Shown: positions 1 to 64,000, counted from the first letter of the stretch. The stretch: DNA of 64,000 nucleotides from Hymenobacter cheonanensis (GCF_030581075.1 NZ_JAUQSW010000007.1:1-64000), one strand, 5' to 3'. Numbers and translations are program-made. Notes: generated by a model from the sequence alone, not told the origin.

Positions 1-32
1 CCTTCACCGGTGGGAGAGTCGGTCGCCGCCAA
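1..32 (+). rRNA. rrf: 5S ribosomal RNA, 3' end only
   Basis: The first 32 bases match the 3' end of a bacterial 5S rRNA: the GGTGGGAGAG loop-E/helix segment followed by GGTCGCCGCC, which closes the terminal helix. The 5' part lies before the window. A strong terminator follows directly. This places the window just downstream of an rRNA operon. Confidence 0.75.
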
Positions 33-46
33 CTTTATATGCCGGG

Positions 47-86
47 CCCCGGGGGGTCGCTTTCACCAGCGACCCCCGGGGCTTTT
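47..86 (+). terminator. rho-independent terminator of the rRNA operon
   Basis: A GC-rich stem of about 13 pairs (47-60 with 69-81, one bulged G) has an eight-base loop and is followed by CTTTT. It lies 15 bases after the 5S end, where an rrn terminator is expected. Confidence 0.8.
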
Positions 87-117
87 GCTGTTTGGCAATA
101 ACACACCTTAGCAAGTG

Positions 118-223
118 TTAGCAGTCACGCAGCCAGCGGACGGTTGCGGCCAGGTGAATAAAAGCCAGAAGATGCACATCCAGCTTGTCATAACACGTTG
201 CCACCCGACGAAACTGCTTCGGG
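118..223 (-). pseudogene. IS5-family transposase, C-terminal fragment
   Basis: Read on the minus strand, the frame ending at the stop codon at 118-120 gives KQFRRVATCYDKLDVHLLAF and then IHLAATVRWLRDC. This resembles the C-terminal end of IS5-group DDE transposases (WLKQFRRVATRYDKL... followed by a hydrophobic IWLR-type end). Only about 35 residues remain. The fragment stops exactly at the left inverted repeat of the IS3-family element at 224, which probably inserted into it. The matching upstream part does not continue on the other side of that element, so a deletion or inversion followed. Confidence 0.7.
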
Positions 224-274
224 TGAGGTGGTCTAGGGAGGCCGGACAGAAGCAGGATGTATATTTCTTCTGTC

Positions 275-595
275 ATGGCAACCAAAACCAGCGGGGTGTC
301 GCCCGACAAACGGCGCAAGTACGACGAGGCGTTTAAGGCCGAGGCCCTGCGCCTGGCCAGTGAAAGCTGCAGCACCCAGGCTGCGGCCCGGCAGTTGGGC
401 ATCAGCCCCAAGCTGCGCTACCGCTGGCAGCAGGCGCAGCTCGTGGCCGAAGGGGGCAGTGAGCAGGTGGCCCGCGACCCGGAGGCCCGGGCCCTGCGCG
501 CCCGCCTCAAGCGGGCGGGGCAGGAGCTTGACATTTTAAAAAAAGCCTTGGTCAGCAAATGCTGTAGCCGCATTATCGGCCAGCCGACCCGGTGA
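275..595 (+). CDS. IS3-family transposase OrfA (helix-turn-helix subunit)
   Basis: This 106-residue protein has the transposase_8 (IS3 OrfA) pattern: RRKYDEAFKAEALRLASE, then the helix-turn-helix around TQAAARQLGIS, and a C-terminal leucine-rich stretch ending ELDILKKALVSK. OrfA binds the element ends. The ATG at 275 gives the usual MATK-type beginning; an upstream in-frame ATG at 257 overlaps the inverted-repeat region. A run of seven A followed by G at 538-545, just before the end, looks like the site where IS3 elements shift -1 to make the OrfAB fusion. The partner orfB is broken, so this gene is probably a relic. Confidence 0.8.
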   Translation: MATKTSGVSPDKRRKYDEAFKAEALRLASESCSTQAAARQLGISPKLRYRWQQAQLVAEGGSEQVARDPEARALRARLKRAGQELDILKKALVSKCCSRIIGQPTR

Positions 596-969
596 GCACC
601 TGCCAGCACATCGCCCAGCGCCAGGCTCACGTGCCGGTGCGCCAGGTGCGGCGCGTGGCCGGGCCGGCCTAGCCAGGCGCGGTGCGCGAAGCGTTTGCGT
701 ACCACAGCCAGCATTATGGCCCGCGCTGGCTGCGGTGCAGCCGGCGGGGCAACTGCTATGACAACGCGCACGCCGAATCGTTTGGGAGCCGCTTCAAAGC
801 CGAATTACTCGACGGCGGCAGCTTCGCCGGCCTGCCCGAAGCCACGCTCGAAAGCAGCCACCCCATCGCCTGCTACAACGCCGAGCGGCGGCATTCGGCG
901 CTCGGCTACCGTGCCCCAAACCAATTCGAAACACACCTGCAAACAACGTCCCAACTCTGTCCGGCTTAG
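595..969 (+). pseudogene. IS3-family transposase OrfB, internally deleted
   Basis: The frame reads STCQHIAQRQAHVPVRQV, typical of an OrfB N-terminus, then meets a TAG stop at 670-672. It resumes as VREAFAYHSQHYGPRWLR and jumps straight to SRRGNCYDNAHAESF, the C-terminal part of the rve integrase core. It ends with the conserved NAERRHSALGYRAPNQFE segment. Roughly 150 residues between these two parts, with catalytic acids, are missing. This is a deletion derivative, not a functional transposase. Confidence 0.8.
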
Positions 970-982
970 CTAGGCCACATCA

Positions 983-1047
983 TAGTGAGTGTCGTAAAAA
1001 TAAAAAAATAATTATAAATATTATATTATTAATTTGATTAGAGTGTA
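983..1047. other. A/T-rich spacer between two IS remnants
   Basis: These 65 bases are very rich in A and T (runs such as AATAATTATAAATATTATA), unlike the rest of the window. They lie between the right end of the IS3 element and the 3' end of an IS5-type transposase remnant. I see no gene or clear signal. Confidence 0.5.
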
Positions 1048-1834
1048 TCATGAGTTTGTAAATAGGTGCAGCGTGGTGGCCCTGGCGAGCATGAGGCCGA
1101 CAAAGGCCAGGTAGGGAAACCATTGCAAGCTCCGGGCTAGCAGCTGCTCATAATCGCGCGTCAGCCGTTTGTAGCGGGTGCTCCAACGCAGACTTCGCCC
1201 TGCGACGCAGCGGCGCGGCAGCAACACAAAGCTGCGCTTGGGCTGGGACAGTTTGACGACCTGCAAGGCGCTACCCTGCCGGGAAGCGGCCTCGTGCGGG
1301 GCGTCTCTGGTAGAGCCGCGGTCAGTATAGGTTGGTTTAACCTGCTGGCACTGCTGCCGCTCGTCTATCATGCGCACGGTTTTGTTCGTTAGCGGGCGTG
1401 ACAACGGCTGCCGGCAGGTGCCCGAGCGTAGCTACGGTTACGGACACTTTGCGGCCTTTGCGTCGCTTCGCCCCGTCATAGCCCGTGCGGTGACCACTTT
1501 CAGGCGGGCTTTGCACGGTGCGCGAGGCCAGAATACCGGCGCTGGGCGCGGCCGCTCGCTACAAAGCCGCAATACCCGACGCCGGTCGGCGGTCAGCGCC
1601 CCGAAGACCGGGGCAGCGCGCCTACTGCTGGTAGCAGGCAGCCCAAGGGGGGAGGTGGTGGGGTAGCTGGCGCCAGGAACAGCCGGCGCGCACGACCCGG
1701 CGTAGCGCAGTAACCAGCTTACGCAGCGCATGCTGACATTGCCCGGCATCTTCCCGCAGCAGCAGCCAAGAAAGGACAAAAGTCCATTTCTCGTCGCTTA
1801 CATCGCTAGGATAGGCGTGCTGGCTAAGTTCCAA
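1048..1834 (-). pseudogene. IS5-family transposase, frameshifted
   Basis: The N-terminus at 1834 reads MELSQHAYPSDVSDEKWTFV and runs on to GCSWRQLPHHLPPWAACYQQ, the DUF4096-type start of an IS5-family transposase. That frame stops at 1622. The next segment is readable in another frame around 1438-1600, with remains of the DSRT...[10 protein letters not shown] region. The C-terminal part is in a third frame (1048-1404), with FVLLPRRCVAGRS and WSTRYKRLTRDYEQL corresponding to the conserved R-x2-VERSF-W end. At least two frameshifts mean it is inactive. A degraded second copy of the N-terminal 30 bases lies at 1874-1905. Confidence 0.75.
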
Positions 1835-1967
1835 GCCCTCGATGGGGGCAATGATAGTGCATATGCCATTGTAGGATAGGCACGATGGATAAGTTGCAAG
1901 CCCCTAATTTCGTCACAAGTCTACAACAGGAGATAGGAAGTATTAACAGTGGGTAGTGCTTTAGGTT

Positions 1968-2120
1968 ATGGAACAGATGCTGACCGATGTGCAGTGGGCG
2001 CGGTTAGCCCCGTTGCTGCTGGGCGGCGAAGGCACGAGCGGCGGGCGCGGGCGTGACAACTGCCAGTTTGTCGAGGCCGCGCTATGCCCGGCGACCTAGG
2101 CGAGCCACTGGCGGCTATTT
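1968..2120 (+). pseudogene. IS5-family transposase, N-terminal fragment
   Basis: From the ATG at 1968 the frame reads MEQMLTDVQWARLAPLLLGG and then GRDNCQFVEAAL, the standard start of an IS5-group transposase. It meets a TAG at 2097-2099 where WIARTGAPWR-like sequence would be expected. A few more residues (SHWRLF) match before homology ends near 2120. This could be the displaced other end of the element whose C-terminus is at 118-223; the orientation is opposite. Confidence 0.65.
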
Positions 2121-2442
2121 GCAGCAGCCTCTCCTTCAGATGTGCTAGGGTGTATTCTTGAGCAGCTAGCCCCCGGCCCCGGCCTGAAACGCGGCAAAAA
2201 TGCGAGTCCTCCTGCATGGCGTACACGCCGAGCAGGAGGACCCGCACCTCGGGTAGGCGGGCCCAAATCAGGGGGAGCCCCTCACTGACCGCACCCGGGT
2301 AAGCCAATGTCCGGCAGCAGTAGCTGGGGGGGGCGGGCTCTCTCGCTGACAGGGGCGCCAGCAGCTTTTCGACCGAGCCGCCTGCCGCCACGCACCGAAA
2401 CGCGGGCTGGGCAGCCAGATACTCCTGCCGAGTTTCCCGCAT
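2110..2442 (-). pseudogene. unrecognised reading frame, cut short by an IS remnant
   Basis: An open frame starts at ATG 2442, preceded by a perfect AGGAGG six bases upstream, which is unusual for this phylum. It runs to about residue 111 (MRETRQEYLAAQPAF..., ending near HLKERLLQIAAS) before it becomes antisense to the IS5 fragment. I do not recognise the family. It may be a real gene truncated at its 3' end or a chance frame in high-GC DNA. Confidence 0.3.
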
Positions 2443-2622
2443 GGCAACCTCCTCTTATCCTCTTCCAGCAGGGCTAGGGCATAAGGAGCTTGCATCGGGC
2501 AAAAGTATCGGCTTGGCCAGCGGAGCACTATGACATGAAGCTGTTCTTTTTCGGCGTAGCTGAAGGAGCTGCCTTACGCTAAAAACTGCTCGGGGCGCGG
2601 GTGCCCAAAGAAGCGTGGCCGT

Positions 2623-2643
2623 GGCAGAGCCTTCGGCTCTGCC
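2623..2643. other. perfect 9-bp hairpin after the sulfate operon
   Basis: GGCAGAGCC and GGCTCTGCC surround a three-base loop. It lies 54 bases after the stop codon of the last sulfate-assimilation gene (minus strand). No T-run follows on the minus strand, so it is a weak terminator candidate at best. Confidence 0.4.
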
Positions 2644-2696
2644 CAGTTTCTTGTTTTCCGGTGCTTACTTCGGGGGAAGGCTTCCCGGGGGGCGGG

Positions 2697-4022
2697 CTAG
2701 GCAGCGAATGGCAAGTGCGTTTGGGCATAGTGCCAGATGGCAGGGATGTCTACCTTACGCAAAGCCCAGAGGCTCCATACTACCACCATCGACCCAACGC
2801 CGATAAACATCCAGCGGGTGGGCAGGCGGCCGGCCAGCCGGGCGGCCAGCGGCGCGGCCGTAACGCCGCCGACAATGAGACCCAGCACAATTTGCCAGTT
2901 AGAAAAGCCCATCAGGGAAAAGAAGGTGAGCGCACTGGCAAACGTCACAAAAAACTCCACCAGGCTTACGGTGCCGATAACGTAGTTGGGCGTGCGGCCA
3001 TTGGCGATAAGGGTGCTCGTAACCAGCGGGCCCCAGCCGCCGCCGCCGAATGAGTCCAGAAACCCGCCCGCACCAGCCAGCCAGCCGGCATTCTTCACCT
3101 TGCGGCGCTTTTGGGCTTGCTTGCGCACGGCTTTGCTGATGATGCGCAGCCCTAGCAGGAGCAGGTAGACCGCTAGAACCGGCTTAATAATGCTGGCGTA
3201 CTGCTCGCCGAAATGCGTGAGCAGCAGGGCGCCGCTCACGGAGCCCAGGATGCCGGGCACCAGCAACACCTTGAACAAGCGCTTGTTAACGTTGCCGAAG
3301 CGGTAGTGGTTGTAGCCGGAAGCGCCGCTGGCAAACATCTCGGCCGTATGAATACTGGCGCTCACCGAAGCCGGACTTAGCCCCAGCGACATCAGGCTGA
3401 TGGCCGACACTACGCCGTAGCCCATGCCCAACATGCCATCGATGAGCTGGGCCACGAAGCCCACGCCGACGAACGTGTAGAAAGTGCCTGAGTTACTGAC
3501 TACATACCATGCCTGCTGCCAGGTGAAGTAATACGATAAGATATTGACTATCAAGAATAAGGCAAATACCCCTAGCGTGCCGGTGGCCACCCGGCGCCAG
3601 TAGTCAACAGCCGTTGCCTCATCGGCGGGGCCTAGCGCGGCCACGGCGTGGAGGCGGCGGGCCGAGGAGGCGGCCCGCACGCGGCCGTGCAGGTCGGCAT
3701 CGTCGGTGGCAACGAGCACCAGGTCGTGCCCGGTCAAATCGTCGGGCTCGAACGGGCGCGCCCGCAATAGCACCTGGCCATGCTGAGCGGCCAAGGCCTG
3801 CAAGGCCGGTAAAAAATGAGGTGCTACTACCGTAACCGCCGCCTGAGGGTGCTTGTGGAGCACGGCGGTGAGCTGCGCCAGGGCCTCGGCGCCACCACCC
3901 ACCAGCAGCAGCCGGCGCTGCTCCAGGTCCAGGAAAACGGGTAGCCCCGGGCCGGCTAGCAGCCCGGGGCGGCCGTCATCCGTTACCGCGGCGGGAGCGG
4001 CCGGGAGAAGGTCAGTAGCCAT
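2697..4022 (-). CDS. fusion: siroheme-synthase Rossmann domain + TauE/SafE sulfite exporter
   Basis: This 441-residue protein joins two functions. Residues about 25-145 form a precorrin-2 dehydrogenase-like NAD-binding fold (FLDLEQRRLLLVGGGAEAL with the GGG turn, later LVLVATDDADLHGRV). Precorrin-2 dehydrogenase makes sirohydrochlorin on the way to siroheme, the cofactor of the neighbouring sulfite reductase. Residues about 150-441 are a membrane domain of roughly eight helices of the TSUP/TauE family, with GMGYGVVSAISLMSLGLSP and FLDSFGGGGWGPLVTSTL. These proteins move sulfite, sulfonates or sulfate. The dehydrogenase part lacks the dimerisation region of full CysG/Met8p and there is no SAM methyltransferase domain, so another enzyme must methylate uroporphyrinogen III. 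It is the last gene of the sulfur cluster, 20 bases after cysI. The frame is continuous, so the fusion looks real. Confidence 0.85.
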   Translation of the reverse strand: MATDLLPAAPAAVTDDGRPGLLAGPGLPVFLDLEQRRLLLVGGGAEALAQLTAVLHKHPQAAVTVVAPHFLPALQALAAQHGQVLLRARPFEPDDLTGHDLVLVATDDADLHGRVRAASSARRLHAVAALGPADEATAVDYWRRVATGTLGVFALFLIVNILSYYFTWQQAWYVVSNSGTFYTFVGVGFVAQLIDGMLGMGYGVVSAISLMSLGLSPASVSASIHTAEMFASGASGYNHYRFGNVNKRLFKVLLVPGILGSVSGALLLTHFGEQYASIIKPVLAVYLLLLGLRIISKAVRKQAQKRRKVKNAGWLAGAGGFLDSFGGGGWGPLVTSTLIANGRTPNYVIGTVSLVEFFVTFASALTFFSLMGFSNWQIVLGLIVGGVTAAPLAARLAGRLPTRWMFIGVGSMVVVWSLWALRKVDIPAIWHYAQTHLPFAA

Positions 4023-4042
4023 AATTGCTTGTAAAATAAGGC

Positions 4043-5755
4043 TTAGTTGTGAAAATCCAGCCCGCGCACCGTGGCTTTTACGATGCCGGTGCGCACTACA
4101 AAGTCGCCGAAGCCTTCGCCAGGCTGGCGGTCGGTGGCGTAGGCGGCCAGCAGCGGGGAAAGCTCGCGCAGGATGCCGTCCTCGTCGAGCATTTCGCGGT
4201 AGAGCTTGTTGAGGCGCTCGCCGGCGTGGTCGGCACCGAGGTAGAGGTTGTAGCGGCCGAGGGCCTTACCCACCAGGCCAATTTCGCCGAGGTAGGGGCG
4301 GGCGCAGCCGTTGGGGCAGCCGGTCATCCGAATGAGGATGCCGGTTTCGGCCAGGCCGTGGGCGCGGATGACGGCGTCGAGCTTGTCGAGCAGGTGCGGC
4401 AGGTAGCGTTCGGCCTCAGCGAAGGCTTGCGAGCAGGTGTTGAGAGCCACGCAGGCCAGCGCGCCGCGCCGTAGGGCAGTAAGCTGGTCGGCCTTGGGGG
4501 CGGCACCGGCTTCGTCTAAGATGGCCTGGACGCGGGCCACGTGCTGGGGCTCAATATTGGCCAGAATGAGGTTCTGGTTGCCCGTAAGGCGAAACTCGCC
4601 GGTGTGGAAACCGCTGATTTCGCGTAGGGCCGACTTAAGGCGGTAGCCGGGGCGGTCGAGCACGCGGCCACCTTCCACAAACAGTACGAGCTGCGCGAGG
4701 CCGCCAGGACTTTCGGTCCAGCCGAAGGCATCGCTGGAGCTATGGAACTGGTAGGGGCGGCTAGGGGCTAGTGGATAGCCCAGGCGCTGGTGCAGCTCGG
4801 CCACGAAGGCGGGCAGGCCCACGCGGTCGATGGTGTACTTGAGGCGCGAGAGCTTGCGGTTTTCGCGGTTGCCCCAGTCGCGCTGGATGGTTACGATTTT
4901 CTCGCACACGTCGATAACCTTATCAGCGGGCACGAAGCCGATGAGGTCGGCTAGCCGGGGGTAGGTTTCGTTCATGCCAAACGTCATGCCCAGGCCGCCG
5001 CCTACGGCTACGTTGAAGCCGAGCAACTGGCCATTTTCCTCGATGGCGATGAGGCCGATGTCGTTGGAGAAAATGTCAGAGTCGTTGTAGGGCGGCAGAG
5101 CCAGCGCGATTTTGAACTTGCGCGGCAGATAGGTGTGGCCGTAAATGGGCTCGTCGTCCACGGCCTCGGTGGTTTCTACCAAGTTGCCGTCGAGCCAGAT
5201 TTCGCGGTAGGCGGTGGTGCGCGGCGTAAGGTGGGCGCTGATTTCTTGGGCAATGCGCACGACCTCGCCGTGCACGGCCGATTCGTGCGGGTTGGTGTTG
5301 CACATCACGTTGCGGTTCACGTCGCCGCAGCCCGCGATGCTGTCCATCTGCACCTCGTTGAAGCCCTGGATGGCGGCCGGCAGGTTACGCTTGAGTACGC
5401 CGTGGAGCTGGAAGGTCTGGCGTGTGGTGAGCTTGAGGGTGCCGTTGCCGTAGGCGTCGGCTAGGGCATCCATGCGCTGCCACTGCGGGGCCGAGGCCAC
5501 GCCGCCGGGCACACGCACCCGAATCATGAACGAGAACAGCGGCTCCAGCTTCTGGCGCTTGCGCTCGCTTTCGAGGTCGCGGTCGGTTTGCTGGTACGAG
5601 CCGTGAAATTTGATGAGGTGCGTGTCGTCGGGGTTAAGGGCGCCGGTGAGGCGGTTGGCCAGGCTCTCGACGAGCGTGCCGCGCAGGTAGCGGCTGGCAA
5701 TTTTGACGTGCTCAACTTCGGAGAGCTTGGGCGCGGTGGCTAGGGTATCGGACAT
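4043..5755 (-). CDS. cysI: sulfite reductase (NADPH) hemoprotein, beta subunit
   Basis: This protein of 570 residues, the same length as E. coli CysI, reduces sulfite to sulfide with six electrons supplied by CysJ. It carries siroheme and a [4Fe-4S] cluster. The four cluster cysteines are visible as C-x5-C in ACVALNTCSQAFAEAERYLP and C-x3-C in TGCPNGCARP. The duplicated ferredoxin/nitrite-sulfite reductase half-domains are present (LTTRQTFQLHGVLKRNL and FRLTGNQNLILANI). GCGDVNRNVMCN is the conserved siroheme-region loop. It is cytoplasmic and lies between a TonB receptor and the siroheme/TauE fusion. Short inverted A/T-rich repeats separate it from the receptor gene. Confidence 0.96.
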   Translation of the reverse strand: MSDTLATAPKLSEVEHVKIASRYLRGTLVESLANRLTGALNPDDTHLIKFHGSYQQTDRDLESERKRQKLEPLFSFMIRVRVPGGVASAPQWQRMDALADAYGNGTLKLTTRQTFQLHGVLKRNLPAAIQGFNEVQMDSIAGCGDVNRNVMCNTNPHESAVHGEVVRIAQEISAHLTPRTTAYREIWLDGNLVETTEAVDDEPIYGHTYLPRKFKIALALPPYNDSDIFSNDIGLIAIEENGQLLGFNVAVGGGLGMTFGMNETYPRLADLIGFVPADKVIDVCEKIVTIQRDWGNRENRKLSRLKYTIDRVGLPAFVAELHQRLGYPLAPSRPYQFHSSSDAFGWTESPGGLAQLVLFVEGGRVLDRPGYRLKSALREISGFHTGEFRLTGNQNLILANIEPQHVARVQAILDEAGAAPKADQLTALRRGALACVALNTCSQAFAEAERYLPHLLDKLDAVIRAHGLAETGILIRMTGCPNGCARPYLGEIGLVGKALGRYNLYLGADHAGERLNKLYREMLDEDGILRELSPLLAAYATDRQPGEGFGDFVVRTGIVKATVRGLDFHN

Positions 5756-5763
5756 TTGCTTTT

Positions 5764-5851
5764 AATTATGAATTGTGAATTATGAATTGAAAACAGAATC
5801 GATGAAAGACCTAACAGCCAATTCATAACTCATAATTTCTAATTCATAATT
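5764..5851. repeat. A/T-rich heptamer-type repeats as an inverted pair
   Basis: Copies of AATTATGAATT-like units at 5764-5788 face reverse-complement copies at 5820-5851 (AATTCATAAC...AATTCATAATTC). They fill the gap between cysI and the TonB receptor gene. A similar pair with a slightly different unit lies at 45757-45936. Confidence 0.75.
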
Positions 5852-5856
5852 CGCCC

Positions 5857-8754
5857 CTAGTGCAGCACCGTGGCGTCGAAGGTGACGCTCGCATAATACA
5901 GCGCCCCAATGGTGGGGCCGGCGGCGTACTGGAAATAGCGGCGGTTGAATAAGTCGGTGCCGCCGAGCTTGATGGTCGATTTGAGGGTGGGCACGCGCAG
6001 GTTTATCTGGGCGTCGATGGTCTGGTAGGCCGGCACCTGGCCGTTGGCCAGGGGGCTTTCCCAGTAAAAGGAATCCTGCCAGCGCCAGTTCACATTAAAG
6101 CCGAAGTTGCGGACAATCTCGCGGTTGCCGAACGAGAGGTTGGTGGCCCACTTGGGGGTATTAAAACCAGTGACGAAGACATCGGTTTGGCTGTTGGCCG
6201 AGAGGGCGTTGAAGTTGACGTTGCCGGCCAGGGTGAATTTCTGGTAGAAATTGTAAGTCAGGCCCAGCGTGGAGCCGTAGCTGTGGTAGTCCTGGCGCGA
6301 GTTGGTGTACACGCGGTATCGGTCCTGGCGGGCGTCGCGGTTAACACGCAGGGCGGCGAGGGCGGCGGCATCGGTGCCCACGGCTACCTGGTTGCCGTTG
6401 GCGTCCTTGGGCACGCTCACCTCTACCTGGCCCAGGAAGCCGGAGTACACGTTGTAGTACGCGTCGGCGTCGATGGCTAGCTTATTGTTGAGCAGTACGC
6501 TGCGGTAGCCGACCTCGAAGGCGTTGATTTGCTCGGGCTGCTCGGTGGGCAGGTTGGCTACTTGCAGCAGGGCGCGGTTTTGGGGCAGCACGGCGGCCTG
6601 GGCGGCGGTGCTGCCGCTGTTGGCGGCCACGTAGGCGTTCACGGCCGCGTTGAACTGGTCGATGCTGGTGCGGGTGTACGAATTTTGCAGGTAGTTCAGG
6701 CCCTCGTTGACCCTGGCCAGGCCGCCCACGCGGCGCACGTTGCCGTTGTTGACGAACGACAGGGCCTCAAACAGCGAGGGAAAGCGCCAGCCATTCTGGT
6801 ACGAGGCGCGGAAATTGTGCTTCTCCGCTAGGGTGTACACGGCTGCCAGGCGCGGGTTGACCTTGGCCGTAAACTCGGGGTTGTAATCGACACGCAAGGA
6901 GGCGGTTAGCTTGAGCTTGTCGGCTAGAAAGAGCTTGGTAGCCTGGCCGAAGGCGCCGAACTTCTTGTAGTACACGTAGTCGCCGCCGGGCTGGCTGCGC
7001 TCGGCCAGCGGCCGGCTGAAATCCACGAAGTTGTTGCCGTCGGGGATAATCTGGTACACGCGGGCATCGGCCCCTAGCAGCAAATCCACGAACTTGACAC
7101 GCTGGCCCAGATTCCAGAGGCCTTCGGTGTGGTAGGTGCGGCTGTGCTGGGTGAGGGCCGCACCGCCGGGGATGGGCGCGCCCGGCACGTTCACGCCACT
7201 GTCCCAGTTGTTGATGCTGGTAATCTGGTTTTTAAGGTCAGTGAAGGCCTGGGTGCCGGGCTCGGCGCGGCCAGCGTCGGCGGCCTGGCGGGCGGCGGCC
7301 ATGGCCTGGGGCAGGGCGGCGCCGGCGGCTAGCTGGTTTTGCAGCGCCGTTTTGAACTTGGCGCCCCACACGGCGTTCGAGCCGTTTTGCAGGTCGAGGT
7401 TGAGGGCTAGCGGATTGAGGTTGTACGAGTTGCCGGTGTTCTCGATGAGCGTGTAGGCGCGCACCACGAAGTCGCTGCCCTTCAGCTCCAGCTTGTGGTT
7501 TTGCACCGTCACGCCGTTGAGCTGAATCTTGTTGCCGCGCTGAAACACGCCGTCCATCAGCCCGAAGCGGTAGCCGTAGCTTAGCTCCAGCTTATCGGTG
7601 AGCTTGTAGTGCAGGCTGGCGTCGGCCTTGATGTTGCGCACGATGGGATTCACGAGGTCCTTCTCGTAGTAGCCGGTGCGCGTTACGGTGAAGGCCTGGT
7701 TTTTACCCTGGTAAGGAATCGTGACGGTGAGCGACGAGTTAGTGTCGTCGCCGTAGCGGTTCCAGAGGTCGGCGGCCGGGTTGTAGGCGCCCGACAGCTC
7801 CGGAAAGCCGGGGTTGGAGGTCGCAAGGCCCTGCGGGTTCTGGTCGGTTTGGGTATTCGAGAGCCAGTCGGTGCCGCGCAGGTAATCGAGGTTCACCTTA
7901 TAGGCCCAGCGCTCGCCCAGGGCCTGCGCCCAGCGCACCGACGTTTCGGTGAGGGCGCTCGGGTGGCGGTCGATGCCATCGACGTGGTTCACGCCCAGCT
8001 TTTGGTACACGCTCAGGCCCTGGTAGGTGTAGGGGCTCTTGGTGGTGAGGTTGGCCATGCCGTTGATGGCGTTCATGCCGTAGAGGGCCGAGGCCGCGCC
8101 GGGCGTGATTTCGACACTGGCAATGTCGAGTTCCGTGGGGCCGATGGCGTTGCCGAGCGGCACGCCCAGGGTGGCGGCCTGCATATCCACGCCATCCACG
8201 AGCTGCATGAAACGGAAGTTGTTGGGGATGTTGAAACCCCTGGTATTCGGCACTTTAAAGGTGAGGCTGCTGGTGAGCATCTGCACGCCCTTCACGTTTT
8301 CGAGGGCGTCGTAGAAGCTAGGGGCCGGTGTTTCCTTGATGGCCCGGATGTCGAGCTTTTCAATGGCAACCGGCGACTTGAGCCGGCTTTCCTCCACGCG
8401 CGAGGCCGACACGACCACCTCACTGGTCAGAATTTCCTTGGGCTCCAGCACGATGTCGAGCGGCTGGTTGGCGCTGTTGATGGGCAGCACCACCGGCTCG
8501 TGCCCCAAGGCATTGAACACGAGCACGAACGGATATTTCAGGCGTGCCTTGAGGGCGAACTTACCGTCGCCATCGGTTTGGGTGCCCGTGCTGGTACCCT
8601 GGACGCTTACGCTCACGCCCGGTAGGGCTAGTCGGCTGCCCTGCTCGTGCACGGTGCCGCTCACGGCCAGCAGCTCGGTTTGGGCAAAGGCCGCGCTGAG
8701 GCTAGCCAGTAAGAGAATCAGGAAAAGGATGATGGAAGGGTAGTAAGCTTTCAT
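5857..8754 (-). CDS. TonB-dependent outer-membrane receptor in the sulfur locus
   Basis: This 965-residue protein starts with a signal peptide (MKAYYPSIILFLILLLASLS, cleavage near AFAQ). Residues about 30-105 form a carboxypeptidase-D-like regulatory domain (VSGTVHEQGSRLALPGVSVS). The plug domain follows at about 110-235 (EVVVSASRVEESRLKSPVAI, PNTRGFNIPNNFRF) and then a long beta-barrel to the C-terminus. Such proteins import scarce ligands across the outer membrane using TonB energy. Its place between cysJ and cysI suggests a sulfur-containing substrate, but the sequence does not tell which. The gene start is overlapped by a small cysteine-rich frame (8702-8869), which probably controls its translation or transcription. 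Confidence 0.9.
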   Translation of the reverse strand: MKAYYPSIILFLILLLASLSAAFAQTELLAVSGTVHEQGSRLALPGVSVSVQGTSTGTQTDGDGKFALKARLKYPFVLVFNALGHEPVVLPINSANQPLDIVLEPKEILTSEVVVSASRVEESRLKSPVAIEKLDIRAIKETPAPSFYDALENVKGVQMLTSSLTFKVPNTRGFNIPNNFRFMQLVDGVDMQAATLGVPLGNAIGPTELDIASVEITPGAASALYGMNAINGMANLTTKSPYTYQGLSVYQKLGVNHVDGIDRHPSALTETSVRWAQALGERWAYKVNLDYLRGTDWLSNTQTDQNPQGLATSNPGFPELSGAYNPAADLWNRYGDDTNSSLTVTIPYQGKNQAFTVTRTGYYEKDLVNPIVRNIKADASLHYKLTDKLELSYGYRFGLMDGVFQRGNKIQLNGVTVQNHKLELKGSDFVVRAYTLIENTGNSYNLNPLALNLDLQNGSNAVWGAKFKTALQNQLAAGAALPQAMAAARQAADAGRAEPGTQAFTDLKNQITSINNWDSGVNVPGAPIPGGAALTQHSRTYHTEGLWNLGQRVKFVDLLLGADARVYQIIPDGNNFVDFSRPLAERSQPGGDYVYYKKFGAFGQATKLFLADKLKLTASLRVDYNPEFTAKVNPRLAAVYTLAEKHNFRASYQNGWRFPSLFEALSFVNNGNVRRVGGLARVNEGLNYLQNSYTRTSIDQFNAAVNAYVAANSGSTAAQAAVLPQNRALLQVANLPTEQPEQINAFEVGYRSVLLNNKLAIDADAYYNVYSGFLGQVEVSVPKDANGNQVAVGTDAAALAALRVNRDARQDRYRVYTNSRQDYHSYGSTLGLTYNFYQKFTLAGNVNFNALSANSQTDVFVTGFNTPKWATNLSFGNREIVRNFGFNVNWRWQDSFYWESPLANGQVPAYQTIDAQINLRVPTLKSTIKLGGTDLFNRRYFQYAAGPTIGALYYASVTFDATVLH

Positions 8755-8869
8755 CGAAAAGCGGAGTTGAAGTCAAGAAAATGCCGGCCGGAGCGGGCGA
8801 AAACTGGCGGGAAAGCGGGCGCATACAGCAGCCGGCCAGGCGACAACAACAGGTAGGCATAGTCATCAT
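8702..8869 (-). CDS. poly-cysteine small ORF overlapping the TonB receptor start (candidate cysteine attenuator)
   Basis: The 55-codon frame begins ATG ATG ACT ATG at 8869 and encodes MMTMPTCCCRLAGCCMR near its start: five cysteines within nine residues, in TGT and TGC codons. It continues through the ATG of the TonB receptor (8754) in another frame and stops at 8702-8704, so the two frames overlap by 53 bases. A CCTTTG box at 8879-8884 on the minus strand ends about nine bases before the ATG, so the mRNA could be leaderless. Cysteine-rich short frames upstream of sulfur-assimilation genes are known in mycobacteria to sense cysteine by ribosome stalling; a similar role here is inference. Confidence 0.6.
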   Translation of the reverse strand: MMTMPTCCCRLAGCCMRPLSRQFSPAPAGIFLTSTPLFDESLLPFHHPFPDSLTG

Positions 8870-8878
8870 GGTGAAAGT

Positions 8879-8886
8879 CAAAGGGT
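8879..8886 (-). promoter_or_regulatory. possible -7 box for the small ORF/TonB transcript
   Basis: On the minus strand the bases read ACCCTTTG, one mismatch from the Bacteroidetes -7 consensus TAnnTTTG. It is placed so that transcription would start near the ATG at 8869. A convincing -33 TTTG is not seen. Confidence 0.35.
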
Positions 8887-8919
8887 TTTGAGTAGAGTAT
8901 TTGTCGTGCTGGCGGGGTG

Positions 8920-8960
8920 CCTCACCCCCCAGCCCCCTCTCCTTGGGGAGAGGGGGAGCC
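8920..8960. repeat. REP-like GC-rich palindromic repeat, single copy
   Basis: CCTCACCCCCCAGCCCCCTC, then an eight-base stem CTCTCC/GGAGAG, ends GGGGGAGCC. The same unit occurs as inverted pairs at 14380-14500 and 32884-33007. The bases after it (TAGCGATT) resemble the TGACGATT tail found next to the other copies. It lies just after the cysJ stop codon. Confidence 0.8.
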
Positions 8961-8967
8961 TAGCGAT

Positions 8968-10794
8968 TTAGTACACGTCTTCGAGGTAGCGGCGCTGCTT
9001 GCGTAGGTTTTTGACGTAAGCCGTGGCGTCTTCGGGTGAGAGGCCGGCTTCTTTCTGCACTACTTGGGCTAGCGCAGTTTGCACGGCGTGGCCGAGGCGG
9101 TTTTTATCGCCGCACACGTAGAAGTGCGCGCCGTTTTCGAGCCAGCCGAACACGTCGCGGCTGTTTTCGAGCAGGCGGTCCTGCACGTAGACTTTCTCCG
9201 CCTGGTCGCGCGAGAAGGCCACGTCGAGCCTGGCCAGGCCGCCGCGCTTGAGGTGCTGCTGCCACTCGGCCTGGTAGAGGAAGTCGGTGGTAAAGTGCGG
9301 GTTGCCGAAAAGCAGCCAGTTGCGGCCGCTAGCCCCCAGCTCCACGCGCTCTTCCACGAAGGCCCGGAACGGCGCGATGCCTGTGCCGGCGCCCACCATA
9401 ATGATATCGGTGCCAGCCTCCTTGGGCAGCTTGAAGTACTCGTTGTGCTCCACAAACACGCGCACCTCGTCGCCCACCGCCACGCGGTCGGCGAGCAGCG
9501 ACGAGCACACGCCCTGCTTCTGGCGGCCGTGGGCCTCGTAGCGCACGGCGCCCACCGTGAGGTGCACCTCATCGGGGTGGGCCAGCAGGCTGCTGGCGAT
9601 GGAGTAGGCGCGGGTGGGCAGCGGGCGCAGGGTATCGGCCAGGGCCTGGGGCGTGAGCTGGTCGGTGGGGAAGTCGAGCAGCAAATCAGCCACGTCACGG
9701 CCGTAGAGGTAGGGCTGGAGGCGACTTGTATCGGCCAGCAGGCCGTGCAGCTCGGCGTGGGGGGCTAGCGCGGCGTAGCGCTCCAGCACGTCGCGGGTGA
9801 GCACCGTTAGCTCGCGGCGGCTGGCCAGGGCAGCGGCCAGCGACAGGTTTTCGGCCCCAAGCAGCACCGGGGCCGAGTCGGAGAGGCGCGCGGCACGTAG
9901 CACTTCCTCCACCAGCGGGCTGTGGTTGAGTGGCCGCACGGCCAGCGCATCGCCGGGGGCGTAGGTCAGCCCCGAGCCGGCCAGGTCAAGCTCAATGTGG
10001 TGCGTTTCCTTGTCCGAGCCCCGGCCATTGAGCTGAATGGTTTCGAGTACCTTGGCCGGCCAGGGGTTTTCGGCCGAAAATTGCGCAGTAGGCTGCGGCT
10101 CAGCTACTACGGCGGCCGTGCTGCCAGCCGTAGCGGCTAGGGCCGGCGTTGCGGCCGGCGCCTGGCCGGCCGTTAGTTTGTCCAGCGTGGCGGCTATCCA
10201 GTGCACGGCGGCCGGCTTGTAAGCCACGTCGGCATCGATGCGGTCGAGCAGGCGGGTGGCCCCTAGCGCGGCCAGCCGCTCGTCGAAGTCTTTGCCCGTC
10301 TGGCAGAAATGGATGTAGCTCGTATCGCCCAGCGCCAGCACGGCGTATTTCAGCTTGGGCAGCTTGGGCGCACGCGGGCCGCCGATAAACTGGTGCAGCT
10401 CCTCGGCCGAAACGGGCGGCTCGCCCTCGCCGTGGGTGCTCACGATAATGAGCAGGTTTTGCTCCTGCGCCAGCTGGCGGCCGGGGTAGTCGTTCATGTC
10501 GCGCACCTCGGGCTTGAGGCCGCGGGCAGTGGCGGCTTCGGCCGCCTGCTCAGCTATTTTCTTGCCGTTGCCGGTGTGCGAACCGTAGAGGATAGTCAGC
10601 TTCCCGGCTGGGGTGGCTGGTGCGCTGGCCTCGGCAGCTACAGCGGGGCTAGCCACTGCGCCCGCCGCCCCGCTCGTGGCCTGGCCGTAGAAATAGCCGC
10701 TCAGCCACACCAGCTGCTGCGGCGTGAGGCTAGCCGTAAGCTGCTGAAGGGTAGCCTCATCGAGGCTGGGCGGAAGAATAGGAAGCGTAGGCAT
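8968..10794 (-). CDS. cysJ: sulfite reductase (NADPH) flavoprotein, alpha subunit
   Basis: This 608-residue protein passes electrons from NADPH through FAD and FMN to CysI. The flavodoxin domain lies at about 65-205 (TILYGSHTGNGKKIAEQAAE, STHGEGEPPVSAEELHQF). The FAD-binding part includes RAYSIASS and GVCSSLLADRV, and the NADPH-binding part includes MVGAGTGIAPFRAFVEERV and YVCGDKNRLGHAV. It ends with the family's KNLRKQRRYLEDVY. The first 60 residues are a variable linker-like region with an alanine-rich stretch. It is downstream of cysN by 33 bases in the same direction. Confidence 0.95.
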   Translation of the reverse strand: MPTLPILPPSLDEATLQQLTASLTPQQLVWLSGYFYGQATSGAAGAVASPAVAAEASAPATPAGKLTILYGSHTGNGKKIAEQAAEAATARGLKPEVRDMNDYPGRQLAQEQNLLIIVSTHGEGEPPVSAEELHQFIGGPRAPKLPKLKYAVLALGDTSYIHFCQTGKDFDERLAALGATRLLDRIDADVAYKPAAVHWIAATLDKLTAGQAPAATPALAATAGSTAAVVAEPQPTAQFSAENPWPAKVLETIQLNGRGSDKETHHIELDLAGSGLTYAPGDALAVRPLNHSPLVEEVLRAARLSDSAPVLLGAENLSLAAALASRRELTVLTRDVLERYAALAPHAELHGLLADTSRLQPYLYGRDVADLLLDFPTDQLTPQALADTLRPLPTRAYSIASSLLAHPDEVHLTVGAVRYEAHGRQKQGVCSSLLADRVAVGDEVRVFVEHNEYFKLPKEAGTDIIMVGAGTGIAPFRAFVEERVELGASGRNWLLFGNPHFTTDFLYQAEWQQHLKRGGLARLDVAFSRDQAEKVYVQDRLLENSRDVFGWLENGAHFYVCGDKNRLGHAVQTALAQVVQKEAGLSPEDATAYVKNLRKQRRYLEDVY

Positions 10795-10827
10795 GGCTAA
10801 GAAAAAGCGGGAGCTGGCAAAGCGGAT

Positions 10828-12123
10828 TTAAATGGAAAACGTGGCTTCCACCGGCACTTCCTGGGTGAAGTACTCGGGGTCGGTGGTGGTGATGAGGCCG
10901 GCGGCCAGGGTGGCGCCGGTTTGGTCATCGACCAGGATGAAAGCGCCGGTGTCGCGGTTGTGGCGGTACTCGTCGGCCACCAGCGGCAGGGCAGTTTTGA
11001 GGCGCACCCGCACGATGTCGTTGAGTTTGGCCTCGTCGGTGCCCACGCTCTCGAAAGTTTCGATGTTGGTTTTCTGGAGGATGGTCGTCACAGCGGCCTT
11101 CACCACGGCCGAGTGGTGCTGCACCAGCAGCTTGCGGCCGGCACGCAGGGGCCGCTCGTCCATCCAGCACAGGGTCGCTTCAAACTCGCGCGCCACGGCC
11201 GGGTGGGCATTGAAGGGCACAATGGTATCGCCCCGGCTGATGTCGATGTCATCGCGCAGCCGCAGGATGACGCCCTGCGGCGCCGTTGCCGAGGCCACCT
11301 CCCGCTGGTTTATCTCAATGGCTTCGAGTACCGTTTCGAGGCCCGAGGGCCAGATGCGTACCTTGTCGCCGGCGTGGTAGGTGCCGCTCTGGATGCGGCC
11401 GGCGTAGCCCCGGTAGTCGGGCAGCTCCTCGGTCTGGGGCCGAATGACATATTGCACCTGAAAGCGCGGCTCGTTAGGATTGGCATCGGCGGCCACGGGC
11501 ACGCTTTCCAGGTGTTCGAGCAGGCTAGGGCCGTGGTACCACGGAATGTGCTTCGAGCGGCGCACGATGTTGTCGCCATGCAGCGCGCTCAGCGGAATGG
11601 CCACCACGCTAGCCAGCTTCAGCTGCTCGGCAATGTCCTGGTAGTCAGCCACAATTTTATTAAAAATGACTTCGTCGTAGCCTACTAAGTCCAGCTTGTT
11701 CACGGCCAGCACAAAGTGCCGGATGCCCAGCAGCGAGGCTAGCAGCGTGTGGCGGCGCGTCTGCTCAATCACGCCCTGGCGGGCATCAACCAGCACAATA
11801 GCCAGGTCGGCGTTGCTGGCGCCGGTCACCATGTTGCGGGTGTACTGCACGTGGCCCGGCGCGTCGGTGATGATGAACTTGCGGCGCGGCGTGGTGAAGT
11901 ACTTGTGCGCCACGTCGATGGTAATACCTTGCTCGCGCTCGGCCTTGAGGCCGTCGGTCAGTAAAGCCAGGTCTACCGTGTCACCGTTGGTGGCGGTGCG
12001 CTTCTTTTCGAGCGTTGCCAGCACGTCGAGCGAAACGGAGTCGCTGTCATAAAGCAGGCGGCCGATGAGCGTGCTCTTGCCGTCGTCGACGCTGCCGCAG
12101 GTAATAAAGCGTAGGATATCCAT
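10828..12123 (-). CDS. cysN: sulfate adenylyltransferase subunit 1 (GTPase)
   Basis: This 431-residue GTPase drives APS formation by CysD. It has the G1 P-loop GSVDDGKSTLIGRLL, the G3 motif DAPGHVQYTRNMVTGAS and the G4 motif NKLDLVGY, followed by EF-Tu-like beta-barrel domains. There is no APS-kinase (CysC) extension, which would add about 170 residues. That agrees with the FeS-type APS reductase at the head of the cluster, which uses APS directly. It lies 24 bases after cysD. Confidence 0.95.
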   Translation of the reverse strand: MDILRFITCGSVDDGKSTLIGRLLYDSDSVSLDVLATLEKKRTATNGDTVDLALLTDGLKAEREQGITIDVAHKYFTTPRRKFIITDAPGHVQYTRNMVTGASNADLAIVLVDARQGVIEQTRRHTLLASLLGIRHFVLAVNKLDLVGYDEVIFNKIVADYQDIAEQLKLASVVAIPLSALHGDNIVRRSKHIPWYHGPSLLEHLESVPVAADANPNEPRFQVQYVIRPQTEELPDYRGYAGRIQSGTYHAGDKVRIWPSGLETVLEAIEINQREVASATAPQGVILRLRDDIDISRGDTIVPFNAHPAVAREFEATLCWMDERPLRAGRKLLVQHHSAVVKAAVTTILQKTNIETFESVGTDEAKLNDIVRVRLKTALPLVADEYRHNRDTGAFILVDDQTGATLAAGLITTTDPEYFTQEVPVEATFSI

Positions 12124-12147
12124 TGTCTTAAAAATTAATTGATTAGC

Positions 12148-13044
12148 CTAAAAGTACCCGTTGCGTTTGCGGTCCTCCATGCCGGTTTCGGAGAGGTTGT
12201 CGTCAAGGCGCGTGGCGCCGCGCTCGCTCACCTTGGCCAGCAACAGGTCCTGGATAATGTCATCAATCGAGGCGGCGTCGCTCTCCACGGCGGCGGTGCA
12301 GGTCGAGTCGCCCACGGTGCGGAAGCGCACGCGGCGGTTCACTATCTCGTCGGTTTCGTCGAGGTTGAGATGCTCGCTCAGGCCTAGCAGCTGGCCGCTG
12401 GGCAGCACCACGCACTGGCGCTCATGCGAGAAATAGATTTCGGGCAGCTCGATTTTTTCGCGTTGGATGTAATTCCACACGTCCAGCTCGGTCCAGTTGG
12501 AGATGGGGAACACGCGTACGTTTTCGCCCTTCTGAATGCGGCCGTTGTAGATGTTCCACAGTTCGGGGCGCTGGCGCTTGGGGTCCCACTGGCCAAAGTC
12601 GTCACGCACCGAAAAAATGCGCTCCTTGGCGCGGGCCTTCTCCTCGTCGCGCCGCGCCCCACCAATGCAGGCATCAAACTCAAACTCCTCAATAACATCG
12701 AGCAGCGTGTAGGTTTGCAAGGGGTTGCGGCTAGGGTACTTGCCGCCCGGCTCGCGCAGGCCGCGCTCTCGAATGGTATCCTCCACCTTGCGCACAATCA
12801 ATTTTTCGCCCAGGGAAGCGGCCAGCTTATCGCGGTAATCGATTATTTCCTGGAAGTTGTGGCCCGTGTCGATGTGCACGAGCGGGAAGGGAAACTTGCC
12901 CGGCCGAAACGCCTTTTCGGCCAGCCGCGTGAGGGCAATCGAGTCTTTGCCACCCGAGAATAACAGCGCGGGCCGCTCAAACTGGCCGGCTACTTCGCGC
13001 AGAATGTGAATAGCTTCGGCTTCTAGTCTATCTAAGTAATCCAT
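12148..13044 (-). CDS. cysD: sulfate adenylyltransferase subunit 2
   Basis: This 298-residue enzyme adenylates sulfate with ATP to form APS. The PP-loop motif is in ALLFSGGKDSIALTRLAEKA. VHIDTGHNFQEIIDYRD, IGGARRDEEKARAKERIFS and the C-terminal RKRNGYF are all characteristic of CysD. I chose the ATG at 13044 (MDYLDRLEAEAIHILREVAG), which gives the normal family start. The frame stays open upstream to 13317 only as a shadow of cysH. It lies between cysH and cysN, with 38 bases to the cysH stop. Confidence 0.95.
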   Translation of the reverse strand: MDYLDRLEAEAIHILREVAGQFERPALLFSGGKDSIALTRLAEKAFRPGKFPFPLVHIDTGHNFQEIIDYRDKLAASLGEKLIVRKVEDTIRERGLREPGGKYPSRNPLQTYTLLDVIEEFEFDACIGGARRDEEKARAKERIFSVRDDFGQWDPKRQRPELWNIYNGRIQKGENVRVFPISNWTELDVWNYIQREKIELPEIYFSHERQCVVLPSGQLLGLSEHLNLDETDEIVNRRVRFRTVGDSTCTAAVESDAASIDDIIQDLLLAKVSERGATRLDDNLSETGMEDRKRNGYF

Positions 13045-13082
13045 TGGGTAGTAATAAATTGGTGTTTGGTAAGAAGTAAGAG

Positions 13083-13838
13083 CTAGCTGGGTAGTTTTTC
13101 CACTACCGGGTCGAGGCCTTGGTGGGCGGTGGTGTGGAGGCCACACTCCTTGGCGTCGGTATTTTCCCACCACCAGCGGCCGGCGCGGAAGTCCTCGCCA
13201 GGCTGAATGGCCCGCGTGCACGGCGCGCAGCCAATGCTCACGAAACCTTGCTGGTGCAGCGGATTCACGGGCACGCCGTGCTGCTGGGTGAAGGCCACGG
13301 TGTCGGCCCAGGTCCATTCAAAAAGCGGGTGCACCTTGATGAGCTGATGGCCAGCGTCCCACTCCACCGCGTGCATGTGCTGGCGGTTGGCCGACTGCTC
13401 GGCCCGGATGCCGGTGAGCCAAATCTGGGTGCCGGCCAGCGCCCTGGCCAGGGGCTCCACCTTGCGAATGTGGCAGCACTCCTTGCGGTTTTCGATGCTC
13501 TCGTAGAAGCTGTTAGGGCCTTTTTGAGTCACCAAAGCTTCGACGCTGGCGGCTAGGGGCGCGAAGGCTTCGATGGGCTGGCCGTAGCGGAGCAGCGTCT
13601 TATTCCAGGTCGAGTAGGTTTCCTGAAAATTGCGACCTGTGTCGAGCGTGAACACCCGCACGGGCAGCTCATTGGCAAAAATGAGGTGGCTCAGCGCCTG
13701 GTCCTCCATGCCAAATGACGTCGAAAACGACACGCGGCCCGGAAAGCGCTCTGCAATGGCCCGAATAATCTCCAGCGCGGAAAGCCCGGCCAGTTGCTGG
13801 CGCAGGTCAATGACCTGAGCCTCAAGTATACTATCCAT
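13083..13838 (-). CDS. cysH: adenylylsulfate (APS) reductase, assimilatory, [4Fe-4S] type
   Basis: This 251-residue protein reduces activated sulfate to sulfite with electrons from thioredoxin. PP-loop region: SFSTSFGMEDQALSHLIF. The two cysteine pairs typical of APS-using enzymes are present as KECCHIRKVEP and GCAPCTRAI, and the catalytic C-terminal ECGLH is intact. PAPS-using enzymes such as E. coli CysH lack the two pairs, so APS is the likely substrate. The ATG at 13838 gives MDSILEAQVIDLRQQLAG; an upstream in-frame ATG at 13892 adds an unconserved tail. It is the first gene of the operon and is preceded by about 390 bases of leader with a SAM-I riboswitch. Confidence 0.93.
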   Translation of the reverse strand: MDSILEAQVIDLRQQLAGLSALEIIRAIAERFPGRVSFSTSFGMEDQALSHLIFANELPVRVFTLDTGRNFQETYSTWNKTLLRYGQPIEAFAPLAASVEALVTQKGPNSFYESIENRKECCHIRKVEPLARALAGTQIWLTGIRAEQSANRQHMHAVEWDAGHQLIKVHPLFEWTWADTVAFTQQHGVPVNPLHQQGFVSIGCAPCTRAIQPGEDFRAGRWWWENTDAKECGLHTTAHQGLDPVVEKLPS

Positions 13839-13979
13839 GATGAAAGGGGGTTCTGCGCAGCTCAAAAGCCGCTGAGAAAAAGGTGCCGACACGCGGGGGC
13901 GCTCCCGCTAGGCCCATAAAGACCCAGGGAGCAGCAAGAACCCGAACGGAGTGGTAGCCGGCTGGCCAGAAAGGCGTTG

Positions 13980-14048
13980 CTAAACGCTAACAGCTCCGCA
14001 TAGCTCCCGTGCGCATTCGGCAGGGGCAGCACATACAACAACACCCAT
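13980..14048 (-). CDS. possible cysteine-containing leader peptide before cysH
   Basis: A 22-codon frame in the leader, between the riboswitch and cysH, contains CAAPAECARELC: three cysteines out of 22 residues. No ribosome-binding site is visible, which is normal for this phylum. It may be chance, and is listed because the leader already carries sulfur-responsive control and a denser cysteine frame lies further down the locus. Confidence 0.25.
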   Translation of the reverse strand: MGVVVCAAPAECARELCGAVSV

Positions 14049-14111
14049 GCTGTAGGGCAGCAAGCGAGGTGGTCGTAAAGCGGAGGTTACTAGAGCAGCA
14101 CACGGCAACTT

Positions 14112-14207
14112 GTTTTTATATGGTCAGGACTTGGCACCGTTCCAGCGAATAGCTAGGGGTTGCCGGCGTTTCGTCGAGCCTGTCTCTCCACGCCTCTGTA
14201 TAAAAAC
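14112..14207 (-). ncRNA. SAM-I (S-box) riboswitch
   Basis: Read on the minus strand, the segment contains the S-box core: AGAGGCGTGGAGAGACAGGC, then CGACGAAACGCCGGCAACC, and the 3' part GGTGCCAAGTCCTGAC. A perfect nine-base P1 stem closes it (14199-14207 with 14112-14120). SAM-I aptamers bind S-adenosylmethionine and usually shut off methionine or sulfur genes when SAM is plentiful. It lies 30 bases after the -7 box and about 270 bases before cysH. I could not identify a clear terminator; a weak GC stem at 13893-13908 followed by five T at 13877-13881 is the best candidate. Confidence 0.92.
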
Positions 14208-14236
14208 AATCCTTCTGGCAAGAGGAATTGATGGCA

Positions 14237-14269
14237 CAAAGGTAGAGTCGGAATTTTTAAAATTCCAAA
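14237..14269 (-). promoter_or_regulatory. promoter of the sulfate-assimilation operon with internal palindrome
   Basis: The -7 box TACCTTTG is at 14237-14244 and a -33 TTTG is at 14266-14269 (minus strand), 21 bases apart. This fits the Bacteroidetes TTTG/TAnnTTTG promoter. Between them lies a perfect inverted repeat, GGAATTTT-T-AAAATTCC (14250-14266), well placed for a repressor. Transcription would start near 14230, shortly before the riboswitch. Confidence 0.8.
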
Positions 14270-14379
14270 CTCCTGAGCAAGTCGCTGAAAATCAACGGGC
14301 GGCCCCTCGTTAGAGGAGCCGCCCGTTGGTCCTGACAGCGGTATAAGTTGGGGGCTAGCGGTTTTGTTCTAACGGGCTA

Positions 14380-14500
14380 CCTCACCCCCCGGCCCCCTCT
14401 CCTTAGGGAGAGGAGGAGCCACGGCGGCACAGGCGTTGGCTTGCAGTAGCTAATCGTCAGGCTCTCCCTCTCCCCAAGGAGAGGGGGCCGGGGGGTGAGG
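14380..14500. repeat. REP-like palindromic repeats, inverted pair
   Basis: Two copies of the GC-rich unit face each other: CTCACCCCCCGGCCCCCTCT at 14381 and its reverse complement ending at 14499. The outer 24 bases are perfect inverted repeats. Each copy is itself a small hairpin. Between them is TAATCGTCAGGCTC, also found in the 32.9-kb pair. The pair lies after the stop of the P5C dehydrogenase gene. Confidence 0.85.
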
Positions 14501-14511
14501 TCACCCGTTGC

Positions 14512-16179
14512 TTAAAAGCCGCCCTTGTCCAGGTTCAAATCTTCCTTGGGCGCGGCGCCCATGAAGGGATAGGGGTACTCCACGGGCGGGTTGAACGTTT
14601 CCTTAATAGCGCGCGGCGACACCCAGCGCTGCAAGTTGAGCAGCGAGCCGGCCTTGTCGTTGGTGCCGGAGGCGCGGGCGCCGCCGAAGGGCTGCTGGCC
14701 CACCACGGCGCCGGTGGGCTTGTCGTTGATGTAGAAGTTGCCGGCCGCGTTCACCAGCTTCTTGCTGGCCAGGTCAATAGCGTAGCGGTCCTGCGAGAAA
14801 ATGGCGCCGGTGAGGGCATAGGGCGAGGTGCTGTCTACCAACTCCAGTACCTGCTCAAACTCGTTTTCGTCGTACACATACACCGTCACGACGGGGCCGA
14901 AGAGTTCCTCGCACATGGTGGTGTATTTCGGGTCTTTGGCCCGGATGACGGTGGGCTGCACGAAGTAGCCTTTCGACTTATCGTAGCTGCCGCCGACTAC
15001 AATTTCGGCGTCGGGGCTAGCTTTGGCTTCGTCAATATACTTGGCGAGCTTGTCGAAGCTGGCTTCGGTAATCACGGCGTTGATGAAGTTGGTAAAGTCT
15101 TCGACATCACCCATTTTCATCGACTCCACGTCCTGCTTCACGTAGCCCAGGATTTCATCGGCCAGGTTAGAGGGCAGGTACACGCGCGAGGCGGCCGAGC
15201 ACTTCTGGCCCTGGTACTCAAACGCGCCGCGCGAGATGCCGGTGGCCACCGCCTTGGCGTGGGCCGAGGGGTGGGCGAGAATAAAGTCCTTACCGCCGGT
15301 TTCGCCCACAATGCGCGGATACGACTTGTAGCGGTGGATATTCTGCCCGATTTCACCCCAGATGGTCTGGAATACCTTGGTCGAGCCCGTGAAGTGAATG
15401 CCCGCAAAGTCGCGGTGTTTGAAAATGACGTCGCCGGCCACCGGGCCATCCACGTAAATCAGGTTGATGACACCGGCCGGCACGCCGGCTTCGATGAACA
15501 ACTCCATCAGCACCTGGGCCGAGTAGATTTGCGGGTAGGCGGGTTTCCACACCGTCACGTTGCCCATGAGGGCGGCCGACACGGGCAGGTTGGCAGCGAT
15601 GGATGTGAAGTTGAACGGCGTGAGCGCAAATACGAAACCTTCGAGCGGGCGGTGCTCCAGGCGGTTCCACATGCCGGGCGACGACTCGGGCTGCTGGCGG
15701 TAGATTTCCTGGGCAAAGTGCACGTTGAAGCGCAGAAAGTCAATGAGTTCGCATGCGGCGTCAATCTCGGCCTGGAAGGCATTCTTGCTCTGGCCCAGCA
15801 TGGTGGCCGCGTTGAGGCGGGCGCGGTAGGGGCCGGCCAGCAGCTCGGCCGCTTTCAGAAACACGGCGGCGCGCTCTTCCCAGGGCAGGCCAGCCCAGGC
15901 GGTGCGGGCGGCCAGCGCCGCCTCAATGGCCTGGGTTACGTGGCTGGCATCGCCCTCGTGGAAGTGGCCTAGCACGTGCTGATGGTCGTGGGGCGGGGCT
16001 AGCGGCAGCTTGCGGCCGGTGCGCACTTCCCGGCCGCCGATGTGCATCGGAATGTCGCGCTCAACCTGCTTGATGCGCTTCAATTCTTTAACCAATTCGA
16101 TGCGCTCGGGCGAGCCGGGCGCGTAGCCTTTCACAGGCTCATTAAGGGGGGTGGGAACTCGGAAAAAGGCGTTCGACAT
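14512..16179 (-). CDS. pruA: L-glutamate gamma-semialdehyde (1-pyrroline-5-carboxylate) dehydrogenase
   Basis: This 555-residue aldehyde dehydrogenase completes proline breakdown by oxidising glutamate semialdehyde to glutamate with NAD+. The catalytic cysteine lies in EYQGQKCSAASRVYLP, the general base region is VGETGGKDFILAHP, and the NAD-binding part includes FTGSTKVFQTIWG. FGPVVTVYVYDENEFEQVLE and QQPFGGARASGTNDKAGS are typical of the P5CDH family (length about 540-560). The ATG at 16179 (MSNAFFRVPTPLNEPVKGY) is preferred over the longer frame to 16314 because a -7 box lies 40 bases upstream. No proline dehydrogenase is adjacent. Confidence 0.93.
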   Translation of the reverse strand: MSNAFFRVPTPLNEPVKGYAPGSPERIELVKELKRIKQVERDIPMHIGGREVRTGRKLPLAPPHDHQHVLGHFHEGDASHVTQAIEAALAARTAWAGLPWEERAAVFLKAAELLAGPYRARLNAATMLGQSKNAFQAEIDAACELIDFLRFNVHFAQEIYRQQPESSPGMWNRLEHRPLEGFVFALTPFNFTSIAANLPVSAALMGNVTVWKPAYPQIYSAQVLMELFIEAGVPAGVINLIYVDGPVAGDVIFKHRDFAGIHFTGSTKVFQTIWGEIGQNIHRYKSYPRIVGETGGKDFILAHPSAHAKAVATGISRGAFEYQGQKCSAASRVYLPSNLADEILGYVKQDVESMKMGDVEDFTNFINAVITEASFDKLAKYIDEAKASPDAEIVVGGSYDKSKGYFVQPTVIRAKDPKYTTMCEELFGPVVTVYVYDENEFEQVLELVDSTSPYALTGAIFSQDRYAIDLASKKLVNAAGNFYINDKPTGAVVGQQPFGGARASGTNDKAGSLLNLQRWVSPRAIKETFNPPVEYPYPFMGAAPKEDLNLDKGGF

Positions 16180-16219
16180 AAGCGGGAAAAACGAGGGGCG
16201 AGCTGAAAGAAACGAGGCG

Positions 16220-16227
16220 CAAAGGTA
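16220..16227 (-). promoter_or_regulatory. -7 promoter box of the P5C dehydrogenase gene
   Basis: TACCTTTG on the minus strand, 40 bases before the ATG at 16179, matches the Bacteroidetes -7 consensus exactly. Confidence 0.6.
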
Positions 16228-16299
16228 ACCGGCAGGGCTAGAACGGGGTGGCTGGGGCTCATGCGCCCCCTGGCCGGCCCGGCCGCCCCAATGGGCATA

Positions 16300-16340
16300 A
16301 AAAACGGCGCCCAACCGCTCGGCAAGCAGTTGGGCGCCGT
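16300..16340 (-). terminator. rho-independent terminator of the PID-CTERM gene
   Basis: ACGGCGCCCAAC and GTTGGGCGCCGT form a 12-base stem around a short loop. On the minus strand the stem is followed by TTTTTT. It lies 25 bases after the stop codon at 16365. Confidence 0.85.
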
Positions 16341-16364
16341 AGAGAGGGCTAGTAGCCTCGGGGG

Positions 16365-16565
16365 CTAGCTGGCCCGGCGTTGGCGCAGGCGTCGCAGGCC
16401 ATAGGCCACGCCCGAGGCTAGCAAGAGCGAGGCGCCGCCATCAATGGGCACTTCAGTCGGGTTGGCATTGGGGTCGGTGGGCGTGGGCCCGCCCGTGGTG
16501 GGGGCCTGCGCCCGGCCCACAAAGGCGACAAAAACAAGGGCCGCAGCCAGGTAAAAGCGATTCAT
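16365..16565 (-). CDS. small PID-CTERM-type sorted protein
   Basis: This 66-residue protein has an N-terminal signal peptide (MNRFYLAAALVFVAFVGRAQ), a short proline/threonine linker, and the C-terminal signature VPIDGGASLLLASGVAYG followed by RRLRQRR. That tripartite end (PID motif, hydrophobic helix, basic tail) matches the PID-CTERM sorting signal of Bacteroidetes. Proteins with such tails are thought to be recognised by a membrane sorting enzyme. The mature part is only about 20 residues, so it may be mainly a sorting cargo stub. It lies 87 bases after the giant adhesin gene in the same direction and is followed by a terminator. Confidence 0.75.
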   Translation of the reverse strand: MNRFYLAAALVFVAFVGRAQAPTTGGPTPTDPNANPTEVPIDGGASLLLASGVAYGLRRLRQRRAS

Positions 16566-16652
16566 AAATACAAAAAGAAAATACGGTTGAGAAATAGTGG
16601 GCAAGTGCTTTGCCGGGCAGCTGGCGGGGCTAGCCACCCGGCAAGGCGTTTC

Positions 16653-19600
16653 TTATTCCACTACAAGCTTCTTCACCACGACCCCGGCGCTGGTGCTCAT
16701 GCGCAGGGCGTACACGCCGGTGGCGAGCTCCGTGAGGTCGAGCTGGTGCGCCAGGGCCCCCTGCGCGGGCAGGGTGACGGTGCGCAGCTCGCGGCCCAGG
16801 GCATCAACAAAGGTGGCCGTTACGGCCTGGCGGCCGAGGCTGGCGGGCAGCTCCACAAAGGCCGTTTTCTTGGCCGGGTTGGGGTAGAGCGCTACCTGCT
16901 GGGCCAGGGCAGCGGGCACCGTGGCCAGCGCTTTCTGCGGCGAGAACACCAACTCGAAGCGGCCGGTAATCAGGGCCGAAGCATTGGTGACCGTGAACTG
17001 GTAGCTAGGCGTGAGGCGCAGGTCGGTGAGGGTGCCGAGCTGCACGTCGCGCAGGTACACCGGCGTGGCGGCCAGGTTCAGCAGTTGGGTCGAGGTCAGC
17101 GAGTAGGTGCCGGGCGTGGGCACGCCCACCGCCAGCGGGATAATGCGCTGCACCGAACCTATTTCGGGGCGGCCATCGATGCTGAACTGCTTACCCACCA
17201 CGCTGGCCGAGAGGTTCAGGCCATTGGTGTTGGGCAGCTTCACGGCATCGTACTGCGGGTCGAAACCTTCGGTAGCTCCGCTTTCAAAGTACACAAAGGC
17301 GTCGTCGCTCACCGAGCTGCCCGCGCCTTTCAGCGAGAGCTGCACTAGGGGCCGGGTTTCGGCGGCGGTGCGGCGGTAGGCAGTGTTCGAGTACGTGGTG
17401 GGGCGGTGGCTGTTCTTGAACGTGAGCGTGGCGCCCGTCTGGCCTGGCGTCACCCGCACAAAGAAGCCCTGGCCCAGCGGCAGCACGGACGAAATGTTGC
17501 CGACACCGTTGTTGTAGGTGCCGTACGTGCCGGCGTAAGGATTGGTCGGGTCGTTGCTGGTAAACACGTAGATAACCCCATCCAGGCCGGGGCGGTCGGC
17601 GGCAACTACCTGGCTCCAGTCGAGGGGCGAGGGGTAGGGGTTACCCACCAGGGCCAGGCCCGCGTCGTCGGCCGTCACGCCGGTATTGCGGGCCAGGTTC
17701 AGGGCCACGTTGCCGTTGTTCTGCGGGCCAGTCAGGCTAAAGGTCTGATTGGCAGCCAGGTTTACGGTGTAGCCCTGGCCCACGGTCAGCGGGTCAGCGG
17801 TTGAAGCGGGCGAGAACCATCCCTTATCGAAGAGCGGCAGGTTGTTGGTGGCCGTAGCCAGGCGGCTCTGGTCGTAGCCATACACGGTGGGGAACGGCCG
17901 CACCTGGCTAGGGATGGCTGCCGTGTTGTAGGCCGGGTTTACCACGGGCGAGAAGCTGCCCGTGGCTAGGCTAGCCACCGTGGCCGAGCTGATGGGCGAC
18001 GAGAAGTGGCGGTAGCCCAGGTTGGGGTTCAGGTCGGGCGAGATATAGCGCTGCACCGTCACGTTGCCGCTTAGCGCGTTGCTGCCGTTGTTGACGACCA
18101 TCGCCGTGCCGTTGGCGTTCGACTCCAGCGTGAACGGGTTGCCGTTGATGGCAAAGTTGCCGTTGAGCGTGAGCACGCGCTGCACTGAGGTGCTGGCCGA
18201 GGTGCTCTGCTGCGCCCCGCTGCTGCCCACCGTCAGGTTCCAAAAGCGGGTGTTGCTGGCGCCCAGAATGTTGCTCTGGCTGGTATTACCCAGAATCACC
18301 GTGCCGCCCGTGGCCTGGAAGGTACCGTTGTTGGTCAGGTTAGCGGCTAGCGCTAGTACGTTGTTGGTCTGGGTCAGGGTAGCGCCGCTGTTAATGGTCA
18401 GGTTGCGGACCTGGGCATTGGCCGTGTTGCTAGTGATGGCCGGGAAGCGGCCGCCGCTGGGCGAAGTCGGGATGGCGGCATCAATCGTGGCATCCGGCAC
18501 CTGGCTGGGCGACCAGTTGCTGGCTGTGAACCAATCGGTGTTGGTGTTGCCGGTCCATGTCACGGCCGTCACGGCCGGAGCCGCGATGGTGAGCGAGTAG
18601 CTGCGCGAGCCACTGTAGGGGCCGGGGGCAGCCGAGGCGTCGGTCGCCGTCACCGTAAAGTTGAACGTGCCATTGGTCGTGGGCGTGCCGGCAATCGTGC
18701 CGGTGCTCAAGTTCAAGCTCAGGCCAGCCGGCAGGGCGCCAGCCGTGATAGCGTAGGAGTAGGTACCCGAGCCACCCGAGGCCGATAGGGCCTGGCTGTA
18801 GGCCGTGCCCTGGGTGCCGTTGGGCAGCGCGGCCGGCGTAATCGCGATGGTGGGCGCCTGGAAGGTGAAGGCGTAGGAGCTCGAAGCCGGGTTGTTATTG
18901 CCGGCCTGGTCTTGGGCGGCGTTGGCCCGCACCTGTACCGCCACGTTGCCCGCTGCGCTGGGCGTCACCTGGAAGGTATAGATATTGCCGCTGCCCGCCG
19001 TCGGGCCGCTGGTCACCGTGCCGTTGGTGACGGCGATGCCGGCGGCGGTGAAGCCCGTCACCGGCTCGCTGAAGGTAGCCGTGAATAGTACTGGCGAGGT
19101 CGAGGTCGTGCCGCCGCTAGCCACGGTGGAGCTGCTCAGCGTCGCGGTCGGCACCGTGGTGTCCACCGTGAAGGCGTTCGTGTTCGAGTTGGCGCTCGCG
19201 GTCGAGCCGCTGGTCTGCGCCGTGGCGTACACCTGGTACCTGCCATCGGTCAGGGCCGAGGGCTGGGTCAGGGAGAAATTACCGCTGGCGTTGGCCGTGG
19301 TCGTGCCGATGGCCGAGGCCGTGCCCGCGCTCGGCCCTACGTACACCGTGACGGTGCTGTTGGCCGGGGCCGTGCCCGTGTAGGTCGGCTGCGGGTTGTT
19401 GGTCAGGCTACCGTTGGCCGGCGCGGTCACCACCGGCGCGGCCGTCACCGGTTGTGTGCTGATAGTGAGGGTGTAGGCGCGCGCGCCGCTGTAAGGGCCG
19501 GGGGCCGTCGAGGCGTCGGTGGCCGTCACCGTGAAGTTGAACGTGCCATTGGCCGTGGGCGTGCCCGAAATCGTGCCGGTGCTCAGGTTCAGGGTCAGGC

Positions 19601-22600
19601 CGTTGGGCAGCGCGCCGGCCGTGATGGCAAACCTGTAGGGTGCCGTGCCGCCCGAGGCGGTGAGGGTCTGGCTGTAGGCCACGTTCTGCGTGCCTTGCGG
19701 CAGGCTAGCCGGGGCCAGCGTGATGGTGGGGGCCTGGAACTGCACGCTGACCGAGTTGCTGGCCGCGTTGCCGGTGTTGTTGGCGTCGGTGGCCACGTTG
19801 GCGGCCAGGCTCACCGTTACGGTGCCCGTGCCGCTGGGCGTTACGGTGAAGGTGTAGGGGCCCGCGCCGCTGCCGCTGAAGCTGCCGCTGGTCAGCGTGC
19901 CGCCCAATACCGTCACGTCCGAAGCCGTGAAGCTGGTGCCCACGCTCTGCGAGAAGCTCACTGAGAAGGGGATGGGGGCGGTGCTGGTCGGGCTGGCCGA
20001 GGTCGTGCTTACCGTCGCCGTCAGGGCCGGGGCTACCACGTTGAAGGTGGACGTCAGGGTCTGCGCGCAGGGAGCTGCTACCGTCAGGTTGCCGCCCCCG
20101 AGGGTAGCGCCGTTGGGGACTACGAATGTGAAGCCGGTTGCCGAGAGGCCGCTCACGGTAGCCGTGGCGCCATTTACTACCACACTGTTCACGCCGCTCA
20201 GGTTGGTGCCGCTTACCGTTACGGTAGCGCCGCGCTGGGCCGAGGTGGGGCTCACGCTGCTGATGGCGATAGCCGGCGGGGCATTCACCGTTACTTGGGC
20301 TACCGAGGTGCTGGTGCTGGTGCCGTTGCTCACGGTCAGCAGCACGTACTGGGTTTTGCCGGCTTCGGTGCAGTCATAAGTCAGGCTGGCGGCGTCGGCC
20401 GAGTAGCCCGCCTGCACGGCCAGCGCCTTGGGCGTGCCGCCGCAGGGGTCGCCCAGCACGGGGTTGTTGCGGGTGTCCGTGTTGCTGGCATACATGCTGC
20501 CGCTGCTACGGCCCACGTAGGCGTTCTGGGCGGCCGCCAGGCTGTTGGCGGCGTTGCAGGAGCCCAGGCTGTAATTGCCATTGGCGTTGTTGTTGGGCGT
20601 GCCATAGCTGGCGAAGCGAATTTGGGTGAAATTCGCCCCGTTGGGCGTCGTCAGCGTAAGCGGCGTGGTGCTCTCCGGGATATAGCCAAAAGCAACTTTC
20701 TGAATGGTGTAGGTGAGTGTACCTGGGCCGCTGCTGCCGTTGTTGACGCTGCTGGCCGTCAGGGTAGCGTTGCCGTTGGCGTCGAGCTGCACCGTTACGG
20801 CCTGCGAGCTAGCCACTAGCGGCTGCTGGTAGGTAACGCTGAACTGGCTGGCGGCCGTGTTGCCGTTGCCGGCCGCGTCCTGCGCCGTGTTGGCCGCTAC
20901 GTTCACCGTTATGGTGCTGCCGCTGCTAGTCGGCGTTACGTTGAAGGTATAAGTGTTGCCCGAGCCCGAGAAGCCCGAGAGCGTACCGCCCGCTACCGTC
21001 ACGTCGCCCTGTACGAAGCCCGTCACGGTTTCCGAGAACGTAACCGTGAACGGAATGGGGGTAGTAGCCGTGGTGCCGCCGTTGCTGTTGCCCTGCGAGC
21101 TGATGGTCGTCGTCGGAGCCGTCTTATCGATGGTGTAGGTTTCGCCCGCAAACGGCAGGGGGGTGCTGATGCCAGGCGAGAGGTTCGTGGCGTTGGCTAG
21201 GTTCAGCGTTAGGGTGCCGCTGCCCGTGCCCGTAGTTACCGGTACCGTCCAGGTGCTGCCCGTGCCCGTACTCACTGGCGTACCCACCGAGGCACCGCTT
21301 ACGCTGCCGGTCGTAGTCAGCGAGAAGTTAGCAGCCGTCAGGCCCGTTACCGGGGCCCCGAAGGTCACCGTGTAGTTAACCGTGGCGGCATTGGTAGGGT
21401 TGGTGCTAGCCCGCGCGATAGACGTGACGGTGGTGGGCTGCTGCACCGTGAACACAACGCCATTGCTGGTGCCCGCAGGCGTGGTAACGGTCACGTTACC
21501 CGTGGCGGCCCCGGTGGGTACGTTCACGGTAATGGTTTGGGTGCCGGTGCCATTCACCGTTACGCTCGTCACCGTGTTGTTGCTCGCGCCGCTAAACGTC
21601 ACTACCGTAGCCCCGGTCAGGTTGGTGCCCGTCAGGGTCACGCTTGTGCCTACCGGCCCGGCGTTCGGGTTGATGCTGGTCAGCACCGGCGCCTGCGCCA
21701 GCTTGGCAAAAAAGCCAGAGTTGTTGGCCGGTACCGTAATGGTGCCGGTAACCGCCGGCGCAAACGTAGCTGGCGAACCAAGAAAGCCGCCCAGCACCAC
21801 CTGGTTGCCGCTCACCGATACAGTGGAGGCGCCAGTAGTAGCGGCCCCGCCGGCAGATGGTCCGCCGTCGATGGCTCCTATCGCTGAGAAGGTAGCTCCC
21901 GTGTCGGTATACTTGGCTACGTAAGCGTCATCGCCGTTGCTCGTCAGGTTGCTACCGGCAATGGTAGTTGCCGTAGTATAGCTGCCCACGACGTATACCG
22001 TGCTGCCACTCAGTGCCAGGTCACCCACATTGTCCGAGTTGGCGCCCCCGTCCCGAATGGCGTAGCCGTTGCTCAGGCCTGAGCCCGAGTCGGTGTATTT
22101 GGCCAGGAAAAGGTCGCGGTTGTCGCTTGATAGCGTCGAGCCGCTGATGCTAACCGTGGCCGGAGTGCCGGGTGTCGCATTCTGATTAAAGAAGCCGCCT
22201 ACGTAAATGTTGGTGCCGCTCACGGTCAGGGCCGTGCCCTGGTCACTGAACGCGCCGCCGCTGCGCACTGCCAAGCCGTTGTTCAGGCCCGAGCCCGTGT
22301 CGGTGAACTTGGCCACGTATATGTCGTTGCTGCCGGCCCCGGTAAGCGTCGAGCCGCTGATAGTGGCGGTAGCGTTGGTTGCCGCCGTGAAATAACCAGC
22401 CACGTAGATACCGTTGGTGCCTACCCCGATGGCGTTGCCCCGGTCAAGGCCGGTGCCGCCGCCGCTCAATGCGCCCCCGTGGGCTAGGGTGCCGTTGTCC
22501 GTAAACCGGGCCACAAACATGTCCTGGCTCCCACTGTTGCCCAGCGTCACCGTGCCAAACTTAACGTTCGTAGACGTGGTGGTGTTAGTAGAGATGAAGC

Positions 22601-23153
22601 CCGTGATGTAGATGTTGGTACCATTTACCGCGATGGAGTAACCCTGGTCGCTGCCGGTGCCCCCCCCGCTGATGGAACCGAGCGGGTTGCCGTTTTCATC
22701 ATATTTAGCCACGAACACATCGACACTCGAGTTCACTGCCGTCAATGACTGGCTGCCCGCGTTCGAAGTGTTGGAGAAGCTGGCGGAGCTGTTGTAGTAG
22801 CCGGTGATGTACACCGTACTGCCATTAACGGCCACGCCCCGCACCTCGTCGGCGCCGGTGGTGCCGCCCATACTCACCGCCCAGGTGCAGAGATTGGTCG
22901 TGCCGTTTATCCGGGCCAGAAAGCCGTCAGTGTAGGTCTGGTCCGAGCTCGTTAGCGACTTCCCATTGCCAAAGTCGGCCGAGCCGGTGTAAGAGCCCAC
23001 GATGTAGTAGTCGCCGTTGGTAGCTAGGGCGCTTCCCCGCACTGTAGTAGCGGTGCCCGTAATACCGGACACGCTCTGCCAGACAGGGGCTTGCGCCCAG
23101 GCTACCCATGCCGGCAGCAGCAGTAGCAGCAGCAGTAGTAGTTTATTTTTCAT
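16653..23153 (-). CDS. giant T9SS-secreted adhesin with Ig-like, TIG and SUEL-lectin-like domains
   Basis: This 2166-residue exported protein starts with a poly-leucine signal peptide. Residues 25-490 hold SBBP-like propeller repeats (pattern GxxIGVxGTNIYVTGYF). A TIG domain at about 495-575 (INPNAGPVGTSVTLTGTNL) is followed by Bap-like Ig repeats (SFTASDVTVLGGTL) to about 790. Residues about 825-920 resemble a SUEL galactose-binding lectin (IRFASYGTPNNNANGNYSLG, GDPCGGTPKALAV). A second TIG, more Bap-like and two He_PIG domains follow to about 1520, then an unrecognised beta-rich region. The last 80 residues are a T9SS type A sorting domain (LYPNPAKKTAFVELP, ending KKLVVE). It should be surface-attached or released through the type IX system. 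It lies in a cluster with a formyltransferase and collar proteins. Confidence 0.88.
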   Translation of the reverse strand: MKNKLLLLLLLLLPAWVAWAQAPVWQSVSGITGTATTVRGSALATNGDYYIVGSYTGSADFGNGKSLTSSDQTYTDGFLARINGTTNLCTWAVSMGGTTGADEVRGVAVNGSTVYITGYYNSSASFSNTSNAGSQSLTAVNSSVDVFVAKYDENGNPLGSISGGGTGSDQGYSIAVNGTNIYITGFISTNTTTSTNVKFGTVTLGNSGSQDMFVARFTDNGTLAHGGALSGGGTGLDRGNAIGVGTNGIYVAGYFTAATNATATISGSTLTGAGSNDIYVAKFTDTGSGLNNGLAVRSGGAFSDQGTALTVSGTNIYVGGFFNQNATPGTPATVSISGSTLSSDNRDLFLAKYTDSGSGLSNGYAIRDGGANSDNVGDLALSGSTVYVVGSYTTATTIAGSNLTSNGDDAYVAKYTDTGATFSAIGAIDGGPSAGGAATTGASTVSVSGNQVVLGGFLGSPATFAPAVTGTITVPANNSGFFAKLAQAPVLTSINPNAGPVGTSVTLTGTNLTGATVVTFSGASNNTVTSVTVNGTGTQTITVNVPTGAATGNVTVTTPAGTSNGVVFTVQQPTTVTSIARASTNPTNAATVNYTVTFGAPVTGLTAANFSLTTTGSVSGASVGTPVSTGTGSTWTVPVTTGTGSGTLTLNLANATNLSPGISTPLPFAGETYTIDKTAPTTTISSQGNSNGGTTATTPIPFTVTFSETVTGFVQGDVTVAGGTLSGFSGSGNTYTFNVTPTSSGSTITVNVAANTAQDAAGNGNTAASQFSVTYQQPLVASSQAVTVQLDANGNATLTASSVNNGSSGPGTLTYTIQKVAFGYIPESTTPLTLTTPNGANFTQIRFASYGTPNNNANGNYSLGSCNAANSLAAAQNAYVGRSSGSMYASNTDTRNNPVLGDPCGGTPKALAVQAGYSADAASLTYDCTEAGKTQYVLLTVSNGTSTSTSVAQVTVNAPPAIAISSVSPTSAQRGATVTVSGTNLSGVNSVVVNGATATVSGLSATGFTFVVPNGATLGGGNLTVAAPCAQTLTSTFNVVAPALTATVSTTSASPTSTAPIPFSVSFSQSVGTSFTASDVTVLGGTLTSGSFSGSGAGPYTFTVTPSGTGTVTVSLAANVATDANNTGNAASNSVSVQFQAPTITLAPASLPQGTQNVAYSQTLTASGGTAPYRFAITAGALPNGLTLNLSTGTISGTPTANGTFNFTVTATDASTAPGPYSGARAYTLTISTQPVTAAPVVTAPANGSLTNNPQPTYTGTAPANSTVTVYVGPSAGTASAIGTTTANASGNFSLTQPSALTDGRYQVYATAQTSGSTASANSNTNAFTVDTTVPTATLSSSTVASGGTTSTSPVLFTATFSEPVTGFTAAGIAVTNGTVTSGPTAGSGNIYTFQVTPSAAGNVAVQVRANAAQDQAGNNNPASSSYAFTFQAPTIAITPAALPNGTQGTAYSQALSASGGSGTYSYAITAGALPAGLSLNLSTGTIAGTPTTNGTFNFTVTATDASAAPGPYSGSRSYSLTIAAPAVTAVTWTGNTNTDWFTASNWSPSQVPDATIDAAIPTSPSGGRFPAITSNTANAQVRNLTINSGATLTQTNNVLALAANLTNNGTFQATGGTVILGNTSQSNILGASNTRFWNLTVGSSGAQQSTSASTSVQRVLTLNGNFAINGNPFTLESNANGTAMVVNNGSNALSGNVTVQRYISPDLNPNLGYRHFSSPISSATVASLATGSFSPVVNPAYNTAAIPSQVRPFPTVYGYDQSRLATATNNLPLFDKGWFSPASTADPLTVGQGYTVNLAANQTFSLTGPQNNGNVALNLARNTGVTADDAGLALVGNPYPSPLDWSQVVAADRPGLDGVIYVFTSNDPTNPYAGTYGTYNNGVGNISSVLPLGQGFFVRVTPGQTGATLTFKNSHRPTTYSNTAYRRTAAETRPLVQLSLKGAGSSVSDDAFVYFESGATEGFDPQYDAVKLPNTNGLNLSASVVGKQFSIDGRPEIGSVQRIIPLAVGVPTPGTYSLTSTQLLNLAATPVYLRDVQLGTLTDLRLTPSYQFTVTNASALITGRFELVFSPQKALATVPAALAQQVALYPNPAKKTAFVELPASLGRQAVTATFVDALGRELRTVTLPAQGALAHQLDLTELATGVYALRMSTSAGVVVKKLVVE
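18585..19742. repeat. internal direct repeat of about 280 bases in the adhesin gene
   Basis: Two near-identical segments, 18585-18862 and 19465-19742, each encode one He_PIG-type Ig domain (LSTGTISGTPTANGTFNFTV in one copy and LSTGTIAGTPTTNGTFNFTV in the other). They show a recent intragenic duplication and could recombine to change domain number. Confidence 0.75.
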
Positions 23154-23295
23154 AAGGAAAAAGTGAGAGGGTGGGGTGCCGCTGGGTTTGGCGGCGGAGT
23201 AATAAAAAGAAAGTGAAAAACTGAGTTGAACTCCAGATGGCCAGCAGTAGGCATGAAAAGGAAAGCGGTAGTGCAGGGAGTAGCAAAGCCAGCCG

Positions 23296-24255
23296 CTAGG
23301 CTGGCGCGGCCGCCAGTGGCAGCGCCGCCGAGGTCAGCACCTCGCCCACCGGCACCCCTAGCGCGGCCAGCTGCCCCCCGGTAAAGTAGCCCTCGTCCAG
23401 GGCCACTATATCGAGTTGCACTAGCTGGCTGGCGCCGCAGGCCACTAGTAGGCCCTGCCCGGGCTCGGCCCACACCACGGTGCCGGGTGGGGCGGCTGCC
23501 GTTTCGGGGCGAGCGGTGGCCGCCAGCACCCGCAGCGGCTGCCCGCGTAGCGTGGCCAGGGCCCCCCGGTTCCAGGGGTTGGTGGCGCGCACCAGCCGGG
23601 CAATGGCCTCGGCCGGCTCGTGCCAGTTTATACACACGTCGGCCAGCGTAGCGCGGGGCCAGTAGTGGGCTGCCGCCTCATCCTGGGGCTGCTCAGGAGG
23701 CAGGGGGGCTTCGCCGCGCAGGCCGGCCAGTAGCTGCTGGCCCACGGCCACGGCGGCGTGCGCCAGCCGGGTGCGGTGCAGTCCGTGCGTATCACCGGGC
23801 CCGATGGGTACGGGCTGCGCCAGCACAATTGGGCCGGTGTCGAAGCTGGCAGTCATGCGGTGCACCGTCACGGCCCCGGCCGGCTCACCGTTGCGCAGCT
23901 GCCAAAACAGCGGCTCGGGCCCCCGGTAGCCCGGCAGGGCCGCCAGGTGAAAATTGAGAAACCCTAGCCGGGGCACCGTCAGCAACGCGGCCGGCACCCG
24001 CCAGGGTAGCATAAACACCAGCACTGCCGCCGGCGGATTCTCACCCAGCCAGGTCCGTAAGTCGGCGGCCAGGCTGGCGTGGTGCAGGCGCGTCACGGGC
24101 AGCCCTAGCGCGGCGGCGGCCTGCGCCACTTGCTCGGGCTGGTCGGGGCGGGCCGGGACGTGGGGCACGGCCACGGCCGCTACCGCGCCCTGCTCCGCCA
24201 GCACCTGCAACAGCGGCAGCCCCAGGGTACTACTGATAATGACGGCTACTTGCAT
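23296..24255 (-). CDS. formyltransferase of the methionyl-tRNA formyltransferase type
   Basis: This 319-residue protein has the formyl_trans_N fold with the catalytic triad: asparagine and histidine in GFLNFHLAALPGYRG and aspartate in SFDTGPIVLAQPVPIG. A C-terminal OB-like domain (INWHEPAEAIARLVRATNPW) resembles Fmt. The usual Fmt signature HxSLLPxWRG is altered to HLAALPGYRG, so the acceptor may not be initiator Met-tRNA. It could formylate an amino sugar or a peptide. The gene lies 97 bases after a tail-collar gene and 142 bases before the giant adhesin, all on the same strand. Whether the genome has a separate housekeeping fmt cannot be seen here. Confidence 0.75.
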   Translation of the reverse strand: MQVAVIISSTLGLPLLQVLAEQGAVAAVAVPHVPARPDQPEQVAQAAAALGLPVTRLHHASLAADLRTWLGENPPAAVLVFMLPWRVPAALLTVPRLGFLNFHLAALPGYRGPEPLFWQLRNGEPAGAVTVHRMTASFDTGPIVLAQPVPIGPGDTHGLHRTRLAHAAVAVGQQLLAGLRGEAPLPPEQPQDEAAAHYWPRATLADVCINWHEPAEAIARLVRATNPWNRGALATLRGQPLRVLAATARPETAAAPPGTVVWAEPGQGLLVACGASQLVQLDIVALDEGYFTGGQLAALGVPVGEVLTSAALPLAAAPA

Positions 24256-24352
24256 AAGGGGTGGTGAAAATTGAAAACAGGAAGGCGGCTAAGCTGGACC
24301 CGGAGCCGCTCCGAGGGGGCAGCAGCGGCCCCGGCCAGACCAACCGCCGGGG

Positions 24353-24892
24353 CTAGGCGCGCGAGGGGTAAAGGCCGCTGATGGCAATGCAGTAGTTCAG
24401 TACCTGCACCGGCTGGCGGTTTTCGTGGGGCTGGCTGCCCCCAACTGACGCCGTAGTGCCCGTTATCATGCCGGGGCTCATGGTCGCGTTGGGTGCGCCG
24501 GTAGAATAGGCCCCCGTGCCGTCTTCCGTTGCGGCGGGGAAGGCATTGGCTGGGCTATTGTTATCGGGGCCCGTGGAGGCCTTCAGCCCCGCCGATACCG
24601 TGTGCCCGTGGCTTGGCATTTGGTTTGCAGTGAGCGACGCCGATTCGGTGCCCCCCTGCTGCCCCCACGAGTAGGGCTGCAGGCCTGGGCCCGCGCCAAC
24701 GCCGAGGATAGCGCGGCCGCGCAGGTCGGGCAGGGCAAACGTGGTGCGGCCATCACCCCCGTAGGTAGTGCCGAGTAGGGAAAACAGCGCTTGGTTTTGG
24801 GCAATAGCCATCAGCTGGCCTTGGCAGACCATCCAGGTTTTCGGCGCGAAGCCAAAGCTCATGAGGCGAATTTCGCCGAGGTAATAATCCAT
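24353..24892 (-). CDS. MdpB-type phage tail collar domain protein (3 of 3)
   Basis: This 179-residue protein belongs to the microcystin-dependent-protein/tail-collar family. The N-terminal start MDYYLGEIRLMSFGFAPKTW, the CQGQLMAIAQNQALFSLLGT segment and the collar motif TYGGDGRTTFALPDLRGR are diagnostic. A variable Gly/Ser/Thr-rich middle and a conserved end (NYCIAISGLYP) complete it. There is no signal peptide. In phages, collar domains form trimeric fibre bases; the role of the chromosomal trio is not known. It is about 47 bases after its paralogue at 24940. Confidence 0.88.
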   Translation of the reverse strand: MDYYLGEIRLMSFGFAPKTWMVCQGQLMAIAQNQALFSLLGTTYGGDGRTTFALPDLRGRAILGVGAGPGLQPYSWGQQGGTESASLTANQMPSHGHTVSAGLKASTGPDNNSPANAFPAATEDGTGAYSTGAPNATMSPGMITGTTASVGGSQPHENRQPVQVLNYCIAISGLYPSRA

Positions 24893-24939
24893 ACTAAACT
24901 AAGGAGTTAAGGAAGTGATAACTAACTTAAGACGGCTGG

Positions 24940-25479
24940 CTACGACTGCGACGGATAAATCCCTTGCCAGGAAATAATGTAGTTGATGACCAGCGACGGC
25001 TGGGTGTTGGCGTGAGGCTGGCTGCCCCCGGCCGGGCCGACCTGGGGGTTCGTCACACTACCGGCGCCCAGCTTGGTGCTCCCGTTGTTGGCGCCGTAGC
25101 TGCGGCCACCCTTGTCGCCGAAGTAGGCCCCCTCGGGCGAGTCCTGGGCGGGGGTGCCCGTGTGGGCCTGCAAGGTGGCCGACACCGGGTGCTGGTGGGC
25201 CGGCATCTGGTTGGTCGTCAGGGTCACATTCTCCTGACCAAGCTGCTGGCCCATTTGGTAGGTGCTACCGCCGGGGAGCTGGCCCTGGCCCAACACCGCC
25301 CGCGACCGCAGGTCGGGCAGGGCAAACGTGTTTACCCCGTCGCCCCCGTAGGTGGTGCCTATCAAGGAGTACAGGGTGTCAAATTCGGAAATTTGTACTA
25401 GCTGGCCTTGACAAAAAAACCAGCCTTGCGGTGCAAAATTGCCCGCGAAGATTCGGATTTCACCGATATAGCTTGTCAT
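24940..25479 (-). CDS. MdpB-type phage tail collar domain protein (2 of 3)
   Basis: This 179-residue paralogue has the same build: MTSYIGEIRIFAGNFAPQGW, CQGQLVQISEFDTLYSLIGT, TYGGDGVNTFALPDLRSR and the C-terminal NYIISWQGIYP. The variable middle (about residues 80-145) differs fully from its neighbours, while both ends are conserved. That suggests a shared scaffold displaying different surfaces. It lies 21 bases downstream of the first copy. Confidence 0.88.
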   Translation of the reverse strand: MTSYIGEIRIFAGNFAPQGWFFCQGQLVQISEFDTLYSLIGTTYGGDGVNTFALPDLRSRAVLGQGQLPGGSTYQMGQQLGQENVTLTTNQMPAHQHPVSATLQAHTGTPAQDSPEGAYFGDKGGRSYGANNGSTKLGAGSVTNPQVGPAGGSQPHANTQPSLVINYIISWQGIYPSQS

Positions 25480-25500
25480 GATGGATGCGAAAAAAGGTGA

Positions 25501-26046
25501 CTAGGCGCGCTGAGGGAATTCGCCTTGCAGGGCAATGACGTAGTAGAGCGGCAGGTAAGGCATCAGGTTGGAGTGGGCTTGCGTTCCACCCGTTGCGGCG
25601 GCCGTGCCGGTCACGCTGGTAGTCGACATCTGGGCGTCAGATGAGGAGCTGTATTGCTGCGCGCTGGTATTAAGGGCGGGCACGTTGCCGGCCGGCGTAC
25701 TGGAGGTGCCGGTGGCGTTGTTGGCCGCTACTGCGATGTCCGAACTCAGGCCGTGCGTGTGCGCCGGCAGCTGATTGGTTGTCAGGGTCACGGTTTCGGT
25801 ACCACTGCGCTGCCCCAGCACGTAGCTGCTCAGCCCGGGGCCCTGCCCTGGGTTTACCAGAATGCGCCCGCGCAAATCGGGTAGGGCAAACGTGGTGCGG
25901 CCATCGCCCCCGTAGGTAGTGCCGAGCAGGGAAAAAAGGGCAGTAAACCGGCTGATTTGCAGCAGTGAGCCATCACAGAGCGCCCAGCCATTGGGAACGA
26001 AGCCGAAGCCTACAGCCCGGATTTCTCCAATAAACACGTCATCCAT
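25501..26046 (-). CDS. MdpB-type phage tail collar domain protein (1 of 3)
   Basis: This 181-residue protein begins MDDVFIGEIRAVGFGFVPNG and has CDGSLLQISRFTALFSLLGT, the collar motif TYGGDGRTTFALPDLRGR, and a serine/alanine/threonine-rich middle. Its end is YYVIALQGEFP. It is the first of three tandem copies with short gaps, so the trio is probably one transcript. The three share the fold and very similar lengths, as expected for subunits of one hetero-oligomer. Confidence 0.88.
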   Translation of the reverse strand: MDDVFIGEIRAVGFGFVPNGWALCDGSLLQISRFTALFSLLGTTYGGDGRTTFALPDLRGRILVNPGQGPGLSSYVLGQRSGTETVTLTTNQLPAHTHGLSSDIAVAANNATGTSSTPAGNVPALNTSAQQYSSSSDAQMSTTSVTGTAAATGGTQAHSNLMPYLPLYYVIALQGEFPQRA

Positions 26047-26117
26047 AAGGTAAAAAAAAGAAGGTGAAAAAAGAAAGCAAAAAGGGACCAGAAGAAAAAG
26101 AAGAACGGCCGCTAGTA

Positions 26118-26615
26118 CTACGCGGCAGTGCGCCGAAGCCGAGATAGGTGCACGAGGTGCAACTCGGCCACGGCCGTAGTGATAGCCGGTGCGTTGGCCA
26201 CTTTTACCGCGCAGAGCCGGCCAATAGGTAGGGCTCCGGCCGGGCGGCCGTTATCGAGCGCAGCCATGTCTGCCATGTCGGCGCGCATGTCGGGCAGGGC
26301 GAAGGTGTGGTGGCCATCGCCGCCGTAGGTGTCCCCTAGTACTTTGAACAGGGCCGGATATTGGGCTACGGTCAGGGCTTGGCCCTCGCAGAGCACCCAG
26401 CCCTGCGGCACTACCGTGCCGGTAAGGAGCTTTACAGTGCCGATAGCTTCGGCACCGGCAGTGGCCTCCGGGGCTAGGGCCAGCGCCTGGGCGGGAGCAC
26501 CTAATACCGCCAGGCCCAGTAGCGCGCCGGTGCCCTTGAGCCAGCTGCGGCGCGAAGCAGAAGTAGTAGTAATAGCGGCCGAAGTGGTATCGGCCAGCGT
26601 AGCGAGTGCAATCAT
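26118..26615 (-). CDS. fourth collar-domain protein with a twin-arginine-like leader
   Basis: This 165-residue protein has an N-terminal segment SRRSWLKGTGALLGLAVLG ending in APAQALA, which fits a Tat signal (SRRxxLK plus hydrophobic stretch and AxA site). After it comes a collar domain: GTVVPQGWVLCEGQALTVAQ, LGDTYGGDGHHTFALPDMR. The C-terminal half is short and unlike the other three copies. I chose the ATG at 26615 (MIALATLADTTSAA) because the longer frame to 26696 adds a hydrophobic stretch before the twin arginines. If the leader works, this member is exported while the other three, lacking leaders, are not, unless they leave by another route. It is 71 bases upstream of the trio. Confidence 0.75.
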   Translation of the reverse strand: MIALATLADTTSAAITTTSASRRSWLKGTGALLGLAVLGAPAQALALAPEATAGAEAIGTVKLLTGTVVPQGWVLCEGQALTVAQYPALFKVLGDTYGGDGHHTFALPDMRADMADMAALDNGRPAGALPIGRLCAVKVANAPAITTAVAELHLVHLSRLRRTAA

Positions 26616-26699
26616 ACAGAGCGGAAAAAAGGTAGAAGGAGGCGAGAAAAGAAATGGATAATAGAAGGCCCGGTGCATGGTACTAAGCTCCAGCAAAGG

Positions 26700-26960
26700 T
26701 CAGGCGTAGAAGCAGACAGCGGTATAGCATAAACATGTCATGTCGGGCCTGCTTTGGTGCAGGCTAAACATCATTGAAGCGGTTTCTTTTTTGGCTGGCG
26801 CGCAGGGCCAGCCGAGGGCGGGGCTTGCACTTGCTGCTTCCTGATTGAGTCCGAGCGCTTGCAGGTGGCTTGAGGCTGTTGCCCCGCCATTAGTAAGGTA
26901 GGTTTTCGACCCTTTACTAAAGGCAGAAGCTATTGCGTCGGCGGTGGCAATTGTACTCAT
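26700..26960 (-). CDS. small unknown protein at the head of the collar cluster
   Basis: An 86-codon frame starts MSTIATADAIASAFSKGSKT and ends with a cysteine-containing tail, MTCLCYTAVCFYA. I do not recognise the family. The N-terminal half is Ala/Ser/Thr-rich and may be a real short protein; the C-terminal half could be out-of-frame read-through of a degraded end. It is collinear with the collar genes, 84 bases upstream of the Tat-type one, so it may be the first gene of that transcript. A chance frame cannot be excluded. Confidence 0.35.
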   Translation of the reverse strand: MSTIATADAIASAFSKGSKTYLTNGGATASSHLQALGLNQEAASASPALGWPCAPAKKETASMMFSLHQSRPDMTCLCYTAVCFYA

Positions 26961-27589
26961 CAGGTAAAAAGCAGGATTAACAAAATGTCATAAGCGACAA
27001 CTACTAGCTGGCGGTAAATATAGCCAGTGTCAAGCAGGCTCAAGTGTTATTAAATTGCTGAATGGCTGGCAAGTTACCGGTCTGGTATCAGCCCCAAATA
27101 CTAGTATGCTGTGAGGCCGGGAAACACTAGCTGAGTGCCATCTAAGAGCGGGTGAAGCACTGGTAAAACAAAGTGAAAAATTATTTTTCCGGGAAAGCGA
27201 CAGCCAGGCTACTGCCGTGTGAAAGCCGAATAGCTCTGCTTTGGCAGTTGCGACAGCCCCGCATAGGGCTGTCGCAACTGCCAAAGCAGAGCTATTCGTA
27301 AGCTGAGCAAGCTTTATTAGCAAGTAAAGGCCTAACGGGAAAACCCGAACAGGCGCGCGCAAAAGCTAAGCTGATTTCAATAGCGTAAAAAGAGAGCGTA
27401 GTGTGCCTGCCCTGAGTAGACATCCACGGTGCGAAATAGCAAGCCCGCGCTGACTTTTTTTAGCGTATAAATACGTGTTTCAGCAGCTACGCATTTTTAC
27501 TAGTAAGGCAGTTGCGAGGTGTGCTGCCTTCGGTAAGGAGAGCCGGCGTAGCGGCAAGAGCGTGCCCGGCCCTTTTCCTATTTGCCCGG
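26961..27589. other. 630-base gene-free region
   Basis: No credible gene is seen. A 110-codon minus-strand frame (27030-27362) is formed mostly by the arms of a large inverted repeat and has no family features. The region is lower in GC than its surroundings and holds the 33-base perfect hairpin described separately. It separates the collar/adhesin cluster from the HAD gene and probably contains the cluster promoter near 26970-27010, though no exact TAnnTTTG box was found. Confidence 0.6.
27227..27298. repeat. perfect 33-bp inverted repeat (hairpin)
   Basis: The arms at 27227-27259 and 27266-27298 are exact reverse complements with a six-base loop (CGCATA). The arms start CGAATAGCTCTGC. No T-run follows on either strand, so it is not a standard terminator. 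The length and perfection of the stem point to a recent origin or to selection. Confidence 0.95.
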
Positions 27590-28288
27590 CTATAGGAAAC
27601 CGCGCAGCTCATCTAAGCTAGCGATTTCGTAGGTGGTTTGGGCAAAGTGGCGGCGCTTGGCAGGGTTGAAGTACACCTGGTCGATGCCCGCGTTGTAGGC
27701 CCCTAGCACGTCGCACTCCAGATTGTCGCCTACCATTAGGCTTTCGGCGGCGGTGGCGCCGGTGCGGGCCAGCGCGTGGGCAAACATGCGCGGGTCGGGC
27801 TTGAGAAAGCCGCTGTGCTCGGAAGTGATAACTTCCTCAAAATAATCGGTGAGCTTAGAGGAGATAAGCTTAATGTGCTGCACGTCCTCGAAGCCATTGG
27901 TGATGAGGTGCAGGCGGTAGCCTTTGCGTTGCAAGTACCCGAGCACCTCGTGGGTGTGCGGAAACACGGCCGCCTTGCGGGGTAGAATGTCGGTGAAGCG
28001 CGCCGAGATATCAACCGGTATATCAGCTTCGGCCACCCCTAGCCGGGTAAGCGTGCGCACGAAGCGTACTTCACGCAGCTGCTTTTGCGTCACCTTATTG
28101 CTTTGGTAAAGGCGCCACAGCGCGTGGTTGACCTCGCTGTAGCGCTGGCTGAACTCGGCGAAGGTGAACAGGCCGTGGCGGGCCAGGTCGTAGTCGGCAA
28201 AAAGCTGCGCGAGCGTTTCGTGGGCGTTGGTTTCGAAATCCCACAGCGTATGGTCGAGGTCGAAAAACAGGTGGCGGTAGGCTTTCAT
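27590..28288 (-). CDS. YjjG-family noncanonical pyrimidine nucleotidase (HAD superfamily)
   Basis: This 232-residue hydrolase has HAD motif I FFDLDHTLWDFETN, motif II in LHLITNGFEDVQ, motif III lysine in SGFLKPDPRMF, and motif IV VGDNLECDVLGAYNAG. These match the YjjG group, which dephosphorylates pyrimidine nucleoside monophosphates, including unusual ones, as a housecleaning function. It is cytoplasmic. It lies 26 bases downstream of the small ferredoxin gene on the same strand, probably in one transcript with that gene and the ArsR regulator. Confidence 0.9.
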   Translation of the reverse strand: MKAYRHLFFDLDHTLWDFETNAHETLAQLFADYDLARHGLFTFAEFSQRYSEVNHALWRLYQSNKVTQKQLREVRFVRTLTRLGVAEADIPVDISARFTDILPRKAAVFPHTHEVLGYLQRKGYRLHLITNGFEDVQHIKLISSKLTDYFEEVITSEHSGFLKPDPRMFAHALARTGATAAESLMVGDNLECDVLGAYNAGIDQVYFNPAKRRHFAQTTYEIASLDELRGFL

Positions 28289-28314
28289 GCGGGGCTAGGG
28301 GAGAGGATAGCGGG

Positions 28315-28632
28315 CTATTCGGCATCGAGCAGCAGGTCGGCCACGGGGCGGCCGGTGGCCAGCGACTGCACCAGGCGCTCGGCGTCTTTGGGACGCGCGT
28401 TGCCATACACCAGGCCTTCGGGGTACACGACCAGGGCTGCACCAGGGCCTTTTTTGCACTGCTTGCACAGGTCGAGGCAGTTGCAGGTCTGGATGCGGGT
28501 GTGCAGCTTCTGGCCGCCTACAACCAGCGATTTCACGCCCTGAATTTTCAATTCTTTTTTGAGGGCTTTGGCCAGGTCTTCGCCCACGCCCGATTTCTGA
28601 TTAGTGCAAACGAATAAGCGGCGTTCGGCCAT
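28315..28632 (-). CDS. thioredoxin-like (2Fe-2S) ferredoxin
   Basis: This 105-residue protein has the thioredoxin-like ferredoxin fold: ERRLFVCTNQKSGVGEDLAK with the first cysteine, and TCNCLDLCKQCKKGPGAALV with the rest, then VVYPEGLVYGNARPKDAERL. Such proteins carry one [2Fe-2S] cluster. The ATG at 28632 follows the upstream ArsR gene by 32 bases. The longer frame to 28965 is an antisense shadow. Electron partners are not visible. Confidence 0.85.
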   Translation of the reverse strand: MAERRLFVCTNQKSGVGEDLAKALKKELKIQGVKSLVVGGQKLHTRIQTCNCLDLCKQCKKGPGAALVVYPEGLVYGNARPKDAERLVQSLATGRPVADLLLDAE

Positions 28633-28664
28633 GATAGCTGGTAGTTTAGGAAATAAAAAGGCGC

Positions 28665-29054
28665 CTACGCTGGCGGCAGCCAGCGGCGGTTCTGAATTTT
28701 GTAGGCCGCCAGCTCGCGGTTGCTCCACAGGGTTTGGTACACCTGCTGGTCGCGCACGAGCTGCGGGTCGCGCTCCATCAGGCCTAGTAACTGCTGCAAT
28801 AGCTCGGCCGTTTCGTCGCGCAGGAAGTAGAACATCCAGTTGTCGAGGCGGCGCACGCCCACCAGGCCCGCGTTTTTGAGGTAGGCGAGCTGGCGCGAGG
28901 TTTTGGTCTGGGTGAAGTCGAGCACCTGCTCCAGGTCGCCCACCACCATTTCGTGGTTGCGCCACAGCAAATGCAGGATGCGTACGCGGCTCTCATCGCC
29001 GAGGGCCTTAAAAAGCTGCTGCCCGAATGCAACCGGGAAATGTTTTACGCGCAT
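28665..29054 (-). CDS. ArsR/SmtB-family winged-helix regulator
   Basis: This 129-residue protein has the compact ArsR domain: FKALGDESRVRILHLLWRNH, then EQVLDFTQTKTSRQLAYLKN (recognition helix) and the beta-wing VGVRRLDNWMFYFLRDE. The metal-binding cysteines (ELCVCDL) of arsenic/cadmium sensors are absent, so it probably senses something else. It heads a probable three-gene transcript with the ferredoxin and HAD genes. A divergent gene starts at 29160. Confidence 0.88.
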   Translation of the reverse strand: MRVKHFPVAFGQQLFKALGDESRVRILHLLWRNHEMVVGDLEQVLDFTQTKTSRQLAYLKNAGLVGVRRLDNWMFYFLRDETAELLQQLLGLMERDPQLVRDQQVYQTLWSNRELAAYKIQNRRWLPPA

Positions 29055-29123
29055 CTACCGTTGAGAATGGCTGAGCCAGCTTGGCTAGCCCCAAAAGTAC
29101 GGCCGGCGCGGCGGGCAGGTTCG

Positions 29124-29131
29124 TATATTTG
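29124..29131 (+). promoter_or_regulatory. -7 promoter box
   Basis: TATATTTG matches TAnnTTTG and lies 28 bases before the GTG start at 29160. A -33 TTG was not clear. Confidence 0.5.
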
Positions 29132-29159
29132 TTACAGTATCCTTTTGATAAGCTCCTTC

Positions 29160-29834
29160 GTGAACACTCGCCGTTTCCTTCTGCTGCTGAGCCTGGTTGT
29201 GCTGACCGGCCTGCTGGCTAGCCCCAAAGCCTGGGCCCAGGGCAAGCGCCGGGTGGTGCAGTTCACGGGTATCGTGGCGAGTGGCGACAGCCTGCTGGGC
29301 GTGCCCGGCGCCTCGGTGTACGTGCCCAAGGCCGGGCGCGGCACTACTACCAACGCCTACGGCTACTTCTCGATGCCGGTGCTGGCCGGCGACAGTATCG
29401 TGTTTCGCTCGCTGGGCTACCGCAACCAGACCATCATTATCCCGGCTGACTACCAGCGCCAAAGCTTCTCGGTTATTATCTCGCTGCTCGAAGACCCCAC
29501 CGTGCTACCTGAGGTGCGCGTGTTTCCCTACGCCACCGAGAAGGAGTTTAAGAAGGCCTTCCTGGCCCTGCGCCTGCCCAACGAGCGCGGCTCGGCGGCG
29601 GCCGACAACCTCAACGAGGACCTGATGCGCAAGATTTTCAACTCGCAGCCTATGGGCCCCACCGCCAACTACCGGCAGTCGATGTCGATGCAGCAGCTCG
29701 ACCTGGACCGGCGCATGGGCATTGCTCCTAACCTGCAGAGCAATAACCCCTTGCTTAATCCCTTTAGCTGGCTGCAGCTGATAAAGCAGGTGAAGAATGG
29801 CGAGTTCAAGAAGAAAGAAGGCGTTGATTATTAG
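29160..29834 (+). CDS. exported carboxypeptidase-like regulatory domain protein
   Basis: A GTG start at 29160 gives a 224-residue protein with a signal peptide (NTRRFLLLLSLVVLTGLLAS, cleavage near AWAQ). A carboxypeptidase-D regulatory-like domain follows (VQFTGIVASGDSLLGVPGAS, GYFSMPVLAGDSIVFRSLGY). After residue about 110 the helical end (FKKAFLALRLPNERG...) has no family I know. Proteins of this build are common in Bacteroidetes and are thought to face the periplasm or the surface. A TTG at 29145 is the alternative start; the frame is open further upstream but those residues are not conserved-looking. Confidence 0.75.
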   Translation: MNTRRFLLLLSLVVLTGLLASPKAWAQGKRRVVQFTGIVASGDSLLGVPGASVYVPKAGRGTTTNAYGYFSMPVLAGDSIVFRSLGYRNQTIIIPADYQRQSFSVIISLLEDPTVLPEVRVFPYATEKEFKKAFLALRLPNERGSAAADNLNEDLMRKIFNSQPMGPTANYRQSMSMQQLDLDRRMGIAPNLQSNNPLLNPFSWLQLIKQVKNGEFKKKEGVDY

Positions 29835-29920
29835 CGGCTAGCCCGCTTGGCAATACAACCCCTAGCCGGTTTTTGGGGTAAAGTAGAGGTGGCAGATTAT
29901 TGCCACCTTTTGCTTTTTCT

Positions 29921-31318
29921 ATGGATACGAACCTTCCAATTTCGGCGCAGCCGCGGGTGGTAATAGTAGGCGGCGGCTTCGGCGGCCTGCGGTTGGCCCA
30001 AAAGCTTGCCGACGCGCCGGTGCAGGTGGTAATGGTAGACCGCAACAACTACCACAATTTTCAGCCGCTGCTCTACCAGGTGGCTACCGGCGCGCTCGAG
30101 GCCGACAGCATTGCCTACCCCATCCGGAAGATTTTTTCGGGGCAAAAAAACTTTTTCTACCGCATGGCCGACGTGCGGGGCGTGGTGCCCGCCACCAACA
30201 CCGTGCAAACGAGCGTGGGCGATATTCGCTACGACTACCTGGTGCTGGCCACGGGCTCGCTCACCAATTTTTTCGGTATCGAGAGCATCGAGAAGAACGC
30301 GATGCAGATTAAGAGCATCCCCAATGCCCTGAACCTGCGCAGCTTCATCTTCCAGAATTTCGAGCAGGCGCTGCTCGAAACCAACCCCGAACGGCGGCAG
30401 GCGCTGCTCAATATCGTGGTGGTGGGCGGCGGCCCCACGGGCGTCGAAATCAGCGGCTCGCTGGCTGAGATGCGCCGCCACGTGCTGCCCAAAGACTACC
30501 CCGAGCTGGACCTGCGCAAGATGCAAATCTTCCTGGTTGAGGCCGGCCCCGCCCTGCTAGGGCCCATGTCGAAGGAGTCGCAGGCCGATGCCAAGCGCTA
30601 CATGGATGGGCTCGATGTCATCGTGCGGCTCAACACAGCCATCAAGCGGTTTGAGGATGGCAAGGCGTACTACTCGGACACCGAGTTTATTCCGACCGAG
30701 AACATGGTATGGGCCGCCGGGGTAAACGGCGCGGCCATCCCGGGCTTGCCCGAGGAAGTAGTGACCCGCAACAAGCGCCTGACGGTGAACGCCTGGAACC
30801 AGGTGCCCGGCCAGCCCAACATCTTCGCCATCGGCGACGTGGCCAATATGGTGACGCCCGACATGCCCAAGGGCCTGCCCATGCTAGCCCCCGTGGCCCA
30901 GCAGCAGGCCGACCTACTGGCCGAAAACCTGCAGCGCATCATCCGGGGCGAGGCACCCAAGGAATTCACCTACCTCAACAAGGGTGTGATGGCCATCATC
31001 AGCCGCAACAAAGCGGTGGTAGACTTGCCCAAGGATGTGCACTTTAAGGGGTTTCTGGGCTGGCTGGCCTGGCTCTTTATTCACCTCATCTTGCTCGTAG
31101 GCTTCCGCAACAAAGTGGTGGCGCTGGTCGACTGGGCTTTCAGCTACTTTAATTCCGACCAGGCGCTGCGGCTGATTATCCGGCCTTTTTCGCGCAAGGA
31201 TATGAAGGATGACAAGGGCAAGCGCGCTGCCGAGCACGCCACGGCCACCACTGAATACAATGCCACACCGCCCGCCATCCAAGAAAACGCGCCGCCTGCG
31301 CCGGCTCCAGCGGCGTAA
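29921..31318 (+). CDS. ndh: type II NADH dehydrogenase (NDH-2)
   Basis: This 465-residue flavoprotein oxidises NADH and reduces quinone without pumping protons. It has the FAD-binding GGGFGGLRLAQKLAD, the NADH-binding VVVGGGPTGVEISGSLAEM, and GQPNIFAIGDVANM for the FAD ribityl contact. PMLAPVAQQQADLLAENL and the membrane-contacting C-terminus (WLAWLFIHLILLVGF) are typical of bacterial NDH-2. A proline/alanine-rich tail of 20 residues ends it. The ATG at 29921 follows a small hairpin (GGTGGCAGATTATTGCCACC). It converges on the nuoMN genes, separated by a two-way terminator. Confidence 0.92.
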   Translation: MDTNLPISAQPRVVIVGGGFGGLRLAQKLADAPVQVVMVDRNNYHNFQPLLYQVATGALEADSIAYPIRKIFSGQKNFFYRMADVRGVVPATNTVQTSVGDIRYDYLVLATGSLTNFFGIESIEKNAMQIKSIPNALNLRSFIFQNFEQALLETNPERRQALLNIVVVGGGPTGVEISGSLAEMRRHVLPKDYPELDLRKMQIFLVEAGPALLGPMSKESQADAKRYMDGLDVIVRLNTAIKRFEDGKAYYSDTEFIPTENMVWAAGVNGAAIPGLPEEVVTRNKRLTVNAWNQVPGQPNIFAIGDVANMVTPDMPKGLPMLAPVAQQQADLLAENLQRIIRGEAPKEFTYLNKGVMAIISRNKAVVDLPKDVHFKGFLGWLAWLFIHLILLVGFRNKVVALVDWAFSYFNSDQALRLIIRPFSRKDMKDDKGKRAAEHATATTEYNATPPAIQENAPPAPAPAA

Positions 31319-31399
31319 AAACCTAGTTTAACGCCGCCGCCCCGGTAGCGTCCTGCTCCCTTCGTCAGCAGGACAGCGATTTTTGAAATAGCATGCAAA

Positions 31400-31432
31400 G
31401 CAAAAAGCCGCTGATTTCAGCGGCTTTTTTGC
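31400..31432. terminator. bidirectional terminator between ndh and nuoN
   Basis: AAAAAGCCGCTGA and TCAGCGGCTTTTTT form a stem with T/A runs on both sides, serving the plus-strand ndh and the minus-strand nuoN. Confidence 0.9.
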
Positions 31433-31453
31433 TTTTACTGGAGGATGCGAGGG

Positions 31454-32878
31454 CTACAGCAAGCCGCTCAAAAAGCCGGGTAGAATACCGAGCACCAGCG
31501 TGAGCACCGCCAGCAGCACCAGCGTGGCCGACTGAAAGCCATCGACCACAATCGGGGCGTCGTTGCCCGGCTCGGCGGGGCGCAGGTACATGGCGATGAC
31601 GGGGCGCAGGTAGTAGTAAATGCCCACCATGCTCATCAGCACGGCGAACACCACCAGCCAGATGTAGCCCTGCCCGGCCACCGCCGTGAAGATGAAAAAC
31701 TTGCCGAAAAAGCCGCCCGTGAGCGGAATGCCGCCCAGCGAAAGCATGGCTACCGTCATCACGAAGGCCAGCAGCGGGTTGGTGCGGGCTAGCCCGGCCA
31801 GGCCGGCATAGTCTTCGCGCTGGCGCTGGGCCGATACAAGCTTGAGTACGCCAAAAGCCGCGACTGTGGCAATGGAGTAGGCGAGGCTGTAGAAGAAAAT
31901 GCCCTGGGCGGCCGGGCCGCTCAGCTGGCCGCGGCCGGCCACGAGGCCTAGCAGCAGGTAGCCGGCGTGCGATACGCTGGAGTAGGCCAGCATGCGCTTG
32001 GCGCTGGTTTGCACGGCCGCGCCCACGTTGCCGAGCAGCAGCGTGAGCACGCACATGGCGATGATGGTGGGCAGCCACACGGCGCTGGTGCCGGGCAGGG
32101 CTACCACCAGCAGCTTCAGAAAAGCAGCGAAACCAGCCGTTTTCACCACCGTGCTCATGAAGGCGGTGAAGAAAGTCGGCGTGCCCTCGTACACGTCGGG
32201 CGTCCAGAAGTGGAACGGTGCGGCCGATACCTTGAAGCCGATGCCGATGACCATCATTAGCACGCCCACGTACAGCATGGGCTGCAGGCTGGCGTTGGCC
32301 GGGTTGGCGATACCGGCGGCCAGGCCATCGAGCTGGAAAGAACCCGTGGCGCCGTATACCAGCGCAATGCCGAAGAGCAGAATACCGGTGGCAAAGGCAC
32401 CTTGCAGAAAGTATTTGAGGGCCGCTTCGTTCGAGCGCACGTTGCGCTTGTCGGAGCCGGCCAGGCAATACATGCTGATACTCAGAATCTCGATGCCCAC
32501 AAACAGCATGATGAGGTGGTTGTAGCTCACCATCATGATGGCGCCCACCAGCGAAAACAGCAGCAGCGAGTAATACTCGGCCAGGTTGGGCTCGCCGGCC
32601 GCCACGTAGGAGCGCGAGAAGGGCAGCAGCACCAGCGCCGTGAGCAGCACAATGCCGCTGAATGCCACCGAGTAGTTGTTCACCGTCAGCATCTGGGCCA
32701 CGTAGGGCGAGTCGAACAGGCCCGGCAGGCTACCGGCATGGTTCCAGTCGAGCAGGTTGAGGCCGAACACGAGGGCTAGCACCACCAGCGCAAAAGGCAG
32801 CAGCACCCGGTTGGAGCGCAAAAAGCCTAGGAACAGGTTAACAATGCCGAAGACGGAGAGGAGAACGATGGGGAGCAT
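31454..32878 (-). CDS. nuoN: NADH-quinone oxidoreductase subunit N
   Basis: This 474-residue membrane protein belongs to the antiporter-like proton-pumping subunits of complex I. About 14 helices are visible, with KYFLQGAFATGILLFGIALV, FHFWTPDVYEGTPTFFTAFM and KRMLAYSSVSHAGYLLLGLV, the regions that carry the conserved channel lysines. The start at 32878 (MLPIVLLSVFGIVNLFL) is preferred over a longer one four residues upstream. It is the last gene of a nuoM-nuoN pair and is separated from nuoM by REP-like repeats. No other nuo gene is near. Confidence 0.93.
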   Translation of the reverse strand: MLPIVLLSVFGIVNLFLGFLRSNRVLLPFALVVLALVFGLNLLDWNHAGSLPGLFDSPYVAQMLTVNNYSVAFSGIVLLTALVLLPFSRSYVAAGEPNLAEYYSLLLFSLVGAIMMVSYNHLIMLFVGIEILSISMYCLAGSDKRNVRSNEAALKYFLQGAFATGILLFGIALVYGATGSFQLDGLAAGIANPANASLQPMLYVGVLMMVIGIGFKVSAAPFHFWTPDVYEGTPTFFTAFMSTVVKTAGFAAFLKLLVVALPGTSAVWLPTIIAMCVLTLLLGNVGAAVQTSAKRMLAYSSVSHAGYLLLGLVAGRGQLSGPAAQGIFFYSLAYSIATVAAFGVLKLVSAQRQREDYAGLAGLARTNPLLAFVMTVAMLSLGGIPLTGGFFGKFFIFTAVAGQGYIWLVVFAVLMSMVGIYYYLRPVIAMYLRPAEPGNDAPIVVDGFQSATLVLLAVLTLVLGILPGFLSGLL

Positions 32879-32883
32879 ATCCG

Positions 32884-33007
32884 GCCCCACCCCCCGGCCC
32901 CCTCCCCTGCGGGGGAGGGGGAGCCGAGATAGGTGGAAGTAAATGGTTTACAACAAAATAATCGTCAGGCTCCCCTCCCCCGAAGGGGAGGGGCTGGGGG
33001 TGGGGCT
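32884..33007. repeat. REP-like palindromic repeats, inverted pair between nuoM and nuoN
   Basis: GCCCCACCCCCCGGCCCCCT at 32884 and its near-inverse at 32966-33007 flank a spacer with ATAATCGTCAGGCTC. The right copy ends on the nuoM stop codon and the left begins six bases before the nuoN start. The unit is the same as at 8920 and 14380, slightly diverged. Confidence 0.85.
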
Positions 33008-34484
33008 ACCGGCCAACCAGGGTCAGAATCTGGCTGATGGCCGGCTCCGACAAATGCAGGAACGTGCCCGGAAACAAGCCGAGCCAGAACACCAGCGCGA
33101 TGAGCGGCACGAACATGAACAACTCCTTGCCGTTGAGGTCGGTAATGGTGTCGGAATAAGCTGAATCGGGCCCGAGCATGGCGCGCTGATACATGCGCAG
33201 CAGGTACACGGCCGAGAAAATAATGGTGAGGCCCGCCACGGCGCCGGCCCACATATTGAACTCGTACACCCCCGCTAGCAGCAGAAACTCGCCCACGAAA
33301 CCGCCCGTGAGGGGCAGCGCTACGGTGCTCAGCAGCATTACCAGAAAGCATACGCTCAGCAGCGGCGTGCGGCGGGTGAGGCCGCCGAGGTCGGCCAAAT
33401 CGCGGGTGCCGGTGCGGCGCTCAATGGCGTCGGCCACCAGGAACATGCCCACCACGTTTACGCCGTGGGCCAGCATCTGCACCACCGCGCCTTGCAGGCC
33501 GATGGCCTTGAGCGAGAACACGCCAGCAATCATCAGGCCCACGTGCGAGAGCGACGAGTAGGCAATGAGCCGCTTCATATCGCGCTGCCGAATGGCAATA
33601 ATAGCACCGTAGATAATGCCGATAATGGCGAGCACCATCACCAGCTGCTGCCACTGGCTGACCCCTAGCGGCACCACCGGCAAGAGCCAGCGCAGGCAGC
33701 CGTAGATGCCCATTTTCAGCATGATGCCCGAGAGCAGCATGGTAGCCGGGGCCGGCGACTCGGTATAGGTATCGGGCTGCCAGGTGTGGAAGGGGAAAAT
33801 CGGCATCTTCACCGCGAAGGCGGCGAAAATGAGCCAGAACACCCACGACTGCTCCGAGGCCCCTAGCTGCTTGCCAGCGGCGTAAAACGCCTGAATATCG
33901 GAGGAGTGCGCGGCCAGCGAGCCAGCGCCCGGGCCGGTTTGCAGATACAGGTACACAAAGCCGGCCAGCATGAACAGCGAGCCGATAATGGTGTACAGGA
34001 AGAACTTGAACGTAATCGGGATACGGCGCTCGGAGCGGCTCCAGGCGCCGGCCAGGAAATAAATCGGAATCAGGGCCACTTCCCAGAAGAAGTAAAACAC
34101 AAAGGCATCGAGCGACGTGAATACCCCGAGCAGGCCGGTTTGCATAAACAGCACCAGGGCGTAGAAGGCGCCGGGGTTCTCGTACTCTTCGTGGCGGAAC
34201 GCCGTGGCCAGGATAATGGGCACCAGCGTAGCCGTGAGCAGCACCAGGCACAAGCTCAGGCCATCAATACCAAGGTGAAAATTGATGCCCGCCGAAGGTA
34301 TCCAGCTCAGGTTGAGGTCGAAGCCGCTTGGCCCATTGCGGGCGTAGGCAATGGCCGCAAACACGGCAACGGCTAGTTCGAGGAAGGATGCCCCCAGGGC
34401 CAGGGCGCGGGCCGCGGCGCCTTTGGCAAAGTGAAGGAGCAGGGCGGCGGCCAGCGGAAAAAAGACGAGAAAAGCTGTCAGCAT
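33006..34484 (-). CDS. nuoM: NADH-quinone oxidoreductase subunit M
   Basis: This 492-residue protein is the second large proton-pumping subunit of complex I. Diagnostic segments are FHLGIDGLSLCLVLLTATLV, FYFFWEVALIPIYFLAGAW (with the key glutamate of helix 5), FHTWQPDTYTESPAPATMLL, and KRLIAYSSLSHVGLMIAGV. About 14 transmembrane helices are present. It is followed by the REP pair and nuoN. Upstream is a divergent tRNA-modification operon, so this is the start of the transcript, which lacks nuoA-L here. Confidence 0.95.
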   Translation of the reverse strand: MLTAFLVFFPLAAALLLHFAKGAAARALALGASFLELAVAVFAAIAYARNGPSGFDLNLSWIPSAGINFHLGIDGLSLCLVLLTATLVPIILATAFRHEEYENPGAFYALVLFMQTGLLGVFTSLDAFVFYFFWEVALIPIYFLAGAWSRSERRIPITFKFFLYTIIGSLFMLAGFVYLYLQTGPGAGSLAAHSSDIQAFYAAGKQLGASEQSWVFWLIFAAFAVKMPIFPFHTWQPDTYTESPAPATMLLSGIMLKMGIYGCLRWLLPVVPLGVSQWQQLVMVLAIIGIIYGAIIAIRQRDMKRLIAYSSLSHVGLMIAGVFSLKAIGLQGAVVQMLAHGVNVVGMFLVADAIERRTGTRDLADLGGLTRRTPLLSVCFLVMLLSTVALPLTGGFVGEFLLLAGVYEFNMWAGAVAGLTIIFSAVYLLRMYQRAMLGPDSAYSDTITDLNGKELFMFVPLIALVFWLGLFPGTFLHLSEPAISQILTLVGR

Positions 34485-34660
34485 TAGCGAAAGCGCACGG
34501 CAAACCGGCCGGAAGCCCGGTGAGTTTACCGCGAATTAGCTGCAAACTTACTGCCCGCGTGGGGAAGGTGGGCAAGGAGTTCAGCTAAAAAGCGTGGGCT
34601 AGCCTGCCAGTTGCCGGGCCGGCCGGCGCCCGGCGCGCACCCGCCCGGCGCCGGAGCGCG

Positions 34661-34668
34661 TAAGTTTG
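34661..34668 (+). promoter_or_regulatory. -7 promoter box of the mnmH operon
   Basis: TAAGTTTG matches TAnnTTTG and lies 18 bases before the ATG at 34686. A GC-rich palindromic stretch (GCCGGCGCCCGGCGCGC) precedes it. Confidence 0.65.
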
Positions 34669-34685
34669 ACTTCTAATACCCCGCC

Positions 34686-35762
34686 ATGCCCCGCCACCCG
34701 ATAACCGATTTTCTCGACACCGCCGCCGGCCCCATCCTCGACGTGCGCGCCCCGGCCGAGTACGCGCAAGGCCACATTCCGGGCGCGCTGAGCCTGCCGC
34801 TTTTCACCGATGAGGAGCGGGCGCGCATCGGTACTACCTACAAGCAGGTAAACCCGGAAAAGGCCGTGCTGCTAGGCCTCGATTTTTTTGGCCCCAAGAT
34901 GCGCGCCATGGTGGAGCAGGCCCAGAAGCTAGCCCCCGGCCAGGAGGTGCGCCTGCACTGCTGGCGCGGCGGCATGCGCAGCGGCGCCGTGCTGTGGCTG
35001 CTGGAGCTGGCCGGCTTCCACGTCAACTTGCTGGATAAGGGCTACAAGGATTACCGCCGCTGGGCGCTGGCCGAGTTTGCCCGCCCGCGCCAGCTGCGGG
35101 TGCTGGGCGGCTACACCGGCAGCGGCAAAACGGCCGTGCTGCACGCGCTGGCCCAGCGCGGTGAGCCCGTGCTGGACCTCGAAAAGCTGGCCAACCACCT
35201 GGGCTCATCGTTTGGGGCGCTGGGCCAGCCGCCGCAGCCCACCCAGGAGCAGTTTGAGAACGACCTGGCCGCCGCCCTGGCCAGGCTGCCCACCGACCGG
35301 CCCATTTGGGTCGAAGATGAGAGCCGCACCATCGGCAGCCTGGGCATCCCGAATGCATTTTTTGAGCAAATGCGCGCCGCGCCCCTGGTGGTGATAGATG
35401 TGCATAGCGAAGCCCGCGTGCAGTACCTGGCCGCCGACTATGGCCGCCACGACGCGGGCGGGCTGGCCTCGGCCGTGCTGCGCCTGCGCAAGCGCCTCGG
35501 CGGCCTCGTTACCAAAGAAGCGCTCGGCGCCATCGCCGACGGCGACATGCCGCGCATGGTAGAGCTAGTGCTAGCTTATTATGATAAAACTTACGGCTAC
35601 GGGCTAGCCGACCGGCCCGCTACCACTGTGCCCGCCGCCACTACCGACGCGGCGGCCAACGCGACGCTGGTGCTGGCGGCTAGCCAGGGCAATCAGTTAG
35701 CGGTAGTAACTACTCCGGCAAACCATGATTCCGACACTGCGGGTGGCCCGGCCCACCAATAA
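34686..35762 (+). CDS. mnmH: tRNA 2-selenouridine synthase
   Basis: This 358-residue enzyme (also SelU/YbbB) exchanges sulfur for selenium in the wobble 2-thiouridine of certain tRNAs through a geranylated intermediate, using selenophosphate. An N-terminal rhodanese domain has its catalytic cysteine in LHCWRGGMRSGAVLWLLEL. A P-loop follows at about residue 142 (VLGGYTGSGKTAVLHALA), with an ATPase-like domain. The last 45 residues (rich in Ala and Thr) look like an unstructured tail. It leads an operon with a VOC protein and SelD, the enzyme that supplies its selenium donor. Confidence 0.92.
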   Translation: MPRHPITDFLDTAAGPILDVRAPAEYAQGHIPGALSLPLFTDEERARIGTTYKQVNPEKAVLLGLDFFGPKMRAMVEQAQKLAPGQEVRLHCWRGGMRSGAVLWLLELAGFHVNLLDKGYKDYRRWALAEFARPRQLRVLGGYTGSGKTAVLHALAQRGEPVLDLEKLANHLGSSFGALGQPPQPTQEQFENDLAAALARLPTDRPIWVEDESRTIGSLGIPNAFFEQMRAAPLVVIDVHSEARVQYLAADYGRHDAGGLASAVLRLRKRLGGLVTKEALGAIADGDMPRMVELVLAYYDKTYGYGLADRPATTVPAATTDAAANATLVLAASQGNQLAVVTTPANHDSDTAGGPAHQ

Positions 35763-36114
35763 CCTGGCTGCCCTGCATCATTTTTACGTCGACGGCCTGG
35801 GCTTATCCGAACTGTATACCTTTACCGGCCACGATGGGTTCGACGGGCTGATGCTCGGGCACCCGCAGGCGCCGTATCACCTGGAGTTTACGCAGCAGGC
35901 CGGCCACGTGGTGCCGCCCGCACCCACGGCCGAAAACCTGCTGGTGTTTTATTTGCCCGAGCGTGCCGAGTGGGAAGCGGCCGTAGCCCGGATGCGCGCC
36001 CACGGCTACCACCCGGTGCCGGCCCACAATAGCTATTGGGACCGCCAGGGTCTCACCTTTGTCGACCCCGACGAGTACCGGGTAGTGCTGCAACATGCCG
36101 CCTGGAATTTTTAA
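35725..36114 (+). CDS. VOC-family (glyoxalase fold) protein
   Basis: This 129-residue protein has the vicinal oxygen chelate fold: a beta-alpha-beta start (LAALHHFYVDGLGLSELYTF), HLEFTQQAG in the middle and LTFVDPDEYRVVLQHAAWNF at the end, with possible metal ligands His, Glu and Glu. The start overlaps the end of mnmH by 38 bases, and selD begins 19 bases after its stop, so it is locked into the selenium operon. A link with selenium chemistry is only suggested by position; the family also includes thiol-dependent lyases and resistance proteins. Confidence 0.8.
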   Translation: MIPTLRVARPTNNLAALHHFYVDGLGLSELYTFTGHDGFDGLMLGHPQAPYHLEFTQQAGHVVPPAPTAENLLVFYLPERAEWEAAVARMRAHGYHPVPAHNSYWDRQGLTFVDPDEYRVVLQHAAWNF

Positions 36115-36133
36115 CTGTCGCTAGCCACCTCTC

Positions 36134-37195
36134 ATGACCCCGACCGACCTCGACAAGATTCGCCTCACGCAGTACAGCCACGGCGCGGGCTGCGGCTGCA
36201 AAATTGCGCCTAGCGTGCTCGATAAAATCCTGCACAGCAGCCTGCCGCAGCCCAACTACGACAACCTGCTAGTGGGCAACGGCTCGCGCGACGACGCGGC
36301 CGTGTACCGCCTGCCTAATCAGGCCGGGCAGTGCGTTATCAGCACCACCGATTTTTTTATGCCCATCGTCGATGATGCCTTCGACTTCGGGCGCATCGCC
36401 TCGGCCAATGCTATTTCCGACGTGTACGCCATGGGCGGGCGGCCGCTGCTGGCCATTGCCGTGCTGGGCTGGCCCATCGATAAGCTGCCGCCCGAAGTGG
36501 CCGCCCGCGTAACGGAAGGTGCCCGCGCCATTTGCGCCGAGGCCGGCATTCCGCTGGCCGGCGGCCACAGCATCGACTCGCCCGAGCCCATTTTTGGGCT
36601 GGCCGTGACGGGCCTGGTGAGCGAAGCTAATCTGAAGCGCAATGACACGGCTACCATCGGCTGCCGCCTCTACCTCACCAAGCCGCTAGGGGTGGGCATT
36701 CTCACCACGGCCCAGAAGCGTGAGATACTGCGCCCCGAAGACGCCGACGTGGCTCCCGCCCAAATGCGCCAGCTCAATAAAATAGGGGCCGACCTGGGTG
36801 AGATTGCCGGCGTGCGGGCCATGACCGACATCACGGGCTTTGGCTTGCTCGGGCACCTGGCCGAGGTGTGCGAGGGCAGCGGCGTGCAGGCCATTCTCAA
36901 CTACTGGCAGGTGCCGCGCCTGGCCGAGGCCGAGCGCTACCTGCTGCAAGGCGCGGTGCCGGGCGGCACGGTGCGCAACTTCCAGAGCTACGGCCACAAA
37001 GTGGGCCCGCTTACCGACGAGCAGAAGTTTTACCTCTGCGACCCCCAAACTTCGGGTGGCCTGCTGGTGTGCGTAGAGCCCGGCGCCGCCGAGGCCGCCG
37101 CCCAGGCCGTATTTGCCCGGCACGGCTTGGCGCTGGAAAGCTTCGGCGAGTTGCGGGCGCACGCGCAGGGCGAGCCGTGGATAGTGCTGGCGTAG
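36134..37195 (+). CDS. selD: selenide, water dikinase (selenophosphate synthetase)
   Basis: This 353-residue enzyme makes selenophosphate from selenide and ATP. The active-site segment [19 protein letters not shown] has cysteine at the catalytic position, so it is not itself a selenoprotein. The AIR-synthase-like ATP-binding parts are visible in [39 protein letters not shown] and [17 protein letters not shown]. Its product serves MnmH, encoded two genes upstream. No selA, selB or selenocysteine tRNA is seen in the window, so selenium may be used only for tRNA here. Confidence 0.95.
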
Positions 37196-38064
37196 CGCTG
37201 CCCCCGGCCGTGGTGGGCCGGCTGGCCCCTACGCCCAGCGGCTACCTGCACCTGGGCAACGCCGTCAACTTTGTGCTTACCTGGCTGCTGGTGCGCCGGG
37301 CCGGTGGCACGCTGCACCTGCGCATCGACGACCTCGACCGCGCCCGGCTGCGACGCCCCTACCTGGAGAATATTTTTCGGGTAATCGACTGGCTAGGCTT
37401 GGATTATGACCACGGGCCTAGCAGCCCCGACGACTTTTTGCGGCACTACTCGCAGCTGCTGCACCTGCCCGCCTACAACCAGGTGCTGCGGCGGCTGGCC
37501 CAGCGGCCGGGCCTCGTGTATGGCAGTCTGCGCTCGCGCACGGGCGGCGCGGGCGAGGCCGTGGTGCCCTTAAGCACGCCGGGCGTGGCGTGGCGGGCGC
37601 GGGTACCCACGGGCACCACCATTACGTGGGCCGATGGCTGCCAGGGCGTGCTGCGCGTGCCGCTGGCCATCGAAATGCCCGGCTTTGTAGTGCGCAAAAA
37701 AGACGCGGTAGCAGCCTATCAGCTAGCCTCGGTGGTCGATGATTTGCGGCTGGGCACCACGCTCATCGTGCGGGGGCTGGACCTGCTACCCAGCACGGCC
37801 GCCCAGCTGTGGCTAGCGGCCCAGCTACCCGAAACGAGTGCCTTCAACCCGGCGCGCATTCAGTTTTTTCACCACTACCTACTCACCGATGCGGCGGGCA
37901 ATAAGCTGAGCAAAACCACCCAGGCGGCCGCCGACCAGGGTATACTAGCCGCTGCCGGCCCGGGCGTGGTGTACGCGGCCGTGGCGCGGCTGCTAGGCCT
38001 GCCCGCCGCGGCGGGCGAGTCGCTGGCCGGCCTGCGGGCGGCATTTAGCCAGGAAACTGTTTGA
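37177..38064 (+). CDS. GluQ-RS-like glutamyl-tRNA(Asp) synthetase paralogue, zinc site lost
   Basis: From a GTG at 37177 the gene encodes 295 residues and overlaps the end of selD by 19 bases. The class I synthetase HIGH-type motif is in [19 protein letters not shown] and the KMSKS-type motif is [33 protein letters not shown] is the glutamate-binding region. The length and the lack of an anticodon domain fit GluQ-RS, which attaches glutamate to queuosine at position 34 of tRNA(Asp). The zinc-binding cysteines (YCTC in E. coli YadB) are replaced by VYGSLRSR, and the second pair is gone too. With mnmH it makes a wobble-base modification group. Confidence 0.75.
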
Positions 38065-38304
38065 ATTAGCCAAATTGGAGGCTGCGCCGGGCGTTGGCCC
38101 GGATTATCCAGGCTATGCCAGTCACTCGCGCCTGAACCTCAAGCTGGTGCCCTAGCGGCTGCGGCTTTTCCTTCACTGGCCGCCGGGCCGGGCGTGATGA
38201 AGCAAAAAGTAATGTTTTAAAGCACGTAAGGTGCCGTATTTACCCCGTGGCCGCAGTCGCCACCTAACCCGGTTGCGCCCGGCGAAGTGTGCGTACGACC
38301 TGGT

Positions 38305-38733
38305 TTATAGTGTGGCAGCTGGCCGCGCGGCGGCCCGGGCCAGCTCCTGGTACTTGCGGATGGTGCCGGCCTGGTCCTGGCGCAATTCCAGCATTAAGGC
38401 CGTATCCAGGACGTTAGCGCAGTGCTTGTGGCCCCACAAAATGAACTCCCCCATCAGCGGGGCCAGGTCCAGCCCTTTCTCGGTGAGGCGGTAGATGAAC
38501 TTCGATTTTTTATCCGCCGCCACGGTCTTGGTCACGATGCCCTGGCACTCCAGCAGGGCTAGCCGGTCGGCCAGAATGTTGGTGGCCATTTTTTCTTCGG
38601 ACTGCGCAAACTCCCCGTAGGAAGACTTGCCGATGAAGAGCATGTCTCTCAGTATCAAGAGGGTCCATTTGTCACCCAGAATGTCGAGCGAGGAACTCAG
38701 GGCACAGGCCGAACGCTGTTTGAGCGGTTTCAT
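38305..38733 (-). CDS. HxlR-family regulator (pair 1)
   Basis: This 142-residue winged-helix protein has the HxlR pattern: RSACALSSSLDILGDKWTLL, RDMLFIGKSSYGEFAQS, and NILADRLALLECQGIV, then the wing (KSKFIYRLTEKGLDLAPLM). The usual cysteine near the N-terminus (SACAL), used for redox or aldehyde sensing in some members, is present. The start ATG at 38733 is chosen over 38760. It is divergent from an SDR gene; two palindromes with the same half-site lie between them. Confidence 0.88.
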   Translation of the reverse strand: MKPLKQRSACALSSSLDILGDKWTLLILRDMLFIGKSSYGEFAQSEEKMATNILADRLALLECQGIVTKTVAADKKSKFIYRLTEKGLDLAPLMGEFILWGHKHCANVLDTALMLELRQDQAGTIRKYQELARAAARPAATL

Positions 38734-38752
38734 TACGCGGAAAATAAATTTT

Positions 38753-38804
38753 ACTTGCAATTAGCAAGTTTAATGGTCTACCTTTGTACTTGCAAAAAGC
38801 AAGC
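38753..38804. promoter_or_regulatory. promoter of SDR 1 flanked by two HxlR operator candidates
   Basis: ACTTGC-n5-GCAAGT at 38753-38769 and ACTTGC-n5-GCAAGC at 38788-38804 are two copies of one palindrome. The -7 box TACCTTTG lies between them at 38779-38786. The first palindrome covers the -33 TTG (38755-38757) and the second the start point, so a dimer on each would block transcription. Confidence 0.75.
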
Positions 38805-38907
38805 GAATATACGTGCTGCTGGCTCTTGTATTCCGCGCTGGTTTCAACGCCAGGCAGTTCAACCAAGGGGGCGGTGTCCACTGCCCTACTCATTCAATTT
38901 TTATCTT

Positions 38908-39672
38908 ATGAAACTACAAGGCAAAGTAGCCGTCATCACTGGCGGCAACAGTGGCATTGGCTTCGGCATTGCGCAGGAATTCAAGAATGAAGGCGCCAAA
39001 GGGGCCATCGTCGGCCGCAACCGCGAAACGCTCGACGCCTCGGCTCAAGTACTGGGCAACGACTTCATCGCCCTCCAGGGCGATGTGACCCAGCTCGCGG
39101 ATTTGGAGCGCGTGTTCCAGGCCGCGGCCGACAAGTTCGGCAAGTTCGACACGCTGGTTGTGAGCGCGGGCGGGGCCATTGGCGTGGGCACGGCGGTTTC
39201 GGTGGCCAGCGCCACGGAAGACGACTTTCAGCGGGCAGTAGACCTGAACCTGAAAAGCGTCTTCTTCACGGTGCAAAAGGCCTTGCCGCACATGCACGAC
39301 GGCTCGTCCATCGTGCTGGTGGCGTCCAATTCGGCTCATCAGGGGTCGGCGGGGCTAGCGGCCTATTCGGCGGCCAAGGCCGGCGTCATCTCTTTCGCCC
39401 GCTCGTTCTCCCTGGATTTGCTCGACCGCAACATCCGCGTCAACGTGCTCAGTCCCGGCTCTACCGACACGCCGGTGTTCGGCAAATTCGGGTTGCCGGC
39501 CGAGGTCGCCGCCCAGGTCAAGGCCGGTTTCGTAGAGTCGATTCCGCTCAAGCGCATTGGGCAGCCCCGCGAGATGGGCCGGGTCGCCGTGTTTTTAGCA
39601 TCGGAAGATTCCTCCTTCATGCTGGGCAGCGAGGTGCTGGCCGATGGCGGCTCTGCCATGCGGTACGCCTAA
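38908..39672 (+). CDS. SDR-family oxidoreductase (pair 1)
   Basis: This 254-residue NAD(P)-dependent oxidoreductase has the classical short-chain dehydrogenase features: TGGNSGIGFGIAQEF for cofactor, VSAGG in place of NNAG, catalytic serine in VASNSAHQGSAG, and YSAAKAG with the tyrosine and lysine. The C-terminal SEVLADGGSAMRY is typical. Substrate is unknown. It starts 175 bases from the divergent HxlR regulator, which probably represses it and is relieved by the substrate or a reactive carbonyl. Confidence 0.9.
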   Translation: MKLQGKVAVITGGNSGIGFGIAQEFKNEGAKGAIVGRNRETLDASAQVLGNDFIALQGDVTQLADLERVFQAAADKFGKFDTLVVSAGGAIGVGTAVSVASATEDDFQRAVDLNLKSVFFTVQKALPHMHDGSSIVLVASNSAHQGSAGLAAYSAAKAGVISFARSFSLDLLDRNIRVNVLSPGSTDTPVFGKFGLPAEVAAQVKAGFVESIPLKRIGQPREMGRVAVFLASEDSSFMLGSEVLADGGSAMRYA

Positions 39673-39915
39673 GGCAGAGGCAGGGCGGGTGGGCGGCCCC
39701 GGCGAAGCAAGCCATCTACCGGCCGTTTACTGATTGCAAACGGCCGGTAGTGCGTTAGGGGTAATAGAGCGGCGAATAACTGCCGGCTCAGCCCCGCCAG
39801 GGTCCAGCCGGCAGCAGCTAGGCGGCAACCAACTTCCTGGCAAACGGATTTCGGCTGGCTGGGGCTGGTCGCAGAAGTCGTGCTCGCCGGGCAGGTTTAG
39901 GAAGTGGCAGGGGCG

Positions 39916-40269
39916 CTATTTCGCGAATATTTTTTCGTGATGCGCGATGCCCCACTCCACCAGGTTGTCGATGATGGTTTTGAGCGTTTTGCCGTGTTCC
40001 GTCAGCTCATACTCCACGGTTATGGGCTGGGTATCCAATACGGTGCGCGTGACCAGCTGATTGATTTCCAGCTCTTTCAATTCCTTGCTCAGCATCTTGT
40101 TGGAGATGCCCGCTATATCAGCCAACATGTCCGAAAACCGTCTTTTGTGGTAGCAGCAAATCGAGGAGATGATGGCAATTTTCCATTTGCCGTTCAGCAC
40201 GTCCATCGAATCCTGGACGGCCCGCATGGCTCGTTTATTCTCTTCAAACTGCTGGGGAATGCACTCCAT
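39916..40269 (-). CDS. HxlR-family regulator (pair 2)
   Basis: This 117-residue protein has MRAVQDSMDVLNGKWKIAII, then CYHKRRFSDMLADIAGISNK and EYELTEHGKTLKTIIDNLVE, the HxlR pattern. It lacks an N-terminal cysteine but has a CC pair at residues 38-39. It is divergent from a second SDR gene. The layout repeats that of the pair at 38.3-39.7 kb, suggesting a duplicated and diverged module. Confidence 0.88.
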   Translation of the reverse strand: MECIPQQFEENKRAMRAVQDSMDVLNGKWKIAIISSICCYHKRRFSDMLADIAGISNKMLSKELKELEINQLVTRTVLDTQPITVEYELTEHGKTLKTIIDNLVEWGIAHHEKIFAK

Positions 40270-40311
40270 AATGTTACTGGGTTACCTCGGGGTTACTGTT
40301 ACTTTCGGATA

Positions 40312-40348
40312 CAAAGTTACCAAAAGTAACCTTGTGATTCTAGCTTTG
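40312..40348. promoter_or_regulatory. divergent promoters and operator of HxlR/SDR pair 2
   Basis: GTTAC-caaaa-GTAAC (40316-40330) is a perfect palindrome. On the minus strand TAACTTTG (40312-40319) is a -7 box for the regulator; on the plus strand TAGCTTTG (40341-40348) is a -7 box for the SDR gene. Extra GTTAC half-sites lie at 40273-40311. The spacing of the half-sites equals that of pair 1. Confidence 0.7.
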
Positions 40349-40376
40349 CAGCTCAATTTTTTAACTGAACCAGAAG

Positions 40377-41135
40377 ATGAGCAAGCTCAAGAATAAAGTA
40401 GCCATTGTAACCGGGGCCTCGAAAGGAATCGGCGCGGCCATCGCGACCTATTTCGCCGCCGAAGGGGCTAGCGTGGTCGTGAATTATGCCGCCAGTAAAG
40501 CGGGAGCGGATAAGGTGGTACGCGCCATCACCGACAACGGCGGCACGGCCATTGCGGTGCAGGCCGATGTGTCGAACGAAGCCGATGTCAGCCGCCTGTT
40601 TGCCGAAACCAAGGCGGCGTTTGGCACCCTCGATATTTTGGTCAACAACGCGGTTTATCAGCAATTCCTGCCCATTGACCAGGCCTCGGTCGAATCGTTT
40701 CATCAGCATTTCAACGTCAATGTGTTAGGGCCCATTCTCACTATCCGGGCCGCGTTGAGCCTGTTTAGCGAAAAGGGCGGCAACATCATCAATATCAGTT
40801 CGGGGGCCAGCAAAACGCCGATGGCGGGCGTCTCATTGTACTCGGCCACGAAAGCGGCCTTGGATGCCCTCACAATTTCGTTGTCAAAAGAGCTAGGGGC
40901 CAAAAACATCCGGGTCAATTCTATTTTGCCGGGCGCGACGGCAACTGAAGGGGCGGCCAGCGCGGGGGTTACGGCGGGCAGCGACTACGAAACGATGTTT
41001 ATTGCGAAGACCCCGCTGGGTCGCCGGGGGCAGCCCGCCGATATTGCGAAAGCCGTCGTATTCCTGGCTTCCGACGAGGCCGCTTGGATTACGGGCGAGC
41101 AGCTTTCCGTTTCGGGGGGGATGTATGGGTTTTAA
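40377..41135 (+). CDS. SDR-family oxidoreductase, glucose-1-dehydrogenase-like (pair 2)
   Basis: This 252-residue protein has the cofactor motif TGASKGIGAAIATYF, NNAVYQQF (NNAG variant), catalytic serine in INISSGASKTPMAG, and YSATKAALDAL. The end TGEQLSVSGGMYGF is the usual one. It is more similar to glucose-1-dehydrogenase or FabG-type SDRs than its counterpart at 38908. It lies downstream of the divergent promoter with an HxlR operator, and a terminator follows. Confidence 0.9.
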   Translation: MSKLKNKVAIVTGASKGIGAAIATYFAAEGASVVVNYAASKAGADKVVRAITDNGGTAIAVQADVSNEADVSRLFAETKAAFGTLDILVNNAVYQQFLPIDQASVESFHQHFNVNVLGPILTIRAALSLFSEKGGNIINISSGASKTPMAGVSLYSATKAALDALTISLSKELGAKNIRVNSILPGATATEGAASAGVTAGSDYETMFIAKTPLGRRGQPADIAKAVVFLASDEAAWITGEQLSVSGGMYGF

Positions 41136-41197
41136 CAGGTAGTACTCCCAGCCTTCGTGCTGGTAGCTCAGCCGGCTGGTCGTTGACCGGGATAAGG

Positions 41198-41233
41198 CAA
41201 AGGCCCCGCTCGGATTTTTCGGCTGGGCCTTTC
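41198..41233 (+). terminator. terminator of SDR 2
   Basis: AAAGGCCC...GGGCCTTT forms a stem with further pairs inside, 63 bases after the SDR stop codon. Confidence 0.7.
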
Positions 41234-41625
41234 GCTTACGGCTGGGCTTAGTAGGGACTTAGCTGCTTCAGGGCCGAATGACGACGCTTTTCGTTGTCGT
41301 GATGCACGACTTGGTCAACGAGCAAACGAGCCTGCGCCAAGCCGGCAAACGTGCTGCATTTCCGCTCGCTGAGCGCATTGCCAGCCCCCTAAAAGGGCGG
41401 GTCGGAAAGTTCACCTTGGTTGTTTATATGCTACCCAGGTAGCACAATTGGCGCCGCCGCCCGTTGGCCTAGGCTATCCAGGCGCTAGCCCGTACCAAGC
41501 GGCGGCCGTATTGCTTCGACAGCAGGCAGTGAGCGCGGAGCTACGACAAGGTGCGCCCAACGAGCCAGCGTTTTTAGAAAGAGCAAGGCAGAAGCGCTTC
41601 TTTTCTAGCGCAATAGGCTTCCAGC
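41234..41625. other. about 390-base region without a recognised gene
   Basis: A 54-codon frame (41278-41442, starting MTTLFVVVMHDLVNEQ) is the longest with any protein-like look, but I do not recognise it and it has no clear promoter. The rest shows nothing beyond the terminators on both sides. Confidence 0.5.
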
Positions 41626-41659
41626 AAAAAGGCCCGCTCTGCCAGGAGCGGGCCTTTTT
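41626..41659. terminator. bidirectional terminator after the M43 protease gene
   Basis: AAAAAGGCCCGCTC and GAGCGGGCCTTTTT form a strong stem with A and T runs on both sides, 20 bases after the minus-strand stop codon at 41679. Confidence 0.9.
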
Positions 41660-41678
41660 CGTTTAGTAGGGGCTAGCC

Positions 41679-44600
41679 TTACTGGCGCACCACGGTGAGG
41701 CGGGCCGTTTGGCCGCCCTGCTGCACCACGAGGATATACTTGGCGGGGGCCAGCTGCCCCGAGCCGGGCAGCGTGAGGGTGCTGGTGCCCACCTCGACTG
41801 AGGCCAGCGCCTGGTCGTAGAGCAGGCGGCCCAGCACGTCGTAGAGCTTAGCGCTGAGCGGGCCGGCCGTGGCCGTCGTTACCTGTATCGACAAGCCATC
41901 GGCGCCGAAGGGCACCGGGAAGGCATTGATGGCGTAGGCGCTGGCGGCCGGCGTGGGCGGGCTGGCGGCGCTGGCAAGCGTCCAGCGGCCATTGAGGTCC
42001 GTGACGTAGGCGCGGCGCACGAGGTGGGCGGCGGCGTCGCGCTGGGTGGCGCCCTCGTTGGTCCAGGTGGCGCCGGCATCGGCCGAGCGGAACATCGTCA
42101 GTTGGCTCTCGGGCAGGCTATTAAGCTCATGCACAGCGTATTGCTGGCTGAGGGTGGCGCCCGGCAGGCTGCGGCCGGTGGCGGCCGTGATATCAAAATA
42201 CCGGCTGATGCTGCTGGCCGGGCCCACGCCCTGCGGCTGGCCGGTGGTGCGCACCACCGTGGTGGGGCCGGGGGGGCTAGCCGCCGCAATAAGCAGGCCC
42301 AGCCCGCCAAAGCTATCGGGCGTGGTGCCCAGGGTGCGGGCGGTTTGCACTTTGCCCAGCACGTAGCTAGCGTCGGTTTCGGTGAGCGTGGCCGTGGGGG
42401 CCAGTGTGAGCGTGGCCGGGCCGGTGCTGAGCACGGGGCCCGCCAGCGTAAGGCTGCTGCCAATGGTGGCCGCTCCAATCGTTTTGGGGCCGGTGCCGGC
42501 AATAAGTAACGTCTGGTAGCTGCTGGGGCGCAAGGTTTGGGCCGCGGCCCCGCGCGTAGCCACGGCGCCGCCGGTTTGGGTGAGGGCGCCGGTGCCGGCG
42601 TAGTCGCCATACAAAGCCAATTCGCCCGCCGCCAGGGTCAGGCTGCCCTGCTGCGTGAGGGTGCGTACCTCGGCCGTGCCGCCCGCCAGGGTAGGGTAGG
42701 GCGTGCTTAGGCCCGCCGGAATAACGGCGTCGGTAGCGCGGGTGGGCACGCAGCCGCTCAGCCAGTTGGCGGCGTCGAACCAGTTGCCGTTGCCCGCCGC
42801 GCCGCTCCATACGGGTGCTGCCAGCCGCACCCCAATCGTGTCGCTTGTGGTGCAGACGAAGCTCGGGCTGCTCACCGTAACGCGGTAGACAGAGCTTTGC
42901 GTGGGGCTCACGGTGAGGGTGGGCCCGGCGGCGGTAGCCGGCAGGCCATTGCCGCTCACCAGGCTCCAGGCGTAGGTAAAGGGCGCCGGGGTGCCCGTCA
43001 CGGCCACGTTATCGATGGCCCAGAAATACGCCCAGGTGGCCATATAGTGCCAGCGCAGCTGCACGCTAGGCTGGCTCACATAGGCATTGAGGTTGATAAG
43101 GGAGCTAGCCGGCCGCGACGAAGTGCCCTGGCCATCAATATAAGTAGCTACCGGCGCCCAGGTAGTGCCGCCATCGGTCGATATCTCGACCGTGGCCAGG
43201 TCGCCGGGGTCGTTGCGGTAGTATTGCTGAAAGGCAACTTGCAGCGTGCTGTAGCCCACGGTGCTGAACACCGGCGAAACCAACGTGGTATTGGTGGTTG
43301 AGTTGGCCCCGCCGATATCGGAGTTGGCCAGGGCAAAGCGGCTGCCATTGAGCGAGTAGCTACTCAGCTCCACATAGGCGCTGGAATAGCTGAAGGGTGC
43401 CGGCCGGTACTGCCAGGCCGTGCTGGCCAGGCCCGCATTGCCGATGGTCCAGCCCGGAGCGGTGCCGTTGAAGTCCTCGCTGGGCAGGCTGCCCGCGGCC
43501 GGAATGGTGGCCGACAGCGTAACCGCCGTGCCCGGGCACACCGCCGTGGCCGAGCGGGCTAGCGTGGGCCTGGGCGGCGCCGGGCTTACTACCACGGTGG
43601 TGCTGGCCGTGCCGGGGCAGGCCCCGCTGCTGTTCGATACCGTGACGGTGTACACGCCCGCCGTCATCAGGCTCACGCTGGGCAGCGTGGGGTTTTGCTC
43701 GGTGCTCACGTAGCCATTGGGGCCGTGCCAGGCGTAGCTTACGCCGGCCGGGCCAGTGGCCGTCAGGCGCACGGGGTTGCCGGCGCAGGTGGCGCCACTG
43801 TTGGTGGCCGTGGCCACCAGCGTAGTGGTGCACAAAGCCGGCGAGGTGAGGAGTACCCCGCGGCGCGGCGTGTTAGCGGCAAATACGGCCTGCATCCGGT
43901 CCTTCTGATTACCCGAAAACATGGCCATGCAGGCATCATCCACGTAGTCGAGGTAGTTCATGAACATGTCGCCGCTCGGGCCGTTCGAGCACGTGATGTG
44001 CGGAAACGTGGGGCAGCCGTAGTTGCCGGTTTGCTGGGTGGGCGTGTCGGCGCAGTAGTCGTTGCCGCAGTCGGCATCGCCCCACACGTGTAGCAGCCCC
44101 AGCCAGTGGCCCAGCTCGTGGGTGAGGGTGCGGCCCTTGTTGTAGGTGCTGCTGAGCGTGCCCACCCGCCCGAAGGCCGAGTACAAAATCACCACGCCGT
44201 CGGTAGCCGCCATGCCGCCCAGCGGGCTCAGGCCGCCCAGGCCGGCCGTGTTGTCCGGAAACTGCGCGTAGCCCAGCACCCCGCCGCCCAGGTTCATCAC
44301 CCAAATATTGAGGTACTGGTCGGGGTTCCAGTCGGTGCCCGGCTTGATGGTCGTTTCGGCATAGCTCAGCGAGTAGGGCGGGGCCGAGAAGCCCTTGGCC
44401 GTGCGGTCCACGCGGTCGATGCCCGGCTCGGCCATCGGCGCACCACTAGGGTCGCGGGCAGCCAGCACAAACTGAAACTGGGCATCGGCCCGCAGCGGCT
44501 GAAACACGCCAGGCACCAGCGCGCCGTCGGCATTCAGGTTACGGTAGTCCTCGTTCAGTACATCGAGCTGCGACTGCACCTGCGCCTGGCTGATGTTGGT

Positions 44601-44879
44601 GCCCGTGCCCACGGCCTCGCCGTTGTGAATGACGTGCACCACCACCGGCAGCGTGTAGGTGGCGGCTGCCGCGCGCAGCGCCCCCGGGGCCACTGTGCTA
44701 GCCCGCTTGGCGGCGCTGTAGCCGGGTAGCTGCCGCTTGAGGGCCGCTTGCTGCCAGGCATCGGCCTGCGGGGTGGCGCAAACGCGCGGGCCGGGCGCGG
44801 GCGCCTGGCCCGCCGCCGGCGTGGCTGCCCAGGCGCAGGCTAGCAGGCAGTAAAAAGCAAAAGAATAAAGTTTGGACAT
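41679..44879 (-). CDS. secreted M43 (pappalysin/cytophagalysin-type) metalloprotease with T9SS domain
   Basis: This 1066-residue protein begins with a signal peptide (MSKLYSFAFYCLLACAWAAT). The zinc motif HELGHWLGLLH with the following MNYLDYVDD Met-turn identifies peptidase family M43. Calcium or disulfide-linked loops (CGNDYCADTP) fit this family. After residue about 350 come PKD/Ig-like segments, then a MAM-like domain at about 480-640 (SEDFNGTAPGWTIGNAGLA, SPVFSTVGYSTLQVAFQQYY). The end (FPVPFGADGLSIQVTTATAG, ending RLTVVRQ) is a T9SS sorting domain. It probably degrades protein outside the cell. A terminator follows. Confidence 0.9.
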   Translation of the reverse strand: MSKLYSFAFYCLLACAWAATPAAGQAPAPGPRVCATPQADAWQQAALKRQLPGYSAAKRASTVAPGALRAAAATYTLPVVVHVIHNGEAVGTGTNISQAQVQSQLDVLNEDYRNLNADGALVPGVFQPLRADAQFQFVLAARDPSGAPMAEPGIDRVDRTAKGFSAPPYSLSYAETTIKPGTDWNPDQYLNIWVMNLGGGVLGYAQFPDNTAGLGGLSPLGGMAATDGVVILYSAFGRVGTLSSTYNKGRTLTHELGHWLGLLHVWGDADCGNDYCADTPTQQTGNYGCPTFPHITCSNGPSGDMFMNYLDYVDDACMAMFSGNQKDRMQAVFAANTPRRGVLLTSPALCTTTLVATATNSGATCAGNPVRLTATGPAGVSYAWHGPNGYVSTEQNPTLPSVSLMTAGVYTVTVSNSSGACPGTASTTVVVSPAPPRPTLARSATAVCPGTAVTLSATIPAAGSLPSEDFNGTAPGWTIGNAGLASTAWQYRPAPFSYSSAYVELSSYSLNGSRFALANSDIGGANSTTNTTLVSPVFSTVGYSTLQVAFQQYYRNDPGDLATVEISTDGGTTWAPVATYIDGQGTSSRPASSLINLNAYVSQPSVQLRWHYMATWAYFWAIDNVAVTGTPAPFTYAWSLVSGNGLPATAAGPTLTVSPTQSSVYRVTVSSPSFVCTTSDTIGVRLAAPVWSGAAGNGNWFDAANWLSGCVPTRATDAVIPAGLSTPYPTLAGGTAEVRTLTQQGSLTLAAGELALYGDYAGTGALTQTGGAVATRGAAAQTLRPSSYQTLLIAGTGPKTIGAATIGSSLTLAGPVLSTGPATLTLAPTATLTETDASYVLGKVQTARTLGTTPDSFGGLGLLIAAASPPGPTTVVRTTGQPQGVGPASSISRYFDITAATGRSLPGATLSQQYAVHELNSLPESQLTMFRSADAGATWTNEGATQRDAAAHLVRRAYVTDLNGRWTLASAASPPTPAASAYAINAFPVPFGADGLSIQVTTATAGPLSAKLYDVLGRLLYDQALASVEVGTSTLTLPGSGQLAPAKYILVVQQGGQTARLTVVRQ

Positions 44880-45060
44880 AGAGCCAAATGCGGAAATTGC
44901 AGAAAACAGGGTGGGTCAGGCTCCGGAATGTGCTAAGCAACCTAGGAATATTTCTTTGCCCGCAGGCAAATTAATCAAAGATAAACCCGGGCTTTCTGAA
45001 AGCCATAGCCCGGCCAACTAAAAGAAATTCAAGGCCGTTAGCAACGGCGGCGTAAAGACT

Positions 45061-45750
45061 TTAGCGCACCTCTTTCTTGAATTCTTCGGCCCAGTGGTCG
45101 GCTAGCCGGGTGGGCTCGGGCAGCTTGTAGCCGCGCAGGCAGGCTAGGGTGAGGCGCGTGGCCGTGGCCTGGTTGCAGCGGTGGCCGGGGCTCACGAAGA
45201 GCGGCAGCACCTTGTCTTTGCTGCGGATGACCTCGCCGATTAGCTCGCCCGTTTTAGCATCCAGCAGGGGCGTACTACTGCCTTTTTCGGGCGCTGGCTC
45301 CTGGTAAGTACCCGTCAGCTTTTGCTTGGCTACGCCGAAAGTGGGCCAGTCGAGCAGCACGCCGAGGTGCGCGGCAATGCCCACCCGGCGCGGGTGCGCA
45401 ATGCCGTGGCCATCCACCATAATTACGTCGGGCTTGTTTTCGAGCTTGGCAAAGGCCTGAATAACGTTGGGCGCCTCCCGAAAAGACAAAAAGCCCGGCA
45501 CGTAAGGCATGGTAACGGGGCCGTAATTATAGACCTTTTCTACCAGCTCCAACGACGGAAATTTCAGCACTACAAATACGGACAAAATCGTGTCGGGCGT
45601 CGGAAACGACGAGTCGCAGCCCGCAATAAGCCGGGGCTCGCGGGCCAACGGCTCGGCCCGCACGCGCTGGCGCAGCGCGTGCTGCTGCTCGGTGAGGCTG
45701 CGCACCAGGGCGGGGTCGGGCGAGGGGCCGGGCGGGCGATAGTAGGCCAT
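45061..45750 (-). CDS. nfi: endonuclease V
   Basis: This 229-residue DNA-repair enzyme cuts the second bond 3' of deoxyinosine. Motifs: IAGCDSSFPTPD with the first catalytic aspartate, VPGFLSFREAPNVIQAF with the glutamate, and VDGHGIAHPRRVGIAAHLGV, with the histidine pocket that reads the base. The C-terminal GHRCNQATATRLTLACLRGY is conserved. It is cytoplasmic and appears to be a single gene; inverted A/T-rich repeats lie upstream. Confidence 0.94.
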   Translation of the reverse strand: MAYYRPPGPSPDPALVRSLTEQQHALRQRVRAEPLAREPRLIAGCDSSFPTPDTILSVFVVLKFPSLELVEKVYNYGPVTMPYVPGFLSFREAPNVIQAFAKLENKPDVIMVDGHGIAHPRRVGIAAHLGVLLDWPTFGVAKQKLTGTYQEPAPEKGSSTPLLDAKTGELIGEVIRSKDKVLPLFVSPGHRCNQATATRLTLACLRGYKLPEPTRLADHWAEEFKKEVR

Positions 45751-45756
45751 ATTTTT

Positions 45757-45936
45757 AGTTATGAGTTAGGAATTAAAAGTTAGGAGTTGGTGGCCGGGAG
45801 ACAATTGGTGGCGTACCTACGCTTTTCTTTTTGGCTAGGCTACGTAAGCAGCGTAAAAGCAATGAGAGTCTGGGGCAACGCAACGCGCCATTTCGCAGCC
45901 GGCAACTCCTAACTCCTAACTTTTAATTCCTAACTC
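45757..45936. repeat. A/T-rich short repeats as an inverted pair
   Basis: GAGTTAGGAATTAAAAGTTA at 45763 and its reverse complement in 45904-45936 match over at least 26 bases. The units are variants of AACTCCTAAC. The pair surrounds about 115 bases between nfi and a divergent gene. The architecture is like that at 5764-5851. Confidence 0.8.
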
Positions 45937-45942
45937 AAAAAA

Positions 45943-46527
45943 ATGTCCGAGCATTCAACCGCCGCCCAGCCGGCTGCCCAGGGCAGCGGCCCGGAGCTGG
46001 AGCGCCGCTATTATATCGACCTGGAGCGGCCGCGCCTCACGCCCGCGCAACTGATGGCGGCGGTGCAGGCCGATGTGCCGGGCTTCTCGCCGGGCCTGCT
46101 GGCCGATTTTGAGCGTACTCGTGGCCAGGAGGGCAGCCTGCGCGAGGGCGACGAGTTTCACATCAGGATTTTTGGGCCCTGGAACGGCAGCGTGCGCGTG
46201 ACGGCCGTGGGCCCCACGTTTTTTGAGCTGCTGACCCTCGAAGGCCACCCCGAGGCCGGGCGCATCCGCTTCGAGGTGCACCCGCTCGATGGCCGGGCCG
46301 ATGCGTTGCGCTTCGAAATTCACTCGCTGGCCCGCTCGCGCGATGGCCTGGTGGCCTTTGCCTACGACACGCTGGGCGGCGGCAAGCTGATGCAGGAAGC
46401 CACCTGGGTTGAGTTTTGCGAGCGCGTGGCCCAGACCAGCGGCGGCCAGGCGCTAGGCCCCGTCACGGTCGAAACCACCCGCCGCACCCCCAATGGCACC
46501 ACCACGCAGCAGCTAGCCCATGAGTAG
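45943..46527 (+). CDS. DUF1990-like protein A
   Basis: This 194-residue protein has GPTFFELLTLEGHPEAGRIR followed by ALRFEIHSLARSRDGLVAFA and TWVEFCERVAQTSGG, a pattern seen in proteins related to the DUF1990/SRPBCC fold. The function is unknown; the fold often binds hydrophobic ligands. There is no signal peptide. It overlaps the next gene by eight bases, so the two are co-translated. The start ATG at 45943 directly follows the repeat array. Confidence 0.55.
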   Translation: MSEHSTAAQPAAQGSGPELERRYYIDLERPRLTPAQLMAAVQADVPGFSPGLLADFERTRGQEGSLREGDEFHIRIFGPWNGSVRVTAVGPTFFELLTLEGHPEAGRIRFEVHPLDGRADALRFEIHSLARSRDGLVAFAYDTLGGGKLMQEATWVEFCERVAQTSGGQALGPVTVETTRRTPNGTTTQQLAHE

Positions 46528-47203
46528 CCCGGCCACCTCCGCCCCCGCCTGGGAGCAGTACCGAGCCTTACTCGCCGCCTATGCCCACGCCCGGGTCAAC
46601 TACGACTACGAGCAGGTGCACGAATACTCGTCGGCCACGGGCTGGCGCATTGACCACTACGTGGCCGACCTACCCGCCGAGGCCCCCGGCCCACCCGCCG
46701 AAGCCGGCTCGTTTGCGGCGGCCCAGGTAGTAATGCGCCGCTACGCCTTTCCGCCGCCCGACCTCATTACCGGCTACTTCGACCCTGGCCAGCCCCTGGA
46801 CAAGCGCATTATGGTGCTGCGGGCGCACTTTCTGGTATTCAACTTTTACTTCGGCGTGCGCGTGGTCGATGTCGTGGACGCGGCGGCCCAGGCTAGCCCC
46901 GCCGGCCCCGAGCGGGTGTGGGGCTACGGCTACCGCACCCTGGAGGGCCACTTCGAGAAAGGCCAGATAAACTTCTCGGTGCACAAAAATCTGGCAACCG
47001 GCGCGGTGCAGTTTCGCATCCAGGCCATGTCGCAGCCGGGGCATATTCGCAATCCGTTTTACTGGCTGGGCTTCAAGTTGTTAGGGCGCATGTTGCAGCG
47101 GCGCTTCGGCCACCAGTCGCTGGCCCGTATGCGCCGGCTGGTGGCCGAAGCACTGGCCCACCCCGCCGCACCGGCCCAAACAAAGCCCGGGGCCGGGAGT
47201 TAA
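46520..47203 (+). CDS. DUF1990 family protein B
   Basis: This 227-residue protein fits DUF1990: PLDKRIMVLRAHFLVFNFYF, GVRVVDVVDA, VWGYGYRTLEGHFEKGQINF and FRIQAMSQPGHIRNPFYWLG. The family is uncharacterised. It follows its likely partner with an overlap, so the two may work together, perhaps as a two-subunit complex. A proline/alanine-rich tail ends the protein. Confidence 0.75.
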   Translation: MSSPATSAPAWEQYRALLAAYAHARVNYDYEQVHEYSSATGWRIDHYVADLPAEAPGPPAEAGSFAAAQVVMRRYAFPPPDLITGYFDPGQPLDKRIMVLRAHFLVFNFYFGVRVVDVVDAAAQASPAGPERVWGYGYRTLEGHFEKGQINFSVHKNLATGAVQFRIQAMSQPGHIRNPFYWLGFKLLGRMLQRRFGHQSLARMRRLVAEALAHPAAPAQTKPGAGS

Positions 47204-47291
47204 CCCCGCACTTAGCCGCCAGCGCCGCCGCAACCCCTTGGGGGCGCGGCGGCGTTTTCGTAAGTCCATTTCAACCAAACCAACCCCTAGT

Positions 47292-48341
47292 ATGTCTGCT
47301 ACGAAAGCGTATGCGGCCCCCGCCGCCAATATTCCCCTCGAACCCTTCCAGCTGGAGCGCCGCGCGCCCGGCGCCCACGACGTGCAGATTGACATCCTGT
47401 TCTGCGGCGTGTGCCACTCCGACCTGCACCAGATTCGCGATGAGTGGGGCGGCTCGATTTTTCCGATGGTGCCCGGCCACGAAATTGTGGGCCGCGTGTC
47501 GGCCGTGGGCGACCACGTGAAGAACTTCAAAGTAGGCGACCTGGCCGGCGTGGGCTGCATGGTCGATTCGTGCCGCGAGTGCTCGTCGTGCAAAGAAGGC
47601 TTGGAGCAATACTGCGAAACTACCGGCATGATTGGCACCTACAACAGCCGCGAAATCAAGACCGGCAAGCCCACCTACGGCGGCTACTCGCAAAGCATTG
47701 TGGTGGATGAGAAATACACCCTCAAGGTGAGCGAGAAGCTCGACCTGGCCCGCGTGGCCCCGCTGCTGTGCGCCGGCATCACCACCTACTCGCCCCTGCG
47801 CCAGTGGAAGGTGGGCCCCGGCCACCGCGTAGCCGTAATGGGCCTGGGCGGCCTGGGCCACATGGCCGTGAAGTTTGCCGTGGCCCTGGGTGCCGAAGTA
47901 ACGGTACTCAGCACCTCGGCCGGCAAAGAGGCCGACGCCAAAGCACTGGGTGCCCACAAGTTTGTGGTAACCAGCGACAAAGACCAGTTTAAGTCGGTAG
48001 GCAACTATTTCGACTTCATCATCAACACCATCTCGGCCCAGATTGACCTCGGCGCCTACGTGAACCTGCTGCGCCTCGATGGCACCATGATTCTGCTAGG
48101 GGTACCCAGCGAGGCGCCGCACCTGCACGCCTTCAACCTCATCAGCAAGCGCCGCCGCGTGGCTGGCTCGCTCATTGGCGGCATTGCCGAAACGCAGGAA
48201 ATGCTTGACTTCTGCGCCGCGCACAACATCATGTCGGACATCGAGGTAATCGATATCCAGCACATCAACGAGGCCTACGAGCGCATGCTGAAAGGCGACG
48301 TGAAGTACCGCTTCGTCATCGACGTAGCGTCGCTGAACTAA
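47292..48341 (+). CDS. zinc-dependent NAD(P) alcohol dehydrogenase (YahK/CAD type)
   Basis: This 349-residue enzyme reduces aldehydes with NADPH or oxidises alcohols. Catalytic zinc ligands are C, H and C, with CGVCHSDLHQIRDEWGG and GHEIVGRVSAVGDHV. The structural zinc cysteines are CRECSSCKEGLEQYC. The Rossmann motif AVMGLGGLGHMAVKFAVALG and the CAD-type GVPSEAPHLHAFNLISKRR are clear. The ATG at 47292 gives MSATKAYAAPAANIPLEPF, the normal start. It is followed by a terminator. Confidence 0.93.
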   Translation: MSATKAYAAPAANIPLEPFQLERRAPGAHDVQIDILFCGVCHSDLHQIRDEWGGSIFPMVPGHEIVGRVSAVGDHVKNFKVGDLAGVGCMVDSCRECSSCKEGLEQYCETTGMIGTYNSREIKTGKPTYGGYSQSIVVDEKYTLKVSEKLDLARVAPLLCAGITTYSPLRQWKVGPGHRVAVMGLGGLGHMAVKFAVALGAEVTVLSTSAGKEADAKALGAHKFVVTSDKDQFKSVGNYFDFIINTISAQIDLGAYVNLLRLDGTMILLGVPSEAPHLHAFNLISKRRRVAGSLIGGIAETQEMLDFCAAHNIMSDIEVIDIQHINEAYERMLKGDVKYRFVIDVASLN

Positions 48342-48360
48342 CCAGCGAGCAGCAGTTGCT

Positions 48361-48397
48361 AAAAGGGCCGTGGCTGAAAAGCTGCGGCCCTTTTTTG
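48361..48397 (+). terminator. terminator of the alcohol dehydrogenase gene
   Basis: AAAAGGGCCG...CGGCCCTTTTTT forms a stem with a T6 run, 20 bases after the stop. Confidence 0.9.
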
Positions 48398-48511
48398 TGG
48401 GCAATAAGTAGTAATTGGCCCGAGTTTGGCACTGGCCGGGCGGCCGGCGGGCTAGCCCGGCCGCCCGGCCGGGCACCAACTAGCCCGCCGGGCCTCGCGT
48501 AAAACCTGCTT

Positions 48512-49102
48512 ATGAAATACGTATTAGTTGCCGTAGCGCTGCTCGGCGCGGGCCTGCCGGCCGCCGCCCAAACCCAGCTGAAACTGCCCAAGCTGCACGG
48601 CTGGGTAAACCCGCTGCCCGTAGATTCGGCCACCGGCAAGGTTTCGTTTCGGGCGGTGGTGCAGGTGCCGGGGGCTAGCCAGGCCCAGCTGTATGCCCGC
48701 GCCAAAGAGTGGTTTGCCACGGCGCCCGGCGCCGTGCAGCCCGTGCTGGAGCAGGCCGATGCCGCCAGCGGCACGCTCACCGGCAAAACCAGTGAGCTTG
48801 TAATGCAGAATATGCTGGGGGCCAACGTGCAGGTGCCGCTGTGGCGCACCATCATCATTCAGGTAAAGCCGGGGCGCTTCCGCTACCAGGTTACCGATTT
48901 TGCCTTCGACGGCGGCAAGGGCCAGGGCGCCGTTACGCCCATCGAGAACTACCTCACGCCCAACGCCCTCACCTTCGACGACAAGGGCTACCCGCGCCCG
49001 GTGCTGCAATCGACCATCGACGCCGTTTACCGCAGCGGCCGCCAGCAGGCCAGCAGCATTCGGCAAAAAGTAAGCGGCAAAGCGGCCGATGATAACTGGT
49101 AA
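48512..49102 (+). CDS. exported DUF4468 domain protein
   Basis: This 196-residue protein has a signal peptide (MKYVLVAVALLGAGLPAAAQ) and a domain whose core, YARAKEWFATAPGAVQPVL with GTLTGKTSELVMQNMLG and IIQVKPGRFRYQVTDFAFDG, matches DUF4468 (TBP-like fold). Proteins of this type are common and uncharacterised in Bacteroidetes. The single gene is convergent with the peptidase at 49115; only 12 bases separate the stops. Confidence 0.8.
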   Translation: MKYVLVAVALLGAGLPAAAQTQLKLPKLHGWVNPLPVDSATGKVSFRAVVQVPGASQAQLYARAKEWFATAPGAVQPVLEQADAASGTLTGKTSELVMQNMLGANVQVPLWRTIIIQVKPGRFRYQVTDFAFDGGKGQGAVTPIENYLTPNALTFDDKGYPRPVLQSTIDAVYRSGRQQASSIRQKVSGKAADDNW

Positions 49103-49114
49103 ACTACCAAGTGC

Positions 49115-51439
49115 TTACAGTGAGAATTCCTGGCGTACCTGGGTAGTAAAGCTGTTGTAGCCCGGGGCTGGCACCACCGTGGAAGGCAGCGCAGGCGCCA
49201 GGGTGCCGGGCAGGCCCAGCGTGCGGGTAGTCACGACGACCGGCACCGGCCCAGCCCCGGCCAGCTCCAGCGTCAGGTCTTCGCCATCGGCGCGCGGTGC
49301 CAGAAACAGCAGGCTCACCTCGCCGGCTTCGGGGTGCAGGCTGGCGGCGGGCGTTAGCTCGTCGGCCACGCGCACCGAGCGCAGCCGGGCAGCCTGGCCA
49401 ATGCGCAGCGTGAAGCTGCTTACCTCGGTGCGGCCGGGCAGCAGGCGCAGGCGCAGCCGGCGCTGGCCGGCCACCACCTGGTCGGCCAGCACCGTGAGGC
49501 TGGCCGGGGCTAGCGGCAGCACGGGCGCCGCCTGGTGCAGCACCGGACCGGCCGATTGCGGGAAGAGCGCGGGTAGCGGTGCCACCTTCGGCCGGGTAAA
49601 TACCTGGCGCGTCCAGGCATCGGGGCTAGGGGCCGACGACAACCAGTAGGCCTGGCCGTGCGCCGCATCGAGGGTATAGTACAAGTGCGTTTGCTGGGGC
49701 TGATTGGCCGTGGGCTGCCGGCCCAGGTGGCCGATGAGCAGCGCCATCAGCACCTCGGCCAGGGCCAGGCCGGGCAGCAGCCAGTTGGTGGCCGGCGGCC
49801 GGTTGGGGCCCACCGCCGGGCGCAGCACCGGCAGCAGCACGGGCAGCAGCAGCCCCAGCAGTATTGCCAGGAAAAGCAAGGCTACCAGCGCCAGCACATT
49901 AAGCCCAAAGATGACCAGCAGCAGGTAGATAGTCGGCGCCAGCAGCGCCACGGCGGGCAGGGCCAGCAGCCACTCGACCGGGCTGCTGGCGGGCTGCCGG
50001 GTGGGGCTGGCCACCCGGCGCAGCCGCACGCCCCAGGCCAGCACGGTAGCCAGCAGTGGCCACGCCAGCAAAAACGCCGACGAGGGTGCCTGCCACTGCA
50101 ACACCCCCAGCAGCAAAGCCAGCACCAGCAGCACGCCCCCCAGCAGCGACCCCGGCCGCAAAAAGCGGCTCAGCCAGCCGTAGTAGGCCGTGAAGGCGGC
50201 TAGCCCCAGCGCCAGCAGCGCCCCTTGGTAAGCCAAGGCATTGTAAGAAGCGCGGTCGTAAAAAATACCGTATTGCGGATAGAGCCGGGCCACTAGCGCC
50301 AGCAGGCCCCAGCCGCCTAGTAGCAGCAGGGCCACGCCGCCCAGCCAGCCCAGCGCCCCGCCCAGCAGGCTGCCCGCGCTCAGCTGGCCCCGCACGTAGG
50401 CCAGCACCAGGGTCAGCACAATGAGGCTGATAGTGAGCTGGGTAAGCCATAGGTTCCAGGCGGCGGGGTAATGCACCAGCCAGGCGCCCAGGGGGTTGAA
50501 AAATGTTTCGTCGGGCCCCTTGGTGTGGATGAGCGGGATGTTGCCGAAGTGCCGCACCAGGCTCAGCATGTACGAGCCGTGGTGCTGCAGCGAGCCCAGG
50601 TCGAGGTGGGCAGGCGTGTCGGCCGGGCTGTGGTAGTAGGGGTGGCCGTCGACGAAGGCAAAGTTCAGCCCCGTGATGCCTGCCTGGCGCAGCGGCGTGA
50701 AGTCGGTATTGTTGGGCAGGTGCCGATAGGCTTCGTAAAACAGCGACGACGCGATGGGGTAGGGTGCCGCCCGCGCGTACTCGCGCATTACCCAGCCATT
50801 TTGCGGGCTCACCTCAAAGGTGAGGCTGGGGCCGGCGTTGCCGCGCCCCTCAAAGTTGAGGGCCACGCCCACTTCGCGGCGCAGGCGGGCCGTGTCGGCG
50901 GCGTAGGCGCGGGCACCCAGCAGGCCGGCCTCTTCGCCATCGGTAAACAGCCAGATAACGTCGTTGGCCAGGGGCGGCCCGGCGCGCAGGGCCCGGATGG
51001 TTTCGAGCATGGCGGCCACGCCGGCACCGTCGTCGCCGGCGCCGGGGGCGTGAGGCTGCGAGTCGTAGTGGGCCAGCACCAGCACGGCCGGGCCGCCGGG
51101 CTGCCGGCCGGGCAGGCGGGCCACCACATTCTGCACCCGCGCAGCGGTGAGGGGGCCTTGGTCAGCGGTTACCAGGCTCAGGTCCTGCACGCTGGCGGCC
51201 AGGCCTAGCTCGCGGCAGCGGCTCAGCAGGTAGTCGCGCACCTGGGCATTGGCCCCGGAGCCCAGCGGGTGGGGCTGGCCGGCCACGGCCACCAAATCGG
51301 GCCGGGCCCGGTAGGCCGAAAACTCGGTGGCGGGCGCCGTGGCGGGCACCGGGCGCGGCGGCTGCACCAGCCACACGGCCAGCCCCGCCACCAGTGCCAG
51401 TCCTAGCAGCGGCAGCCAACGAAAGAAGGGGTTTGTCAT
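49115..51439 (-). CDS. M28 family membrane aminopeptidase
   Basis: This 774-residue protein has one N-terminal helix, then a metallopeptidase M28 domain at about 60-290. Zinc ligands are visible in VLVLAHYDSQPHAPGAGDDG, WLFTDGEEAGLLGARAY (Glu base), LNFEGRGNAGP and YYHSPADTPAHLD. After it come about nine transmembrane helices (residues 330-600) and a beta-rich end. This matches the Fxna-like group. The catalytic domain should face the periplasm. Its substrate is not known. Confidence 0.88.
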   Translation of the reverse strand: MTNPFFRWLPLLGLALVAGLAVWLVQPPRPVPATAPATEFSAYRARPDLVAVAGQPHPLGSGANAQVRDYLLSRCRELGLAASVQDLSLVTADQGPLTAARVQNVVARLPGRQPGGPAVLVLAHYDSQPHAPGAGDDGAGVAAMLETIRALRAGPPLANDVIWLFTDGEEAGLLGARAYAADTARLRREVGVALNFEGRGNAGPSLTFEVSPQNGWVMREYARAAPYPIASSLFYEAYRHLPNNTDFTPLRQAGITGLNFAFVDGHPYYHSPADTPAHLDLGSLQHHGSYMLSLVRHFGNIPLIHTKGPDETFFNPLGAWLVHYPAAWNLWLTQLTISLIVLTLVLAYVRGQLSAGSLLGGALGWLGGVALLLLGGWGLLALVARLYPQYGIFYDRASYNALAYQGALLALGLAAFTAYYGWLSRFLRPGSLLGGVLLVLALLLGVLQWQAPSSAFLLAWPLLATVLAWGVRLRRVASPTRQPASSPVEWLLALPAVALLAPTIYLLLVIFGLNVLALVALLFLAILLGLLLPVLLPVLRPAVGPNRPPATNWLLPGLALAEVLMALLIGHLGRQPTANQPQQTHLYYTLDAAHGQAYWLSSAPSPDAWTRQVFTRPKVAPLPALFPQSAGPVLHQAAPVLPLAPASLTVLADQVVAGQRRLRLRLLPGRTEVSSFTLRIGQAARLRSVRVADELTPAASLHPEAGEVSLLFLAPRADGEDLTLELAGAGPVPVVVTTRTLGLPGTLAPALPSTVVPAPGYNSFTTQVRQEFSL

Positions 51440-51567
51440 AGGATATACAAGCCGGCCAACGTACCGGCGCGCCGGCGCCGGCAGGCCACGGGTGCGGCGG
51501 CGTGCAAGTTATTGAGGAAGCCCACTATACTGGCTCCGAGCTGGGGTTGTGAGGCGCTCCGCAAAGG

Positions 51568-52266
51568 CTAGCTGGGTTCGTCGGGCACCTGCGGTGGGCT
51601 GGCTGCCTCGGGCTGGCGGGCCTGCACAAACCACGAGGCCAAAAACCCGGTGAACGTGCCAAACAGCCCCACGCCCACCGTCATAAGCGCCGCCGCAATG
51701 AGGCGGCCGGCCCCGGTTACGGGGTATTTGTCGCCGTAGCCCACGGTGGTAATCGTCGAGTAGGCCCACCACAGGGCATCCTCGGCCGTTTTAATGTTGC
51801 TGTCGGGCCGGGTTTCGACCTGCAGAATGGCGATGGACGAAAACACCACCAGGAGCGCCGCCACCAGCGCCGCCGCCGCAAATGTGCCCTGCACCCGGCT
51901 CCGAAACAGGTGGTGCAGCAAGTGCTTGGTCGAGCGGAAGGCCCACAAAATGCGCAGCAGCCGCACCAGCCGCAGGGTGCGCCCGGCCCGCAGCCAGCCC
52001 ACCTGCGGCACGCTGGCCACCAGGTCTACCCAGCCCCATTTGAGAAACGCCAGCTTGCTTTTGGCGCGGTAAAAGCGCACGCTGAACTCAAGCAGAAAAA
52101 AACCGCACACGGCGTTGTCGGCCAGGCCGAGCAGGTGCGCAGTTTCGGGCGGCAGCCGAAACATGGTGCTGGCAAACAGCGCCGCCAACACATACACCGA
52201 CAGTACGATAACGGCGAAGTTGAGCACGCCGAGCCGCCGCTCGGCCAAGGGCTTGGGCAGGCGCAT
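51568..52266 (-). CDS. voltage-gated-type potassium channel
   Basis: This 232-residue channel subunit has six helices. S4-like basic repeats are present as RAGRTLRLVRLLRILWAFR. The selectivity filter TTVGYGDKYPVTGAG lies between S5 and S6. The short C-terminal tail has no RCK or cyclic-nucleotide domain. Expected to form a tetramer in the inner membrane. It is followed by no terminator that I could see and lies 15 bases downstream of the exonuclease gene, so both may be one transcript. Confidence 0.9.
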   Translation of the reverse strand: MRLPKPLAERRLGVLNFAVIVLSVYVLAALFASTMFRLPPETAHLLGLADNAVCGFFLLEFSVRFYRAKSKLAFLKWGWVDLVASVPQVGWLRAGRTLRLVRLLRILWAFRSTKHLLHHLFRSRVQGTFAAAALVAALLVVFSSIAILQVETRPDSNIKTAEDALWWAYSTITTVGYGDKYPVTGAGRLIAAALMTVGVGLFGTFTGFLASWFVQARQPEAASPPQVPDEPS

Positions 52267-52281
52267 GGCGGGGCCTGGGGG

Positions 52282-53094
52282 CTAGCCCACGGCCACGGGC
52301 CGGGGCGCCCAGGGCGTTTGGGTGAGCTGCACTACGGGCCACAAATCTTTTTTGCCAGTATAGTGCAAAAAGATGCGGGCGGTGGTTAGCACGTCCTTCT
52401 CGCAATAGGCCACAATGCGGGCCAGGTCCTTTTCTTCCCAATACACCTGCGCCACCTGCGAGCCGTCGATGTCGTCTTTGGGCGACGGGATGCCGAACAC
52501 GCCCGCCAGCAGCGGCAGCGAAATGTGGCCCTTATTGTCGCCAAACTTCCACAGTTCCATCGTGTCGAGCAGATGGGGCAGGTCCCAGGGGCGGTGGCCG
52601 GCCACGTCGAGCATGGGCGGAATTTCCTGCCCGCAGATGAGCATGCGCCGCCCCAGGTAGCCGTAGTCGAACTCGCGGCCGTTGTGGGCGCAGAGAAAGC
52701 TGCCGTCGGGCCCGGCCGTTTCGAGCTTGGCGTAGCGGGCGGGGCCGTAGGGCGCGTAGCGCTGCAAAAATTGCCCGAAGCTGCGCAGCACCTCGCACTC
52801 ATCGTCGTCGGCAAACGACTTGGTGCGAAACTCCAGCGTCTCATCCTTCAGCAGCCGGAAGTAGCCCACCGAAATGCACACCACCTTGCCAAACTCGGCG
52901 TAGAGGCCGCCGTTGGCGAATAATTCGGCGTGGGTCTGGCCATCGGCCAGCTCCTTGGCGTGGCGCTTCTCGCAAAACTTCTGCCACAGCGGCTGGTGGG
53001 CGGGCGGCAGCTCGGCGTGGGTGGCGCAGCCCGGCACGGTTTCAATGTCGACAAAGAAAACGCGGGTCAGGTCGACGTGGCGCAGGATGTTCAT
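52282..53094 (-). CDS. predicted 3'-5' exonuclease, PolB-like
   Basis: This 270-residue protein has DEDDy-type exonuclease motifs: FFVDIETVPGCATH for Exo I (D and E), FLCAHNGREFDYGYLGRRML for Exo II (N-x3-FD), and IVAYCEKDVLTTARIFLHY for Exo III (Y-x3-D). These fit the DNA_pol_B_exo_2 family, which is stand-alone. It may degrade single-stranded DNA or 3' tails. The ATG at 53094 (MNILRHVDLTRV) is preferred over one three codons upstream. Confidence 0.85.
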   Translation of the reverse strand: MNILRHVDLTRVFFVDIETVPGCATHAELPPAHQPLWQKFCEKRHAKELADGQTHAELFANGGLYAEFGKVVCISVGYFRLLKDETLEFRTKSFADDDECEVLRSFGQFLQRYAPYGPARYAKLETAGPDGSFLCAHNGREFDYGYLGRRMLICGQEIPPMLDVAGHRPWDLPHLLDTMELWKFGDNKGHISLPLLAGVFGIPSPKDDIDGSQVAQVYWEEKDLARIVAYCEKDVLTTARIFLHYTGKKDLWPVVQLTQTPWAPRPVAVG

Positions 53095-53161
53095 AACTAT
53101 CAATAGGGAAGTGCCCCAAAGCTACACCAGGGGCCTACATCGGCCGCCCGGCCCCGCGCCG

Positions 53162-53169
53162 TACTTTCG
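53162..53169 (+). promoter_or_regulatory. possible -7 box immediately before the AraC-type gene
   Basis: TACTTTCG resembles TAnnTTTG with one mismatch and ends four bases before the ATG at 53174. If used, the mRNA would be leaderless. Confidence 0.35.
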
Positions 53170-53173
53170 CTGC

Positions 53174-54472
53174 ATGTTGTTTGCCTTTGGCCCGCGCAGC
53201 TCGTTGCTACTGCCTTTTGTGCTGCCCGGTGCGGTGGCCACGCTGTGGCTGCTGGGGCGGGCGTGGCGGCGCGGCAGCACCCCCGATGCCCTGCTGGCGC
53301 TGCTATTGCTGCTGCCCACGCTCATCGTGAGCCAGTGGATGCTGGGCTACGCCGGCTGGTTCGACAGCCACGATGGCTACTCCACCGTCATGTTTTACGT
53401 GCCCTGGCAGCTTAGCCTGCTTATGGGGCCGGGCTACTACCTGTATTTCCGCAGCCTCACCAACCAGGAGTTTCGGCTGGGGCCGCGCGCCTGGGGGCAC
53501 CTGCTGCCGGGGCTAGGGCAGGTGGCACTGTTTGCGGGCGTGGCCCTGCTCGACCTGGGCTGGCGGCGTGGGCTGCACCACGAGGCGCTGCCCGACTTCT
53601 ATGGTACCAAAGGGGCGGCGGCCACCTGGCGCGACACCTTGTTTGCGCCCCTCAACTGGCTGGCCGTGGCCCTGCTGGTAGGCTATGGCCTGCGCATGCT
53701 GGCCGACTATCGCCGCTACGCCCACTACCTCAACGACAATTTCTCCGACCCCGAGCGCCTGCGCTTTGCCGGGCTGCGGCAGCTGCTGGTGCTGCAGGCC
53801 TTGGTGCTGGCGCTGGGGCTAGTGGGCTCGGTGCTCAACTACTTGTTTGACCTGAGCTACGATGCCGCCTGGTACCTGTTTGCCCTGCGCGGCGTGCTCA
53901 TCTACGGGCTTATTGTGGTGGGCCTGCAGGCCAATTACGCGGCGGCTACCAGCCCGCTGCGCTTCGAGCCCGATGCAGCCCCCACGCCCGGCAGTAAACC
54001 CGATGGCGCATCGTGGTTGGCAGAAGCGCCAGGCGGCGAACCCAACGACGTGCCGGATTTAGCAGCCGGCGGGCCGGGCGCATCTCAACCGCTGCTTGCT
54101 GAACCCACCGCGCCCGCAGCCTTGCCGCCCGAGCTGCTGCCCTGGCGCGATAAGCTGCTAGCCCTCATGGCTACCGAGCAACCCTGGCTGGAGCCCGAGC
54201 TTACGCTGACGGAGCTGGCTCAGCGCCTGCGCACCACGCCCAACGTGCTGTCCAAAGTCATTAACGCGGGCTGCGGGCAGAACTTCAACGACTTCGTGAA
54301 CACCTACCGGGTGCACGAGGCCCGCCGCAAGCTAGCCGACCCGCGCCTGGCGCACTACTCGCTGGTAGGCGTGGCGCTGGAAAGCGGATTTAACTCAAAA
54401 TCAACGTTTAACCGCGTGTTTAAGAAGCTGCTGGGCCAGGCGCCCAGCGAAGTAGCGCGGCCCAAATCATAA
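53174..54472 (+). CDS. membrane-bound AraC-type transcriptional regulator
   Basis: This 432-residue protein carries about seven transmembrane helices in residues 1-270 (LLLPFVLPGAVATLWLLGRA, LVLALGLVGSVLNYLFDLSY), then an Ala/Pro linker, and an AraC-type DNA-binding domain at about 330-432. The two helix-turn-helix parts are LTELAQRLRTTPNVLSKVIN and VGVALESGFNSKSTFNRVFK. This type is common in Bacteroidetes and links a membrane sensor directly to DNA. Its ligand and targets are not shown by the sequence. The gene after it encodes a small lipoprotein-like product on the same strand. Confidence 0.85.
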   Translation: MLFAFGPRSSLLLPFVLPGAVATLWLLGRAWRRGSTPDALLALLLLLPTLIVSQWMLGYAGWFDSHDGYSTVMFYVPWQLSLLMGPGYYLYFRSLTNQEFRLGPRAWGHLLPGLGQVALFAGVALLDLGWRRGLHHEALPDFYGTKGAAATWRDTLFAPLNWLAVALLVGYGLRMLADYRRYAHYLNDNFSDPERLRFAGLRQLLVLQALVLALGLVGSVLNYLFDLSYDAAWYLFALRGVLIYGLIVVGLQANYAAATSPLRFEPDAAPTPGSKPDGASWLAEAPGGEPNDVPDLAAGGPGASQPLLAEPTAPAALPPELLPWRDKLLALMATEQPWLEPELTLTELAQRLRTTPNVLSKVINAGCGQNFNDFVNTYRVHEARRKLADPRLAHYSLVGVALESGFNSKSTFNRVFKKLLGQAPSEVARPKS

Positions 54473-54563
54473 GTTGGGACGGCCCAGATAATGACCTGGA
54501 GCGCAACGCGCAGCCAGCCCGAGGACCTTTGGAACGTTGTTTCACTCTCTTCCGCTGCCTGCC

Positions 54564-54929
54564 ATGCGTACCCTCCTTGCCACCGCCCTGCTGGGCAGCC
54601 TCGGGCTGCTTGCCGTCTGCGGTCCAATCATTTCCCAAACGCTCATCGATCCCGGCAAGCAGTTTGTGCTGGGCGGGGGGCAGCACGGGGCGTTTCGGGT
54701 GGCGGCCCACAATGTTGGCCCCGTGCCAGTAAGTGTGGCCGAGCGCTGGCCCACCGGTGTCGTGCAGGAGCGGGGTAGTCTGGAGCCCGGCCAGCGGGCC
54801 GAGCTAGCCTTCGGCGCTGGCTCAACGGCGCTGGTGCGCAACCTGGGCGAGCGCCAGGCCCGCCTGGCTTTCCGGATTACCGGCAGCACCGCCGGCCTGG
54901 GCATGGGCTACGAAGCCCTGCACAAGTAG
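54564..54929 (+). CDS. small exported lipoprotein-like protein
   Basis: This 121-residue protein has a hydrophobic N-terminus with a possible lipobox (LGLLAVCGPIIS) followed by a beta-rich domain with GAFRVAAHNVGPVPVSVAER, an Ig-like pattern. I do not recognise the family. It lies 91 bases after the AraC-type gene in the same direction. Confidence 0.6.
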   Translation: MRTLLATALLGSLGLLAVCGPIISQTLIDPGKQFVLGGGQHGAFRVAAHNVGPVPVSVAERWPTGVVQERGSLEPGQRAELAFGAGSTALVRNLGERQARLAFRITGSTAGLGMGYEALHK

Positions 54930-55134
54930 CTGCCCCTAGCGACCTAGCCTGCCGAATGCCCGCCGCGCTTACATGGGCTAGTGGACTTAAAAACAAGGTG
55001 CCTGCCCGATGACGAATTCCCGCGCCGGCCGACGGGCTGGGCGTCGCTCCACAAAATCTTCATCTTAATACGCAACTACCGGGCTGGCCAGCGCATCCAT
55101 AGGGCTAGCCGTGCGGCGCTCATCCTATTTATTT

Positions 55135-57660
55135 ATGAAAACGACTATCCAGTGGCTGGTATGCCTGTTTTTTACCGCGAGCCTAGCCCCCACGGCGGCG
55201 CTGGCCCAAGCGCCCGCAGCAGCCCCGGCGGTGCCCGCCACCGGCGCGCTCACCGGCACGGTGCTCGACTCGCTGGGCCGCCAGCCGGTGGCCTACGCCA
55301 CGGTGGTGCTGCTGCCGCCCACCGGCGACAAGCCCCTTACCGGGGTGGCCGCCGACGACCAAGGGCACTTTGCCCTTACCAAGCTGGCGGCGGGCAGCTT
55401 CCGGCTGCGGGCCAGCTATGTGGGCTACGGCACCCGCACCCGCCCCGTGGTGGTGGGCACCGGCCCCACGGCAGTGGGCACGCTGCTGCTACCCACCGCC
55501 GCCCAGGCGCTGGGCGAGGCGGTGGTTATCGGCACCAAGCCAGTGGTGGAGGTAAAGCCTGACCGCCTCGTATACAACGCCGACCAGGACGTGAGCAACG
55601 CCGGCGGCACCGCCCAGGATGTGCTGCGCAAGGCCCCGCTGCTGGCCGTGGATGGCGACGGCAACGTGAAGATGCGCGGCTCGGCCAATTTCAAGGTGCT
55701 CGTCAATAACAAGCCTTCGCCCACGCTGGCCCGCAACCTGGCCGAGGCCCTGAAAAGCATTCCGGCCGAGCAGATTAAGAGCGTCGAAATCATCACCACG
55801 CCCTCGGCCAAGTACGATGGCGAGGGCACGGCCGGCATCATCAACATAGTGCTGAAAAAAGGTGTAGACCAGGGCCTGAACGGCCGCGTGGGGCTAGCCA
55901 GCGGCAACCGCAACACCAATTTTAACTCGGCCCTCAATTTCAAGAAGGGCAAAATCGGCTTCACTTCCTCGGCCAACGCCGGGGCGTGGTACAACCCAGG
56001 TCAGTCGAGCCGCGAGCGCATCGGCTACGCGGCGGCCGTGCCCGATACGCTGCGCCAAAGCTCGAGCAACCACAACCTGGGCGGCTGGTACTACGGCACG
56101 GTGGGCCTCGACTACGACCCCGCCGAGCATCACAGCATTTCGCTGGCCGGCTCGGTGAATGGCTACGGCGGCAATTCGACCCAGGACCTGGTAAACCAAT
56201 ACATCAACGTTAACCCGGCAAATAATCAGCTTTTTACCCGCGCTACCAAAAGCGTTTTTAGCGGGCTGAACGTGGAGGGTACCGGCACCTATACCCGCAC
56301 CTTTGCCACGGCCCGCAAGGAGTGGAGCGTGCTAGGGCAGTACGCGCTCAACAGCGGCACCTTCGGCTACGACTTCGACCAGTATGCCAATTCCTACACT
56401 GCTCTGGAGCAAAGCCTGGCCAGCTACCGGGAGCGCAGCCGGGGCCGCACTCCCGGCCACGAGGTAACGCTGCAAACCGATTTCACCCAGCCCTTCGGCG
56501 ACAAGCGCACCCTGGAGCTGGGCCTGAAAGCCATTTTCCGGCGCACCGGCTCGCAGGCCACCGTCGATACCCTGCGCACCATGTATGGCCCTAGCCTGAC
56601 GCCCGACGGGCGCCGCGTGACGGATTTTACGTATGCGCAGAATGTGCAGGCGGCTTACGCCATCTACTCCTTCAGCGCGGGCAAGAAGCTGACCGGCAGC
56701 CTCGGCACCCGCATCGAGCGCACCGAGGTGCTGGCCCGCTTTGGCGCGGGCAGCGCCGAGGTGTCGCTGCCCAGCTACCTCTCGCTGCTGCCCAACGGCA
56801 GCGCCCGCTATGCGTTCAGCGACGCTACCAGCCTGCGCTTTGCCTACAGCCGGCGCATCACGCGGCCCTATATCGACTACCTCAACCCGTTCGTGGACCG
56901 CTCCGATGCCAAGAATATTTCCTTCGGCAACTCGCTGCTGAGCCCCGAGTTTACCGACTCATACGAGCTGGCCTACAGCACCACCGTTAAGACAACGACC
57001 CTGAATGCCGCGCTTTCGGTGCGCCATACCGGCAACGCCATCGAGCAGATTCGCTACCTCACCACCAATCCCAACCCACCCGTGCCGCTGCCCGCCAGCG
57101 TAACGCCCGACCCTAGCGTGGCCGCCCAAACCTTCGCCAACGTGGCCGCCAATACCTTTTACCAGTTCAACGTGTACCTCTCGGCCAAGCCCTTGCCCAA
57201 GTGGGACCTTAGCGCCGGCCCCGACGTGCAGTACGTGGTGCGCAGCTCACCCGCGCTGGGCATCGAGCGCCGGGGCTTCGCGGCGGGCATCAACGTCAAC
57301 ACCTCGTATAAGCTGAACAAGGGCTTCACGGTGCAGGGCTTCGCGTTTGCCAGCACGCCCATGCCCGACATTCAGGGCACTGGCCCGGCCAACCTCTACT
57401 ACCAGCTAGGGGTGAAGAAAACGCTGCTGGGCGAAAAGGCCGACCTGACCCTCAACTTCGGCAGCCCCTTCAACGCCTACTGGGCTTACCGCAACACCAC
57501 CACCACGCCGCTCTTTACCGAGCATAGCGAGTACCGGGCCTACCAGCGCTCGTTCCGGCTCAATTTCAGCTACCGCTTCGGGCAGGCCGGCGCCGGCAAG
57601 CAGCGCAAATCCATCCAGAACGACGACACCAAGAGCGGCAGCAGCAAGCAGGGCGGCTAG
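55135..57660 (+). CDS. TonB-dependent outer-membrane beta-barrel protein
   Basis: This 841-residue protein has a signal peptide (MKTTIQWLVCLFFTASLAPT), a carboxypeptidase-like domain at about 35-120 (GTVLDSLGRQPVAYATVVLL), a plug at about 125-235 (PDRLVYNADQDVSNAGGTAQ, SVEIITTPSAKYDGEGTAGI), and a 14-stranded OMP_b-brl_3-type barrel. The plug lacks the longer barrel of classical TonB receptors. Such proteins occur widely in Bacteroidetes and their substrates are mostly unknown. The end is rich in Lys/Ser (KQRKSIQNDDTKSGSSKQGG). Confidence 0.9.
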   Translation: MKTTIQWLVCLFFTASLAPTAALAQAPAAAPAVPATGALTGTVLDSLGRQPVAYATVVLLPPTGDKPLTGVAADDQGHFALTKLAAGSFRLRASYVGYGTRTRPVVVGTGPTAVGTLLLPTAAQALGEAVVIGTKPVVEVKPDRLVYNADQDVSNAGGTAQDVLRKAPLLAVDGDGNVKMRGSANFKVLVNNKPSPTLARNLAEALKSIPAEQIKSVEIITTPSAKYDGEGTAGIINIVLKKGVDQGLNGRVGLASGNRNTNFNSALNFKKGKIGFTSSANAGAWYNPGQSSRERIGYAAAVPDTLRQSSSNHNLGGWYYGTVGLDYDPAEHHSISLAGSVNGYGGNSTQDLVNQYINVNPANNQLFTRATKSVFSGLNVEGTGTYTRTFATARKEWSVLGQYALNSGTFGYDFDQYANSYTALEQSLASYRERSRGRTPGHEVTLQTDFTQPFGDKRTLELGLKAIFRRTGSQATVDTLRTMYGPSLTPDGRRVTDFTYAQNVQAAYAIYSFSAGKKLTGSLGTRIERTEVLARFGAGSAEVSLPSYLSLLPNGSARYAFSDATSLRFAYSRRITRPYIDYLNPFVDRSDAKNISFGNSLLSPEFTDSYELAYSTTVKTTTLNAALSVRHTGNAIEQIRYLTTNPNPPVPLPASVTPDPSVAAQTFANVAANTFYQFNVYLSAKPLPKWDLSAGPDVQYVVRSSPALGIERRGFAAGINVNTSYKLNKGFTVQGFAFASTPMPDIQGTGPANLYYQLGVKKTLLGEKADLTLNFGSPFNAYWAYRNTTTTPLFTEHSEYRAYQRSFRLNFSYRFGQAGAGKQRKSIQNDDTKSGSSKQGG

Positions 57661-58043
57661 CGGGCCGGCGCCAGCTCAGGCACGGGCCCCAGCCCGGGCG
57701 CTGCCCGGCTGGCGTGGGCGCTGCGGTATACAATAGCTGCGATAGCCAGCGCCAGGCTGCCCACTACCACAGCCGGGTGCGGCGCTGGCGCGAGCTGCTC
57801 CAAAACAGGCTTTTGCCCATCTTGTACCTGCGGCAAAAACGTGAGTGCCACCCACGCCAGCCCCGGCAGCCAGCTAATGTCGCGCAGCCACGTGCGCTCT
57901 ACAAAGTGACCGGCAACCCCGGCGCTGGTGTAGTGCATGGGCACGTAGCCCAGCACTGAGGGCCAGATAAACTGCACGTACAACACCGGCACCAAAGCCA
58001 GCCCAGCGGCCAGGGCCGCCGCAAAAAATACTTGGCGGGTCAT
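57657..58043 (-). CDS. small membrane protein, DUF1648-like
   Basis: This 128-residue protein has three predicted helices. The segment VLGYVPMHYTSAGVAGHFVE is similar to the DUF1648 pattern (P-x-H-x4-G). Function unknown. It converges with the outer-membrane receptor gene and overlaps its last four bases. Confidence 0.55.
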   Translation of the reverse strand: MTRQVFFAAALAAGLALVPVLYVQFIWPSVLGYVPMHYTSAGVAGHFVERTWLRDISWLPGLAWVALTFLPQVQDGQKPVLEQLAPAPHPAVVVGSLALAIAAIVYRSAHASRAAPGLGPVPELAPAR

Positions 58044-58126
58044 GGGCAGCTATGCAACTAAACGCAAGGCAATACTACTCCTAGCGAGGAGAAAGAGGAC
58101 GAAGAATCCTCGAGCTATGAAAGCGG

Positions 58127-58161
58127 AAAGACCGGCCTCGTCCTGCGAAGCCGGTCTTTTT
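58127..58161. terminator. hairpin terminator
   Basis: AAAGACCGGC...GCCGGTCTTTTT forms a stem with A and T runs on both sides. It lies between the DUF1648-like gene and clpC. Confidence 0.8.
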
Positions 58162-58222
58162 ATGTTTGAAGCGGCGCTTGCCAGCTCCCAGCCGTCGGGT
58201 AGCTGCCGCATATATGCCAGGC

Positions 58223-58259
58223 AAAAGGCCGGTCCCGCACTGCGGAACCGGCCTTTTTC
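58223..58259 (-). terminator. terminator of clpC
   Basis: AAAAGGCCGGT...ACCGGCCTTTTT forms a stem with a T run on the minus strand (and also the plus), 16 bases after the clpC stop codon. Confidence 0.85.
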
Positions 58260-58274
58260 ATCTGATAACCTTAC

Positions 58275-60902
58275 TTATTTCGTTTCGCCGCTCTCGGGCT
58301 CCGAGGGGGCTTCCTCCGGCCGCTCGTCGCTGGCCAGGTTCGGCTTCTCGTCGCTCTTGGCAATGCTGAACGTCAGCTCATCCTTGCCATCCTCGTGGTC
58401 GGCCGTGATGACGTCGCCGTGCAGCAGCTGCGCTTTCAGGATTTCCTCGGCAATCGGGTCTTCAATGTACTTCTGAATAGCCCGGTTCAGCGGGCGAGCG
58501 CCGTACTTGGGGTCGTAGCCTTTGTCGGCCACGAAGTCCTTTGCTTTCTCGGTCAGCTCCACTTTGTAGCCGAGCGTGAGCACGCGGGCCAGCAGCTTGC
58601 TGAGGCTGATGTCGATAATCTTGTGAATGTCTTTCTTCTCCAGCGAGTTGAAGACTACCACATCGTCCAAACGGTTGAGGAACTCGGGCGAAAACGTCTT
58701 TTTCAAGGCGTTGGTAATGGTGCCCTTCGTAATCTCGTCCATGTTCTCGTTGCGAGCCTTCGTGCCGAAGCCGATGCCCGCGCCGAAGTCCTGCAAGTCA
58801 CGCGCCCCTATGTTCGAGGTCATGATGATGATGGTGTTGCGGAAGTCTACCTTGCGGCCGAGGCCGTCGGTCAGAATACCGTCGTCCAGCACTTGCAGCA
58901 GCAGGTTATACACATCCGGGTGCGCCTTCTCAATCTCATCGAGCAGGATAACCGAGTACGGCTTGCGGCGGATTTTCTCCGTCAGCTGGCCGCCCTCTTC
59001 GTAGCCCACGTAGCCGGGAGGCGCGCCCACCAGGCGCGATACGCTGAATTTTTCCATGTACTCCGACATGTCCACGCGCACCAAGGCGTCTTCCTTGTCG
59101 AAGAGGTAAGTAGCCAACACCTTGGCTAGCTCCGTTTTACCCACACCAGTCGGGCCGAGGAATACGAACGAGCCAATCGGCTTCTTCGGGTCCTTCAGGC
59201 CCACCCGGGTGCGCTGAATAGCTTTCACGAGCTGGGCAATGGCCTTGTCCTGGCCGATTACCTTGCCCTTCAGCTCCTGGCCCATGTTCAGCAATTTCTC
59301 GCCTTCGTTCTGGGCCACGCGGTTCACGGGAATGCCGGTCATCATGGCGATTACCTCGGCCACGTTTTCCTCTTTCACCGTGTAACGCTTCTTCTTGGTC
59401 TCGTCTTCCCAGCTCTTCTTAGCCGAGTCGAGCTGCTCCAACAGCTTTTTCTCGGTGTCGCGGAGCTTGGCAGCTTCCTCGTATTTCTGCGATTTCACCA
59501 CGCGGTTTTTCTCCGTCTTGATATTCTCAATCTGCTCTTCGAGCTTGAGAATATCCTCCGGCACCACAATGTTGTTGATGTGCACGCGGGCACCGGCCTC
59601 ATCGAGGATGTCAATGGCTTTATCCGGCAGGAAGCGGTCGCTCATGTAGCGGTCGCTCAGCTTCACGCACTGCTCAATGGCCTTGTCGGTGTACACCACG
59701 TGGTGGTGGTCCTGGTACTTGTCCTTGATGTTGTGCAGAATCTCAATCGTTTCCTCGGGCGTGGTGGGGTCCACCATCACCATCTGGAAACGACGGGCCA
59801 GCGCGCCATCCTTCTCGATGTACTGGCGGTACTCGTCCAGCGTAGTAGCGCCGATGCATTGAATCTCGCCGCGGGCCAGGGCCGGCTTAAACATGTTGCT
59901 GGCATCGAGCGAGCCGCTAGCCCCGCCGGCGCCCACAATGGTGTGCAGCTCGTCAATGAACAGAATCACGTCGGGCGACTTTTCCAACTCGTTCATCACA
60001 GCCTTCATGCGCTCTTCGAACTGGCCGCGGTACTTGGTGCCCGCCACCAGCGAAGCCAAATCGAGGGTCACTACGCGCTTGTTGAACAGCACGCGGCTTA
60101 CCTTTTTCTGGATGATGCGCAGGGCCAGGCCCTCGGCAATGGCCGTTTTACCAACGCCCGGCTCACCAATGAGAATCGGGTTATTCTTTTTGCGGCGGCT
60201 CAGTACCTGGGCCACGCGCTCAATCTCTTTTTCGCGGCCCACGATGGGGTCGAGCTTATCTTCTTCGGCTAGCTTGGTAAGGTCGCGGCCGAAGTTATCG
60301 AGCACCGGAGTACGCGATTTCTCACCGGCCCGCTTGGCACCAGCGCCAGCGGCGCCACCCTGGGCACCCTGGCCGCGGCCAGCCCCGCCCTGGCCCTGGC
60401 CAAAGAGGCGGTCATCATCGTCGTCAGCCTCCGGGCCAGCCTTGGGGCTGGTGTTCGGAGCGGCGCCGTGGTAGTCGAGCGAGTCGCGCACGGTTTCGTA
60501 GTTCACGTTGAATTTGGAAAGAATTTGAGAAGAAATGTTGTCCTCATCGCGCAGAATCGAGAGGAGCAGGTGCTCGGTGCCGATGATTTCCGACTTGAAA
60601 ATCTTGGCTTCGAGGTAGGTGATTTTCAGCACCTTCTCGGTCTGCTTGGTCAGCGGAATCGAGCCGGTGATGCTGGTGCCCTGGGTGGAGGCCGTGTTGC
60701 GCGTGGCTTGCTCCAGGGCAAACTTCAGCTCATCGGTGGCCACGCCGAGCTTTTTGAGCAGGCCGAGGGCCGTGCCTTCGCCCTCGCGAATCATGCCCAG
60801 CAGCAGGTGCTCGGTGCCAATGTAGTCGTGGCCGAGCCGGATGGCCTCCTCCCGGCTCAAGGAAATAACCTCCTTGACGCGGTTTGAAAATTTAGCTTCC
60901 AT
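58275..60902 (-). CDS. clpC: ATP-dependent Clp protease ATP-binding subunit ClpC
   Basis: This 875-residue AAA+ unfoldase works with ClpP to degrade misfolded or tagged proteins. It has a double N-domain (residues 1-145, with [20 protein letters not shown]), a Gly/Ala-rich linker with [16 protein letters not shown], the first ATPase ([30 protein letters not shown]), a UVR-type coiled middle region ([18 protein letters not shown]) and the second ATPase ([15 protein letters not shown]). The ClpP-contacting loop is expected in the second ATPase. No CtsR-type operator is expected in this phylum and none was seen. Upstream promoter not identified with confidence. Confidence 0.95.
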
Positions 60903-61056
60903 GCAAGCAAGATAGAAATAAGACGCAGATAGTAGCTGTACCGAAAACGGCCCGAATAGTTGCGCTACAACGATACGTAAAGGAAAGCGGATTATGAGAA
61001 AAACAAGCGCCCGCGGGCGAAGGTTCGGACAAATTAAAATTGGCTAAGCGCCTGTC

Positions 61057-61683
61057 CTATAAAAACTGTCCGGCGGCCGGCCCTTGCATAAACAACAAAT
61101 CCAACACGCTTAGCCCTGGTACAAATGCGATACCAAAAACCTGCGAATACGGTCGTTGCGACGGACTGTCAGGTCCGGCCCCGGCTAGGGCATTTTTGGG
61201 TGTCAGGAAGTCGCGCCGGTCGAGTAGAGTAGGAGGCAGGCTAGCCGGCGCCAGATACTCTGTAGTAGATTCGGTGGGCAGTGGCCAGCGCAGGCAGCGC
61301 AGTAGCAACTGCAAAAAAGTTAGATTTAATTCCCAGAGCCTGGCGGGCTTCTGGGTGTAAATATCCTGCAAATAATCAGCGTAGTACCCAAAATACGGCG
61401 AGGCGCCGTAGGCGGTTTGCAGGGTGCGAAAATGGCGGTGCATCCAGTTCTGGCGGTAGTCGATTTCAATCTCGCTGGTGCGGATTTTCTCGGAGCGCGC
61501 GCCATCCACTACCGGCACCGTGAGGGGCTGCGGGCCCTGCGCCGTGAGGATGAGCGCCCGGTTGCGGTAGGTCTGCTTGTGGTAGTGCTCGTGGGCGTCG
61601 AGCAAGAGCTTTTCGGCCCCTAGTACTTGCTGGAAATAGGGAATCGAGGGCAGGTAGTGCAACTCGGTAAGGACAACGGACAT
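61057..61683 (-). CDS. WbqC family protein
   Basis: This 208-residue protein has the family start LTELHYLPSIPYFQQVLGAE and the segment HYHKQTYRNRALILTAQGPQ followed by NWMHRHFRTLQTAYGASPYF. The WbqC family is of uncertain function and often lies near polysaccharide genes. The start at 61683 lies 72 bases from a divergent gene. Confidence 0.85.
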   Translation of the reverse strand: MSVVLTELHYLPSIPYFQQVLGAEKLLLDAHEHYHKQTYRNRALILTAQGPQPLTVPVVDGARSEKIRTSEIEIDYRQNWMHRHFRTLQTAYGASPYFGYYADYLQDIYTQKPARLWELNLTFLQLLLRCLRWPLPTESTTEYLAPASLPPTLLDRRDFLTPKNALAGAGPDSPSQRPYSQVFGIAFVPGLSVLDLLFMQGPAAGQFL

Positions 61684-61755
61684 GGCCGCAAGGTAGCGGC
61701 AGTACGTTACTTTGTAGCCTCAGCCGCGGTAGTAGCTGAGTGCTTGATAGCCTAT

Positions 61756-62325
61756 ATGGACGACGTAACAGAAGATTATGCTGCTGCCATTCACGTCTGG
61801 GTTTGGTCGGGCTTTTACTCAGTCTCCGAAGTAGCTGATATGCTAGCTGAGCAATTGAAAGACGAAGCGGAGGAAGTCGACGAATTGCTGCTGAAGAGTT
61901 TGATAGCTCGGGAGTTTGCTACTAAGCAGCGAGCCGAAGCTACCTGGCCTGCCCCAACAGATTGTGACCGACTCGCCCAAGCCTTTGCTACTTTAGAGCG
62001 GCTGGGTATCATTTGCTTGCAAAATGCCGGGTATACAATGTCCGACGGCTTGGATAGCGTAGACGAAGTATTGGCCAAATACCCGTCGGAGCTAACAAAA
62101 GGTTATTGCTTTTATCATGGCCAAGACTTGGAGCGGGCCGTGAATGGCATGGGGCTGTGGCTAGCCTTCAGTAGCCTTGATAATGAAGCGGATACCAAGA
62201 GGGTGATAGGCCAGCAAGTGCAGGATACTATGCAGAAAGTTGGTTTAGTTGTTGAATGGAACGGCGACCCGGAGTCACGGATTCAACTGCCACAAATTGA
62301 CTGGCAGCGCCGATATGCAATGTAA
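61756..62325 (+). CDS. DUF6891 domain protein
   Basis: This 189-residue protein has HVWVWSGFYSVSEVADMLAE and CDRLAQAFATLERLGIICLQ followed by GYCFYHGQDLERAVNGMGLW, which fit DUF6891. The function is unknown. The base composition is lower in GC than that of its neighbours, suggesting recent transfer. The ATG at 61756 is chosen since the frame upstream is antisense to wbqC. It is 10 bases before the next gene, so they may be co-transcribed. Confidence 0.7.
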   Translation: MDDVTEDYAAAIHVWVWSGFYSVSEVADMLAEQLKDEAEEVDELLLKSLIAREFATKQRAEATWPAPTDCDRLAQAFATLERLGIICLQNAGYTMSDGLDSVDEVLAKYPSELTKGYCFYHGQDLERAVNGMGLWLAFSSLDNEADTKRVIGQQVQDTMQKVGLVVEWNGDPESRIQLPQIDWQRRYAM

Positions 62326-62335
62326 ACTAGTAAGA

Positions 62336-63202
62336 ATGAAAAATTTGCTTTTTCCGCTGTTTTTTGCAGTAACCACCGCCCAGGCCGGCCCGCCGCAACT
62401 CATTTTGCAAGTGGCCAAATTCCGCAACCTCGACCAGGTGCAGAAGGGTGGCGAGGTGGAGATTTCCGTGACGGTGCCCACCCAGCCGCTCACCTACCGG
62501 CAGCGGGCGCCCCGCTCGTTTCAGTCGTCGGCGGTGGTCGATTTAGATATTCTGAAAGCCGATGGCACAGCGGCCTGGCACGAAACCGTGACGCTGAAGC
62601 CGCCCGTGCTCAGCGATACCACCATTGCCATCAAAAACCCACTTAGCTTCCTCAAGCGCGTGGCCCTGCCCGATGGCACTTACACGCTGCGCGGCCGCAT
62701 CCGCGACCAGTACAAGAGTGCCAACGGCGAAACTACTGTGGAGCAGCCCCTGGTGCTGGCGGCCCCCACCGGGCCGGCGTTCAGCGATTTAGTATTTCTG
62801 GCCAAGCCCGCGGCCAAGGCCAGCGCCGAAAGCGTCTTCAACCGTGGGGGCTACCTGCTCACGCGGGCGGCGGGCGGCTACTACGGCCGGGGTGCCGATA
62901 ACGTCTTCTTCTACACCGAGTTGAATGCGGTGCCCGCCGGCCGCTCGGTGCGCCTGCACTACCACCTGGCCGCCGACGATGGCACCGCCGCCGATGCCGA
63001 CGCGCCGCTCGTGACCACCCAGGGCGGCCGGCCCACGCCCATTGTGGGCCAGCTGCCGCTGGGCCCTATTCCGGCCGGGCATTTTACGCTTACCATTGAG
63101 GCCCGCGACGCGGCCACCAAAAAAGTAGTAGCCACCCAGCGCCAAACCGGCGAGCGTAGCCTCACCGACTATGCCCCCGCCGGGGCCGCCGTGCCCCGAT
63201 GA
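62336..63202 (+). CDS. exported protein of unknown function
   Basis: This 288-residue protein starts with a signal peptide (MKNLLFPLFFAVTTAQAG). Two beta-rich parts, about 25-130 and 155-280, resemble immunoglobulin-like folds (DGTYTLRGRIRDQYKSANGE, AGHFTLTIEARDAATKKVVA). I do not recognise a named family. Its stop overlaps the start of the lipid A acyltransferase gene (ATGA), so the two are translationally coupled and may both serve the cell envelope. Confidence 0.7.
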   Translation: MKNLLFPLFFAVTTAQAGPPQLILQVAKFRNLDQVQKGGEVEISVTVPTQPLTYRQRAPRSFQSSAVVDLDILKADGTAAWHETVTLKPPVLSDTTIAIKNPLSFLKRVALPDGTYTLRGRIRDQYKSANGETTVEQPLVLAAPTGPAFSDLVFLAKPAAKASAESVFNRGGYLLTRAAGGYYGRGADNVFFYTELNAVPAGRSVRLHYHLAADDGTAADADAPLVTTQGGRPTPIVGQLPLGPIPAGHFTLTIEARDAATKKVVATQRQTGERSLTDYAPAGAAVPR

Positions 63203-64000
63203 GCCAGCCCGCTGCCCTGCCCTGGTACTACCGCCTGCTTACGGCCCTGCTGCTGGGGCTAGCCCACCTGCCTCTCACGGTACTGCACGGCTTTGCCCGG
63301 CTCATCTACTGGCTGCTGGCCTACGTGGTGCACTACCGCGAAAAAGTGGTGCTCGATAACCTGCGCCACGCTTTCCCGGCTAAGACGGAGGCCGAAATAC
63401 GCCGCATTACCCGGCAGTTTTACTGGCACTTCGCGCAGGTAATGGTCGAGATTCTGAAGCTGGCCAGCATCAGCGCCGAGGAACTGAAGCGCCGTATGCG
63501 CTTCAGCAACCCCGAAGTGCTCGGTGCCCCCCTGGCCGCTGGCCGGCAGGTGCTGGTGCTGGGCTCGCACATGGGCAACTGGGAGTGGATACTCGGCGGC
63601 GCGGCCCTGCTATTTCCGGGGCAGATAACGGGCGTGTATAAGCTGCTGAACAATAAGTTTTTCGAGCAGTTTACGCTGCGCCTGCGCACCCGGCTAGGGG
63701 CGGGCGCGGTGCCTATGCTCGGCACGTTCCGGCACTTGGTGCGCTACCGGGGCCAGGGCCAGGAGCTGAGCCTGCTCATCGACCAGGCGGCCGGCCCCGA
63801 CGACCGCCCGTACTGGACTGACTTTCTCAACCGCGAAGCCGGCTTTTACACCAGCGCCGACCGGCTGGCCGTGCAGTTCGACTGCGACGTGCTGTACGTG
63901 GGCGTTCGGCGGGTGCGGCGCGGCTACTACGAGGCGCGCTTTGTGCAGCTGCCGCAGGGCGAGGAAATCAGCGCGGGTGCCAAGTCGCTGGATGCGCTGG
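63199..64000 (+). CDS. lipid A biosynthesis acyltransferase (partial)
   Basis: The first 267 residues are in the window. The N-terminal helix YYRLLTALLLGLAHLP is followed by LDNLRHAFPAKTEAEIRRIT, and the catalytic H-x4-E sits in VLGSHMGNWEWILGG. The LpxL/HtrB group adds secondary acyl chains to lipid A. The gene runs off the right edge. Its ATG at 63199 overlaps the previous stop codon. Confidence 0.88.
   Translation, partial: MSQPAALPWYYRLLTALLLGLAHLPLTVLHGFARLIYWLLAYVVHYREKVVLDNLRHAFPAKTEAEIRRITRQFYWHFAQVMVEILKLASISAEELKRRMRFSNPEVLGAPLAAGRQVLVLGSHMGNWEWILGGAALLFPGQITGVYKLLNNKFFEQFTLRLRTRLGAGAVPMLGTFRHLVRYRGQGQELSLLIDQAAGPDDRPYWTDFLNREAGFYTSADRLAVQFDCDVLYVGVRRVRRGYYEARFVQLPQGEEISAGAKSLDAL

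Follow-up and report, generated by a model that had tools for sequence, protein, structure and literature searches.

In mycobacteria, leaderless short ORFs with poly-cysteine tracts have been studied experimentally (Canestrari et al. 2020, PMID 32181921, taken here from the descriptions in PMC9031893 and PMC13236596), and in those descriptions the speed of elongation reports cysteine and translation is attenuated. Candidate Cys leader peptides were predicted in Actinobacteria in 2005, with Cys-codon runs near the stop, positions upstream of cys operons and no obvious terminators (PMC1262725). In the Rhodobacterales, the predicted motif uORFC-8-2, upstream of cysS, has a leader ORF with two tandem Cys codons, for which ribosome-mediated attenuation was proposed (PMC8632094). 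A Cys-containing upstream ORF also controls a TonB transporter gene, bfrG, in Bordetella, where the ORF, CruR, responds to copper (PMC9426467). The sulfate-assimilation operon of Hymenobacter cheonanensis contains two short upstream ORFs that resemble the mycobacterial ones, as these are described, in their consecutive Cys codons and their position before sulfur genes, and they are best read as two attenuators within a single operon, both responding to cysteine through the ribosome. No report of a Bacteroidota, TonB-receptor or SAM-riboswitch-tandem version was found in the open-access literature searched, a collection outside which most subscription journals lie.

The window (the whole stretch analysed, 64,000 nt, NZ_JAUQSW010000007.1:1-64000) carries the operon on its minus strand, beginning with a SAM-I riboswitch and continuing with cysH, cysD-like, cysN-like and cysJ genes, the internal poly-Cys ORF, the gene for a TonB receptor, cysI and a siroheme/TauE fusion:

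13083..13838, minus strand: cysH-like PAPS reductase; ATG 13838 was chosen, GTG 13892 being given in the ORF list
12148..13317, minus strand: cysD-like ORF of the PAPS_reduct family; listed start probably too long
10828..12123, minus strand: cysN-like EF-Tu-family GTPase (sulfate adenylyltransferase large subunit), the name inferred from Pfam and context
8968..10794, minus strand: cysJ, upstream of the internal leader
8702..8869, minus strand: internal poly-Cys upstream ORF (putative leader peptide), beginning MMTMPTCCCRLAGCC / MMTMPTCCCRLAGCCMRP, with a 53-nt overlap onto the receptor start
5857..8754, minus strand: TonB-dependent outer-membrane receptor with a CarboxypepD_reg-like N-terminal domain, ATG 8754; presumed target of the internal leader
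4043..5755, minus strand: cysI (sulfite reductase hemoprotein), following the receptor gene
2697..4022, minus strand: siroheme-synthase-like NAD-binding domain fused to TauE/SafE

The closest homologues of the receptor are from Hymenobacter (94-96% identical). A transposase-like ORF pair lies at the left edge of the window (257-969, plus strand), and a plasmid search gave no match.

The preliminary description drew attention to five cysteines in nine residues (CCCRLAGCC) right after the start of the internal ORF and to its 53-nt overlap with the receptor ATG, and both are present in the sequence, on the minus strand. The ORF sits 98 nt downstream of cysJ, and its first Cys run is followed by a TGC-TGT pair at 8830-8825 (minus strand). 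Its exact start is uncertain, since the ATGs at 8866 and 8860 are both invariant in six aligned sequences of the window's clade. As a general trait the overlap does not hold: the ORF runs some 50 nt into the receptor gene before stopping in 12 of 75 non-redundant leaders, a feature largely confined to the window's sub-clade, while in most leaders it ends 20-160 nt before the receptor, and in most relatives 40-150 nt before it. The nearly leaderless mRNA that had been proposed to arise from a CCTTTG box finds no support either, because the ORF is operon-internal and the box shows no conservation. As a promoter the box (8884-8879) was rejected; it is without the TA of the Bacteroidota TAnnTTTG element, and the nearest relatives do not share it. 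At the internal leader neither a sigma-70-like site nor a conserved promoter was found, and an NCBIfam search with the ORF returned no family match. Between cysJ and the ORF there is an inverted-repeat element, ggctccccctctccccaaggagagggggct (window 8959-8918, minus strand), and similar sequences occupy the equivalent spot in some relatives (L014, L029, L033) and are absent in others.

Upstream regions were compared for 80 receptor homologues, together with 44 further leaders of the same family, a few of which repeat the same genomes. In this alignment, which the preliminary description had proposed as a check, the Cys codons are kept while the rest drifts, and the lack of conservation that it named as a refutation is thus not seen. 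An upstream ORF with CC is present in 54 of the 80 leaders and one with CCC in 32, against 0.17 per 80 for CCC in shuffled sequences, and other homopolymers are far rarer (Leu 5, Pro 4); most of the 44 further leaders have a poly-Cys ORF as well. Across about 490 genes (624 kb) of the same genome there are three CCC upstream ORFs, one of them the internal ORF itself (8869-8702), and among neighbouring non-receptor genes there is one in 318. Given these rates, the comparisons place the internal Cys-run ORF far beyond chance expectation. It is short and has no known family annotation, as might be said of a chance ORF without function, but such an origin is scarcely credible beside the shuffled and background counts and the occurrence of a second poly-Cys ORF in the same operon (41 of 41 leaders, see below).

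The peptides are otherwise unrelated while the Cys run is constant, as can be seen in MRLLPRRCCCSR, MRVLIKRCCCC, MKTTIISNRIVLPATVASCCC, MKPDVLKANQRRKRMCGLARRHCCCCR, MKTIVLNTRPIYPSASTRLPSCCCCCA and MNTNFTKFYFLYSSIFCCC (each followed by a stop), and in 56 of the 75 leaders the run ends 0-3 codons ahead of the stop. Poly-Cys ORFs also occur in other Bacteroidota families (MYYLLTSSSVQMCKMQCLTACCCC, then stop), including another family of the class (MYFLATSSVLYIHRMQGHTACCCC, then stop), and one other family has TAnnTTTG some 20 nt ahead of the ORF. Counting against the attenuator reading, roughly a third of the 80 homologues are without a poly-Cys ORF, and in several of these species the spacer between cysJ and the receptor is short. 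The leader is lost in L031, L035, L048 and L050, where the receptor follows closely behind the upstream gene, and a receptor paralogue on contig 18 (G000:C18:352646-355186, L142; 46% identical) is without one. A genome-wide search with the pattern TGYTGYTGY was set aside, being swamped by CTG-rich coding sequence.

Codon choice within the runs is strongly skewed. The Hymenobacter Cys runs contain 125 UGU and 14 UGC codons, against 20 UGU and 448 UGC in long ORFs of the same loci (odds ratio 200). Rare codons at the putative sensing positions fit an attenuator, and the UGU preference could partly serve an RNA helix. Were only a structured RNA at work, with the GUUGUUGU segment reading as Cys by accident and the ORF untranslated, one could point to the Cys segment forming the arm of a helix and to the head ORF, which gave no sign of protein-level constraint in an analysis of synonymous changes. 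Against this, the remaining structure and sequence drift freely while in-frame Cys codons persist behind a start codon, the pairing arm varies by clade while the Cys run is constant, the repeat favours the Cys frame over Val or Leu (CCC 32, LLL 5 and VVV 1 of 80), and in the receptor ORF the synonymous share is highest in the Cys frame (0.47 against 0.34 and 0.23); we regard such an explanation as very unlikely.

The rare UGU codons, which point to decoding, also bear on a nascent-peptide or metal sensor, in which a Cys-rich peptide would bind a metal or thiol reagent and arrest or release the ribosome. In having a Cys-rich ORF immediately before a TonB receptor the operon recalls CruR (PMC9426467), but CruR is a longer DUF2946 protein with CXXC and RAPP motifs that senses copper and acts through Rho-dependent termination, whereas the Hymenobacter ORF, when examined for DUF2946, CXXC and RAPP, gave no NCBIfam match, with no RAPP in the listed peptides. 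The peptide is unconserved outside its cysteines, the neighbouring genes are those of sulfate assimilation and not of metal handling, and a Cys run mostly 0-3 codons from the stop would still be inside the exit tunnel. A sensor of this kind seems most improbable here.

The attenuator reading draws further on the relation between the internal ORF and the receptor start, which involves three elements:

8843..8851, minus strand: Cys-codon run TGT TGT TGT, 5' arm of the predicted sequestering helix
8783..8837, minus strand: GC-rich inner hairpin (GGCCGGC ... CGGCCGGC), then ATTTTCTT; stacked inside the sequestering helix
8766..8774, minus strand: GACTTCAAC, situated 12 nt ahead of the receptor ATG; complement of the Cys codons (GUUG..GUC)

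For the 75 leaders of the non-redundant set, complementarity between the ORF segment and the receptor's translation start (-45 to +6) was compared with dinucleotide shuffles of the latter. It exceeds that of the shuffles (mean z -1.69, p 2e-15), the computed cost of opening the start exceeds that of shuffled leaders by 2.5 kcal/mol (p 2e-9), and a modelled ribosome footprint on the Cys codons gives a relief 1.6 kcal/mol above shuffles (p 4e-8), all p values that overstate independence since the sequences are related. An equal-length segment upstream of the ORF gave z +0.05 in the same comparison. In the window, start-opening comes to 10.1 for the free leader and 6.2 with a stalled ribosome (shuffled, 6.6 ± 1.1), and the Cys codons (UGUUGUUGUC) are predicted to pair with GACUUCAAC, 12 nt before the receptor ATG. 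Both sides of the pairing are near-invariant in the window's clade while the middle varies, and GACT.CAA is invariant in the six of its sequences that were aligned. The arm differs among clades and the Cys run does not. A compensatory change is seen in one Hymenobacter clade, from ACTTGC/GCAAGT to GATTGC/GCAATC (permutation P 0.0004), and a change from GATGTT/AACATC to GATGTC/GACATC in the Rufibacter group is, alone, not significant (P 0.11).

We consider it likely that the internal ORF encodes a leader peptide belonging to an attenuator that responds to cysteine through the ribosome. This attenuator would sequester the translation start of the TonB receptor, probably also controlling cysI behind it, and would act mainly on translation of the receptor. 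An attenuator linked to the receptor had been proposed in the preliminary description, and this part gains from the conserved Cys codons and the start pairing, while leaderlessness and a general overlap drop out. From these patterns we infer translation of the leader, stalling, cysteine as the signal and the following direction of control. With cysteine plentiful, ribosomes would move on through the rare UGU codons, after which the leader RNA would refold; the Cys-codon segment would then pair with the sequence just ahead of the receptor ATG and mask the translation start. With Cys-tRNA short, a ribosome would stall on the Cys codons, block the helix and allow the receptor to be translated. 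In the window's sub-clade, where the leader ORF crosses the receptor start, initiation may also be blocked by ribosomes that have not stalled. A weak point of the model is seen in Rufibacter-like leaders, in which 50-60 nt separate the Cys run from a pairing arm located upstream of it; one stalled ribosome would not open the helix there (delta near 0), so that a queue of ribosomes would be needed.

The same stalling could instead act on transcription, with the stalled ribosome covering the 5' arm of a terminator and, in cysteine excess, a hairpin and U-run stopping transcription before the receptor (and cysH). This is the mechanism proposed for the Rhodobacterales cysS leaders (PMC8632094), and the GC hairpin of the window's internal leader is indeed followed by ATTTTCTT; terminator-like hairpins also precede cysH in 21 of 41 head leaders, where 9.9 are expected. 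In the receptor leaders, however, a terminator-like site is found in just 8 of 75 against 3.9 expected, a terminator scan of 8400-9400 found none, and the conserved signal is the pairing with the translation start. In the scan of receptor leaders, 5 of 20 matches took the Cys codons themselves as the T-tract. For the receptor leader an intrinsic terminator is not favoured as the principal mechanism, given the small enrichment, and termination as the general explanation appears unlikely, with sequestration of the receptor start remaining the preferred reading of the internal leader.

The second poly-Cys ORF, at the head of the operon, was overlooked in the preliminary description and is more regular than the internal one:

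14113..14206, minus strand: SAM-I riboswitch aptamer (RF00162), 71.8 bits against a gathering threshold of 44.4
13987..14103, minus strand: head poly-Cys upstream ORF with GTG start, VCCSSNLRFTTTSLAALQHGCCCMCCPCRMRTGAMRSC followed by a stop, between the SAM riboswitch and cysH
13877..13905, minus strand: hairpin with T-run resembling a terminator, ahead of cysH and similarly placed in most close relatives; tentative expression platform

Exact TGTTGTTGT occurs at 28 sites in the 5.36-Mb genome, two of which are in leaders of this operon (the internal ORF and 14043-14035). The sites retrieved are nearly all within long open frames, and one that lies outside such frames has no clear start and no sulfur gene behind it. 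A Cys-rich ORF is present in 41 of 41 cysH leaders of the family (40 relatives and the window), with CCC or longer in 38, compared with 2.7 after shuffling, and the GTG of Hymenobacter head ORFs mostly comes right after the aptamer. The SAM riboswitch was matched in 19 of 20 relatives tested, and one genome without it keeps MVYSSHIERMRFCCCSSCCCCC (then stop). Outside the family, poly-Cys ORFs were found in 3 of 20 cysH leaders, one of these with a SAM riboswitch.

The head leader, just 3' of the riboswitch, would put the whole operon under cysteine control. No pairing of this leader with the cysH start was found, its total folding energy is ordinary (z -0.78), and its local terminator probability, computed under various ribosome positions, is low and uninformative. 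The excess of terminator-like hairpins before cysH is modest, and in the window's clade they occupy a similar position; since pairing with the cysH start is absent and the hairpins are enriched, transcription termination is the leading guess for the switch in this leader. The 3' strand of the aptamer's extended P1 helix (TATAAAAACAA, 14120-14110) ends a few nt short of the head GTG and thereby makes up the 5' portion of the region from which the head ORF starts, so that SAM could in principle gate its translation. This allows a doubtful but conceivable arrangement with two inputs, in which SAM binding could block translation of the head Cys sensor and the operon would open only with SAM and Cys-tRNA both low, while the receptor would carry a second cysteine lock of its own that travels with it.

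Set beside the known systems, the Hymenobacter leaders would share with the mycobacterial system, as described, the use of elongation over Cys codons as the sensor, and pairing of the ORF with a downstream start that a stalled ribosome would relieve is found by computation in the receptor leaders and not in the head leader. They differ from the mycobacterial accounts in not being leaderless (the internal ORF is inside an operon and the head ORF behind a riboswitch), in belonging to another phylum, in having one copy inside the operon ahead of a TonB receptor and another that follows a SAM riboswitch, and in that some overlap the target start. As the features of those accounts were found apart from leaderlessness, and the cysteine response is a prediction, the leaders may be said to work like the mycobacterial kind without being proven members of it. 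For the Actinobacteria candidates no start-sequestering helix was reported, and phylum and gene order differ (PMC1262725), while uORFC-8-2 has an intrinsic terminator within the motif, predominantly UGC codons and cysteinyl-tRNA synthetase as its target (PMC8632094). The SAM-I riboswitch at the operon head is the first of two sensors, with the poly-Cys ORF directly after it, stacking a SAM riboswitch and a putative cysteine leader in one transcript. If the attenuator reading is true, ribosome-mediated cysteine sensing would operate in a phylum far from mycobacteria and control an outer-membrane receptor, and many unannotated short ORFs in Bacteroidota leaders might likewise be sensors.

Where the receptor is found outside the cys operon (Rufibacter and other genera), the leader has remained with it, and there the two adjoin genes for DUF2490, TauE or luciferase-like monooxygenase proteins. 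That the leader is kept beyond the cys operon suggests that the receptor may import a sulfur source needed under cysteine shortage; the leader would in that case be a clue to the substrate, and its travelling with the receptor makes it usable for finding more members of the receptor family. A DUF2490 protein, a possible uptake partner, is often found behind the receptor (L052:6087-6863, L027:5907-6677), and a luciferase-like monooxygenase by the receptor in a Cytophagales MAG (L064:6221-7384) hints at sulfonate use. Where the receptor is transcribed as a separate unit, the poly-Cys ORF is immediately preceded by a palindrome, TTTGTCTAC-n-TATAGAC, frequently together with a TAnnTTTG promoter element; the palindrome is probably a repressor operator, and is found at L066:2809-2827, L148:516-534, L061, L064, L069, L076 and other loci.
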